Made by a program: the position numbers and the translations under genes. Source: Flavobacteriales bacterium (GTDB lineage Bacteria; Bacteroidota; Bacteroidia; Flavobacteriales; UBA7430). Taken from it: a stretch of 41,311 bases of DNA. A model generated the notes under the pieces. That model was not told the origin of the DNA. It made no database searches and was given only the letters and a program-made list of their open reading frames with translations. The DNA is taken from contig JAKMFX010000009.1 of assembly GCA_022425195.1 (NCBI GenBank), positions 1 to 41,311 of the forward strand, read 5' to 3'. Below, piece by piece: positions 1 to 41,311 of the stretch. Positions within the stretch are counted from its first letter, which is position 1. Each line of letters begins with the position of its first letter.

Positions 1-566
1 GCATCATAAAGGGGCTGCATATAAGGGTCTAATTTATCCTTCATGTCACCCGGTAAAAATCCAAGATTCTCTCCGGCTTCTACAGCGGGTCGTGTTAAAA
101 TGATACGCTTTACTTCTTTATTCTTTAGTGCCCTAACCGCAAGAGCTACAGCCGTATATGTCTTACCTGTTCCTGCAGGACCAATCGCAAAAACCATGTC
201 GTTATCATGAGACAAATCAACTAATTTACGCTGATTGGCTGTACGAGCCTTGACTAATTTACCATGCGTACCGTGAACAATTACATCATCGTCTAATTCC
301 AAAACCACATTGTGGTCTTCCATAATCAATCGGTCAATGTTACTCTCAGTCAGTCGATTGTACTTATGAAAATGCTGAATTAATACTTGTAACTTTGTTT
401 CAAACTGTTCAATTATTTCTTCTTCACCCAAAACGGTTAGCGTACCTCCGCGAGCAATGATTTTCAACTTCGGATAATACGATTTAATTAAATCCAACTT
501 GGAGTTTTGAGAGCCATAAAGTTCTATGGGGTCGATATCGGTTAAAGTAAACTTTTTTTCTGCCAA
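1..566 (-). CDS. phoH: PhoH-family ATPase, C-terminus cut by window edge
   Basis: PhoH-like P-loop ATPase/RNA-associated protein; 188 codons are visible and the reading frame runs off the left edge without a stop. The N-terminal part (ITLTDIDPIELYG-like, then a KH-like stretch) is followed by Walker A GPAGTGKT at about residues 129-136 and the downstream TRPAVEAGENLGFLPGD block typical of PhoH. The frame upstream is closed by TGA and contains no ATG or GTG, so the start must be TTG at 566, giving MAEKKFTLTDIDP. It is divergent from the SAM hydrolase-family gene at 701. The biochemical role is poorly defined in the family; nucleotide-dependent RNA metabolism is the usual suggestion. Family assignment is confident; the start rests on the absence of alternatives. 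Confidence 0.93.
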   Translation of the reverse strand, partial: MAEKKFTLTDIDPIELYGSQNSKLDLIKSYYPKLKIIARGGTLTVLGEEEIIEQFETKLQVLIQHFHKYNRLTESNIDRLIMEDHNVVLELDDDVIVHGTHGKLVKARTANQRKLVDLSHDNDMVFAIGPAGTGKTYTAVALAVRALKNKEVKRIILTRPAVEAGENLGFLPGDMKDKLDPYMQPLYD

Positions 567-700
567 ACAGTTGATAGTTATTGAGTTGAACGAATTCGAA
601 TAAAATTCTTTTCAACTTAGATTATTTGCTTAATTTTAAAGTCACAAAATAACAAATTTCGTCAAATTATTTCAAGTAAAATTAGCTGTTTTTCAGCAAT

Positions 701-1504
701 ATGGCAATCATTACATTAACAAGCGATTACGGTAACAAGGATTATTTTACCGCGGCCATAAAAGGAGCGATTTTATCGGAATCTCCATCCGCACAAATCG
801 TTGACATTTCTCATCAAGTTTCGCCCTTTAACATTCAAGAAGCCGCTTACATTTTAAAGAATGCTTATCACCATTTCCCTAAGGGCACCATCCACATGAT
901 TGGCATTGATGCCGAAGCCACAAAAACCAAACTTCATGTAGCTTGTAAAATTGACGAACACTATTTCATTGGAGCTGATACAGGTATTTTTTCGCTGATG
1001 TTTCCTATCATTAAGCCCGAACAAATCATTGCGTTGAATATTGCTCAAGAATCTGACAGCATCCCCTTTCCAATGAAAGATGTATTTGTAAAAGCTGCTT
1101 GTCACGTAAACAGAGGTGGAACTTTAGGTATTATTGGTCGACAAATCAATCAACTGAGAGAAATGATAGATTTCCAACCCACGCTTTCATCAGACCGAAA
1201 AATTATAAACGGACAAGTGATTTACATTGATCATTACGGAAATGTCATTAGCAATATCACTGAAAAGTTTTATAGAGAATCTGTTTCAGGAAATACATTT
1301 GAAATAAAACTCCCAAGGAGAAATAATATTAACGCCTTACACCAATCTTATACTGAGGTCCCGGAGGGCGAAATGCTAGCGCTCTTCAACTCCGCAGGTC
1401 ACCTAGAGATCGCCATCAACAAAGGAGATGCAAATTTGGCAAATGGAGCCAGCGGACTATTGGGTATTAAAGTAAAAGATCGAATTAGTATTGAATTTAC
1501 ATGA
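701..1504 (+). CDS. SAM hydrolase / fluorinase-like family protein (DUF62)
   Basis: A 267-residue cytoplasmic protein of the S-adenosylmethionine hydrolase (SAM hydroxide adenosyltransferase, fluorinase/chlorinase) family. Visible signatures are TLTSDYG at residues 5-11, VDISHQV near 34-40, and the C-terminal-domain HYGNVISNI block. Characterised members cleave SAM to adenosine and methionine using an Asp-Arg-His triad. Here D70 is kept, but the region after it reads AEATKTK instead of the PGVG-xR type, and the usual FHGRD is FPMKD (about 123-127), so two triad positions look substituted. It is the first gene of a coupled operon, overlapping the ABM-like gene by 4 nt (ATGA), which ties it to gldF/gldG. 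The fold assignment is secure; the activity is uncertain. Confidence 0.88.
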   Translation: MAIITLTSDYGNKDYFTAAIKGAILSESPSAQIVDISHQVSPFNIQEAAYILKNAYHHFPKGTIHMIGIDAEATKTKLHVACKIDEHYFIGADTGIFSLMFPIIKPEQIIALNIAQESDSIPFPMKDVFVKAACHVNRGGTLGIIGRQINQLREMIDFQPTLSSDRKIINGQVIYIDHYGNVISNITEKFYRESVSGNTFEIKLPRRNNINALHQSYTEVPEGEMLALFNSAGHLEIAINKGDANLANGASGLLGIKVKDRISIEFT

Positions 1505-1797
1505 TCATTAGAATTGTCAAATTAAGTTTTCACGAGCAACAAACGCTTAGCTTTAAAAAGATTTTTGAAGAAAATAAGCGCACCATCCTTGCACAAAAAG
1601 GCTGCGAACGTTTGGAACTTCTTCAAGATTTAAACGATAAAAATATCTTTTTCACCTACAGTTGGTGGGACTGTGAAGAAAATCTGAATGCCTACAGGGA
1701 ATCGGATTGGTTCAGAAAACTTTGGAATAAAACAAAACTACTATTCAAGGAAAAGCCAGTAGCTTGGAGTACAAAAAAAATAAGTGACGTAGAATGA
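1501..1797 (+). CDS. ABM-type (antibiotic biosynthesis monooxygenase fold) small protein
   Basis: A 98-residue soluble protein with the look of a dimeric alpha/beta ferredoxin-like ABM/quinol monooxygenase domain. It has an N-terminal beta strand (IIRIVKLSF), a helix ending in KGCERLELLQD, the strand NIFFTYSWWDCEENLNAY, then a helix and the closing VAWSTKKI. Members include quinone and heme-degrading monooxygenases, but many small ones are uncharacterised and no active site can be assigned here. The gene overlaps the gene before it and gldF after it by 4 nt each, so it is translationally coupled within the gld operon. The fold is likely; the function is unknown. Confidence 0.7.
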   Translation: MIIRIVKLSFHEQQTLSFKKIFEENKRTILAQKGCERLELLQDLNDKNIFFTYSWWDCEENLNAYRESDWFRKLWNKTKLLFKEKPVAWSTKKISDVE

Positions 1798-2525
1798 TTA
1801 GTATTCTCAAAAAAGAACTGAATAGTTTTTTCAACACCTCAACAGGCTATCTGGTCGTGTTGGTGTTCTTAATGCTCAATGGTCTACTTCTATGGGTATT
1901 CCCAGGTTCTTTTAATTTACTAGACTCGAATTATGCTGGTCTAGATGGCTTTTTTTCTCTAGCCCCTTGGATTTTCTTGTTTTTAATCCCTGCGATTACC
2001 ATGCGTTTTTTTTCGGAAGAACTTAAAACGGGAACCATCGAAATGTTATTGACTAAGCCCATTAGCGAATTTCAATTGATCATGGGGAAATACCTTGCAG
2101 GACTCGTTTTATGCCTAATTACGCTAGCTCCAACTTTAATTTATGTAATCAGCATATACAGCCTGGGGCAACCCATAGGAAACATAGACCTAGGTGCAAC
2201 AGTTGGCTCCTACGTGGGCTTAATTTTTCTCTCGGGTATTTATGTTTCTATTGGTATTTTCACATCTATAAGCACAAAAAATCAGGTAGTAGCCTTTCTT
2301 CTTTCTTCATTATTATGTTTCATCTGCTTTTCAGGTTTTGAACAAATCTCAAACCTATTCCCCAATAGTGCTGTACAATTGAATATTGAAAAATTAGGGC
2401 TTAGCTACCATTACAAAAGCATCAGAAGAGGTGTTTTAGATACTCGAGATGTCATCTACTTCCTCAGCTGTATGGGTCTCTTTCTATTCGCAAGTAAACT
2501 AACGCTCCAAAAGAGAAAGGGATGA
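1794..2525 (+). CDS. gldF: Gliding-motility ABC transporter permease GldF
   Basis: A 243-residue inner-membrane ABC-2-type permease with about six hydrophobic segments. It carries the conserved block TMRFFSEELKTGTIEMLLTKPISEFQLIMGK (split across about residues 65-95) found in GldF and related NosY-like permeases. GldF acts with GldG and the ATPase GldA in an ABC transporter required for gliding in flavobacteria; gldA is not in this window, as is usual since it is unlinked. The ATG overlaps the preceding gene by 4 nt and the stop overlaps gldG by 4 nt. Length and neighbour gldG make the assignment firm. Whether this organism glides cannot be told, since non-gliding relatives also keep gldFG. 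Confidence 0.93.
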   Translation: MISILKKELNSFFNTSTGYLVVLVFLMLNGLLLWVFPGSFNLLDSNYAGLDGFFSLAPWIFLFLIPAITMRFFSEELKTGTIEMLLTKPISEFQLIMGKYLAGLVLCLITLAPTLIYVISIYSLGQPIGNIDLGATVGSYVGLIFLSGIYVSIGIFTSISTKNQVVAFLLSSLLCFICFSGFEQISNLFPNSAVQLNIEKLGLSYHYKSIRRGVLDTRDVIYFLSCMGLFLFASKLTLQKRKG

Positions 2526-4237
2526 GGTCAAATAGACAAAAACACACCATCCAGTTCCTGAGTATTACAATCATCATAATACTCCTTAACACCCTAAGTT
2601 CTGTATGGTTTCATCGTTTTGATCTAACCAAAGAAAAGCGATTTTCTCTATCTGAAACCACAAAGGAGCTCTTAACAGTTATTGATGATTACATTTATAT
2701 AGAAGTGTACTTAGAAGGTGATTTCCCGTCTGGAATTGAACGCCTTAGTCTTGAAACTGAATATCTTTTAGAAGAGTTTAGATCTCAGAATCCGCTGATA
2801 AAATATAGCTTCATCAACCCTACAGAAAATACTGACGAGAACACACGAAATGAAATCATTAATCAGCTGTTCGAAAAAGGGCTTAACCCGACCACACTTC
2901 AAATAAAAGAGGGTAATGGCTACTCCGAAAAGATCATAATCCCCGGGGCTATCGTAAAATATGGAGCTCAAGAATTCCCAATTTCTCTCCTTAAAAATGA
3001 ATTGGCAAATACCCCAGAACAAAACATTGAAAAGTCGATTCAAGAGCTTGAATATGAGTTTACAAATGCAATAAATCATCTCACAGATCCTATAAAGCAA
3101 AAAATCGGTTTCATATCGGGGCATGGAGAATTGGAAGAATTAGAAATTGAAGATTTATTCAACACACTCTCAGAACAGTATATTTTAGACCAAATAAATC
3201 TTCGAGAATTTGATACAAGTCCATCGGGGCAGCCCGATTTGATGAAGAAGTTGAGGGATTTGAAATCAAAAGACCTTTTAATTCTGGCAAAACCTAAAAA
3301 TAAATTTGAAAACCTAGACAAGTACTTTATTGACCAATATGTGATGAGTGGTGGAAAGATGATTTGGCTCATTGATGCAACTAATGCTGATATGGACTCA
3401 TTATCCAACAGTGGTAGCTTTTTAGTTCAAAGCCTCAGCAGAGATTTAAATTTAGAAGACCTACTTTTCAAATACGGTGTTCGAATTAATAGCAATTTAA
3501 TTCAAGACGTGTCCTCCTCTAAAATCCCAATCCCTACAAGTTTCACAAACAACATACCTAAATGGGAATTGGTTCCCTGGAATTATTTCCCAGTAGCAAT
3601 CCCCGGCACGAATCATCCAATAACAAGGAATTTAAATGCTGTTAAATTTGACTTTGCTGGTAGTATCGACACACTTAAAACTCAAACTAAAATCAACAAA
3701 ACCCTTCTTCTTCAGACGACTTCATACACCAAATTAATAAAGACCCCATACAAGGTAAATCTCAAAGCTGCATTAAAAGCGCCCCTAAAAGAAGAATATA
3801 ATAATGGGAGGCAGACCCTAGCTGTACTACTTGAAGGTAATTTTGAATCCCTATTTAAGAACAGAATCAACAAATTGAGCACAAAGCTTCCTTTTGAAGA
3901 AACCAGTAAGCCTACTAAGATGATTGTTATTTCTGATGGAGATTTAGTGAAAAATCAAATTTCTAGAGGAGTTTCATTACCTTTAGGATATGATAAATAT
4001 GAAAAGCGCCAATATGGCAATAAAGTGTTTATCTTAAATGCCATAGATTTCCTACTAAATGAAGATGCGCTGATTAATATTAGAAGTAGAGAATTAAGCA
4101 TACGCGGACTCAACGCACAAAAAATAGCCAGACAAAAGAGATTTTGGCAAATAATGAATATTGGAATGCCCATCTTAATGATGATTATATTTGGAGTAAT
4201 GAAACAATATCTCAGAAGAAAAAAATATGAAAAATAG
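2522..4237 (+). CDS. gldG: Gliding-motility ABC transporter auxiliary protein GldG
   Basis: A 571-residue protein with an N-terminal membrane segment (about residues 10-30), a long extracytoplasmic ABC_transp_aux-type region and a C-terminal membrane helix (NIGMPILMMIIFGVMKQYL) followed by a basic tail. Recognisable GldG features are the early FDLTKEKRFSLSETTKELL block, IGFISGHGELEE in the middle and VISDGDLVKN towards the end. It is the partner of GldF. The start overlaps gldF by 4 nt, and the 3' end overlaps the DUF4340 gene by 11 nt, so the three are translated together. Confidence 0.93.
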   Translation: MRSNRQKHTIQFLSITIIIILLNTLSSVWFHRFDLTKEKRFSLSETTKELLTVIDDYIYIEVYLEGDFPSGIERLSLETEYLLEEFRSQNPLIKYSFINPTENTDENTRNEIINQLFEKGLNPTTLQIKEGNGYSEKIIIPGAIVKYGAQEFPISLLKNELANTPEQNIEKSIQELEYEFTNAINHLTDPIKQKIGFISGHGELEELEIEDLFNTLSEQYILDQINLREFDTSPSGQPDLMKKLRDLKSKDLLILAKPKNKFENLDKYFIDQYVMSGGKMIWLIDATNADMDSLSNSGSFLVQSLSRDLNLEDLLFKYGVRINSNLIQDVSSSKIPIPTSFTNNIPKWELVPWNYFPVAIPGTNHPITRNLNAVKFDFAGSIDTLKTQTKINKTLLLQTTSYTKLIKTPYKVNLKAALKAPLKEEYNNGRQTLAVLLEGNFESLFKNRINKLSTKLPFEETSKPTKMIVISDGDLVKNQISRGVSLPLGYDKYEKRQYGNKVFILNAIDFLLNEDALINIRSRELSIRGLNAQKIARQKRFWQIMNIGMPILMMIIFGVMKQYLRRKKYEK

Positions 4238-5213
4238 AAATACCTTATCTATTGCTATAATATTTTGCTTAAGCCTTATCGCATATTTATTCATCAACAA
4301 TGAGCCTTCAATAATTCGTTTTGAACTGAGAGATTTTTCCATTTCAGACACCAGTCAAATTGCTGAAATTAATATTACATCTAAAGAACCCGAAACCGTA
4401 AACTTAAAGAGAGTTGACGAAAAAAACTGGCTTGTCAATGAAAAATTCAAAGCCAGTAAATCATCCATCTTTTACCTACTAAAGACCTTACAGCGGATGG
4501 AGGTTGCATACCCAGTTCCTATATCTCTTCGAGACAACGTATTAGGCAATCTCGCAGTTAAAGGATTAAAAGTGGATGTCTTATTAAGAGACGGGGCCGA
4601 AAAGACTATTTATGTAGGGGAGGATAATAAGGAGCTGACAGCAACCTATATGATGATAAAGGATGCTTCAGACCCCTATGCTGTTCACATACCCGGATTT
4701 AGAGGCTTTTTATCCAGCAGATTTTTTACCAATGAATATCTGTGGAGAGATAAAACCGTCATGAATTACAAGGCAGCATCTATTAGCTCAATAAAAATGA
4801 AGTTCTATAGCTCAGGTGAAAAAGACAACTCATTCCAGATTGATTTTGATGAGGAAAGCTATGTGTTAAAACCACTTCACAAGAAAGAAAAAGCTTTTTC
4901 CAACCCCATTAAAGTCAAAGCTTACAGGAATTCATTCCAAAACCTATTTGCCGAAACATTTGTTATGAAAGAAAAGATAGAAAGGGATTCCCTGACCCAC
5001 ATAGCGCCCATCTTTAATCTCACAGTGAAAGCAAGTACGCACGAAACGCAGCTTAAAGTATTCCACAAAAAAGCAGATGATAAAGCTCAGGTGAAAGAGG
5101 ACAGAATCTATGACCCAGAAAGATTGTACGCCTGTGTAAATGATAAAGATTGGATGATCATACAAAAACATTCATTCAAAAATGTGATAAAAAAATTGAA
5201 TGATTTTAAATAA
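4227..5213 (+). CDS. DUF4340-domain membrane-anchored protein linked to gldFG
   Basis: A 328-residue protein with a single N-terminal membrane anchor (TLSIAIIFCLSLIAYLFI) and an otherwise soluble, presumably periplasmic, beta-rich body. The pattern ITSKEPETVNLKRVDEKNWLVN, then thioredoxin-length helices and LRDGAEKTIYVGED fits DUF4340, a domain that recurs beside GldG/ABC_transp_aux genes in many bacteria. It overlaps gldG by 11 nt and is the last gene of the operon, so a role with the GldFG complex is the natural inference. No enzymatic motif is seen. Confidence 0.78.
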   Translation: MKNRNTLSIAIIFCLSLIAYLFINNEPSIIRFELRDFSISDTSQIAEINITSKEPETVNLKRVDEKNWLVNEKFKASKSSIFYLLKTLQRMEVAYPVPISLRDNVLGNLAVKGLKVDVLLRDGAEKTIYVGEDNKELTATYMMIKDASDPYAVHIPGFRGFLSSRFFTNEYLWRDKTVMNYKAASISSIKMKFYSSGEKDNSFQIDFDEESYVLKPLHKKEKAFSNPIKVKAYRNSFQNLFAETFVMKEKIERDSLTHIAPIFNLTVKASTHETQLKVFHKKADDKAQVKEDRIYDPERLYACVNDKDWMIIQKHSFKNVIKKLNDFK

Positions 5214-5308
5214 CAACTGATTATATATTAAGCAATCATACAAATCTATAATCCCTCAATTTAAACCCATAATTTGTTAAAAAGTACTTTAGAATTGTGA
5301 ATAAAGCT

Positions 5309-5327
5309 GAGTTGACATTAACAACTC
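5309..5327. promoter_or_regulatory. Inverted repeat GAGTTG-N7-CAACTC upstream of dnaN
   Basis: GAGTTG (5309-5314) and CAACTC (5322-5327) form a perfect 6-bp dyad with a 7-nt spacer. It lies where the -33 element belonging to the -7 element at 5344 would be expected, so it could be an operator. Only the sequence symmetry supports this. Confidence 0.3.
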
Positions 5328-5343
5328 TATTTGGTCATATGGC

Positions 5344-5351
5344 TATATTTG
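5344..5351 (+). promoter_or_regulatory. Bacteroidota -7 element of dnaN
   Basis: TATATTTG matches the Bacteroidota primary sigma factor -7 consensus TAnnTTTG and ends 27 nt before the dnaN ATG. No good TTTG -33 element is seen at the standard spacing. No DnaA boxes were recognised nearby, so this does not look like a replication origin. Confidence 0.55.
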
Positions 5352-5378
5352 ATTTAGTGAAATTTAAACCAAGACCTA

Positions 5379-6500
5379 ATGAAGTTTATTGTTTCCAGTT
5401 CGAAGCTTTTAAAACAATTACAGACCATCAGTGGTGTGATTAACTCTAGTAACACCCTACCTATTCTCGACAATATTTTGTTTGAGATTGCTGACAACAA
5501 CCTTACCGTGTCCGCATCGGATTTAGAGACAACCATGTCTACCACTTTAGACGTGGAAGCGAACGAAAGTGGAAGTGTTGCCATTCCAGCTAAATTACTT
5601 TTGGACACCCTTAAAACTTTCCCCGAACAACCGCTAAGTTTCTTGTTAGATGTCGATAAAAACCTTGTAGAAATCAGTTCCGATCAGGGGAAATATGCAC
5701 TTGCATTCCAAAATGGAAATGAATTCCCAAAGGCTCCAGGAATTGAAGCTGGTAGTACTGCCCTCATTCACTCAGACATTATTGGTTCGGGAATACACAA
5801 AACAATTTTTGCCACAGGAAATGATGATTTACGTCCAGTAATGTCTGGTGTCTTTTGTCAATTTAGTGATTCTGGCTTAACGCTGGTTTCTACAGATGCA
5901 CACAAATTGGTTCGTTTTACGCGACATGATGTAACCAGTGATCAGAATGCTGAATTCATTCTTCCTAAAAAGCCTTTAAACATTCTCAAGGGGATTTTGA
6001 CCTCGGCTGATGAAGAAGTAAAGATTGAATACAACGAGACAAATGCTAAGTTTAGCTTTGGATCTATCGTTCTTACTTGCCGACTTATCGATGGGAAATA
6101 CCCAAATTATAATGCCGTGATACCGCAAGAAAATCCAAACAAACTTACGATTGATCGATTGTCATTTTTAAACTCTGTAAAACGAGTTTCTATATTCTCA
6201 AACAAAACTACACATCAGATAAGACTGAAGATTGCCGGTAACGAAATGCATATCTCTGCCGAAGATTTGGACTTCTCAAACAAAGCAGATGAACGCTTAT
6301 CTTGTCAGTACGAAGGATCTGATATAGAAATCGGCTTCAACTCACGCTTTCTAATGGAAATGATTTCCAACCTAGAAACCGAGCAGATTCACTTAGAAAT
6401 GTCAGCACCAAACCGTGCAGGTATCTTACTCCCTGAAGGGAACACAGAAAATGCAGAAAACATACTCATGCTAGTCATGCCCGTCATGCTGAACAACTAA
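5379..6500 (+). CDS. dnaN: DNA polymerase III beta sliding clamp
   Basis: A 373-residue beta clamp, full family length, with the three-domain repeat. It starts MKFIVSSSKLLKQLQTISGVINSSNTLPILDNILFE (seen in pieces), contains the GSVAIPAKLLLDTLKTFP region, the LVSTDAHKLVR block in the middle and ends with a typical LMLVMPVMLNN C-terminus near the protein-binding pocket. It holds polymerase III on DNA and acts as a hub for repair factors. It has its own -7 element and a strong terminator shared with lon. dnaA is not nearby, unlike in many other phyla. Confidence 0.97.
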   Translation: MKFIVSSSKLLKQLQTISGVINSSNTLPILDNILFEIADNNLTVSASDLETTMSTTLDVEANESGSVAIPAKLLLDTLKTFPEQPLSFLLDVDKNLVEISSDQGKYALAFQNGNEFPKAPGIEAGSTALIHSDIIGSGIHKTIFATGNDDLRPVMSGVFCQFSDSGLTLVSTDAHKLVRFTRHDVTSDQNAEFILPKKPLNILKGILTSADEEVKIEYNETNAKFSFGSIVLTCRLIDGKYPNYNAVIPQENPNKLTIDRLSFLNSVKRVSIFSNKTTHQIRLKIAGNEMHISAEDLDFSNKADERLSCQYEGSDIEIGFNSRFLMEMISNLETEQIHLEMSAPNRAGILLPEGNTENAENILMLVMPVMLNN

Positions 6501-6520
6501 CAAGTGTTAAACGACAAATA

Positions 6521-6563
6521 AAAAAAGGGTTCGTAAACTTAATTGTTTACGAACCCTTTTTTT
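6521..6563. terminator. Bidirectional terminator between dnaN and lon
   Basis: A perfect stem formed by 6521-6538 (A6, then GGGTTCGTAAAC) and its complement at 6545-6563, with a 6-nt loop. It is flanked by A and T runs on either side, so it works as an intrinsic terminator in both directions, serving the convergent dnaN and lon genes. Confidence 0.93.
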
Positions 6564-6636
6564 ATTTAGAGGATCAAGTATAAGAAGCTCAAAAAACAGA
6601 TCAATATCTGGTTGTTTTTCTATTGTTAGTCTTCAG

Positions 6637-9087
6637 CTAAAGACTTTTCGCGCCCCTCACCTTTTGATTTGTCAGGGCTTGATCAACAACCTGCATCATA
6701 TCTTTAACATAACTAAAGGTTAAGCCTTTCAAATAATCAGGTTTGATTTCCAATATATCTTTTTCATTATCCTGACAAAGGATGATTTCTTTAATCCCTG
6801 CTCGCTTAGCCGCAAGTATTTTTTCCTTAATTCCCCCAACAGGAAGCACCTTTCCTCTCAGGGTAATCTCACCACTCATCGCCAAACTCTTTTTCACCTT
6901 TCTCTGAGAGAATAAAGAGGCTAAAGACGTTAGCATTGTAATCCCAGCCGAAGGGCCGTCTTTGGGGACAGCACCCTCAGGCACATGAATATGAATGTCA
7001 CATTTATGAAAAACGTCTGGTTTTAAACCAAACTTATCATGATTGGATTTGATGAACTCCAAAGCCAAACGAGCAGACTCTTTCATGACTTTACCCAGGT
7101 TTCCCGTAAGGGTCAATGATCCTTTCCCAGGGCTCAAACTGGACTCAATAAACAGTATGCTTCCCCCTACTGAGGTCCAGGCCAAACCCGTCACCACTCC
7201 AGCAACGTCATTACTTTGGTACTTATCCTTACTAAAACGGTGCGCGCCAAGGATCTCAACAATAGTATCCCTAGTAAACTTTGGCTCATACGATTTCTCC
7301 ATGGCAATACTCTTCGCTGCAAAACGAACGAGTTTGGCCAATTTCTTATCTAAGCCTCGAACGCCTGACTCACTTGTGTAACCTTCAATAACTTGTTCAA
7401 AAAGCTTTTTACCAAGCTTTACAGCATCTAAGCCCAATCCGTGCTCATTCAGTTGTTTAGGCAACAAGTGTCTTTTTGATATTTGCACCTTCTCCTCCAT
7501 GGTGTAACCACTGATATCAATGATTTCCATACGATCTCTCAAGGCAGGTTGAATGGTATTGAGAGAATTGGCGGTAGCCACAAACATTACTTTAGACAAA
7601 TCATAGCCCATTTCTAGATAATTATCATGAAATGACCCATTTTGCTCGGGGTCTAAAACTTCCAACAACGCAGAAGAAGGGTCTCCCTGACTCCCGATGG
7701 CCAATTTATCAATCTCATCAAGTACAAATACAGGATTAGAAGTCCCTGCTTTCTTTATGGACTGAACAATTCTACCTGGCATAGCCCCTATATATGTTTT
7801 ACGGTGTCCACGGATCTCAGATTCATCTCTCAAACCACCCAGACTCATGCGCACATATTCTCTTCCTAAAGCTTCGGCAATTGACTTACCCAGGGAAGTT
7901 TTACCGACCCCAGGAGGTCCATACAAACACAAGATTGGAGATTTCATATCTCCTTTTAATTTTAAAACGGCTAGATGTTCAAGAATCCGTTCTTTCACTT
8001 TTTCAAGACCATAGTGGTCTTTATCTAACACCTTTTCAGCTCTATTTAAGTCAAATTGATCCTTAGAATAGTGATCCCAGGGTAGATCTAATACCGTCTC
8101 AATATAATTGCGCTGAATAGAATAATCGGGAACTTGAGGGTTGAGACGTTGGAGCTTTTTCAAGTCTTTTTCTACTTGCTCTCCCACCTCTTTAGACCAC
8201 TTTTTAGCCCGAGCTCTTTTTCGCATTTCCTCAACTTCTTCATGATGAGAATTCCCACCAAGTTCTTCTTGAATTTGCTTGAGCTGTTGATTTAAAAAAT
8301 ATTCTCTTTGTTGTTCATCAATATCTACACGCACCTTATCCTGAATCTCATTCTTCATTTGAATCATGTTTATTTCATGGTTCAAATGAATCAGGGATGT
8401 TTTGGTTCGCTCTTCAAGGTTTGGCTGTTCTAATAACTTTTGCTTCTCCTTGACATCAATGTTCATATTGGAAGCCACAAAATTTACCAGAAAGGAATCA
8501 CTCTCAATATTTTTGATGGCAAAAGAAGCTTCGGATGGGATGTTGGGCGAGTCTTTGATGATTTGTAATGCTACATCTTTAACACTTTCAACAAGTGCAG
8601 CAAACTCTTTATCTCCTTTATTGGGCTTAGTCTCGTGAAAAGAGGAAACAATCGCCTTAAAATAGGGGTCTTCTTGGGTGAATTCTTGAATGTCAAATCG
8701 TTTTTGACCCTGGATAATAACAGTGGTATTCCCATCAGGCATTCGGAAGATGCGCAAAATTTTAGCCACGGTTCCGGTAATGTTCAAGTCCTCAACTTTA
8801 GGATCCTCAACTTTGGCATCTTTTTGTGCGACAACACCAATGATCTTATTCCCTTCATTCGCATCCTTGATCAACTTGATGGATTTATCCCTACCCACAG
8901 TGATAGGGATGACAACACCTGGGAAAAGTACCGTATTTCTAAGGGGTAATACACCAAGGACATCGGGCATTGCTTCCGCGTTCAGTCTTTCTTCGTCTTC
9001 TTCGGTCATTAATGGAATCAATTCTGCTTCCTGATCGATCACACTAGAAAGTGAAAGCTGATCTAATATCTTTATTTTTGTATCCAT
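6637..9087 (-). CDS. lon: ATP-dependent Lon protease
   Basis: An 816-residue LonA-type AAA+ serine protease that degrades misfolded and regulatory proteins in the cytoplasm. An N-terminal substrate-binding LON domain starts with LGVLPLRNTVLFPGVVIPI near residue 45. A coiled-coil central region follows, then Walker A GPPGVGKT at 390-397 and a C-terminal protease domain with catalytic Ser713 in PKDGPSAGITM and Lys756 in GGIKEK. All catalytic elements are intact. It converges on dnaN across the shared terminator. The ~100 nt upstream show no clear -7 consensus, and no heat-shock element could be recognised. Confidence 0.97.
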   Translation of the reverse strand: MDTKIKILDQLSLSSVIDQEAELIPLMTEEDEERLNAEAMPDVLGVLPLRNTVLFPGVVIPITVGRDKSIKLIKDANEGNKIIGVVAQKDAKVEDPKVEDLNITGTVAKILRIFRMPDGNTTVIIQGQKRFDIQEFTQEDPYFKAIVSSFHETKPNKGDKEFAALVESVKDVALQIIKDSPNIPSEASFAIKNIESDSFLVNFVASNMNIDVKEKQKLLEQPNLEERTKTSLIHLNHEINMIQMKNEIQDKVRVDIDEQQREYFLNQQLKQIQEELGGNSHHEEVEEMRKRARAKKWSKEVGEQVEKDLKKLQRLNPQVPDYSIQRNYIETVLDLPWDHYSKDQFDLNRAEKVLDKDHYGLEKVKERILEHLAVLKLKGDMKSPILCLYGPPGVGKTSLGKSIAEALGREYVRMSLGGLRDESEIRGHRKTYIGAMPGRIVQSIKKAGTSNPVFVLDEIDKLAIGSQGDPSSALLEVLDPEQNGSFHDNYLEMGYDLSKVMFVATANSLNTIQPALRDRMEIIDISGYTMEEKVQISKRHLLPKQLNEHGLGLDAVKLGKKLFEQVIEGYTSESGVRGLDKKLAKLVRFAAKSIAMEKSYEPKFTRDTIVEILGAHRFSKDKYQSNDVAGVVTGLAWTSVGGSILFIESSLSPGKGSLTLTGNLGKVMKESARLALEFIKSNHDKFGLKPDVFHKCDIHIHVPEGAVPKDGPSAGITMLTSLASLFSQRKVKKSLAMSGEITLRGKVLPVGGIKEKILAAKRAGIKEIILCQDNEKDILEIKPDYLKGLTFSYVKDMMQVVDQALTNQKVRGAKSL

Positions 9088-9193
9088 AGTCTTTGTTGAG
9101 GAGTGTGCTTATTTTGCTAACAAACTCGTTGGTAAACTAATAGGCAAGGGTTATGCCAAAAGGAAAAACTGACAAAAGGTCGCACTTATCAAT

Positions 9194-10369
9194 TCATCGA
9201 CGGTAATCTTCGGACAATTCGAAAACTTTTGTCAGTATAGATTGTTCTCTGTCATCGAAAACTACACCTCTTCGCTGCATGACTTTTTGAGCAACTTCAA
9301 AGGCTTTTTTGGTTTGATAGGTCGACTGACCCTGAGCCCCACCCCATGAAAAGGAAGGAATGAAATTTCGAGGGAAGCCAGAACCAAAAATATTGGCACT
9401 TACGCCTACAACAGTCCCTGTATTAAACATGGTGTTGATACCACATTTCGAGTGATCTCCCATGATGAGTCCACAAAACTGTAATCCGGTAGGTGAAAAC
9501 CTACCTGTAGCATAATTCCAAAGACGGACCTCTGCGTAATTATTCTTTAGATTTGAAGTGTTTGAGTCAGCTCCTATATTACACCAATCTCCCAGTACAG
9601 CATTTCCAAGAAAACCGTCATGCCCTTTATTTGAATATCCAAAGATAACGACATTATTAAGCTCTCCCCCAACTTTAGAATGAGGGCCTACAGTAGTGGG
9701 GCCATAAATTTTAGCCCCTAATTTTGTTTGTGAAGATTCACACAGAGCAAATGGGCCTCTAATGATAGAACCTTCCATGACTTCGGCATCTTTTGCGATA
9801 TAAACAGGACCAGATGTAGCATTTATGATCGCACAATTCAATTCAGCTCCCTCTTCAATAAAAAGATTCTCTTCACCTAATATCTGATTGGTAGCATTTG
9901 CTTTTTGAGACACCCTTCCCTTGGTCACCAATTCAAAATCAAGAGTTAGTTCGATACCATTGCACGAGAATATGTTCCATAAATTCTTTATGTGCGTGTA
10001 TGCAATATGAGAAATCAAATTTTCACAACTGGAGATCTCATGATGTTCTTGAGCTCTAAAAGCGATCACATTTCCAGCCTCATCTGACAAACATTGCATC
10101 TTCTTTAACTGGACTATTTCTTGAACCAATTGAGAATTAGGACAAACGGATCCATTGATCCAAATTGTATCTTCACCGGATTCAAAGGAGTACTTATCTT
10201 GCAAATAATCCACTGTTTTATATCCAGAAAACAGGATCTCATCTGGCATCCTTTTCCTCCATTTTTCAGCAATGGTAAGTATTCCAACTCTAAATTCAGC
10301 AACAGGTTTCGTATACGCTAAAGGCAAGAGGTTTACCCTGTTTTCATCGTCAAATAATAGATAGTTCAT
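9194..10369 (-). CDS. Bacteroidota-type GlmU-like sugar-phosphate nucleotidylyltransferase/acetyltransferase
   Basis: A 391-residue protein matching the 'alternative GlmU' family of Bacteroidota, proposed to make UDP-GlcNAc from glucosamine-1-phosphate. The first half (MNYLLFDDENRVNLLPLAYTKPVAEFR, seen in pieces) lacks the canonical nucleotidyltransferase LxAGxGTRM loop. The second half has left-handed beta-helix hexapeptide repeats (for example IFIEEGAELNCAIINATSGPVYIAKDAEVMEG in segments, then VVIFGYSNKGHDGFLGNAVLGDWCNIGADSN). It precedes no other envelope gene here; rpmE2 lies upstream on the same strand behind a terminator. Family membership is confident; the reaction is inferred from the family name only. 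Confidence 0.85.
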   Translation of the reverse strand: MNYLLFDDENRVNLLPLAYTKPVAEFRVGILTIAEKWRKRMPDEILFSGYKTVDYLQDKYSFESGEDTIWINGSVCPNSQLVQEIVQLKKMQCLSDEAGNVIAFRAQEHHEISSCENLISHIAYTHIKNLWNIFSCNGIELTLDFELVTKGRVSQKANATNQILGEENLFIEEGAELNCAIINATSGPVYIAKDAEVMEGSIIRGPFALCESSQTKLGAKIYGPTTVGPHSKVGGELNNVVIFGYSNKGHDGFLGNAVLGDWCNIGADSNTSNLKNNYAEVRLWNYATGRFSPTGLQFCGLIMGDHSKCGINTMFNTGTVVGVSANIFGSGFPRNFIPSFSWGGAQGQSTYQTKKAFEVAQKVMQRRGVVFDDREQSILTKVFELSEDYRR

Positions 10370-10502
10370 CGGTCTTAATTCTTAAAGTAGAAAGATACTA
10401 CTATTTCCCTATTCATTTACGCACAACTGACGTTTAGCTGAAATCTATGTGTGCTTTGGCCTTAACATGAAAAACGGCTGAACAAAATCGAAAATTATGC
10501 GC

Positions 10503-10533
10503 AAAAAAAAAGAACTCTGTAAACAGAGTTCTT
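10503..10533 (-). terminator. Rho-independent terminator of rpmE2
   Basis: On the minus strand AAGAACTCTGT and ACAGAGTTCTT (+ strand 10510-10520 and 10523-10533) form an 11-bp hairpin with a very short loop, followed by a T run (the A run at 10503-10511). It lies just after the rpmE2 stop and separates it from the alt-glmU gene. Confidence 0.88.
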
Positions 10534-10555
10534 ATATAAATGGGGCAAGTAAATG

Positions 10556-10807
10556 TTATTTTGAAAACTTCGCGTAACGATTTTTAAACTTATCGATACG
10601 ACCGGCTGTATCTACCAACTTCATCTTACCGGTGTAAAAAGGGTGAGAAGTATTGGTGATTTCACGTTTGATTAATGGGTATTCATCACCATCAATGGTA
10701 ATTGTCTCTTTGGTGGCAGCACAAGATTTAGTTATAAAAGTTTCGCCGTTAGACATATCTTTTACTGCAACTAATCTGTAATCTTCTGGGTGAATTCCGC
10801 TTTTCAT
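10556..10807 (-). CDS. rpmE2: Ribosomal protein bL31, type B
   Basis: An 83-residue bL31 of the zinc-independent B type: MKSGIHPEDYRLVAVKDM at the start and TNTSHPFYTGKMKLVDTAGRIDKF towards the end, without the CxxC zinc ligands of type A. I place the start at the ATG at 10807, because family members begin at MK-GIHP. The 9-residue longer frame would need a TTG start at 10834 that lies inside the -7 promoter element. It is a component of the 50S subunit. Confidence 0.95.
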   Translation of the reverse strand: MKSGIHPEDYRLVAVKDMSNGETFITKSCAATKETITIDGDEYPLIKREITNTSHPFYTGKMKLVDTAGRIDKFKNRYAKFSK

Positions 10808-10831
10808 TTTCGTTCTGTATTTTTCAGGAGG

Positions 10832-10839
10832 CAAATATA
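10832..10839 (-). promoter_or_regulatory. -7 element of rpmE2
   Basis: On the minus strand TATATTTG matches TAnnTTTG, with TTTC (one mismatch to TTTG) 19 nt upstream (+ strand 10859-10862). The transcript would begin about 20 nt before the ATG at 10807, which rules out the longer TTG-initiated frame. Confidence 0.65.
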
Positions 10840-10935
10840 ATGTTTTTCATAAAAACGAGAAAGCATAAGCTGTTTTTTTCGAAATAATTTTACTTTCGAT
10901 TCGTTTCCTATCTTTACTCCCGCAAATACAATACT

Positions 10936-12408
10936 ATGAAGGCATTTTTTAGGATATCCTTACTGATACTCATTTCACTTTCTGCATGTCGAAAATCGAA
11001 CACGTATTTCGAAGGATCTACAAATTTAAGATTTTCTACAGACACTTTGTTATTTGACACGGTATTTACAACCGTAGGGAGTATCACCAAACGCGTTAAA
11101 GTATACAATGACTTAGACGAAGACCTCAAGATTGATGAAATCAAACTCGCGGGAACAGCTGACAGCCCTTATCGTCTTAATATTGATGGTCTCGAAGCAA
11201 ATATTGCCAATGATGTAGTATTGCGCGCCAAAGACAGCCTCCACATATTCGTGGAGGTAACCATTGACCCCAACGACAGTAACCAGCCTCACATTCATAC
11301 AGATTCTATTACCTTTCTCACCAATGGCAAACAACAAGATTTAGATTTAGTTGCTTGGGGCCAAGATGCACACTTTTATTACGGGAACTCATTTCTGGTG
11401 TATGAAAATCAAGACCCAAACCTTCCCGATGACACCATTTACTTTCACAGCATAACACAGCCTACAAATTGGAACGATGACAAACCTCATGTCATTTATG
11501 GGAATCTTTTTGTTCACCTTGGGGGAGAACTCAACATCCTTGCCGGAACTCAAGTACACCTTCATCATAATGCAAACATCATTGTACTTGAAGAATCCAG
11601 TTTAAAAATTCGTGGAGAAATCTCAAACCCTGTACTGGTAAGTAGCGATCGCCTGGATGAATACTACAAAGACATCCCTGGGCAATGGGGTAGAATCTGG
11701 CTGGCTGGAGGAAGCTCTAATAACATCATTGAAAATGCAACGATAAAAAATGGGAACATCGGTTTATACGTAGATACAGTAGCCAACAGTTATGAACCTA
11801 ATTTAACTTTAAAAAATACTATTATTTCAAACCATAGTATGTATGGTATTCGTGCCTACTCGAGTAAGATTAAAGCCTCAAATTGCCAAATTAACGACAA
11901 CGGCATTCACGACTTGTATTTATTTGCAGGGGGAGATTATCGTTTTAGTCATTGTACTTTTGCTAACTATAATGCGGGACACGCCTACCCTTCCCTTCGA
12001 ATGAGTAATTACTATGAGGATGCAAATGGAAACGAAGAAGTAAGACCCATGGTTCGAGCTAATTTCGAAAATTGCATTATTTATGGGACTATAGAAAGTG
12101 AAATAGCTGTCGAAAGTAGCTTTAATGCCCCCTTCAATTTTAAATTCAAAAACTGTTTGATAAAGCTTAAAGAATCGAATTACGACCTTTCAAACACCTC
12201 TTATTTCGAAAATAACATTATCAACGAAAGCCCTAAGTTCATTCAAACTATGAATGCCTATGAATATAATTATGAATTAGACGCTCTATCTCCTGCTCAA
12301 AATTCCGGTGCCTTGAGCACAGCCAATCGGTTTCGGAAAGATTTTTATGGCAACTACAGAACTAACGATGAAGGTCCTGACATAGGGGCCTACGAACGAG
12401 TAGAGTGA
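10936..12408 (+). CDS. Predicted lipoprotein with right-handed beta-helix region
   Basis: A 490-residue exported protein. The N-terminus has a signal peptide with lipobox LSAC (lipidated Cys at 18) followed by polar RKSN. Residues about 30-145 look like an immunoglobulin-like DUF1573/choice-of-anchor domain (LLFDTVFTTVGSITKRVKVYN, LHIFVEVTIDP). From about 180 on there are parallel beta-helix-like coils (NIIENATIKNGNIGLYV, LKNTIISNHSMYGIRAYSSKIKASNCQINDNG in segments), and the end reads DIGAYERVE, a typical closing of beta-helix secreted proteins. Catalytic residues are not recognisable. It is probably anchored in the outer membrane; its function is unknown. It converges on the ZIP gene with only 8 nt between stops. 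Confidence 0.75.
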   Translation: MKAFFRISLLILISLSACRKSNTYFEGSTNLRFSTDTLLFDTVFTTVGSITKRVKVYNDLDEDLKIDEIKLAGTADSPYRLNIDGLEANIANDVVLRAKDSLHIFVEVTIDPNDSNQPHIHTDSITFLTNGKQQDLDLVAWGQDAHFYYGNSFLVYENQDPNLPDDTIYFHSITQPTNWNDDKPHVIYGNLFVHLGGELNILAGTQVHLHHNANIIVLEESSLKIRGEISNPVLVSSDRLDEYYKDIPGQWGRIWLAGGSSNNIIENATIKNGNIGLYVDTVANSYEPNLTLKNTIISNHSMYGIRAYSSKIKASNCQINDNGIHDLYLFAGGDYRFSHCTFANYNAGHAYPSLRMSNYYEDANGNEEVRPMVRANFENCIIYGTIESEIAVESSFNAPFNFKFKNCLIKLKESNYDLSNTSYFENNIINESPKFIQTMNAYEYNYELDALSPAQNSGALSTANRFRKDFYGNYRTNDEGPDIGAYERVE

Positions 12409-12416
12409 TTCATATA

Positions 12417-13247
12417 CTATCCTAATGAGACATCTAAAATCATCATGACGACAAAGCCGATGATAAAACCAATGGTAGAGGTATCGGTATACTTATCCAA
12501 TTGAGTTTCAGGGACCACCTCTTCGATAACGACATAGATCATTGCTCCAGCTGCAAAAGCCAGTGCATAAGGCAATATAGGCAGTGCATAAACCACCATT
12601 AAAGCACCAGCGACTGCGGCTATAGGCTCTACAATTGCAGAAAGTTGACCAAACCAAAAACTTCTGAGCCTACTAACTCCTTGGCGACGTAAAGGCATCG
12701 ATACTGCAATCCCTTCCGGGAAATTCTGCAAGCCAATACCAATGGCTAAAGCCACGGCTCCAGCAATATCTGCACCCGGCATTCCGTGAGCAACTGCTCC
12801 AAAGAGAACTCCAACAGCAAGACCTTCAGGTATATTATGCAGGGTTATCGCTAAAACCAACAAAGTAGATCTTTGCCAATCTGTTTTGACCCCTTCAGCT
12901 TTAGATCGATCGAAATTAATATGAAGGTGTGGCATAAATTTATCCATACCATACAAAAAGAAAGCACCCATCAAAAAACCTACGGCTGCAGGGAACCAGT
13001 TGGGTAAATTAGGAGCAACATCAGGAGTCATTTCAATAGCCGGGGCTAACAAAGACCAATAAGAAGCAGCAATCATTACACCCCCTGTAAAACCTAATAA
13101 GCCATCTAACAATTGTCGTCTTAAGGTCTTTACGAAAAACACCATAGAAGCACCCAAAGCAGTCAAACCCCAAGTGAATAATGTAGCTAATAAGGCGCCT
13201 AGTACAGGATCAATACCTTCAAAAAATTGAACAATTTGGTCCATCAT
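12417..13247 (-). CDS. ZIP-family divalent metal transporter (GufA/ZupT-like)
   Basis: A 276-residue, about eight-helix inner-membrane ZIP permease. The binuclear metal site motifs HNIPEG (137-142) in helix 4 and QNFPEG (174-179) in helix 5 are intact, with a Glu near 207 in AIVEP. ZIP proteins take up Zn, Fe, Mn or Co; the substrate cannot be read from the sequence. The ATG overlaps the stop of the upstream MntR-like gene (ATGA), so regulator and transporter are co-translated. A TonB receptor is transcribed divergently from the other side of the regulator. The combination argues for manganese or iron uptake, although ZIPs are more often zinc importers. Confidence 0.92.
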   Translation of the reverse strand: MMDQIVQFFEGIDPVLGALLATLFTWGLTALGASMVFFVKTLRRQLLDGLLGFTGGVMIAASYWSLLAPAIEMTPDVAPNLPNWFPAAVGFLMGAFFLYGMDKFMPHLHINFDRSKAEGVKTDWQRSTLLVLAITLHNIPEGLAVGVLFGAVAHGMPGADIAGAVALAIGIGLQNFPEGIAVSMPLRRQGVSRLRSFWFGQLSAIVEPIAAVAGALMVVYALPILPYALAFAAGAMIYVVIEEVVPETQLDKYTDTSTIGFIIGFVVMMILDVSLG

Positions 13248-13900
13248 AACAAACTGATTAATATGTTTTTAGCCACATCAAGACTGATATGACTTTGTTT
13301 ACCATTAATTTTAACATCAAAGGAGTCATCAAATTCATTTACTTCAATGATTTCAACCTGAGCGCCAATGGAGATGCTTAATTTATCTAAGTATTTCAGG
13401 AAACTAGGCTCATCCATAACAACAGCGACTACCTTACCTCTTGATTTGATGGGTAATTCACTAAATGGAATCGCAAGAGATTTTGGAAAGATACCTTCAG
13501 CATTCGGAATTGGATCGCCATGGGGATCAAAAGATGGAAAATTTAAAAAGGCATCTAACTTACTGACAAGCTCCAAAGACTTAATGTGCTCTAACTGCTC
13601 AGCAATATCATGTACCTCATCCCATTTGAAGTTCAACTGATTTACCAAAAAAACCTCCCAAAGTCGATGCTTACGAACAATATGAACAGCATAACTACGC
13701 CCCTTTTCCGTTAGAGAAACCCCTTGGTATTTCACATAATGAATCCAACTCTTTTCAGAAAGCTTTTTCATCATGTCAGATACTGAAGATGCTTTGGTGC
13801 TCAACTCTTCAGCAATTGCATTGGTTGAAACACTCTTGCCGTTCTTTTGTGACAATTTCAATATTGCCTTGAGATAATTCTCTTCCGCCTGCGATAACAT
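13244..13900 (-). CDS. mntR: DtxR/MntR-family metal-dependent transcriptional repressor
   Basis: A 218-residue DtxR-family regulator with winged helix-turn-helix (about 1-65), metal-binding/dimerisation domain and a C-terminal FeoA-like SH3 domain (about 145-218). Metal-site residues align with MntR rather than DtxR: H78, E101, E104 and H105 (AEQLEH, where DtxR has a Cys at the E101 position). The N-terminal ligand position is N8 (EENYLK) where MntR has Asp and DtxR Met. When metal-loaded such proteins bind a palindrome; a fitting one lies at 13954-13969 between this gene and the TonB receptor. Family certain; Mn versus Fe specificity is inferred. Confidence 0.88.
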   Translation of the reverse strand: MLSQAEENYLKAILKLSQKNGKSVSTNAIAEELSTKASSVSDMMKKLSEKSWIHYVKYQGVSLTEKGRSYAVHIVRKHRLWEVFLVNQLNFKWDEVHDIAEQLEHIKSLELVSKLDAFLNFPSFDPHGDPIPNAEGIFPKSLAIPFSELPIKSRGKVVAVVMDEPSFLKYLDKLSISIGAQVEIIEVNEFDDSFDVKINGKQSHISLDVAKNILISLL

Positions 13901-13918
13901 ACTAAATATTTATACTTG

Positions 13919-13926
13919 CAAAAATA
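13919..13926 (-). promoter_or_regulatory. -7 element of the mntR-ZIP operon
   Basis: On the minus strand TATTTTTG matches TAnnTTTG and ends 18 nt before the mntR ATG. The dyad at 13954-13969 sits 28-43 bp further upstream, at or just upstream of the -33 region. Confidence 0.55.
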
Positions 13927-13953
13927 CTATTTTTAAATTAACCAGTAATAATT

Positions 13954-13969
13954 TTTAGACAAGTCTAAA
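13954..13969. promoter_or_regulatory. Candidate MntR-type operator palindrome
   Basis: TTTAGAC-AA-GTCTAAA: 7-bp perfect arms with a 2-nt centre, the geometry of DtxR/MntR family operators. It lies midway between the divergent mntR and TonB-receptor genes, 8 bp upstream of the receptor's -7 element, so binding would cover that promoter's spacer/-33 region and could also affect the mntR side. It is the only strong dyad in the 103-nt intergenic region. Confidence 0.72.
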
Positions 13970-13977
13970 TAAATATT

Positions 13978-13985
13978 TAAATTTG
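13978..13985 (+). promoter_or_regulatory. -7 element of the TonB-receptor gene
   Basis: TAAATTTG matches TAnnTTTG and lies 18 nt before the ATG at 14004. It overlaps the alternative TTG codon at 13983, so translation from that codon is unlikely. Confidence 0.65.
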
Positions 13986-14003
13986 CATAAATACTCTTGG
14001 TTT

Positions 14004-16211
14004 ATGTCCATTAAATATTACTTCATTCTTTTGTCGATTTTGTCACAATTCGTCTATGCAAATCCTTTTGTAGAAGGCTATGTCAAGGACAAAAACGACG
14101 CCATACCCTTTGCCAACATCATATTAAAAGACACTCAGATTGGCACCTCTTCAGATGCCAACGGATACTTTAGGCTGTCTGTTCCCGAAGGCAATCATAC
14201 CCTTATTGTTACTGCAATGGGATATCATAAATTCAAGAAAAATATTTCTGTAGAAAAAGATGCTGTCCTAAAAGTGAATGCCATTTTAGCTGAAACGACT
14301 TATGCCATAGATCCTATTGTAGTTACCGGAACTCTAAAAGAATCGTTTGTAAAAGTTTCTCCCGTAAAAGTAGAAGTACTTACCTCTGCGTTTTTACGAA
14401 AGACCCCCACAAACAACATCATGGAAATCATCGAAACGGTAAATGGTGTCCAAAAGCAAATCAACTGTGGTGTTTGTGGAACTTCTGACATTCACATCAA
14501 CGGAATGGAAGGTCCCTATTCACTCATCTTGATTGACGGGATGCCTATCATGAGTTCCTTATCAACGGTATATGGTCTTAATGGAATTCCAAGCTCATTG
14601 ATAAAACAAATAGAGATCATTAAAGGCCCCAGTTCAACACTTTACGGAACAGAAGCTGTAGCGGGTGTCATCAACATTATCACCAATGACCCTAAAGACA
14701 TTTCTAAGCTTGAAATTGAAAGTTATTGGAGCTCTCATCAAGAGAAAAACTTAGACATCTCTTGGAGTCCAAAATGGAAAAAAGCAGACATGCTATTCAG
14801 TGCGAACCTATTTGAAATGGACCATTTCATGGATGACAATAAAGATGGGTTTGCAGACGAAGTTTTAAGTAACCGACTTTCATTATTCAATAAATGGAGT
14901 TTTCATCGCAAAAGTGGAAAGGCTTTTGACCTCACAGGTAAATACTATCTCGAAGACCGATTTGGAGGTCTAGAGTCATGGAGCAAAGAGTATAGAGGTT
15001 CAGACTCAATCTATGGTGAATCGATTTACACCGACAGATGGGAATTAAGCTCACGCTACAAATTCAATAGTAATGAAAATGTGGAATTACGATCCTCATT
15101 CAACTACCATCACCAAGATAGCTACTATGGAGATTCAAACTACGAAGCCAAACAAAACACCTTCTTTAATCAACTTCTATGGTATAAAGACATTGGCTTA
15201 AGACACCAATTTACCTCAGGAATAAGTTATAAGTACGATAGCTACGACGACAATACTCCGGCAACAAAAACAATTAACGAAACCCATACTCCGGGAGTAT
15301 TCATTCAAGATGAAATGGCCATTTCAGACCAATGGAAGGTTCTTACAGGTATTCGATGGGATCAACACGTTGAACATGGAGCCATTTTTGCTCCACGAAT
15401 CAACCTGAAGTGGAATCCTTCGGAAAACACCTCTTTGCGATGGAATACAGGGACGGGATTTCGAGTTGTCCATTTGTTCACCGAAGACCATGCTGCCCTT
15501 ACAGGGGCTAGGGATGTTGTTATTGCCGAAGAGCTTGAGCCAGAAGAATCAATCAACTTCAACTTCAATTTTCATCATTGGTTTCAAAAAAACGGACACA
15601 ACACGAGTATAGATATCGATCTTTTTCACACACACTTCAGCAATAAAATTGTACCGGACTACGACAGCAATCCAAGTAAAATATTTTACGGAAATCTAGA
15701 GGGATATTCTATATCAAGAGGTGCTTCATTCCAGATAAATCATAGTTTTAGCATTCCTATGAACCTCTCTTTGGGAGGGACGTTTCTTGATGTCTATTCT
15801 AAAGAGGGAGGCAAGAAAGAAAACGAGTTATTTGCTCCCGAATTTTCAGGCGTATTTTCTTTGGGTTATGAGTGGCCCACTCGAAGAATAAAAATCGATT
15901 ACACAGGGCGAATTACAGGGCCAATGCATTTACCTACCTATGCTGATGAGTTTTCAAGAGCCAAGACTTCTCCATGGTATACCTTACAACATTTAAAGAT
16001 AGAAAAAGAGTTCTCCAATCGTCTGAGCACCTTCATAGGCATACGAAATCTGTGGGACTACACGCAAGGAAGCCCTCTTATTGATGCAGATAAAGGCTCT
16101 AATGACGAAGATTCTTGGAATGCTGGATTTAGCCCTAATTTCGACACCGCATATGTTTATGGGCCTACTCGAGGTAGAAGATTTATTTTAGGTATTACAT
16201 GGCGACTTTAA
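14004..16211 (+). CDS. TonB-dependent outer-membrane receptor, probable metal/metal-complex uptake
   Basis: A 735-residue outer-membrane receptor using the ATG at 14004 (a TTG 7 codons earlier lies in the promoter). In order: signal peptide ending near VYA-NPF, a carboxypeptidase-regulatory-like domain (about 20-95, FVEGYVKDKNDAIPFANI then GTSSDANGYFRL), a plug (about 105-230) with DPIVVTGT, ILIDGMPIMSS and IEIIKGPSSTLYGTEAVAGVINIIT (in pieces), then a 22-strand-type barrel ending in GITWRL. The plug contains a Cys pair, C155-GV-C158, just before the DGMP loop. Divergent from mntR-ZIP across a shared operator candidate, hence a predicted metal or metallophore receptor. No SusD partner is present, arguing against glycan uptake. 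Confidence 0.9.
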   Translation: MSIKYYFILLSILSQFVYANPFVEGYVKDKNDAIPFANIILKDTQIGTSSDANGYFRLSVPEGNHTLIVTAMGYHKFKKNISVEKDAVLKVNAILAETTYAIDPIVVTGTLKESFVKVSPVKVEVLTSAFLRKTPTNNIMEIIETVNGVQKQINCGVCGTSDIHINGMEGPYSLILIDGMPIMSSLSTVYGLNGIPSSLIKQIEIIKGPSSTLYGTEAVAGVINIITNDPKDISKLEIESYWSSHQEKNLDISWSPKWKKADMLFSANLFEMDHFMDDNKDGFADEVLSNRLSLFNKWSFHRKSGKAFDLTGKYYLEDRFGGLESWSKEYRGSDSIYGESIYTDRWELSSRYKFNSNENVELRSSFNYHHQDSYYGDSNYEAKQNTFFNQLLWYKDIGLRHQFTSGISYKYDSYDDNTPATKTINETHTPGVFIQDEMAISDQWKVLTGIRWDQHVEHGAIFAPRINLKWNPSENTSLRWNTGTGFRVVHLFTEDHAALTGARDVVIAEELEPEESINFNFNFHHWFQKNGHNTSIDIDLFHTHFSNKIVPDYDSNPSKIFYGNLEGYSISRGASFQINHSFSIPMNLSLGGTFLDVYSKEGGKKENELFAPEFSGVFSLGYEWPTRRIKIDYTGRITGPMHLPTYADEFSRAKTSPWYTLQHLKIEKEFSNRLSTFIGIRNLWDYTQGSPLIDADKGSNDEDSWNAGFSPNFDTAYVYGPTRGRRFILGITWRL

Positions 16212-16266
16212 TCCTACTGAACTGATGGTCTACCATTCTATTTGTTCTATTGTAGTCTGAAATCTT

Positions 16267-16274
16267 TATATTTG
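16267..16274 (+). promoter_or_regulatory. -7 element abutting the methyltransferase start
   Basis: TATATTTG matches TAnnTTTG, and only 4 nt separate it from the ATG at 16279. Transcription would start at or next to the start codon, predicting a leaderless mRNA. A TTTG lies at 16241-16244, 22 nt upstream of the -7 element, slightly longer than the standard spacing. Confidence 0.6.
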
Positions 16275-16278
16275 AGTT

Positions 16279-17445
16279 ATGTCAAAACATCCACAACTGA
16301 TTGAATTTATTGATCTAATTAAAAGCTCATTTGAAAAGGGGACCCTCATCAAAATCAGCATGAGCAAGGTCGCTAACCGCACAGATGACCTTAAAATGAT
16401 TTATGTCAATCCGGTTGAATTAAAATCTGGGCTTAAATTATCTTTCAAATACCGACATGCAACTAAAGATGAGGTCAAAAACTTCTCTAAAAAAGAGGCC
16501 TTGGATTTACTGGAAGAACTCATAGGTAATTCTTTTCTTCAAATAGTAGCAAACACAGCAGAGGAAGAACATCAACTTCTCATTAATAAAAAAGGGAAGG
16601 CAAAACACATTACCAAAAAACACAAAATCGCTCTAAAAACACTAAATCATGATAAAGAGAAGAATTATCTGATTAAAAGTGAAAACAATATTTACCTGAA
16701 GGAACTGGGTATTTGTGATACAAATGGAAGGGTTAAAGATAAGCAGCAAGACAAATTCCGACAAATTAACCGGTATGTCGAATTGTTGAGTCACTGGTTT
16801 GAAAAAATTGATCCCACAAAAAAATTGAATATTGTTGACATGGGATCAGGCAAGGGTTATCTAACTTTTGCACTCTATGACTACTTAAAAAATCACCTAG
16901 GCATTAACGTATCTATTACTGGGGTTGAACTTCGTAAAAATCTAGTTGACCTTTGCACAAAAATCAGCTCAGACTGTCATTTTAAAGATCTTAAATTCAT
17001 CAGCAAAGACATACGGGACTTTACAGCAGAAGAAATTGATGTGATCATTGCATTACACGCCTGCGATACCGCTACAGACTTAGCAATATATCAAGGAATA
17101 AAAGCTGAAGCAAAACTAATTGTTTGTGCACCCTGCTGTCATAAACAAGTTCGAAAAGACATGGGCAAAAAGTCTCAATTTAAAGCCCTGACAAAACACG
17201 GTATTTTTGAAGAACGACAAGCAGAAATGCTCACCGACACCATACGATCACTATTGATGGAAAGAGAAGGATTTAATACTAAGGTGTTTGAATTCATTTC
17301 CAATGAACACACACAAAAAAATGTAATGATGATTGGTCATCATACGAATTCGAAAAAAGATCGAGAGAAAATAAATAATGAGGTAAAGCAATTAAAAGAA
17401 GCATTCAATGTCCAAAGGCACGAATTAGAAGATCTTTTAGGCTAG
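16279..17445 (+). CDS. SAM-dependent methyltransferase, METTL25/Methyltransf_32-like
   Basis: A 388-residue class I methyltransferase. SAM motif I is VDMGSGKGYLTFAL (from about residue 186), followed by the acidic ITGVELRK strand end. The later ALHACDTATDLAI and CAPCCHKQ (283-289) blocks recall the METTL25/RRNAD1-like Methyltransf_32 family, in which the Cys-rich motif replaces the usual motif IV. The N-terminal ~170 residues are a lysine-rich domain suggestive of nucleic-acid or ribosome binding. The substrate is unknown; rRNA or a ribosomal protein would fit. The start follows a -7 element by 4 nt. The 3' end overlaps the convergent exonuclease gene by 9 nt. Confidence 0.8.
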   Translation: MSKHPQLIEFIDLIKSSFEKGTLIKISMSKVANRTDDLKMIYVNPVELKSGLKLSFKYRHATKDEVKNFSKKEALDLLEELIGNSFLQIVANTAEEEHQLLINKKGKAKHITKKHKIALKTLNHDKEKNYLIKSENNIYLKELGICDTNGRVKDKQQDKFRQINRYVELLSHWFEKIDPTKKLNIVDMGSGKGYLTFALYDYLKNHLGINVSITGVELRKNLVDLCTKISSDCHFKDLKFISKDIRDFTAEEIDVIIALHACDTATDLAIYQGIKAEAKLIVCAPCCHKQVRKDMGKKSQFKALTKHGIFEERQAEMLTDTIRSLLMEREGFNTKVFEFISNEHTQKNVMMIGHHTNSKKDREKINNEVKQLKEAFNVQRHELEDLLG

Positions 17446-18018
17446 TTTCAAGTAGATTTCTCTGCATATCCAAGCATCAGTTGCAGCATAAACAATCTGA
17501 GCAGGAGAGAGGTTTTTCAACTCCCAATTGGAAACCTGTTGCCTTTTAGAAATTCGAAAACCTAAAACCAGTGCTGACAATTTTTTGGCTCCGATGCTCT
17601 CAAAGCCAAGCTTAGGAGCAAACACATTCAAATCTACAATGCTTTTTTCTTCGAAAAACTGTAATTTTTTCAGATCTTTCAGATCGTCTCTTACAGCAAT
17701 ACCCACTTTAACGATGGATTCATCGGAGAAGATAGAAGCCAATTCTTTGGTCATAGAAACCAACTTCAAACGAATGATATAGGCCTTAATATCTGTAGCT
17801 ATTTGAAGAAGTGCCACAGAATTGGTCTGCCCCTTTTTGAAAGATGGCTTGGTTTCAGTATCTATTCCAATCAGGGGACATTCACGTATCTCTTCACAAG
17901 CTTGAGCGAGTGCATCATTAGAGTCAACCAGCACAATTTCACCAGAGTATTTCCCTAAGTCCAAAGAACTAATTTCTTCTTTAGTAATGTGTTTTTTATA
18001 TTTCGAAGCCTTATTCAT
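17437..18018 (-). CDS. RNase D-like 3'-5' exonuclease (DEDDy)
   Basis: A 193-residue single-domain DnaQ/RNase D-type 3'-5' exonuclease without the HRDC domains of full-length RNase D. Exo I is LIGIDTETKPSF (D53, E55), exo II lies around VKVGIAVRDDLKDL, and exo III is VYAATDAWICREIY with the YxxxD spacing of the DEDDy class. The substrate could be small RNA or DNA; the family does not settle it. It overlaps the upstream S1/P1-type gene by 8 nt and is last in a long minus-strand operon; its 3' end overlaps the convergent methyltransferase by 9 nt. Confidence 0.88.
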   Translation of the reverse strand: MNKASKYKKHITKEEISSLDLGKYSGEIVLVDSNDALAQACEEIRECPLIGIDTETKPSFKKGQTNSVALLQIATDIKAYIIRLKLVSMTKELASIFSDESIVKVGIAVRDDLKDLKKLQFFEEKSIVDLNVFAPKLGFESIGAKKLSALVLGFRISKRQQVSNWELKNLSPAQIVYAATDAWICREIYLKLA

Positions 18019-18946
18019 GAATTCTATTTGGAGTGATTTCTGCTGGTCTATCAGACATATCTTCCCTTCCAGCTACTTTATTTTTAGTTAAATCAGGCAT
18101 TCCTGCCTCAACCCACGCAGAATACCAAAAAGATGCTAGGGCTCTTATGGCACGTTGTAACCTGCGCTCAACCATACCGTCTAGGCATAAGTTGTAGTCA
18201 TTCACATATTCCTCCGAATATTCACGACCTATTTGCCCATTTTTAATCTTAAATCGGTATTTCCCATCCTCCTTATAATGATCCGAGAGTCGCTTTTCTA
18301 GTGATAAAGTGGAATCAATAAGTGCATGACTTTCTTTCACCAAAATCCAGGAGAATTTTAAAGGATTTGCCAAATGTACAACATTTCCAATATAATATTC
18401 ATAATCTCCTGAAAATGATTCAGGTATGCGAGTCTCCCATAATGCATGTATCCCTTTCTGATGCGTAAATTGACCGTTGTAATTTGAGGTGGTATGCAAT
18501 GGTACGCAGGCATCAGCCACATAATGACCTAGATCTGAGGCGTGTCTAATCACTGAAGCCTGACTTCCAGAATCCATGGCATTCACTAATTTTTTATATT
18601 CCCAAAAAATAATCCAGGGTAAAATCCCTCTCTCGAGAAGCGTGTCTTGTGTATATTTTTGCTTAGCATCCATCCAATGATCAGGGATTGAATCAAAGGG
18701 ATTCTCTCCGTACAAATCAATGTCTATATAATGCTTAATGGCCTCGGTAGAGTCTACATATCGCCTCTTATCAGCAGATACGGAACGATCCTCAATCTCA
18801 TCAATATGTTGAATGAAAAAAGGGCTCAACTGAGCAGGTAGCAGGTGTACCGCAGTCCTATTAATGGTTTTATGAGCATGAAAGCCCCAAGAAAAAAATA
18901 CAAAGATGAGGAGGGTTAAAACGAAGTGTCTTACCCTATTAGTCAT
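18011..18946 (-). CDS. S1/P1-nuclease / zinc phospholipase C-fold secreted hydrolase
   Basis: A 311-residue exported all-alpha trinuclear-zinc hydrolase. A signal peptide ends just before W20, and the mature N-terminus WGFHAHKTIN supplies the Trp main-chain and His25 zinc ligands typical of S1/P1 nuclease and bacterial phospholipase C. Other ligands are visible in HYIDIDLYG, HASDLGHYVADACVPLHT and GIHALWE, so the site looks complete. Members cleave single-stranded nucleic acids or phospholipids; which one is not decidable here. It overlaps comB upstream by 4 nt and the exonuclease downstream by 8 nt. Probably periplasmic. Confidence 0.85.
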   Translation of the reverse strand: MTNRVRHFVLTLLIFVFFSWGFHAHKTINRTAVHLLPAQLSPFFIQHIDEIEDRSVSADKRRYVDSTEAIKHYIDIDLYGENPFDSIPDHWMDAKQKYTQDTLLERGILPWIIFWEYKKLVNAMDSGSQASVIRHASDLGHYVADACVPLHTTSNYNGQFTHQKGIHALWETRIPESFSGDYEYYIGNVVHLANPLKFSWILVKESHALIDSTLSLEKRLSDHYKEDGKYRFKIKNGQIGREYSEEYVNDYNLCLDGMVERRLQRAIRALASFWYSAWVEAGMPDLTKNKVAGREDMSDRPAEITPNRIHE

Positions 18947-19671
18947 ACATCATCAATAACTAAAAAATCTCCTTTCAATACAGGTATTTTCTTTGTTTGA
19001 TTGATCTTTAAACAAAAGTGTATATCAGAATCAATATTCAACTTAGCCAATCTATTTCTGTGGGATGAGTTTTCAAGAAATCCATACAAATCATCTTTAG
19101 ACCGATCCCATAAAAACTTTGCAGCCTGTGCAGCATCACATGAATCATTATATAAGTCTGTTTCTAACAAACTAGAAACTAATGCTCCTGCAAAAAGAGT
19201 ATCTTCTAGATTAAATTTATCCTTCCATCCCGCACAAAATATAATGACATCTCTGTCTTTCTCTTTCAACCATTGAGTGATTGCATCTAAATTTAAGAAT
19301 GAGCCAACAATGACTTCATGGTCTTTTTTAGCAATGTTTATGGCTTTAGTTCCATTGGTTGTTGTCATCACAACGGTCCTCCCCTTTACATCCATATCCA
19401 AATAGACTTGTGGAGAATTCCCAAAATCAAAACTCTTGACTGGCTTTCCATTTCGCTCAGCAGCCAAAATATAATCTTCATCACTATTCCTGTACTCCAA
19501 TGCTTCCTCAACAGTGCTTACAGGTATCATCCTTTTTACACCCTGTTCAAAAGCAATGCACATTGAAGATGTAGCTCTAAGCACATCAACAACCACAACA
19601 ATACTCTTTTTGTCTGCATAAAGACTAAAAAGCTTGGGGGTCATACAAACCTGAATATTTCTCTTCTTCAT
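18943..19671 (-). CDS. comB: 2-phosphosulfolactate phosphatase family protein
   Basis: A 242-residue ComB-family Mg-dependent phosphatase. Recognisable blocks are VVVDVLRATSSMCIAFEQG near residue 28-46, DFGNSPQVY, TVVMTTTNGTKAI and IFCAGWKDKFNLEDTLFAGALV. ComB makes sulfolactate in coenzyme M biosynthesis, but it is widespread in bacteria without CoM, where the substrate is unclear. It starts 1 nt after the gcvT stop and overlaps the S1/P1-type gene, so all are co-transcribed. Confidence 0.9.
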   Translation of the reverse strand: MKKRNIQVCMTPKLFSLYADKKSIVVVVDVLRATSSMCIAFEQGVKRMIPVSTVEEALEYRNSDEDYILAAERNGKPVKSFDFGNSPQVYLDMDVKGRTVVMTTTNGTKAINIAKKDHEVIVGSFLNLDAITQWLKEKDRDVIIFCAGWKDKFNLEDTLFAGALVSSLLETDLYNDSCDAAQAAKFLWDRSKDDLYGFLENSSHRNRLAKLNIDSDIHFCLKINQTKKIPVLKGDFLVIDDV

Positions 19672-19672
19672 A

Positions 19673-20761
19673 CTATCCTTTATAAAAGGGTAATGACACC
19701 ACTTTTGCTTTCAACTTTTTCTTACGTACTGTTATATATATTTCTGTACCCACTGATTTCATAGAAAAAGGGACATAAGCCAAACCAATGGCTTTCTTTA
19801 AACTGGGAGACATCGTACCTGAAGTGACAACACCGATCTTTTGACCAACATCATTTAGAACGTCATAACCTTGTCGTGGAACCCCTTTATCAAGAAGTTC
19901 GAACCCAACCAAAGATCGATCTACACCTAGTTCTTTCTGTTTTTTTAACCCATCTGAATCAATAAAATCATTCGTAAACTTTGTAATCCACCCCAACCCT
20001 GCTTCGATTGGAGAAGTAGAGTCATCAATATCATTTCCATAAAGGCAAAAACCCATCTCCAAACGAAGCGTATCACGAGCTGCCAATCCCGTGGGTAAAA
20101 TATGATGTTTTTCCCCTGATTTCATCACAGCATTCCAAATCACTTCTGCGTCTTCATTTTTAACGTAAATTTCAAATCCTCCAGCACCAGTATAACCCGT
20201 TGTGGAAATCAAGACATTTTCTTTACCTGCAAACACTCCTTTTTGGAAGGTGTAATAACTCATGTCAGACAGATTCATATCGGTAAGTGACTGAAGGACT
20301 AAATCCGCTTTAGGTCCTTGAACGGCAAGCAATGAAGTTCTATCAGAAATATTCTCCATCACAACTCCTGCGGAGTTATGAGCTAAAATCCAATCCCAAT
20401 CTTTTTTGATATTTGAAGCATTTACAACAAGTAAATAGGCTTTTTTAGAGATTCTATAAACTAGCAAGTCATCAATGATTCCACCTTTCCCATTGGGGAA
20501 ACAGGAGTATTGAACTTTTCCATCCACGAGTTTTGACACATCATTAGACGTGATTTTTTGTACCAATTCGAAAGCCCCTTCACCACGAATAATAAACTCT
20601 CCCATGTGGGAGACATCAAAAACACCAACATGTTCCCTCACATTGACATGTTCAACAGTAACTCCTGAATATTGAACGGGCATATTAAAGCCCGCAAAAG
20701 GAATCATCTTTGCTCCCAGACGCTCATGAATATGAGACAGAGAAGTATTTTTATTTTTCAT
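19673..20761 (-). CDS. gcvT: Glycine cleavage system T protein (aminomethyltransferase)
   Basis: A 362-residue tetrahydrofolate-dependent aminomethyltransferase of the glycine cleavage complex. It opens HERLGAKMIPFAGFNMPVQY, has GVFDVSHMGEF with the conserved catalytic Asp region, STTGYTGAGGFEIY, LAARDTLRLEMGFCLYGND, and the C-terminal barrel VVTSGTMSPSLKKAIGLAYV. Length is that of the family. gcvH and gcvP are not in the window. It sits 35 nt after the antiporter gene and 1 nt before comB. No glycine riboswitch is seen upstream. Confidence 0.96.
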   Translation of the reverse strand: MKNKNTSLSHIHERLGAKMIPFAGFNMPVQYSGVTVEHVNVREHVGVFDVSHMGEFIIRGEGAFELVQKITSNDVSKLVDGKVQYSCFPNGKGGIIDDLLVYRISKKAYLLVVNASNIKKDWDWILAHNSAGVVMENISDRTSLLAVQGPKADLVLQSLTDMNLSDMSYYTFQKGVFAGKENVLISTTGYTGAGGFEIYVKNEDAEVIWNAVMKSGEKHHILPTGLAARDTLRLEMGFCLYGNDIDDSTSPIEAGLGWITKFTNDFIDSDGLKKQKELGVDRSLVGFELLDKGVPRQGYDVLNDVGQKIGVVTSGTMSPSLKKAIGLAYVPFSMKSVGTEIYITVRKKKLKAKVVSLPFYKG

Positions 20762-20796
20762 AAAATAATTTCATTCAGACTAATTTTATATTCACC

Positions 20797-22053
20797 TTAT
20801 TTTCTATTAATTACTTTCTTTATCATAGGAGCCGAAGTGATAATACTCACCACTACGAGAACAACAATAGCAACGAAAACCTCTTCATTGATTAGCCCTA
20901 CAGCCATCGCTAAAGAACCTAAGATGATTTCCAATACACCATGGGTATTCATGGAAACACCTACTGCTAAGGCATCATTCTTCTTTAAACCTCCCAATCG
21001 GGCTCCAATATGCGCCCCGAGAATTTTACTGGAATAAGCCAAAATAAGTAACACAAGAATTAGAGGTAGATTAAAATTCTCAACAAAATCAACATATAAA
21101 CCAATGGATACAAAGAATATAGGCGCAAAGACATTTGTAATAAATTGGTGAATGATTTCACGTGTTCTTTCTCTTAAATTGGCGGAATCTCCAAAGGCAA
21201 TACCTACAATAAACGCACCTAAAATGGAGTGAATACCAATAGATTCTGTAAAGGCTGCACCTAAAAAGCACAAGCCGAAGGCCAAAGCAAGAACCCCTCC
21301 TGGCCAAGAAAACTTGGTTTGCACCCATGGCAAACTTTTATCGATGAGTCGGGATCCTATCGTTAACATAAAACCTCCAAACAACACGATAGATACAAGT
21401 GTATAGGTAAGATTTACTCCACTGTCGGCATCCTCAATAACACTCAATAATACTGAGAATATCAACCATCCAAGCAAATCAATCAGCATGGCAGATGCGA
21501 TAATCGTCATACCAATACGAGTTTTAAAGAGCTTCATATCAATCAGGATGCGCGCAATAACAGGCAATGCGGTAATCGACAAAACGACACCAATAAAAAA
21601 GCCTACAAAGCCCACATCAGCGGTACTCACCATAAATAAATCCGGTAAAAACTGAACCCCTAGATAACCAACTCCTATTGGTATCAACATGGAAAAAAAT
21701 GTCGTTGACAAAGCCACTTTACCTTGTTCAATGACCAAAGGCAATTGAACTTCTAATCCCGCAATAAAAAGCAACATGATGACTGAAATATTAATCATCG
21801 AATCCATGGCATATTGTACCGGAATCGTTGACGTATGTTCAGGGTGCGCAATAAACGGAAATAAATACTCAAAACTTTCAGGCCATAAAAAACCCAAAAC
21901 AGAGGGGCCAAGGATGACCCCTGCTATAATCTCACCTAGTACTGAAGGAAGCTTAAACTGCTTGAAAAGCTCAGCAAAAAGTCGCGCTATAATTAAGATT
22001 GTTCCAAGTGCAATTAAGAAAACAATCATATCGTGGTGTTGTAACTTTACCAT
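20797..22053 (-). CDS. CPA2-family cation:proton antiporter
   Basis: A 418-residue polytopic inner-membrane protein with about 12 membrane helices and no cytosolic RCK/TrkA domain. It begins with a KefB/NapA-like block, LPSVLGEIIAGVILGPSVLGFL, and has the ion-site helix SAMLIDLLGWLIFSVL and GIHSILGAFIVGIAFGD. It likely exchanges Na+ or K+ for H+. It starts 2 nt after the universal stress protein gene, so USP and antiporter form a coupled pair, consistent with a USP acting as an adenine-nucleotide-sensing regulator of the transporter; that link is an inference. Confidence 0.9.
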   Translation of the reverse strand: MVKLQHHDMIVFLIALGTILIIARLFAELFKQFKLPSVLGEIIAGVILGPSVLGFLWPESFEYLFPFIAHPEHTSTIPVQYAMDSMINISVIMLLFIAGLEVQLPLVIEQGKVALSTTFFSMLIPIGVGYLGVQFLPDLFMVSTADVGFVGFFIGVVLSITALPVIARILIDMKLFKTRIGMTIIASAMLIDLLGWLIFSVLLSVIEDADSGVNLTYTLVSIVLFGGFMLTIGSRLIDKSLPWVQTKFSWPGGVLALAFGLCFLGAAFTESIGIHSILGAFIVGIAFGDSANLRERTREIIHQFITNVFAPIFFVSIGLYVDFVENFNLPLILVLLILAYSSKILGAHIGARLGGLKKNDALAVGVSMNTHGVLEIILGSLAMAVGLINEEVFVAIVVLVVVSIITSAPMIKKVINRK

Positions 22054-22055
22054 AA

Positions 22056-22940
22056 CTAAAATCCTCGGGAATGAACAATTAATAAATTACAAGGTAAATC
22101 CTCTAGCAAATACTCCAAATCGTGAGGGAATAACCGATCCAGCAGACCCAAATGTTTTTCGGGAGAATTCACCACAAGCAAATCTGGTTGAACAGATTTT
22201 GCAAAGACATGAATAGAGTGTCCGGGCTTACCGAAGATGACTCTTTTTTTAATATTAACAGAAGAAGCTCCCGGTATTTGATCTAATAAATTTCTAATGC
22301 GCAATTTACATTGGTCAACAAACTCTTCCTTAAGACGATCATGTTCCAAATCTGTAGAACAATCCGCATAGGCACTTTCAAACATTGGAATATACTCTTC
22401 GCTGACCACATGTAAGGTGTCTGAATCTTCGAGATTCGCCATATACACAGCAGTAGTCATTGTAAGTGGAGTCTTTGGCAAATCTATTGCAGAAACGGCA
22501 ATTTTTTTAAACTTTTTAGGCTTATCATTGGGTTGAGGCATCAACAAAACAGAACACTTGGCATTTCGAGAAATCTTTCTAGCAACAGACCCTACATAAT
22601 GCTTAATTACAGACTCTTTCCCCAAAGCTCCCAAGACCAACAAATCAACCATATTGTTTTTGCAAATGTTTAATAGAGTCTCAACAACGGGGCCTTCCTC
22701 ACTGATGATGGTATATGACTCATCTTTAACATGACAGTCTTTTACACATGTATGTATTTTTTGTTTTTGTTGATCATCCAGAATGCCCACACAGATTAAT
22801 ATCAATTTAGACCTATGCAATAATGCGATACGAGCTGCTTCTCTGATAACAGCCTTATATCTGGGCGAAGTCGCAACGGCTACTGCTATCGTCTCAAACG
22901 GATAGGGCAATCTACCTTTTAATTGTTTAGCTAAATCCAC
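22056..22940 (-). CDS. Tandem universal stress protein (UspA-like)
   Basis: A 294-residue protein with two USP folds. The first (about 15-150) holds the ATP-binding motif G-2x-G-9x-G-S in VLGALGKESVIKHYVGSVARKI. The second (about 160-294), ending NLLIVHSRGF, lacks a clear version of that motif. It is first in the minus-strand run leading into the antiporter, comB and the nucleases. The 196-nt upstream region contains a 12-bp palindrome. Confidence 0.87.
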   Translation of the reverse strand: MDLAKQLKGRLPYPFETIAVAVATSPRYKAVIREAARIALLHRSKLILICVGILDDQQKQKIHTCVKDCHVKDESYTIISEEGPVVETLLNICKNNMVDLLVLGALGKESVIKHYVGSVARKISRNAKCSVLLMPQPNDKPKKFKKIAVSAIDLPKTPLTMTTAVYMANLEDSDTLHVVSEEYIPMFESAYADCSTDLEHDRLKEEFVDQCKLRIRNLLDQIPGASSVNIKKRVIFGKPGHSIHVFAKSVQPDLLVVNSPEKHLGLLDRLFPHDLEYLLEDLPCNLLIVHSRGF

Positions 22941-23020
22941 AGGTTAAGAGTTTTGTATCAGATGACAAATTAAGAATTATCGATTCAAAACACAACAAGA
23001 GCACCCACATAATCTAAAAC

Positions 23021-23032
23021 AACCAGCTGGTT
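23021..23032. promoter_or_regulatory. 12-bp perfect palindrome upstream of the USP gene
   Basis: AACCAGCTGGTT lies about 80 bp upstream of the USP start, inside the 196-nt gap between trhO and the USP gene. On the minus strand a TTTG (-33-like) abuts it at 23033-23036, so it may be an operator, but no convincing -7 element follows. The rest of the gap shows only a weak ACCCA/TGGGT hairpin at 23063-23081 after trhO. Confidence 0.35.
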
Positions 23033-23136
23033 CAAAATCAAGTTTTTATATCTCAATTTAAAACCCAACCATTTTATGGGTCTATAATTTTAATGAAAAA
23101 CATGTTATTAGAGACGAGATTTTTTAACGAAGTGGA

Positions 23137-24168
23137 TTACTTCTTGAACAATAAAGTTTCAGACCTACCTTTATTGAATATCTTATTACTTTCGGGATTC
23201 CCTTTCCTAAGCGCCTTTTGCTCCTCAAAAGGCAAGGCAACAATCTCTTCACATTCAGATGAGCAACAATTATTGGTTTTCTTTTTACACGATTCACATT
23301 GGATGAAAAGAAGATTGCAAGCTACATTAGCACAATTCGAATGGGTGTCGCAAGGAGCGCCACATTGATGACAATTGGAAATTACTTCATCTGAAATACG
23401 CTCACCTCTTCGCTCATCAAAAACAAAATTTTTGCCCCTGAACTTATTTTCCAGACCTTCTGACTCCACCTGGCGAGCATATTCAATGATCCCACCCTCA
23501 AGCTGGTAAACATTTTTAAAACCTTTGTGCTTAAAATAAGCACTCGCCTTCTCACAACGAATACCCCCCGTGCAGTACATAACCAAGTTCTTGTCTTCTT
23601 TATGTGCTTTTAAATCATCTTCAATGATGGGTAAAGATTCTCTAAAAGTGTCAACATCTGGTGTAATGGCATTTTTGAAATGCCCTATTTCCGTTTCATA
23701 ATGATTGCGCATGTCAACGAGAACAGTATCTGATTGATCGATGATTTTATTAAATCGATCTGCATTCAGGTGGACCCCTATATCGGTGGCGTCAAACGAG
23801 GCATCATCTAAACCGTCTGCGACAATTTTATTCCTCACCTTAATCTTTAGCTTTAAAAAAGACTTATTATCTTGTTCTCGAGCGATATTTAAGCGAACAC
23901 CCTCTAAAAAAGCGATGCTGTCTAAGTGTTCTTTAAAGCGCATAAAATTGTCGGCAGGAAGAGACAATTGAGCGTTAATCCCCTCTTGAGCAACATAAAT
24001 ACGTCCCAAAACATCAAGGACATTCCAATTTAAAAAAAGGCTATCTCTAAAAACTTGTGGATTTCCAATATTGGCATATTGGTAAAAAGAAATGGTCAAG
24101 CGATCTTTACCCGCCTCATCGATTAAAGCAGATCTTTCTTTCGCACTTAGTTTATTGTACAGTTGCAT
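23137..24168 (-). CDS. trhO: tRNA uridine(34) hydroxylase TrhO (rhodanese domain)
   Basis: A 343-residue YceA/TrhO protein that hydroxylates uridine 34 of tRNAs with O2, the first step toward 5-methoxy/carboxymethoxyuridine. The N-terminal domain (about 20-115) has GRIYVAQEGINAQLS. The rhodanese domain has VDMRNHYETEIGHF and the active loop CTGGIRC (Cys199-Cys205). A Cys-rich tail (about 266-306, CHQCGAPC, CESC, CCSSEC) probably binds zinc. It has its own -7 element. Confidence 0.93.
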   Translation of the reverse strand: MQLYNKLSAKERSALIDEAGKDRLTISFYQYANIGNPQVFRDSLFLNWNVLDVLGRIYVAQEGINAQLSLPADNFMRFKEHLDSIAFLEGVRLNIAREQDNKSFLKLKIKVRNKIVADGLDDASFDATDIGVHLNADRFNKIIDQSDTVLVDMRNHYETEIGHFKNAITPDVDTFRESLPIIEDDLKAHKEDKNLVMYCTGGIRCEKASAYFKHKGFKNVYQLEGGIIEYARQVESEGLENKFRGKNFVFDERRGERISDEVISNCHQCGAPCDTHSNCANVACNLLFIQCESCKKKTNNCCSSECEEIVALPFEEQKALRKGNPESNKIFNKGRSETLLFKK

Positions 24169-24198
24169 GCTATACTAATGTTTAAAGTTAGAAGTGTT

Positions 24199-24206
24199 CA
24201 AATGTA
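24199..24206 (-). promoter_or_regulatory. -7 element of trhO
   Basis: On the minus strand TACATTTG matches TAnnTTTG, 30 nt before the ATG. No clear -33 element at standard spacing. Confidence 0.5.
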
Positions 24207-24276
24207 CAAAATTGAATGTAAGTAGCTTTTAAATCAAAAAAGTTATGACAAAGCAGGTGAAAAGGGATTCACGAGT

Positions 24277-25851
24277 CTAATCGTCAATAAATAGGGTAAA
24301 TTTTTGTTCGAATGGGTCAAAGGCCTCTTTGAGATCATCAATAAATGATGAACCGTAGTTAAGATACATGGGAATGATATTGTCATAACGTTCCTGCAAT
24401 GTGTTATTTGGAAATAACTTCCCTTTGATTTTCGATATTTGGTTAAGTGAATTTTGATGCTTACTCTTTTCAGATTTCCGCAACTTCTGCTCCATTTTAC
24501 CCAAGGACTTCAGTTGTTTCTTCTTTTCCGCAAAAATACTCGCTTGCAGGCTCGAATCTTGAACTCTTTTGGCTAATGAATCGAAAATCAATTCAATCTG
24601 TCTTTTTTCGTCTTCAACACCAATATCTCCCTCTTTGTTGCGTTCAATAAAACGCCGATGTAACTCCTCCTCTGTTGAAAAGAAGTCCATTACTGAGAAT
24701 CCCGTTTTCTGTATTTTTTTTATTTGAGTACTATTTACGACTAGAGCCGAATTGCGAAGAAGTAAAATAGGATAGGTAATTTTATTCGCTGCAAATGTCG
24801 ACTTCAGTTGCATCCAGTAATTCACCTCTGCTCCGCCTCCTATCATTGCTAAATTAGGCAATAGTAATTCCTTAAATAGTGGTCGTAAAAGAACATTTGG
24901 ACTAAAACGCTCCGGATAATTTTCAATCTCCAACTCCAGCTCTTCTCTGGTAAAACGGAGGTCAGTGTTTAGAACGACATAAGTTGCACCCTCTTGTTCA
25001 ATCCTATTTCTTGACCCTTCTTGTAAATAAAAAAAGTTGATTGGACGAGCAAAAGCTTGAGCCCTACCCAAGTCCTTATTGACTTCCTTAATAAGGGGGT
25101 AATTACTTTGCTCCAAGACGTCTTTCTTAATTAACGAGACAGCTTCTTTCTTCAAATTCACAGCCCCAGCATCCAAAACAACGAGCCCAAATTTAGAAAA
25201 AAGTGAATTGACTAAGCTACGCGTCGCACTCGTTAAATCCTTATTATCCAAATAACTATCAGAAAATAAAGCGAACAAGGCTTCTGCTTCCTCAGAAGTC
25301 CCTAAAACCGTCTTTAACTCATCCAAAACTACAGTCAATGAATCGGTGGGGATTACACCAACCGCTCCCTGCTGTGGTTGCTCCCATGATAATTTACTTC
25401 CAAAAAGATGGACATGATTAATTTCCTCAAAATCATGGTCTTCAGAAGCCATCCAATAAATAGGGACAAAATTACAATCCGGATGCTCTAACTTCAGTCG
25501 TTCCGATAAATTGATTGTTGTGATGATTTTATAAATAAAATAAAGGGGACCCGAAAACAAACACAGCTGGTGGCCTGTTGTCACGGTAAACGTATTTTTC
25601 TTTTCAAGCAATTGAATATGACTCCTTACCAAATCGCTCGTTTTTAATGAGGCGTATTGGGTATTAAGAGCTTCGACAAGAGCTGATCTGTTTACATTTT
25701 GCTTAAGCTTCTCTTCTAGTTGAGCTTTGAAACTTGAAAGCTCTGGACTTCTATGGTAAAAAGGCGTTAAACTGTGATCACCGGACAAATAATCAAGAAT
25801 GAATTTAGAGAAAAAATTCGTTTGCTCATATGAAACCTTCTCTACTCTCAT
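24277..25851 (-). CDS. bshC: Putative cysteine ligase BshC of bacillithiol biosynthesis
   Basis: A 524-residue BshC, proposed to add cysteine to GlcN-malate in the last step of bacillithiol synthesis. Recognisable blocks are VTTGHQLCLFSGPLYFIYK, the nucleotide-binding-type YWMASEDHDFEEINH, and PNLAMIGGGAEVNYW. A long coiled-coil stretch follows (about 400-470, rich in K/E with QNSLNQISKIKGKLFPN). Length is normal for the family. Its ATG overlaps the rimO stop by 4 nt. bshA and bshB are not in the window. Confidence 0.94.
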   Translation of the reverse strand: MRVEKVSYEQTNFFSKFILDYLSGDHSLTPFYHRSPELSSFKAQLEEKLKQNVNRSALVEALNTQYASLKTSDLVRSHIQLLEKKNTFTVTTGHQLCLFSGPLYFIYKIITTINLSERLKLEHPDCNFVPIYWMASEDHDFEEINHVHLFGSKLSWEQPQQGAVGVIPTDSLTVVLDELKTVLGTSEEAEALFALFSDSYLDNKDLTSATRSLVNSLFSKFGLVVLDAGAVNLKKEAVSLIKKDVLEQSNYPLIKEVNKDLGRAQAFARPINFFYLQEGSRNRIEQEGATYVVLNTDLRFTREELELEIENYPERFSPNVLLRPLFKELLLPNLAMIGGGAEVNYWMQLKSTFAANKITYPILLLRNSALVVNSTQIKKIQKTGFSVMDFFSTEEELHRRFIERNKEGDIGVEDEKRQIELIFDSLAKRVQDSSLQASIFAEKKKQLKSLGKMEQKLRKSEKSKHQNSLNQISKIKGKLFPNNTLQERYDNIIPMYLNYGSSFIDDLKEAFDPFEQKFTLFIDD

Positions 25852-27161
25852 GCTACAGGCGCTGCATACAAATCATAATCACTGGCTTCAAACACTTTGA
25901 CTTTAACAAAGTCACCTTGCCTAACAAAATGTTGATTGGCGTCAATAAGAACCTCATTATCTACATCCGGAGAGTCGTACTCAGTTCTTCCAATAAAAAA
26001 GTTTCCTTCTTTACGATCAATGAGAACCTTGAACTCTTTTCCGACCTTATCTCCGTTAAGACGCATAGATACATCTTGTTGAATGGCCATAATTTCTTCT
26101 GCTCTTGCAGCCTTTACCTCAGCGGGAACATCGTCTTCCAAATCGTGGGCTGAAGTGTTTTCTTCGTGAGAGTAAGTAAACACTCCCAAACGATCAAATT
26201 CAGTCGATCTGACCCAATTCTTCAATATCTCAAAGTCTTCTTCCGTTTCGCCAGGATAACCTACAATAAGTGATGTACGTATGGCCATTCCTGGTACTTT
26301 TTCTCGAAAATCTCTCAAAAGCGAATTCGTTTTCTCAAAAGTGGTTCCCCGCTTCATAGACTTCAGAATATTATCAGAAATATGCTGTAAAGGAATGTCT
26401 ATATAATTACACACCTTATCTTCTTCTCGTATAACATCTAATACATCTTGAGGGAATCCCGTAGGAAATGCGTAATGCAAACGAATCCACTCGACGCCCT
26501 CCACATCTTTCAAAGCCAATAATAGATCCGCCAAACGACGTTTCTTATAGATATCTAAACCATAATAGGTAAGATCTTGAGCGATAAGGATCAACTCTTT
26601 AACTCCATTTTTGGCGAGTTTCTCAGCTTCTAAGACCAAATCTTCAATGGTTTTTGAAACGTGCTTTCCCCGCATCAAAGGAATGGCGCAAAATGAACAT
26701 GGACGATCACAACCCTCTGCAATTTTTAAATAAGCATAGTGCTTGGGTGTGGTTGTTAAACGCTCACCAATCAGTTCATGTTTGTAATCTGCTCCAAGCG
26801 CTTTTAACAACTTAGGTAGTTCTGTAGTACCAAAGTACTGATCAACATTGGGAATCTCTTGCTCTAAGTCGGGCTTGTAACGCTCTGAAAGGCAACCTGT
26901 AACAAAAACCTTTTCAACGCTGCCCTCTTCTTTGCGTTTCACGTAATCCAAAATCGTATTGACAGACTCTTCTTTTGCATTGTCGATGAACCCACAAGTG
27001 TTAATCACCACAATGTTATTTTCTTTAGACTCGGACTCATGCTCAACATCCATGTCATTGGCTTTCAACTGACCCATGAGCACCTCAGAATCATAAACAT
27101 TTTTAGAACAACCTAGAGTAACTACATTGATCTTGTTTTTTTTATGTGATTTTGTGCGCAT
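25848..27161 (-). CDS. rimO: Ribosomal protein uS12 methylthiotransferase RimO
   Basis: A 437-residue radical-SAM methylthiotransferase that modifies an Asp of ribosomal protein uS12. The UPF0004 domain carries Cys18 (TLGCSKN), Cys56 (NTCGF) and Cys90 (VTGCL) for the auxiliary 4Fe-4S cluster. The radical SAM motif is C151-DRP-C155-SF-C158, and a TRAM domain closes the protein. All six cluster Cys are present. It lies 34 nt downstream of ftsY and is coupled to bshC. Confidence 0.96.
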   Translation of the reverse strand: MRTKSHKKNKINVVTLGCSKNVYDSEVLMGQLKANDMDVEHESESKENNIVVINTCGFIDNAKEESVNTILDYVKRKEEGSVEKVFVTGCLSERYKPDLEQEIPNVDQYFGTTELPKLLKALGADYKHELIGERLTTTPKHYAYLKIAEGCDRPCSFCAIPLMRGKHVSKTIEDLVLEAEKLAKNGVKELILIAQDLTYYGLDIYKKRRLADLLLALKDVEGVEWIRLHYAFPTGFPQDVLDVIREEDKVCNYIDIPLQHISDNILKSMKRGTTFEKTNSLLRDFREKVPGMAIRTSLIVGYPGETEEDFEILKNWVRSTEFDRLGVFTYSHEENTSAHDLEDDVPAEVKAARAEEIMAIQQDVSMRLNGDKVGKEFKVLIDRKEGNFFIGRTEYDSPDVDNEVLIDANQHFVRQGDFVKVKVFEASDYDLYAAPVA

Positions 27162-27195
27162 AAATTAAATTTGAAGAGGTTTGTATTCTAACTCC

Positions 27196-28146
27196 TTATT
27201 TGAAAAGAGAGTCGACAAACTCTGCTTTATTGAAAACCTGTAAATCCTCTATCCCTTCGCCTACACCAATATATTTGACGGGAATATTAAATTGATCTGA
27301 AACGCCGATTACAACGCCTCCCTTGGCTGTTCCGTCAAGCTTTGTGAGAGCTAGGGCACTCACTTCGGTAGCCTTTGTAAATTGTTTGGCTTGCTCAATG
27401 GCATTTTGGCCGGTAGAAGCATCTAAGACCAACAAGACCTCATGAGGTGCGTCCGGAACAATCTTCTGCATCACTTTTCGAACTTTAGTTAATTCACTCA
27501 TCAAATTGACCTTGTTATGCAATCTTCCAGCTGTATCCACAATAACGACATCCGCATTTTGCTTTTGAGCTGATTGAAGTGTGTCAAAAGCAACCGAGGC
27601 AGGATCAGATCCCATTTTTTGCTTTACGATAGAAACATCGGCTCGGTCAGACCAAACCTCTAACTGCTCAATAGCTGCAGCTCTAAAAGTATCTGCAGCC
27701 CCTAAAACAACTTTTTGCCCACTCTTCTTAAGCTGATATGCGAGTTTCCCAATGGTAGTTGTTTTTCCAACTCCATTAACACCGACAACCATAATTACAT
27801 GGGGTTTTTGATCTGAGGGTATCGAAAAATCAGAAGGGTCTTCGGAGTGGTTTTCAGCGAGAAGTTCAGAAATTTCTTCCCGTAAAATTTTATTGAGTTC
27901 AGAGGTGCCTAAAAATTTATCTTTAGAAACTCGGTCTTCGATTCGTTCTATAATCTTCACCGTAGTCTGTACTCCAACATCTGAGGTGATTAAGACTTCT
28001 TCGAGATGGTCCAAAACCTCATCATCAACTTTTGACTTACCTACAACCACACGAGCCAACTTTGAAAAAACACTGTCTTTTGTTTTCTCAAGGCCTTTAT
28101 CCAACTTTTCTTTCTTCTCTTTAGAGAAAAAACTTAGGATTCCCAT
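27196..28146 (-). CDS. ftsY: Signal recognition particle receptor FtsY
   Basis: A 316-residue SRP-receptor GTPase with a short N-terminal region instead of the long acidic A domain of E. coli. The NG domain is intact: G1 VGVNGVGKTT (121-130), DTFRAAA, DTAGR and TKLDGTAKGG, ending in the GEGIEDLQVF membrane-proximal block. It targets ribosomes with membrane-protein nascent chains to the translocon. It follows the rpmG-DUF4295 unit on the same strand after an intrinsic terminator. Confidence 0.97.
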   Translation of the reverse strand: MGILSFFSKEKKEKLDKGLEKTKDSVFSKLARVVVGKSKVDDEVLDHLEEVLITSDVGVQTTVKIIERIEDRVSKDKFLGTSELNKILREEISELLAENHSEDPSDFSIPSDQKPHVIMVVGVNGVGKTTTIGKLAYQLKKSGQKVVLGAADTFRAAAIEQLEVWSDRADVSIVKQKMGSDPASVAFDTLQSAQKQNADVVIVDTAGRLHNKVNLMSELTKVRKVMQKIVPDAPHEVLLVLDASTGQNAIEQAKQFTKATEVSALALTKLDGTAKGGVVIGVSDQFNIPVKYIGVGEGIEDLQVFNKAEFVDSLFK

Positions 28147-28165
28147 AGTATCAGTTTGTAGGTAT

Positions 28166-28200
28166 AAAAAAAGCTTCTCTCAAAGATAGAAAGAAGCTTT
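28166..28200 (-). terminator. Terminator after rpmG-DUF4295
   Basis: A 9-bp stem (AAAGCTTCT at 28170-28178 with AGAAGCTTT at 28192-28200) followed on the minus strand by a T run (A run at 28166-28172). It ends the ribosomal-protein unit before ftsY. Confidence 0.82.
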
Positions 28201-28220
28201 TGTTTACGTTAAAAAGCGAT

Positions 28221-28376
28221 TTATTTTTTCGCAAAGAAATCTTTAACCTTATCCTTGTTTACAACTTCCTCACGAAATATGTAAGATCCGGTTTTTTCTG
28301 ACTTCACCATTTTAATCGCCTTTGTAATATCTTTAGCACCTCTTTTCTGTAAGGATGCAACTACTTTCTTAGCCAT
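28221..28376 (-). CDS. DUF4295 small basic protein, likely ribosome-associated
   Basis: A 51-residue lysine-rich protein: MAKKVVASLQKRGAKDITK at the start and FREEVVNKDKVKDFFAKK at the end, matching DUF4295, found almost only in Bacteroidota directly after rpmG. The stop at 28221 and ATG at 28376 are clear, and only 8 nt separate it from rpmG. Its charge, size and position suggest a ribosome or translation role, but no function is established to my knowledge. Confidence 0.9.
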   Translation of the reverse strand: MAKKVVASLQKRGAKDITKAIKMVKSEKTGSYIFREEVVNKDKVKDFFAKK

Positions 28377-28384
28377 AACTCTAC

Positions 28385-28567
28385 TTATTTAATTTCACGG
28401 TGAACCGTCATTTTTTTCAAAACGGGGTTGTATTTCTTCAACTCCATACGATCTGGAGTATTCTTCTTGTTCTTCGTAGTAATGTAACGAGAAGCACCTG
28501 GCTGACCAGATTTTCTGTGCTCTGTACATTCCAAGATTACCTGAACTCTATTACCTTTCTTTGCCAT
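28385..28567 (-). CDS. rpmG: Ribosomal protein bL33
   Basis: A 60-residue bL33 with [40 protein letters not shown] and HREIK. There is a single Cys (C14), so the zinc-binding Cys quartet is missing, as in zinc-independent forms. The usual neighbour rpmB is not upstream; instead rpmG has its own consensus promoter and leads the rpmG-DUF4295 unit. Confidence 0.96.
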
Positions 28568-28589
28568 TTCTATACTTTTTATAAGGCTG

Positions 28590-28620
28590 CAAATTTAAAA
28601 CATTTCTGTTAGTACACAAA
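28590..28620 (-). promoter_or_regulatory. Consensus promoter of rpmG-DUF4295
   Basis: On the minus strand TTTG (28620-28617), a 19-nt spacer, then TAAATTTG (28597-28590): an exact match to the Bacteroidota housekeeping consensus TTTG-N19-TAnnTTTG. The ATG follows 22 nt after the -7 element. It is the best-formed promoter in the window. Confidence 0.85.
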
Positions 28621-28770
28621 CCAAAAGGGGGTAATCTTTGTTTTTTAACTGACATCGAATGCAAAGAAAGCAGGTTAATGCTATTTCCCGCCTTATAATC
28701 TTGACTTTTTCTTAAAAAAAAGAACCAAACATTTCGAAAACATGAAAACGCCCAACATCCTTTAAACCCC

Positions 28771-29880
28771 TTATTTCATTACACGAGCACCAATAGATTC
28801 AGCAATACGCCTTGAAGCTCCTTCACCCCCCAAAGAAATACGTAAAGCTTCATACTGATTTTGCATCTTTAGGGCGCCCTCCTCAGACAGCAACCTCCTC
28901 AGCTCATCAACCATATTGGAAACCGTTAAGTCATCTTGCAACAACTCTTTCACAACCTCTTGATCACTAATGAGATTCACTAATGAAATGTATTTAATAT
29001 CTACCAAGAGCTTTGCAATGGCAAAAGACAACCAGCTGGCCTGATAACAAACGACCTGGGGCACATTAAAAAGTGCGGTTTCTAAAGTTGCAGTACCTGA
29101 ACTCACCAAAGCAGCATCAGCCTCTTCAAAAAGAGGGTAGGTTTGATTAAAAACAACCTTAATCTTGGAACCTTTCAATAAATTTTGATAAAAATCCTCT
29201 CCTAAAGAGGCGACGCCCGCAATGACAAAATCGCATTCCGGAAAATGCTTTTCTACAGCGATCATTTTCGGTAACATCTTATTCAATTCTTGAACTCGAC
29301 TTCCCGGCAATAAGGCCACCAAAGGCCTACCCAAGCTCTTCCATCGCACCACTTCTTTCAGACGACTGGCCCTGTAATTGGACACCGCATCTAAAAGAGG
29401 GTGACCTAGGTACTCCACATCGAAGTTATATTGGGCATAAAAGTCTTTTTCAAAAGGAAGAATGGTGTATAACTTTGTCACATACTTCTTGATGTCATAG
29501 ACACGATTCTTTTTCCAAGCCCATACTTGCGGTGAGATGTAGTAATAGACGGGGATGTTGTGTTTTTTTGCAAACTTGGCAATGCGCATATTGAAACCTG
29601 GGTAATCGACGAGGATCAGGGCATCGGGCTGGTATTGTAAAATGTCTTTTTTACAAAATCTAATATTACGAAGTATCACTCTTAAATTCATAAGCACCTC
29701 CAAAAAGCCCATAAAAGCTAAGTCTTTGTAGTGCTTTACCAAATGAGCTCCTTGAGTCTGCATTAATTCACCACCCCAAGCACGCACATCCATCTGTGTG
29801 TCTATTTCTTTAAGGTGTCGCATCAAATTAGAAGCGTGTAAATCTCCTGAGGCTTCTCCAGATATGATGTAATACTTCAT
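28771..29880 (-). CDS. lpxB: Lipid-A-disaccharide synthase
   Basis: A 369-residue GT19 glycosyltransferase that joins UDP-2,3-diacylglucosamine and lipid X in lipid A synthesis at the inner membrane. The family opening IISGEASGDLHASNLM, DYPGFNMRIAKFAK, YYISPQVWAWKKNR, ALLPGSRVQELN and SSGTATLETALFNVPQVV are all present. Its start overlaps ridA by 4 nt; it is last in the surE operon. Confidence 0.96.
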   Translation of the reverse strand: MKYYIISGEASGDLHASNLMRHLKEIDTQMDVRAWGGELMQTQGAHLVKHYKDLAFMGFLEVLMNLRVILRNIRFCKKDILQYQPDALILVDYPGFNMRIAKFAKKHNIPVYYYISPQVWAWKKNRVYDIKKYVTKLYTILPFEKDFYAQYNFDVEYLGHPLLDAVSNYRASRLKEVVRWKSLGRPLVALLPGSRVQELNKMLPKMIAVEKHFPECDFVIAGVASLGEDFYQNLLKGSKIKVVFNQTYPLFEEADAALVSSGTATLETALFNVPQVVCYQASWLSFAIAKLLVDIKYISLVNLISDQEVVKELLQDDLTVSNMVDELRRLLSEEGALKMQNQYEALRISLGGEGASRRIAESIGARVMK

Positions 29881-30263
29881 GATTTTTCTTTAACCGATGT
29901 TGCTTCAATTTCAACGAGTAGATCGGGGTGTAACAATTTCGAAACCTCAACAATCGTAGATGCCGGCGAAACATCTTCAAATAAATACGAATGCACTTTT
30001 GCCACTTCTCTCCAAAGAGAAATATCCGTAATAAAAATACGTGTTCTCACTACATCCGTCAAACTGTGATTGGCCTCTACAAGGATATGTTCAATTTTCT
30101 TAATGACATACTCTGTTTGCAAAGTCACATCTCCAACACCGATAACTCGACCACTTTCATAGGCCGTTGTACCCGACACTTCAACGGTATTATCAATCTG
30201 CACAGCTCGAGAAGAATCAAAAGCTGCCTCTAACTCACTATTTGAACTCCAATTGATACGCAT
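29877..30263 (-). CDS. RidA/YjgF-family protein
   Basis: A 128-residue RidA-superfamily trimeric protein; RidA itself hydrolyses reactive enamine/imine intermediates from PLP enzymes. Visible are VEVSGTTAYESG, VVRTRIFITDISLW, the S-P-A-S-T-I-VEV block and LLVEIEATSV, where the family has the catalytic Arg nearby in canonical RidA. Here the residue after P-A-S in that block is Thr rather than Arg (SPASTIVEV versus PARTxVxV), so imine deaminase activity is uncertain. It overlaps the membrane-protein gene by 1 nt (TAATG) and lpxB by 4 nt. Confidence 0.88.
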   Translation of the reverse strand: MRINWSSNSELEAAFDSSRAVQIDNTVEVSGTTAYESGRVIGVGDVTLQTEYVIKKIEHILVEANHSLTDVVRTRIFITDISLWREVAKVHSYLFEDVSPASTIVEVSKLLHPDLLVEIEATSVKEKS

Positions 30264-30541
30264 TAAAAAACAAGCATTTCATGGGAAACAATATACCAAA
30301 TCGCAAACAGGAAAGTACTGAGTAACATCCCTCTTCCCAAACGATCTTTTTTATACTTCGTCAAAAAAGTCCGGAATAATGGGAAATTTATAAACAGTGC
30401 AATCACCTGCATCGTTGAATCTCTCAAGGGGCTATCTTCAGATACTAAGCCCAGAATGGCAACCAAAATAAAGTAGGCTGACACAGGTACTAAGGCACCT
30501 ATGAAAACACCTAACAACATATGATCTTTCAATTTATCCAT
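30263..30541 (-). CDS. Small membrane protein of the surE-lpxB operon
   Basis: A 92-residue hypothetical with three predicted membrane helices (about 8-33, 42-58 and 71-90) and a positively charged loop TKYKKDRLGRG between the last two. No family recognised. It overlaps surE by 8 nt and ridA by 1 nt, so it is a genuine translated gene in a coupled operon. A role at the inner membrane linked to lipid A synthesis is possible from context only. Confidence 0.72.
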   Translation of the reverse strand: MDKLKDHMLLGVFIGALVPVSAYFILVAILGLVSEDSPLRDSTMQVIALFINFPLFRTFLTKYKKDRLGRGMLLSTFLFAIWYIVSHEMLVF

Positions 30542-31310
30542 GGTTGAGCGATTTTAATTCTTGAATCGTATCATGTGATGTCAAATCAAACATAACAGGC
30601 ACTACCGATATGTAATTGTTGTCTAAGGCCCAAATATCCGTGTCGGTTTTAGGGTCGTTATTCACATAATTCCCCGTCAACCAATAATAGGTTTTCCCTA
30701 AAGGGTTTATACGTTCATCAAATTCTTCATTCCAATTTCCGTGAGCTTGTCGACATACTCGAATGCCTTTAATCGCATCTTTTTTCACCTTTGGTATATT
30801 AACATTCAAGCAAGTACCCTTAGGAATTGGATTTGCTAGGACTTGTTCAGCAATTTTAAGAACGTAATCCTCGCACTGAGAAAAGTCAGCATCTTGAGCA
30901 TAATCGAGTAAAGAAAAGCCTATAGAGGGAATCCCTTCTATAGCGCCTTCTAAAGCTGCAGCCATCGTTCCGGAATACAACACATTAATGGACGCATTGG
31001 AACCGTGATTAATTCCCGACACACACAAATCAGGTTTGCGAGGCACTAACTTATTTAAAGCCAGCTTCACACAATCAACAGGAGTACCTGAACAGGCATA
31101 TTCCACCTGTTCCCCCTCATCAATATAGACTCGCTCTGCCTGAAGCATAGAATCCAGTGTTATGGCATGCCCCTTACCCGACTGCGGGCTATCAGGAGCC
31201 ACGACAACAACCTCTCCCAAAGTCTTCATAAGACGAATCAAAGTTCGTATGCCAGGCGCGGTTACACCATCATCATTTACCACAAGTATCAGAGGTCTTT
31301 TTGTATCCAT
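30534..31310 (-). CDS. surE: 5'/3'-nucleotidase SurE
   Basis: A 258-residue SurE metal-dependent nucleoside monophosphate phosphatase. The N-terminus has the metal-binding VNDDGV (D13, D14), then VAPDSPQSGKGHAIT, CSGTPVDCVKLAL and SGINHGSN (metal ligand Asn). Full length. It heads the operon surE-membrane protein-ridA-lpxB, diverging from the metallopeptidase at 31457. Confidence 0.95.
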   Translation of the reverse strand: MDTKRPLILVVNDDGVTAPGIRTLIRLMKTLGEVVVVAPDSPQSGKGHAITLDSMLQAERVYIDEGEQVEYACSGTPVDCVKLALNKLVPRKPDLCVSGINHGSNASINVLYSGTMAAALEGAIEGIPSIGFSLLDYAQDADFSQCEDYVLKIAEQVLANPIPKGTCLNVNIPKVKKDAIKGIRVCRQAHGNWNEEFDERINPLGKTYYWLTGNYVNNDPKTDTDIWALDNNYISVVPVMFDLTSHDTIQELKSLNHG

Positions 31311-31430
31311 AATCGGTTATAAATTAATCGAAGGTATTCATGATTGATAAAACTAAAATCACCCCTTTGAAAATCTTAGGAGTAAATAATAGTTTTACAA
31401 AACTATCGTTTTCATTTTAATCGCAATCGT

Positions 31431-31438
31431 TACATTTG
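31431..31438 (+). promoter_or_regulatory. -7 element of the zinc metallopeptidase gene
   Basis: TACATTTG matches TAnnTTTG, 18 nt before the ATG at 31457. The -33 region is T-rich but not a clean TTTG. Confidence 0.5.
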
Positions 31439-31456
31439 TAAAAACTAACATTGATT

Positions 31457-32143
31457 ATGATAATTCTATTTATTGCCTTTATGATTGTTGGCTGGGCCGT
31501 ACAATCTAAACTCAAATCAAAATTTAAAAAATACAGTGCAACCCCTCTATCATCTGGTTTATCGGGGAAAGAAGTTGCTGAAAAAATGCTCGCGGATCAC
31601 GGCATCACCAAGGTACGTGTCATCAATACACCCGGGAAATTAACTGACCACTATAACCCCAAGGAACTCACCATCAATTTAAGCCCCGAAGTTTACTCGG
31701 GAAGAAACATCTCTGCTGCTGCAGTTGCCGCACACGAATGTGGCCATGCCGTTCAACATGCCACAGCCTACAAATGGTTGGAAATGCGCTCTCAAATGGT
31801 GCCTGTAGTCTCTATTAGCTCCAAAATGTTAAACTTTATCTTCCTAGCCGGTTTATTTGGCATGGGAGTTTTACACCTCTTCTCCATGGAAATGGTAATC
31901 GTTGCGGTCATATTCTTCCAGGCGATGATTACCATCTTCAGTGTGATCACACTACCTGTTGAATATGACGCTTCTTACAGAGCTGTAGTTTGGCTAGAAC
32001 ATGCAGGAATCGCACAACAACATGAACTTGAAGGAGCTAATGATGCGCTGAAATGGGCGGCCAGAACTTATTTGGTAAGTGCCATAGCTGCCATCACCTA
32101 TTTGGCATACTATGTGATGATGTTCCTAGGAAACAGAGATTAA
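31457..32143 (+). CDS. Membrane zinc metallopeptidase (YugP-like)
   Basis: A 228-residue inner-membrane peptidase of the YugP/neutral zinc metallopeptidase 2 family. A membrane helix at residues 1-16 is followed by the zinc site HECGH (H93, E94, H97) in AAHECGHAVQHA, two central helices (about 120-165), the likely third-ligand region LPVEYDAS and a C-terminal helix. The ATG at 31457 is preferred over a TTG two codons earlier. Substrate unknown. Confidence 0.88.
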   Translation: MIILFIAFMIVGWAVQSKLKSKFKKYSATPLSSGLSGKEVAEKMLADHGITKVRVINTPGKLTDHYNPKELTINLSPEVYSGRNISAAAVAAHECGHAVQHATAYKWLEMRSQMVPVVSISSKMLNFIFLAGLFGMGVLHLFSMEMVIVAVIFFQAMITIFSVITLPVEYDASYRAVVWLEHAGIAQQHELEGANDALKWAARTYLVSAIAAITYLAYYVMMFLGNRD

Positions 32144-32169
32144 CCCCTCATCAAAACGAGCTCAAAAAA

Positions 32170-32229
32170 TTAAAACCGATACGCTAATGTGGTGCCAAAT
32201 AATACAGCGCTTAGATCAGATTTCAAATG
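32170..32229 (-). pseudogene. Possible 3' remnant of an outer-membrane barrel gene
   Basis: In the gap before the DPP4 gene, the minus strand reads about 19 codons ending KSDLSAVLFGTTLAYRF then TAA (32170-32172). Alternating hydrophobic residues and a final Tyr-Arg-Phe resemble the last strand of a Bacteroidota beta-barrel. The frame runs only a few codons further into the DPP4 gene before a stop. Too short to be sure. Confidence 0.25.
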
Positions 32230-34395
32230 AAGCTTAAATCGATCTTCAGCGTCATTTTAGCACTTAACGTATCTATGGTGCTTGTTGCCCAAAACAAAAA
32301 TATTCTTCTCGAAGATATTTGGGTAAATCGAACCTTCTCTCCTGAATGGGTATGGGGAATTAATTCTATGAATGATGGAATTCACTACACATCACTAAAC
32401 CGTAGAGAGGCTGAAGTATACATTACGAAATATGCCTACGAATCGGGGGACTCCATTTCTACGCTGTTAAATTCTGAACTTTTAGATGGACTATCTTTCA
32501 ACTCCTACACGTTTAGTTCTGACGAGCAAAAAATTCTTTTACCCACGGAAACCGAATCCATCTACCGCCATTCTACACAGTCAAAATACTTCATCTTTGA
32601 TCGAGTTTTAGAGACAACACAAGTTCTATCGGAGGGAAAACAACGTTTGGCTCAATTTTCTCCTGACGCCAGCAAGGTCGCTTTCGTCCGTCAAAACAAC
32701 CTTTACCTAAAAGATTTGGTCGATCAATCCGAGAAGGCAATTACCGATGACGGCGAAATAAACAAAATCATAAATGGCGCTACAGACTGGGTCTATGAAG
32801 AAGAATTCGGATTTGACCAAGCCTACCAATGGAATGCTACAGGTACGAAAATAGCTTACTACAAGTTTAATGAAGAAGCCGTATCTGAATTCAGCATGGA
32901 TGTATTCCAAGAATTATATCCAAACCAAAATCGTTTCAAGTATCCAAAAGCAGGAGAAAGAAATGCCTCTATCGGCATTTATATCTACGATATAACATTG
33001 GATACAACGATTAAAGCTGATATAGAAACAGCATCCGAATTTTACGTTCCACGGATCAAATGGACCCTTGACGAAAATGTGCTTTCCGTACAAAGAATGA
33101 ATCGTCATCAAAACAACATAGACTTGATTTTTGTCAATGCCAATGATGGATCTGCTGACATCATACTTACCGAAACTGACGACGCCTACCTAGACGTCAG
33201 CGACCATCTTACGTTCTTGAAAAATGGAAAACACTTCATTTGGACGAGTGAAAAATCGGGGTACAATCACATCTACCTCTTCAACTTGAAAGGAAAACAG
33301 CTACGTAAAATTACCAAAGGAGACTTCGATGTAACTGACTTCTATGGAGTTGATGAAAGTACCAACACATTATACTTCGCATCCGCTGAGCGAAGCCCAC
33401 TCCACAGAGACATCTACTCAATCCAGTTAAATGGAAAAGACAAAAAAACATTAAGCCCTAAATCTGGGACCAATTCAGCCAATTTTAGCAGCAATTATAA
33501 ATACTTCATCAACAGACACTCCAGTGCAAACACCCCCTACCATTTCAGCTTATTCAATAGCAATGGAGATGAAATTCGAACGCTAAAAGACAACGCTCAA
33601 CTAATAAGAGAATTATCAGATTATAGCTTGAGTCGAAAAGAATTTTTCAATTTCAAAACAAGTGAAGGTGTCAAACTGAACGGTTGGCTGATGAAGCCCA
33701 ATCATTTCGACACAAACAAAGAATACCCCTTATTTATGTACGTATACGGGGGGCCTGGCTCACAACAAGTCACTGATGCCTGGGGAGGATCCAATTACAT
33801 GTGGTTCCAAATGCTTACTCAAATGGGATATATAGTTGCCTGTGTAGACAATCGAGGCACGGGTGCTCGAGGGGCAAAATTCAAGAAATCGACCTATCTA
33901 GAACTCGGAAAGCTAGAAACACAAGATCAGATTGAAGCCAACAGATACCTAGCCGATCTCCCCTATGTGGATGACTCAAGGATCGGTATTTTCGGTTGGA
34001 GTTACGGCGGATACATGTCATCACTTTGCTTACTAAAAGGTGCTGAGTACTTTAAAATGGCCATTGCCGTTGCACCCGTTACCAACTGGCGTTACTATGA
34101 CTCTATTTATACAGAACGTTACATGCGAACGCCTCAAGAAAATGCCGCTGGATACGACGAAAACTCTCCTATAAATCACGTAGAAAAGCTTAAAGGCGAT
34201 TATTTATTAATACACGGTTCGGCCGACGACAATGTGCATTATCAAAACACCATGGAAATGACGAATGCTTTGATCCATGCAAACAAACAATTTGATCTAT
34301 TTGTCTACCCCAATAGAAATCATGGTATCTACGGAGGAAATACACGCCTGCACTTATTTACCAAAATGACGAATTTCATTAAAGAGAAACTTTAA
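32227..34395 (+). CDS. Dipeptidyl-peptidase IV-type serine peptidase (S9B)
   Basis: A 722-residue exported prolyl dipeptidyl peptidase. A signal peptide (about 1-21, ending LVAQ) precedes the eight-bladed propeller, which contains DWVYEEEF with E192-E193 matching the Glu pair that anchors the substrate amino terminus in DPP4. The alpha/beta hydrolase domain has catalytic Ser592 in GWSYGGYM, Asp667 in GSADDNV and His699 in NRNHGI. It releases X-Pro (or X-Ala) dipeptides in the periplasm, and the next gene is a di/tripeptide transporter. Confidence 0.95.
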   Translation: MKLKSIFSVILALNVSMVLVAQNKNILLEDIWVNRTFSPEWVWGINSMNDGIHYTSLNRREAEVYITKYAYESGDSISTLLNSELLDGLSFNSYTFSSDEQKILLPTETESIYRHSTQSKYFIFDRVLETTQVLSEGKQRLAQFSPDASKVAFVRQNNLYLKDLVDQSEKAITDDGEINKIINGATDWVYEEEFGFDQAYQWNATGTKIAYYKFNEEAVSEFSMDVFQELYPNQNRFKYPKAGERNASIGIYIYDITLDTTIKADIETASEFYVPRIKWTLDENVLSVQRMNRHQNNIDLIFVNANDGSADIILTETDDAYLDVSDHLTFLKNGKHFIWTSEKSGYNHIYLFNLKGKQLRKITKGDFDVTDFYGVDESTNTLYFASAERSPLHRDIYSIQLNGKDKKTLSPKSGTNSANFSSNYKYFINRHSSANTPYHFSLFNSNGDEIRTLKDNAQLIRELSDYSLSRKEFFNFKTSEGVKLNGWLMKPNHFDTNKEYPLFMYVYGGPGSQQVTDAWGGSNYMWFQMLTQMGYIVACVDNRGTGARGAKFKKSTYLELGKLETQDQIEANRYLADLPYVDDSRIGIFGWSYGGYMSSLCLLKGAEYFKMAIAVAPVTNWRYYDSIYTERYMRTPQENAAGYDENSPINHVEKLKGDYLLIHGSADDNVHYQNTMEMTNALIHANKQFDLFVYPNRNHGIYGGNTRLHLFTKMTNFIKEKL

Positions 34396-34446
34396 AATTT
34401 ATTTTTTGTTAATTTATATCGATTCATTATTTCAAAAATAACAATC

Positions 34447-36063
34447 ATGACACAAGAATCTCAAATCTTAGGACACCCAAAGGGTTTATTCTATTTATTT
34501 TTCGCTGAACTATGGGAACGATTCTCCTACTATGGTATGCGAGCGCTGCTCACCCTATATATGGTCCAAGAATTCTTCTCTTGGATGACTGATGAAGCCT
34601 ACAGAGAGGAAGTTTCTTTTGGGATTTTTGCCGCCTACGGATCTTTAGTATACGCCACACCTGTTTTGGGTGGTATGATCGCTGATCGATATATTGGATT
34701 TAAAAAATCCATCATGCTCGGAGGGATTCTCATGGCCTTGGGACATTTTTTCATGGCTTTTTACTTCGAAAAAGATGTGTTGGGCTTCAGTTTTGTATCG
34801 GTAAATAATTTTTTCTTCTACGCAGCTCTAGCCCTACTTATTGTCGGTAACGGATTTTTTAAACCGAATATATCCACGATGGTAGGTCGGTTGTACCCTG
34901 AGGGAGACAACAGGCGTGACTCAGGATTTACCATATTCTACATGGGAATAAATGCTGGAGCCTTTTTAGCTCCACTTATCTGTGGATGGTTGGGATACGC
35001 ATACGGATGGCACTTCGGTTTTGGTGCAGCTGGAATCGGAATGATTGCCGGACTATTATTCTTCGCCAAAGGAATGAAAGATGGTGTATTTGGGACGAAT
35101 GGAGATCAGCCAGAAGCCTACCTGAACAAAAAAATGTACGGCATTCGCACGGACTATTTTTTCTATCTCGTAGCGCTTTTAATGGTGCCTATTTCTGCGT
35201 TTTTAGTTAAGTACAATGCCATGGAAATATTTGAAGGTTTCCAATTGCACTCTTCCATCCTTTCGATATTGGGAATTGTCATTTTAGGTATTATCGTTAA
35301 AAAAATGACTGAACTCTCTAAGATGGAGGTTTTCCGTTTGATCAGTATTTTAGCACTGACTTTATTCATCACGGTTTTCTGGTCTTTTTTCGAACTCGCA
35401 GGAACGGCCATTACGCTTTTTGCTGAAAGAAATGTCAACCTTAGCCTTATGAATGCTTCGCAGACCAATGCAATAAATCCAGGGTATATAATTTTCTTAG
35501 CCATTCCCTTTTCTATGATGTGGGTATATTTATCTAAAACGCAAAGAAACCCGATTACGCCCATTAAGTTTGCCTTGGGGATCCTTCAACTTGGACTTGG
35601 ATTCATTGTTTTTGCAATGAGTGCACAATTCATGGATGAAGCAGGTAGAACCCCTTTCATGTTCCTAATGATTGGTTATTTACTCCTAACTACCGGGGAA
35701 TTATTCATCTCTCCTATTGGTTTATCTAAGGTCACCGAATTATCTCCCAAAAGTATGACCGCCTTTATGATGGGGGTCTACTTCCTATCCTCATCCTATG
35801 CGCATTATATATCGGGAGTCATCGCCAAGCTAACTACTTCTCCTGAGTCAGGCGTTGCACCGGAGCCAGGCTTTATGACAAATATGATTGAACTTGTAAC
35901 AGGATTTGCCAATGCCACCACAAGCTCTACATCTGAAGGAGTCCTCTCACTTTTAAATTACACATACGTATTTACCCAGGTGGGTATCGTAGCGATCGGG
36001 ACGGCACTTGTTTCCTTCTTGATATCTCCTATTTTGAAAAAGTGGATGCATGGAGTACACTAA
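34447..36063 (+). CDS. POT-family proton-coupled di/tripeptide transporter
   Basis: A 538-residue major-facilitator protein of the POT/PTR family. Helix 1 carries the ExxER motif (E21-LW-E24-R25) in ELWERFSYYGMRALLTLYM, and the conserved FKPNISTMVGRLYP (PTR2-type) and FTIFYMGINAGAFLAPLICGWL blocks follow. It imports short peptides with protons and lies 51 nt after the DPP4-type peptidase, forming a peptide-use pair. Strong terminator downstream. Confidence 0.95.
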   Translation: MTQESQILGHPKGLFYLFFAELWERFSYYGMRALLTLYMVQEFFSWMTDEAYREEVSFGIFAAYGSLVYATPVLGGMIADRYIGFKKSIMLGGILMALGHFFMAFYFEKDVLGFSFVSVNNFFFYAALALLIVGNGFFKPNISTMVGRLYPEGDNRRDSGFTIFYMGINAGAFLAPLICGWLGYAYGWHFGFGAAGIGMIAGLLFFAKGMKDGVFGTNGDQPEAYLNKKMYGIRTDYFFYLVALLMVPISAFLVKYNAMEIFEGFQLHSSILSILGIVILGIIVKKMTELSKMEVFRLISILALTLFITVFWSFFELAGTAITLFAERNVNLSLMNASQTNAINPGYIIFLAIPFSMMWVYLSKTQRNPITPIKFALGILQLGLGFIVFAMSAQFMDEAGRTPFMFLMIGYLLLTTGELFISPIGLSKVTELSPKSMTAFMMGVYFLSSSYAHYISGVIAKLTTSPESGVAPEPGFMTNMIELVTGFANATTSSTSEGVLSLLNYTYVFTQVGIVAIGTALVSFLISPILKKWMHGVH

Positions 36064-36073
36064 AAAATGAACA

Positions 36074-36105
36074 AAAATAATGCAGAGGTATCTCTGCATT
36101 ATTTT
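36074..36105 (+). terminator. Intrinsic terminator after the POT transporter
   Basis: A 14-bp perfect stem (AAAATAATGCAGAG at 36074-36087 with its complement at 36092-36105) with a 4-nt loop, ending in a run of T. Confidence 0.9.
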
Positions 36106-36141
36106 ATCCTACAGTACTTGAGCAACAATGAAATAAAATTG

Positions 36142-36149
36142 TAGTTTTG
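36142..36149 (+). promoter_or_regulatory. -7 element of the thioredoxin-like gene
   Basis: TAGTTTTG matches TAnnTTTG, 20 nt before the ATG; a CTTG lies at about -33 (36117-36120). Confidence 0.45.
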
Positions 36150-36169
36150 GAATGTAGAAACTGAACACC

Positions 36170-36724
36170 ATGAAAAAAACACTTTACAGCTTATTGATTC
36201 TCTGTATTTTTTCTGCAAACACCTTTGCACAAAATGATCAAATTCAGTGGCGAACGATAGAAGAAGTTGAGGCTTTACAACTCAAAGAAGCACGGAAAGT
36301 ACTTATGGACGTTTACACGACCTGGTGTGGACCTTGTAAGCTCATGATGAAAAATACGTTCAGCAACAAAAATGTAATTGAGTACGTTAACAAACACTAT
36401 TACGCTGTAAAATTCGACGCCGAAAGCGGCAAAGAGGTGACCTTTAAAGACAATCTCTACACGAATCCAGGGTACAGCCCAAATGCATACCGAAAAAGCA
36501 CACATCAACTGGCCCAAGCATTTAATGTAAACTCCTATCCAACGGTAATTTACATGGATGAAAACATGGAGGTTATTGCGCCTATAAAAGGCTACCTTAA
36601 ACCGGATCAAATTGAATTATACCTGAAATTATTTGCTGAAAATATTTATTTGGAAGTAAGATCTAAAGAAGATTTTCAAAAATTTCAGGCCGATTTCAAA
36701 CCTACATTTCACCTAGTTAACTAA
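36170..36724 (+). CDS. Exported thioredoxin-like protein
   Basis: A 184-residue protein with a signal peptide (about 1-20, TFA-QND) and a thioredoxin fold with redox motif WCGPCK (C53, C56) in DVYTTWCGPCKLMMKNTF. Cis-Pro lies in NVNSYPTVIYMD. The insert after the active site (ESGKEVTFKDNLY) is typical of the DUF255/thioredoxin_7-type Bacteroidota proteins. It likely reduces or isomerises disulfides in the periplasm. It is a single-gene unit between the terminator and pyc. Confidence 0.88.
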   Translation: MKKTLYSLLILCIFSANTFAQNDQIQWRTIEEVEALQLKEARKVLMDVYTTWCGPCKLMMKNTFSNKNVIEYVNKHYYAVKFDAESGKEVTFKDNLYTNPGYSPNAYRKSTHQLAQAFNVNSYPTVIYMDENMEVIAPIKGYLKPDQIELYLKLFAENIYLEVRSKEDFQKFQADFKPTFHLVN

Positions 36725-37035
36725 CCACCCACTATAGTTAAACCAGTATATCTGCCTCAATCATAAAAAAGGCAACCGCCTCATTAACAACACCCAAACT
36801 TACACATTGGTTTAATTTAGGGCTCCACACTCCGTCATTCGAAGTGACAAAACCTAAAAATTACCTCTGGTTTTTTCAACAAAAAATTAGGTCATTTAAA
36901 CGGAGAAATTCCCTTTGTTTTTCATCAAAAAAACCCTCAACATAAAGGTTTCCTGGATGTATCGCAAATAAGCGCAAAATTATTAACTTTGCGGTTGGTT
37001 GAAAAAATGATATAAAATAAGTCCTTACTAAGATT
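36725..37035. other. 311-nt intergenic region with a possible GcvT-like remnant
   Basis: Holds the pyc -7 element at 36984 and small AT-rich hairpins (such as AAAACC/GGTTTT around 36849-36876, possibly terminating the thioredoxin gene). On the minus strand a 40-codon frame without ATG (36738-36860) contains VTSNDGVWSPKL and ends SLGVV...EADILV; this loosely resembles the C-terminal VTSG-SP-L-LG-V signature of GcvT-type proteins and may be a decayed fragment. Confidence 0.3.
36984..36991 (+). promoter_or_regulatory. -7 element of pyc
   Basis: TAACTTTG matches TAnnTTTG, 44 nt before the ATG; a -33 TTTG is not evident. Confidence 0.5.
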
Positions 37036-40000
37036 ATGGAAAAGCAGCTCAAAAACATCAAGAAATTATTGGTTGCCAACAGAGGTGAGATTGCGATACG
37101 GGTCATGCGTGCTGGAACAGAACTAAAAATTAGAACTGTTGCGATATATACCTACGAAGATCGTTATTCATTACACCGCTACAAAGCTGATGAAGCCTAC
37201 CAAATTGGTCCTGATGAGGAACCTCTGAAACCCTATCTTGATATTGAGGAGATTATTAAGCTTGCCAAAAAAGTAGGTGCTGATGCCATTCACCCAGGAT
37301 ACGGTTTCTTGTCTGAAAACGTAAACTTCGTGAGAAGATGTCAAGAAGAAGACATCATCTTTGTAGGTCCAGAACCTGAGGTTATGGATCGATTGGGCGA
37401 TAAAGTAAGTGCCAAAAAAATTGCACGTGCCTGTGAGGTTCCATTGATTGAAGACAATCAAAAGGAATTGAGTGACATAAAGATCGTTAAAGCCGAAGCC
37501 AAACGTATTGGTTTCCCTGTAATGATCAAAGCCGTTGCCGGTGGTGGTGGTCGTGGTATGCGCGTGGTTCGTCATGCCGATGAATTGGAACTACTTTTCA
37601 ATGAAGCCAAAGGAGAAGCCCTTCGTGCTTTCGGTGATGGCACCATGTTTATGGAGAAATTTGTGGACCGACCAAAACACATAGAGGTTCAAATCATGGG
37701 AGACAACTACGGAAACCTCGTTCATTTATTTGAGCGAGACTGTTCTGTTCAACGTCGTTTCCAAAAAGTAGTGGAAGTAGCCCCTTGTGTATCTATTTCA
37801 GACACAACAAAAAACAATCTCTATCAATATGCCCTTCGCATAGCGAAACATGTAAATTACAATAACGTAGGTACCGTAGAATTCTTGGTCGATCTAGATG
37901 AAAATATTTACTTCATTGAAGTGAATCCTAGAGTTCAAGTTGAACATACCATTACAGAAGAAGTTACAGGTGTTGACATCGTTCGCTCTCAAATACTGAT
38001 TGCAAACGGACATCAACTTAGTGACAGTTGCATATTTATTAACGGTCAAGAAGATGTCAAATGTCAAGGCTACGCGATTCAGTGTCGTGTAACTACTGAA
38101 GATCCTGAAAATGATTTCAAACCAGATTTCGGGAAAATTATTGCCTATAGAAATGCAGGTGGGTTTGGAATTCGATTGGACGAAGGAAGTTCCTACCCTG
38201 GTGTGAAAATATCTCCGTTCTTTGATTCTATGCTGGTAAAAGTTTCAGCAAAGGGAAGAACACTTTGGGGAGCTGCCGATAGGCTTTATAGAACTCTGCA
38301 AGAATTTAGAATACGTGGAGTAAAAACAAACATTGCCTTCCTGGAAAATGTAATCTCTCACGACGATTTCATCAAAGGAAAATGCACCGTAAACTTCATT
38401 CAAGAGCACGATGAACTTTTTGATTTCAAAAAACGTAAAGATCGTGGGACAAAACTTCTAAGATACCTATCTGAAGTAATTGTTAACGGGAACCCTGACG
38501 TCAAACAAATCGATCGAAGTAAAAAATTCATTTTACCTACCGTTCCTGATTTTGATCAATTTCAAGCAGCTCCTGCGGGAACCAAGCAAATGCTTGATAA
38601 ACTTGGTCCAGATCAATTCAGCCAATGGTTGAAAAACGAAAAGAAAGTACATTATACGGATACCACTTTCAGAGATGCACATCAGTCTCTTTTGGCAACA
38701 AGAATGCGAACTTTCGATATGCTAAATGTGGCTGAAAGTTTCTCAAAAAACGTCCCTGAAGTATTCTCCATGGAAGTCTGGGGTGGAGCCACCTTTGATG
38801 TTGCCATGCGCTTCTTGAAGGAATGTCCATGGACACGCCTAGAGCATTTGAGGAAATCCATACCAAACGTTTTGCTACAAATGTTAATTCGTGGATCTAA
38901 TGGTGTGGGATACAAAGCATACCCAGACAACTTAGTTGAACGATTCATTGCAGAGGCAGGTGCCAAAGGAATTGACGTATTCAGAATCTTTGACTCACTC
39001 AACTGGCTTGAGGGAATGAAGACCAGTATTAAAGCTGTTAAAGAGCAAACCAACTCTCTAGCTGAAGTTTGTGTATGCTACACGGGCGACATTCACAATC
39101 CAAACGAAAATAAATACACCCTAAACTACTATGTAGATTTGGCGCGTCGTATTGAAGACGAAGGTGCTCATATATTAGCCATCAAAGACATGGCTGGACT
39201 ATTGAAGCCCTACGCTGCAACTGAGCTGATCAGCACACTGAAAGAAAATGTGAACATCCCAATTCACTTACACACGCACGACACTTCAGGTTTACAATTG
39301 GCTACCTATTTAAAAGCTGTTGAAGCTGGAGTAGATGTAGTCGATCTGGCCGTTAGCTCCATGTCAGGTCTTACCTCACAACCGAGTTTCAACTCCATGT
39401 TAGCGATGATGGAAGGTCATGAGAGAGAAAACAAATTGAATCTTAAAAGCTTGAATTCCTACTCCAACTACTGGGAAGGAGTTCGAGAGTACTACTATCC
39501 GTTCGAGTCGGGATTAAAAGCAAGTACTGCTGAAGTATTTGATCATGAAATCCCAGGAGGACAGTATTCTAATTTACGTCCACAAGCAAATGCACTTGGA
39601 CTGGAAGAGCAATTTGAAACCGTTAAGGAAAACTACGCTACGGTTAACGAAATGTTCGGTAACATTGTTAAGGTAACACCTTCTTCAAAAGTAGTTGGAG
39701 ATATGGCCTTATTCATGACCTCAAACGGCTTGAGTAAGGAAGATGTTTTGACCAATGGAAAAGAGCTGTCATACCCAGATTCCGTAATCAACTTCTTCAA
39801 AGGAGACTTAGGTCAACCAGAAGGTGGTTTCCCTAAGGAACTTCAAAAGCAAATCCTGAAAGGTGAAACTCCTATAGAAGGTCGTCCTAACGTTCACTTA
39901 GAACCAGTTGACTTTGAAAAAGGATTCAAAGACTTCAAACGTAAATTTGATAAGGACAGCTCGTTCACAGATTTCATTTCTCAACAATTCTATCCTAAAG

Positions 40001-40494
40001 TTTTTAATGACTTCTTCAAACACAGAGAAGAATTCGGAGAAGTATCTTACGTGCCGTCCAAAGCCTTTTTCTATGGGTTAGACATCAACGAAGAGATCAT
40101 TGTTGAAATCGGTCAAGGTAAACGATTAATTGTTCGTCTTCAATACGTAACGGAACCAGATGAAGATGGAATCCGTCAGGTGTTCTTTAAGCTGAATGGA
40201 CAAACGCGTGTGATTGATGTGAAGGATAAATCATTCCAATCAACAAAAGTAGCCCACCGAAAAGCTGAAACAGAAAACGAAATTGGCGCTCCACTTCAAG
40301 GAAAGCTATCTAAGGTATTGGTGAAAAATGGAGAAGAAGTTGAAAAGAACGCGCCACTATTCATCATCGAAGCGATGAAAATGGAATCTACCGTAACAGC
40401 ACCATTCTCAGGAAAAGTTCAGAAAATACACCTAAGAGGTGGCGTCATTGTTGAACAAGACGACTTGATAGTTGAATTAAAAACAGAAGAATAA
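37036..40494 (+). CDS. pyc: Pyruvate carboxylase (single-chain, biotin-dependent)
   Basis: A 1152-residue multidomain enzyme converting pyruvate and bicarbonate to oxaloacetate. Biotin carboxylase (about 1-460) starts KKLLVANRGEIAIRVMRAG and has the glycine-rich ATP loop AVAGGGGRGMRVV. The carboxyltransferase domain (about 535-810) has TFRDAHQSLLATRMRT and LHTHDTSG with metal-binding His. A PYC_OADA tetramerisation region follows, and the C-terminal biotin carrier has Lys1115 in EAMKMES. All domains are on one chain. It replenishes the TCA cycle and allows gluconeogenesis from amino acids. It ends 2 nt before the convergent gene. Confidence 0.97.
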   Translation: MEKQLKNIKKLLVANRGEIAIRVMRAGTELKIRTVAIYTYEDRYSLHRYKADEAYQIGPDEEPLKPYLDIEEIIKLAKKVGADAIHPGYGFLSENVNFVRRCQEEDIIFVGPEPEVMDRLGDKVSAKKIARACEVPLIEDNQKELSDIKIVKAEAKRIGFPVMIKAVAGGGGRGMRVVRHADELELLFNEAKGEALRAFGDGTMFMEKFVDRPKHIEVQIMGDNYGNLVHLFERDCSVQRRFQKVVEVAPCVSISDTTKNNLYQYALRIAKHVNYNNVGTVEFLVDLDENIYFIEVNPRVQVEHTITEEVTGVDIVRSQILIANGHQLSDSCIFINGQEDVKCQGYAIQCRVTTEDPENDFKPDFGKIIAYRNAGGFGIRLDEGSSYPGVKISPFFDSMLVKVSAKGRTLWGAADRLYRTLQEFRIRGVKTNIAFLENVISHDDFIKGKCTVNFIQEHDELFDFKKRKDRGTKLLRYLSEVIVNGNPDVKQIDRSKKFILPTVPDFDQFQAAPAGTKQMLDKLGPDQFSQWLKNEKKVHYTDTTFRDAHQSLLATRMRTFDMLNVAESFSKNVPEVFSMEVWGGATFDVAMRFLKECPWTRLEHLRKSIPNVLLQMLIRGSNGVGYKAYPDNLVERFIAEAGAKGIDVFRIFDSLNWLEGMKTSIKAVKEQTNSLAEVCVCYTGDIHNPNENKYTLNYYVDLARRIEDEGAHILAIKDMAGLLKPYAATELISTLKENVNIPIHLHTHDTSGLQLATYLKAVEAGVDVVDLAVSSMSGLTSQPSFNSMLAMMEGHERENKLNLKSLNSYSNYWEGVREYYYPFESGLKASTAEVFDHEIPGGQYSNLRPQANALGLEEQFETVKENYATVNEMFGNIVKVTPSSKVVGDMALFMTSNGLSKEDVLTNGKELSYPDSVINFFKGDLGQPEGGFPKELQKQILKGETPIEGRPNVHLEPVDFEKGFKDFKRKFDKDSSFTDFISQQFYPKVFNDFFKHREEFGEVSYVPSKAFFYGLDINEEIIVEIGQGKRLIVRLQYVTEPDEDGIRQVFFKLNGQTRVIDVKDKSFQSTKVAHRKAETENEIGAPLQGKLSKVLVKNGEEVEKNAPLFIIEAMKMESTVTAPFSGKVQKIHLRGGVIVEQDDLIVELKTEE

Positions 40495-40496
40495 TA

Positions 40497-40865
40497 TCAG
40501 TCAGATAGATTGATTTCAACCAAGCCTTTGTAATTTATAAAGGACTCTTGTCCTTTTCTTGGCTCGGCCATCATATCATTAGCGTCGGCAACTCCGACGC
40601 CCGCATACAAAAGGCGCGCTTTCTTTTCGAGAGCGTGCTTTTTCATTTTCTGCATCCACCCTGCATCATATTTACTCGGGTCTTCAGGGAAAGTGACCGT
40701 ACGTACCAATACGAAAAAAACCACCTTCTCATCTTTAATACAAACAAATTGAGGTGAGTTCCCCAATTCGCTTTTGATCGCAAGGAATTCAAAACCATTC
40801 TCTTCGAGATGCTTCCCAACTACTTTCATTCCCATCTGATGTAATTCTTGTCGCTTCAATTCCAT
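40497..40865 (-). CDS. Conserved hypothetical protein
   Basis: A 122-residue soluble protein. The pattern GKHLEENGFEFLAIKSELGNSP then QFVCIKDEKVVFFVLVR suggests a beta-sheet core preceded by a helix, somewhat like a PD-(D/E)xK-type fold, but I see no catalytic triad. Similar short proteins in Bacteroidota have been labelled NqrF in databases, probably wrongly, since no flavin or iron-sulfur motif is present here. A -7 element lies 4 nt from the ATG. It is convergent with pyc, 2 nt apart. Confidence 0.72.
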   Translation of the reverse strand: MELKRQELHQMGMKVVGKHLEENGFEFLAIKSELGNSPQFVCIKDEKVVFFVLVRTVTFPEDPSKYDAGWMQKMKKHALEKKARLLYAGVGVADANDMMAEPRKGQESFINYKGLVEINLSD

Positions 40866-40869
40866 AATT

Positions 40870-40877
40870 CAAATTTA
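40870..40877 (-). promoter_or_regulatory. -7 element abutting the start of the 40865 gene
   Basis: On the minus strand TAAATTTG matches TAnnTTTG and is 4 nt from the ATG, predicting a leaderless message. No good -33 TTTG at standard spacing. Confidence 0.5.
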
Positions 40878-40977
40878 TACAAAAAAATGTCCTGAAATTA
40901 AGAAGAGCTCAAGTTTATAGTAGGAGATGGGATTAAGTCGATTCGCTCTTGCTCCCTATAACTTCTGAATAAGACCT

Positions 40978-41096
40978 CATTAAAATGAAGACCGCTATGC
41001 TCTTTTTTTTGAATCTACCCTTAATCTTGAGCAAGCTCTATTTAAAATTAAATTCAAAAAAAAACCAGTCCAAAAGGACTGGTCTTCATTTTAATG
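40978..41096. repeat. 16-bp inverted repeat next to tRNA-His
   Basis: CATTAAAATGAAGACC at 40978-40993 recurs exactly inverted at 41081-41096. The right copy begins directly at the tRNA-His 3' end and overlaps the tRNA terminator stem by 3 nt; the left copy is 87 nt away. A 16-bp match in such a short span is very unlikely by chance. Could be the scar of a rearrangement or element insertion, or a long RNA hairpin. Confidence 0.8.
41056..41083 (-). terminator. Terminator of tRNA-His
   Basis: On the minus strand ACCAGTCC-TTTT-GGACTGGT (41083-41064) is followed by a T run (A run 41056-41063), placed 13 nt after the tRNA. Confidence 0.88.
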
Positions 41097-41171
41097 GGTG
41101 GATGATGGGATTCGAACCCACGACCCCCGGCACCACAAACCAGTGCTCTAACCAACTGAGCTACAACCACC
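41097..41171 (-). tRNA. tRNA-His (GTG)
   Basis: Minus strand. Acceptor GTGGTTG (41170-41164), D arm GCTC...GAGC, anticodon loop TTGTGGT with GTG, T arm GTGGG-TTCGAAT-CCCAT, acceptor 3' CATCCAC. G at 41171 (G-1) pairs with discriminator C at 41097, the His-tRNA identity mark. CCA is not encoded. The acceptor stem has a U-U mismatch at pair 5:68, and the anticodon stem has two G-U pairs. Confidence 0.95.
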
Positions 41172-41183
41172 ATTTTAAGTCTG

Positions 41184-41191
41184 CAAATATA
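41184..41191 (-). promoter_or_regulatory. -7 element of tRNA-His
   Basis: On the minus strand TATATTTG matches TAnnTTTG, 12 nt upstream of G-1 of the tRNA. Confidence 0.6.
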
Positions 41192-41222
41192 TATTAATAT
41201 TCATTAAACATAAAAACTTATT

Positions 41223-41230
41223 TATATTTG
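41223..41230 (+). promoter_or_regulatory. -7 element abutting the HMA-protein start
   Basis: TATATTTG matches TAnnTTTG, 4 nt before the ATG at 41235, predicting a leaderless transcript. No clear -33. Confidence 0.5.
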
Positions 41231-41234
41231 TTAT

Positions 41235-41311
41235 ATGAAAAAAATAGGTGAAAAAATTGTTCTTCATGTTGAAGGAATGACCTGTAATAATTGTGCTAAT
41301 GGCATAAAAAA
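41235..41311 (+). CDS. Heavy-metal-associated (HMA) domain protein, truncated by window end
   Basis: Only 25 codons are visible: MKKIGEKIVLHVEGMTCNNC, then ANGIK. GMTCxxC is the metal-binding loop of HMA domains, found in copper chaperones (CopZ) and at the N-terminus of P-type copper ATPases (CopA). The short lead before the motif fits either one. The gene runs off the right edge, so the two cannot be told apart. Confidence 0.85.
   Translation, partial: MKKIGEKIVLHVEGMTCNNCANGIK

Follow-up and report, generated by a model that had tools for sequence, protein, structure and literature searches.

Why should a perfect 16-bp inverted repeat begin exactly at the 3' end of a tRNA-His gene? The original prediction offered three possible answers, namely the scar of an inserted element, a local inversion-duplication and a long RNA hairpin, and each of these may be weighed against the flanks of the same tRNA in related genomes. 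The repeat lies in a 41,311-nt stretch of Flavobacteriales DNA (the window), which is the whole of contig C18 of a 1.77-Mb genome (G000; 48 contigs, 99% complete). Genes at this locus follow the order pyruvate carboxylase (PYC, plus strand), a 122-aa protein gene (minus), the palindrome and tRNA-His (minus). Our analysis leads to a local duplication, in inverse orientation, of the sequence immediately beyond the tRNA-His 3' end, via fold-back or template switch, as the favored reading, to which we assign a probability of about one half.

A quasi-palindrome at the tRNA-His 3' end

The elements of the locus to which the analysis refers (coordinates within the window, strand, description and basis) are as follows.

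41097-41171, minus strand: tRNA-His (anticodon GTG), with an encoded G at what we take to be position -1 and no encoded CCA (ARAGORN 41096-41170, Rfam 41097-41170)
40978-41096, minus strand: 119-nt quasi-palindrome (repeat scan, shuffles, fold, half-versus-half alignment)
41081-41096, minus strand: outer arm adjoining the tRNA, consisting of the trailer and the 5' start of the terminator stem (overlaps the terminator)
40978-40993, plus strand: distal outer arm, an apparent inverted copy that lacks the terminator hairpin (repeat scan, half alignment)
41060-41087, minus strand: predicted intrinsic terminator of tRNA-His, a stem-loop followed by a T run (consensus scan)
41003-41024, plus strand: inner arm A of the palindrome (inverted-repeat scan)
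41042-41063, plus strand: inner arm B of the palindrome (inverted-repeat scan)
41029-41038, no strand assigned: palindrome tip GAGCAAGCTC (sequence, fold)
40920-40934, minus strand: putative degraded copy of the 3' end of tRNA-His, AATCCCATCTCCTAC (alignment to the tRNA, weak by itself)
40881-40906, minus strand: candidate displaced old terminator, a decayed hairpin and T run (aligned with the terminator directly after tRNA-His of genome G006)
40870-40877, minus strand: promoter -7-like box TAAATTTG of the next gene (sequence; aligned with G006)
40497-40865, minus strand: conserved 122-aa protein, no Pfam family found (ORF, Pfam scan)

The repeat is real and lies where it had been reported, with arms at 40978-40993 and 41081-41096 that are complementary at 16 of 16 positions and separated by 87 nt. 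Two finer points of its description hold in part. If the gene is taken to end at 41097 (Rfam), the proximal arm directly abuts the tRNA, its first base being the one that follows the gene, while with the ARAGORN end (41096) this base is the last one of the gene. Likewise, the terminator, which had been placed within the 87-nt loop, is only partly contained in it, as its stem-loop (41060-41087) extends into the arm and shares 7 nt (41081-41087) with it. The suggested folding as a hairpin was borne out, with RNA fold z-scores of -7.6 on the minus strand and -8.7 on the plus strand.

A second, nested pair of arms (41003-41024 and 41042-41063; 22 nt, 82% complementary) flanks the tip at 41029-41038, and, since these inner arms and the tip lie on nearly the same axis as the outer arms, the segment 40978-41096 is a single 119-nt quasi-palindrome, of which the 16-bp repeat is the outer part. 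It shows a feature expected of such structures, i.e., two inversely oriented arms of significant similarity around a short spacer. When one half was compared with the reverse complement of the other, none of 500 shuffles reached the observed score, either in G000 or in a second carrier of the same genus (G002). The halves are collinear over approximately 60 nt, so that the trailer, the start of the terminator stem, the T run and the motif GAATCTA recur in inverse orientation; the terminator hairpin is present in the tRNA-side half and absent from the distal half. In the alignment of the two halves, perfect blocks are interspersed with unrelated ones.

This inverted repeat is not due to chance. 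It is the sole perfect one with arms of at least 14, a loop above 20 and a span of at most 250 in 438,558 bases of the genome (the window, contig C22 and 20 sampled stretches, of 1,766,271 in total), and 40 shuffles of the window yielded on average 0.05 repeats with arms of at least 14 and none with arms of at least 16. The search for further copies of the 16-mer found no third exact copy in the G000 genome; with 2 mismatches allowed, four further genomic sites appeared vs. two for a reversed control pattern. The palindrome showed no similarity signal to the outer part of the spacer in direct or inverted orientation, the score being equaled by 64 and 57 of 500 shuffles, nor did the tRNA when set against the outer spacer in inverse orientation (97 of 300).

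Some side observations concern the surroundings. The contig end (41179-41311) looks chimeric: contig C22 of the same genome shares its first 47 nt, from tRNA-His and its leader, with the window and continues into a metal-transporting ATPase gene, like G002, while the last 133 nt of the window represent a different upstream flank with another ATPase-like start, which has only short weak matches in the other 11 genomes of the family. The 122-aa protein is 64-90% identical in up to eight other family genomes with strong matches and 40-50% identical in eight genomes from other families of the order, and it matches the YraN-family and PRK14678 models only below threshold.

Distribution of the palindrome among relatives

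The order of pyruvate carboxylase, the 122-aa gene and tRNA-His is retained in two genomes of the same genus (G001 and G002), and the 122-aa orthologue adjoins tRNA-His in G001, G002, G006 and G007, the latter two representing another genus of the same family; in G008 the two genes are on separate contigs. The tRNA itself is identical at 75 of 75 positions in G002 and G008. The spacer between tRNA-His and the 122-aa gene varies in length, from 231 nt in G000 and 205 nt in G001 to 58 nt in G006 and G007.

The palindrome is far less widespread. Among 395 genomes of the order, only 2 gave a full-length DNA match, while in 21 others the match was confined to approximately 20-45 nt. The second carrier, G002, has a 120-nt version identical at 116 of 119 aligned positions, with one gap. 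Comparison of tRNA-His 3' flanks, which had been proposed as a check, showed that such arms do not normally accompany tRNA-His: a perfect repeat of at least 12 with a loop above 20 is present in 2 of 31 flanks, the other 29 having at most 10, in a sample biased to close relatives (the 30 loci returned, best first, from 104 genomes with a match among 119 searched, plus G001, itself one of the 104; one flank spans only 30 nt). A perfect short-loop hairpin of at least 8 bp within 60 nt of tRNA-His is present in 24 of the 31 flanks, including those of both carriers. An assembly artefact, against which the original prediction had cautioned, is unlikely because the same structure occurs in the separate assembly of a different species. 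Neither blastn nor a covariance model built from the two sequences found a second copy in the three genomes of the genus, and the palindrome therefore does not appear to be a repeat family.

The third member of the genus, G001, has an ordinary terminator and no palindrome, and its spacer does not align significantly with those of the carriers (the score was equaled by 53 of 300 shuffles for G000 and by 40 of 300 for G002). Pairwise identities in PYC and the 122-aa gene place G001 no further from G002 than G000, and the joint presence of the palindrome in G000 and G002 would therefore mean replacement in G001 or exchange. In addition, the 3' part of G001 tRNA-His is unlike that of G000 and G002, with the 5' part and leader shared, and this tRNA is identical over 75 nt to that of G066, a genome from another family. 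Such identity would fit an exchange at tRNA-His, convergence of the tRNA sequence being a possible alternative. Finally, G006 is devoid of the palindrome and aligns with the G000/G002 spacer only at its gene-proximal end.

A probable inverted duplication and competing explanations

According to the favored reading, a fold-back or template switch during replication, pivoting on the short palindrome GAGC..GCTC, would have copied the trailer, the start of the terminator stem, the T run and the following bases in inverse orientation. The tRNA-proximal arm would have remained a working intrinsic terminator, while the distal copy would have lost its hairpin and then drifted. This event would have arisen in, or reached, the G000 and G002 lineages within a spacer that is longer than its counterpart in G006 and G007. 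We infer the copying mechanism, its direction and timing, as well as the working of the terminator; directly observed are the palindrome and its position, the terminator-like hairpin of the tRNA-side arm, and the occurrence in two species but in none of the other relatives examined. Each of the three substitutions between G000 and G002 within the palindrome makes the G000 version less palindromic, and there is no double compensatory change among them, which is the pattern that drift would produce. The replication template-switch mechanism is documented in general terms (PMC8794818), and its events are described in the same source as able to create RNA hairpins. The locus resembles quasipalindromes produced in this way in having an inverted copy beside its source, shared perfect blocks and a short palindrome that would serve as the pivot; it differs in the alternation of perfect blocks with unrelated ones and in offering no ancestral sequence for locating the switch points. 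Likewise, it resembles an ordinary intrinsic (Rho-independent) tRNA terminator in that a stem-loop and T run directly follow tRNA-His, but here the trailer and stem start are repeated inversely 87 nt away.

Several observations speak against a duplication. The alternation of perfect and unrelated blocks is not predicted by even decay through point mutations, and the termination of one arm exactly at the tRNA boundary is left unexplained. The 96% identity of the spacer vs. 80-86% for the genes would not be predicted for a neutral relic unless the block was recently exchanged, and the palindrome-free sequences appear to align too poorly to reconstruct the event or map switch points. Of the alternatives named in the original prediction, the local inversion-duplication stands as the best-supported reading, whereas the element scar finds partial support. 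Attachment-site scars are direct repeats, and the inverted repeat is therefore not itself such a scar; nevertheless, a separate weak direct-repeat-like remnant (40920-40934), a terminator-like segment and a promoter do suggest an insertion.

This insertion may be envisaged as follows: an integrative element would have inserted at the 3' end of tRNA-His and rebuilt the tRNA from the 3' end that it carried itself. It would have supplied a new terminator together with the palindrome (as element DNA or formed within the element) and would later have been deleted to approximately 175 bp, so that the original tRNA 3' end and old terminator would persist, decayed, beside the next gene. We regard this history as a tentative possibility, to be held with less than even odds. 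It is suggested by G006 and G007, where tRNA-His, terminator, promoter and gene follow one another with a spacer of 58 nt, and where the G006 tRNA 3' part, terminator and promoter are collinear with the gene-proximal spacer end of G000 and G002. With G006 as a template, none of 13,202 genomic windows matched the score of G002 (68) or G000 (61), the best reaching 58, and none of the 125 windows with both a T run and TAnnTTTG (the Bacteroidetes promoter box) scored as well. Shuffles equaled the score in 0 (G002) and 1 (G000) of 1000 cases. When the alignment was cut before the T run, leaving out the promoter as well, 7 (G002) and 36 (G000) of 13,202 windows did as well; with G008 as a template, the full alignment was equaled by 0 (G002) and 3 (G000) of 13,202 windows. 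The tRNA-His of G001, which has a different 3' part and equals that of G066 over its 75 nt, is a further possible sign of exchange at the tRNA. Genes for tRNAs are described as integration sites, with displaced fragments marking the ends of islands (PMC4383910). Relative to such attL/attR scars, the locus likewise has extra DNA directly beyond an intact tRNA and, ahead of the old flank, what may be a displaced piece of the tRNA 3' end, but the fragment is short and decayed, there is no integrase and no element, and the inverted repeat is not an attachment site.

The remnant at 40920-40934 is matched by 2 of 300 shuffles (1 of 300 for the G002 version), but the tRNA-like part alone is weak, with 180 (G000) and 71 (G002) of 6658 windows as good, and fairly high scores were also obtained with the reversed and reverse-complement controls (equaled by 16 and 9 of 1000 shuffles). 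The 5' half of the tRNA is not recognizable in the spacer, and G001 is without such a remnant, the scores there being equaled by 779 and 604 of 1000 shuffles. When the 12 family genomes were searched with the terminal 20 nt of tRNA-His, allowing up to 2 mismatches, none gave a second near-copy; 8 have one match and 4 none. Survival of a dead terminator is also unexpected, since terminators at the tRNA-His locus differ completely between genera. No tyrosine-recombinase match occurs on contigs C18 or C22, the three in the genome being on contigs C8, C24 and C30, and no integrase or element was found between the repeats, where the only frame above 40 aa to overlap the spacer, besides the 122-aa gene, is one of 70 aa; this absence is, however, also expected of a deleted element. 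The decayed segments that resemble a tRNA 3' end and an old terminator provide a moderate hint of DNA inserted at the tRNA 3' end. A full tandem pseudo-tRNA was considered and rejected: its 5' 40 nt are unrecognizable (183 and 945 of 1000 shuffles as good for G002 and G000, respectively), while the whole 78-nt segment is matched by 0 of 1000 shuffles and 9 of 9684 windows in G002, and by 20 of 1000 shuffles and 193 of 9684 windows in G000.

An unlikely but distinct explanation treats the palindrome as a functional structured RNA, with a 16-17 bp closing helix, the terminator hairpin and a long inner hairpin meeting in a three-way junction, made by read-through of tRNA-His or from the other strand, e.g., as a stable trailer product or a two-way terminator. 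What calls for it is the spacer, identical at 222 of 231 positions between G000 and G002 (96.1%, 2 gaps), vs. 80-86% DNA identity in the four neighboring genes (122-aa gene 83.5%, PYC 86.1%, thioredoxin-like 84.3%, metal ATPase, on C22 in G000, 80.0%), 40-52% change at their fourfold sites, and 74% and 82% identity in two other spacers. Folds are very stable on both strands, and two of the three substitutions retain pairing as G-U; any inverted repeat folds, however, and none of the 47 pairs, in a comparison of only two sequences, carries a double compensatory change. No Rfam family apart from tRNA reaches the cut-off, the palindrome is absent from G001 despite the closeness of that genome to G002 in two genes, and the outer 112 nt of the spacer are nearly as conserved (106 of 112) yet without a fold signal (z 0.55).

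High identity is, moreover, not unique to this spacer. In a control of 13.2 kb aligned within a 20-kb stretch, four spacers show 71-74% identity, yet an identity of 0.96 is attained in 6 of 510 windows of 231 nt, five of them around an rpsU-like gene and one before tRNA-Thr. Beside rpmB-like, rpsU-like and tRNA-Thr genes, 94-97% identity is also seen in four stretches of 52-100 nt that are mostly noncoding (one of these includes 29 nt of a gene end, and gene names reflect our reading of the frames). Along the locus itself, identity is at least 0.93 in 43 of 286 windows of 60 nt, and the longest such runs cover the tRNA with the spacer and the start of PYC, which is also unusually alike in G000 and G002. 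Of the 39 fourfold sites within the initial 300 nt of this gene (37036-37335), 7 are changed (18%) vs. 28-65% in the other ten blocks, a pattern that hints at block exchange or constraint at the 5' end. Given such identity elsewhere and at the PYC start, promoter constraint or block exchange can explain that of the spacer; these comparisons are compatible with selection as well as with constraint on promoters and with short blocks having been exchanged recently. On the tRNA strand, any RNA past the terminator would need read-through, whereupon the 5' strand of the terminator stem could pair with either the terminator 3' strand or the distal arm. That the latter pairing forms a three-way junction protecting or regulating tRNA-His trailer products, with selection keeping the 231-nt spacer 96% identical, strikes us as improbable. 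The terminator is the only likely function indicated, and the repeat probably has no dedicated function beyond it.

Insertion of a miniature inverted-repeat transposable element (MITE) at the tRNA 3' end would account for perfect terminal inverted repeats of 16-17 bp in an AT-rich segment of 119-120 nt, but we consider it highly improbable. There is no second copy in the three genus genomes, no other paired 16-mer (up to 2 mismatches) in its own genome and no full-length match in the other 393 of the 395 genomes of the order; by eye, no target-site duplication is seen at the ends, and one arm carries the terminator stem. The 16-mer does occur in eight viral-contig stretches, each time once and in unlike surroundings. 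A multi-copy repeat is disfavored by the same lack of a second copy.

Other candidates were also tried and rejected. A viral origin found no support in the eight stretches with a single 16-mer and unlike surroundings, nor in the 23-nt tRNA-His 3' end present in two viral contigs, within tRNA clusters unlike this locus; one of these two contigs has a 405-aa frame that looks integrase-like by eye. No relative of the 122-aa protein was confirmed among 156 candidate stretches of viral contigs. Phage records matched in 1118 cases, and among the 20 listed all hit only query positions 218-309, i.e., the tRNA and up to 14 nt of 3' flank. A retron-like RNA, considered for its arm architecture, was set aside with no reverse transcriptase among the six window proteins scanned against Pfam, as was a small protein, the 70-aa plus-strand frame that runs antisense into the tRNA and is broken in G002.

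Evolution of the tRNA-His flank

Overall, the repeat at the tRNA-His 3' end is part of a lineage-specific quasi-palindrome, which is best read as an inverted duplication of the tRNA terminator region, possibly within what is left of an insertion at the 3' end of the tRNA. Our comparisons suggest that the tRNA-His 3' flank, as well as the 3' part of the tRNA in G001, has been replaced between close relatives. While it otherwise looks like ordinary local genome evolution rather than a new system, the locus offers a clear case, shared by two species, in which a long quasi-palindrome incorporates a tRNA terminator, and it may serve in studies of the remodeling of tRNA 3' flanks by insertions and inverted duplications.
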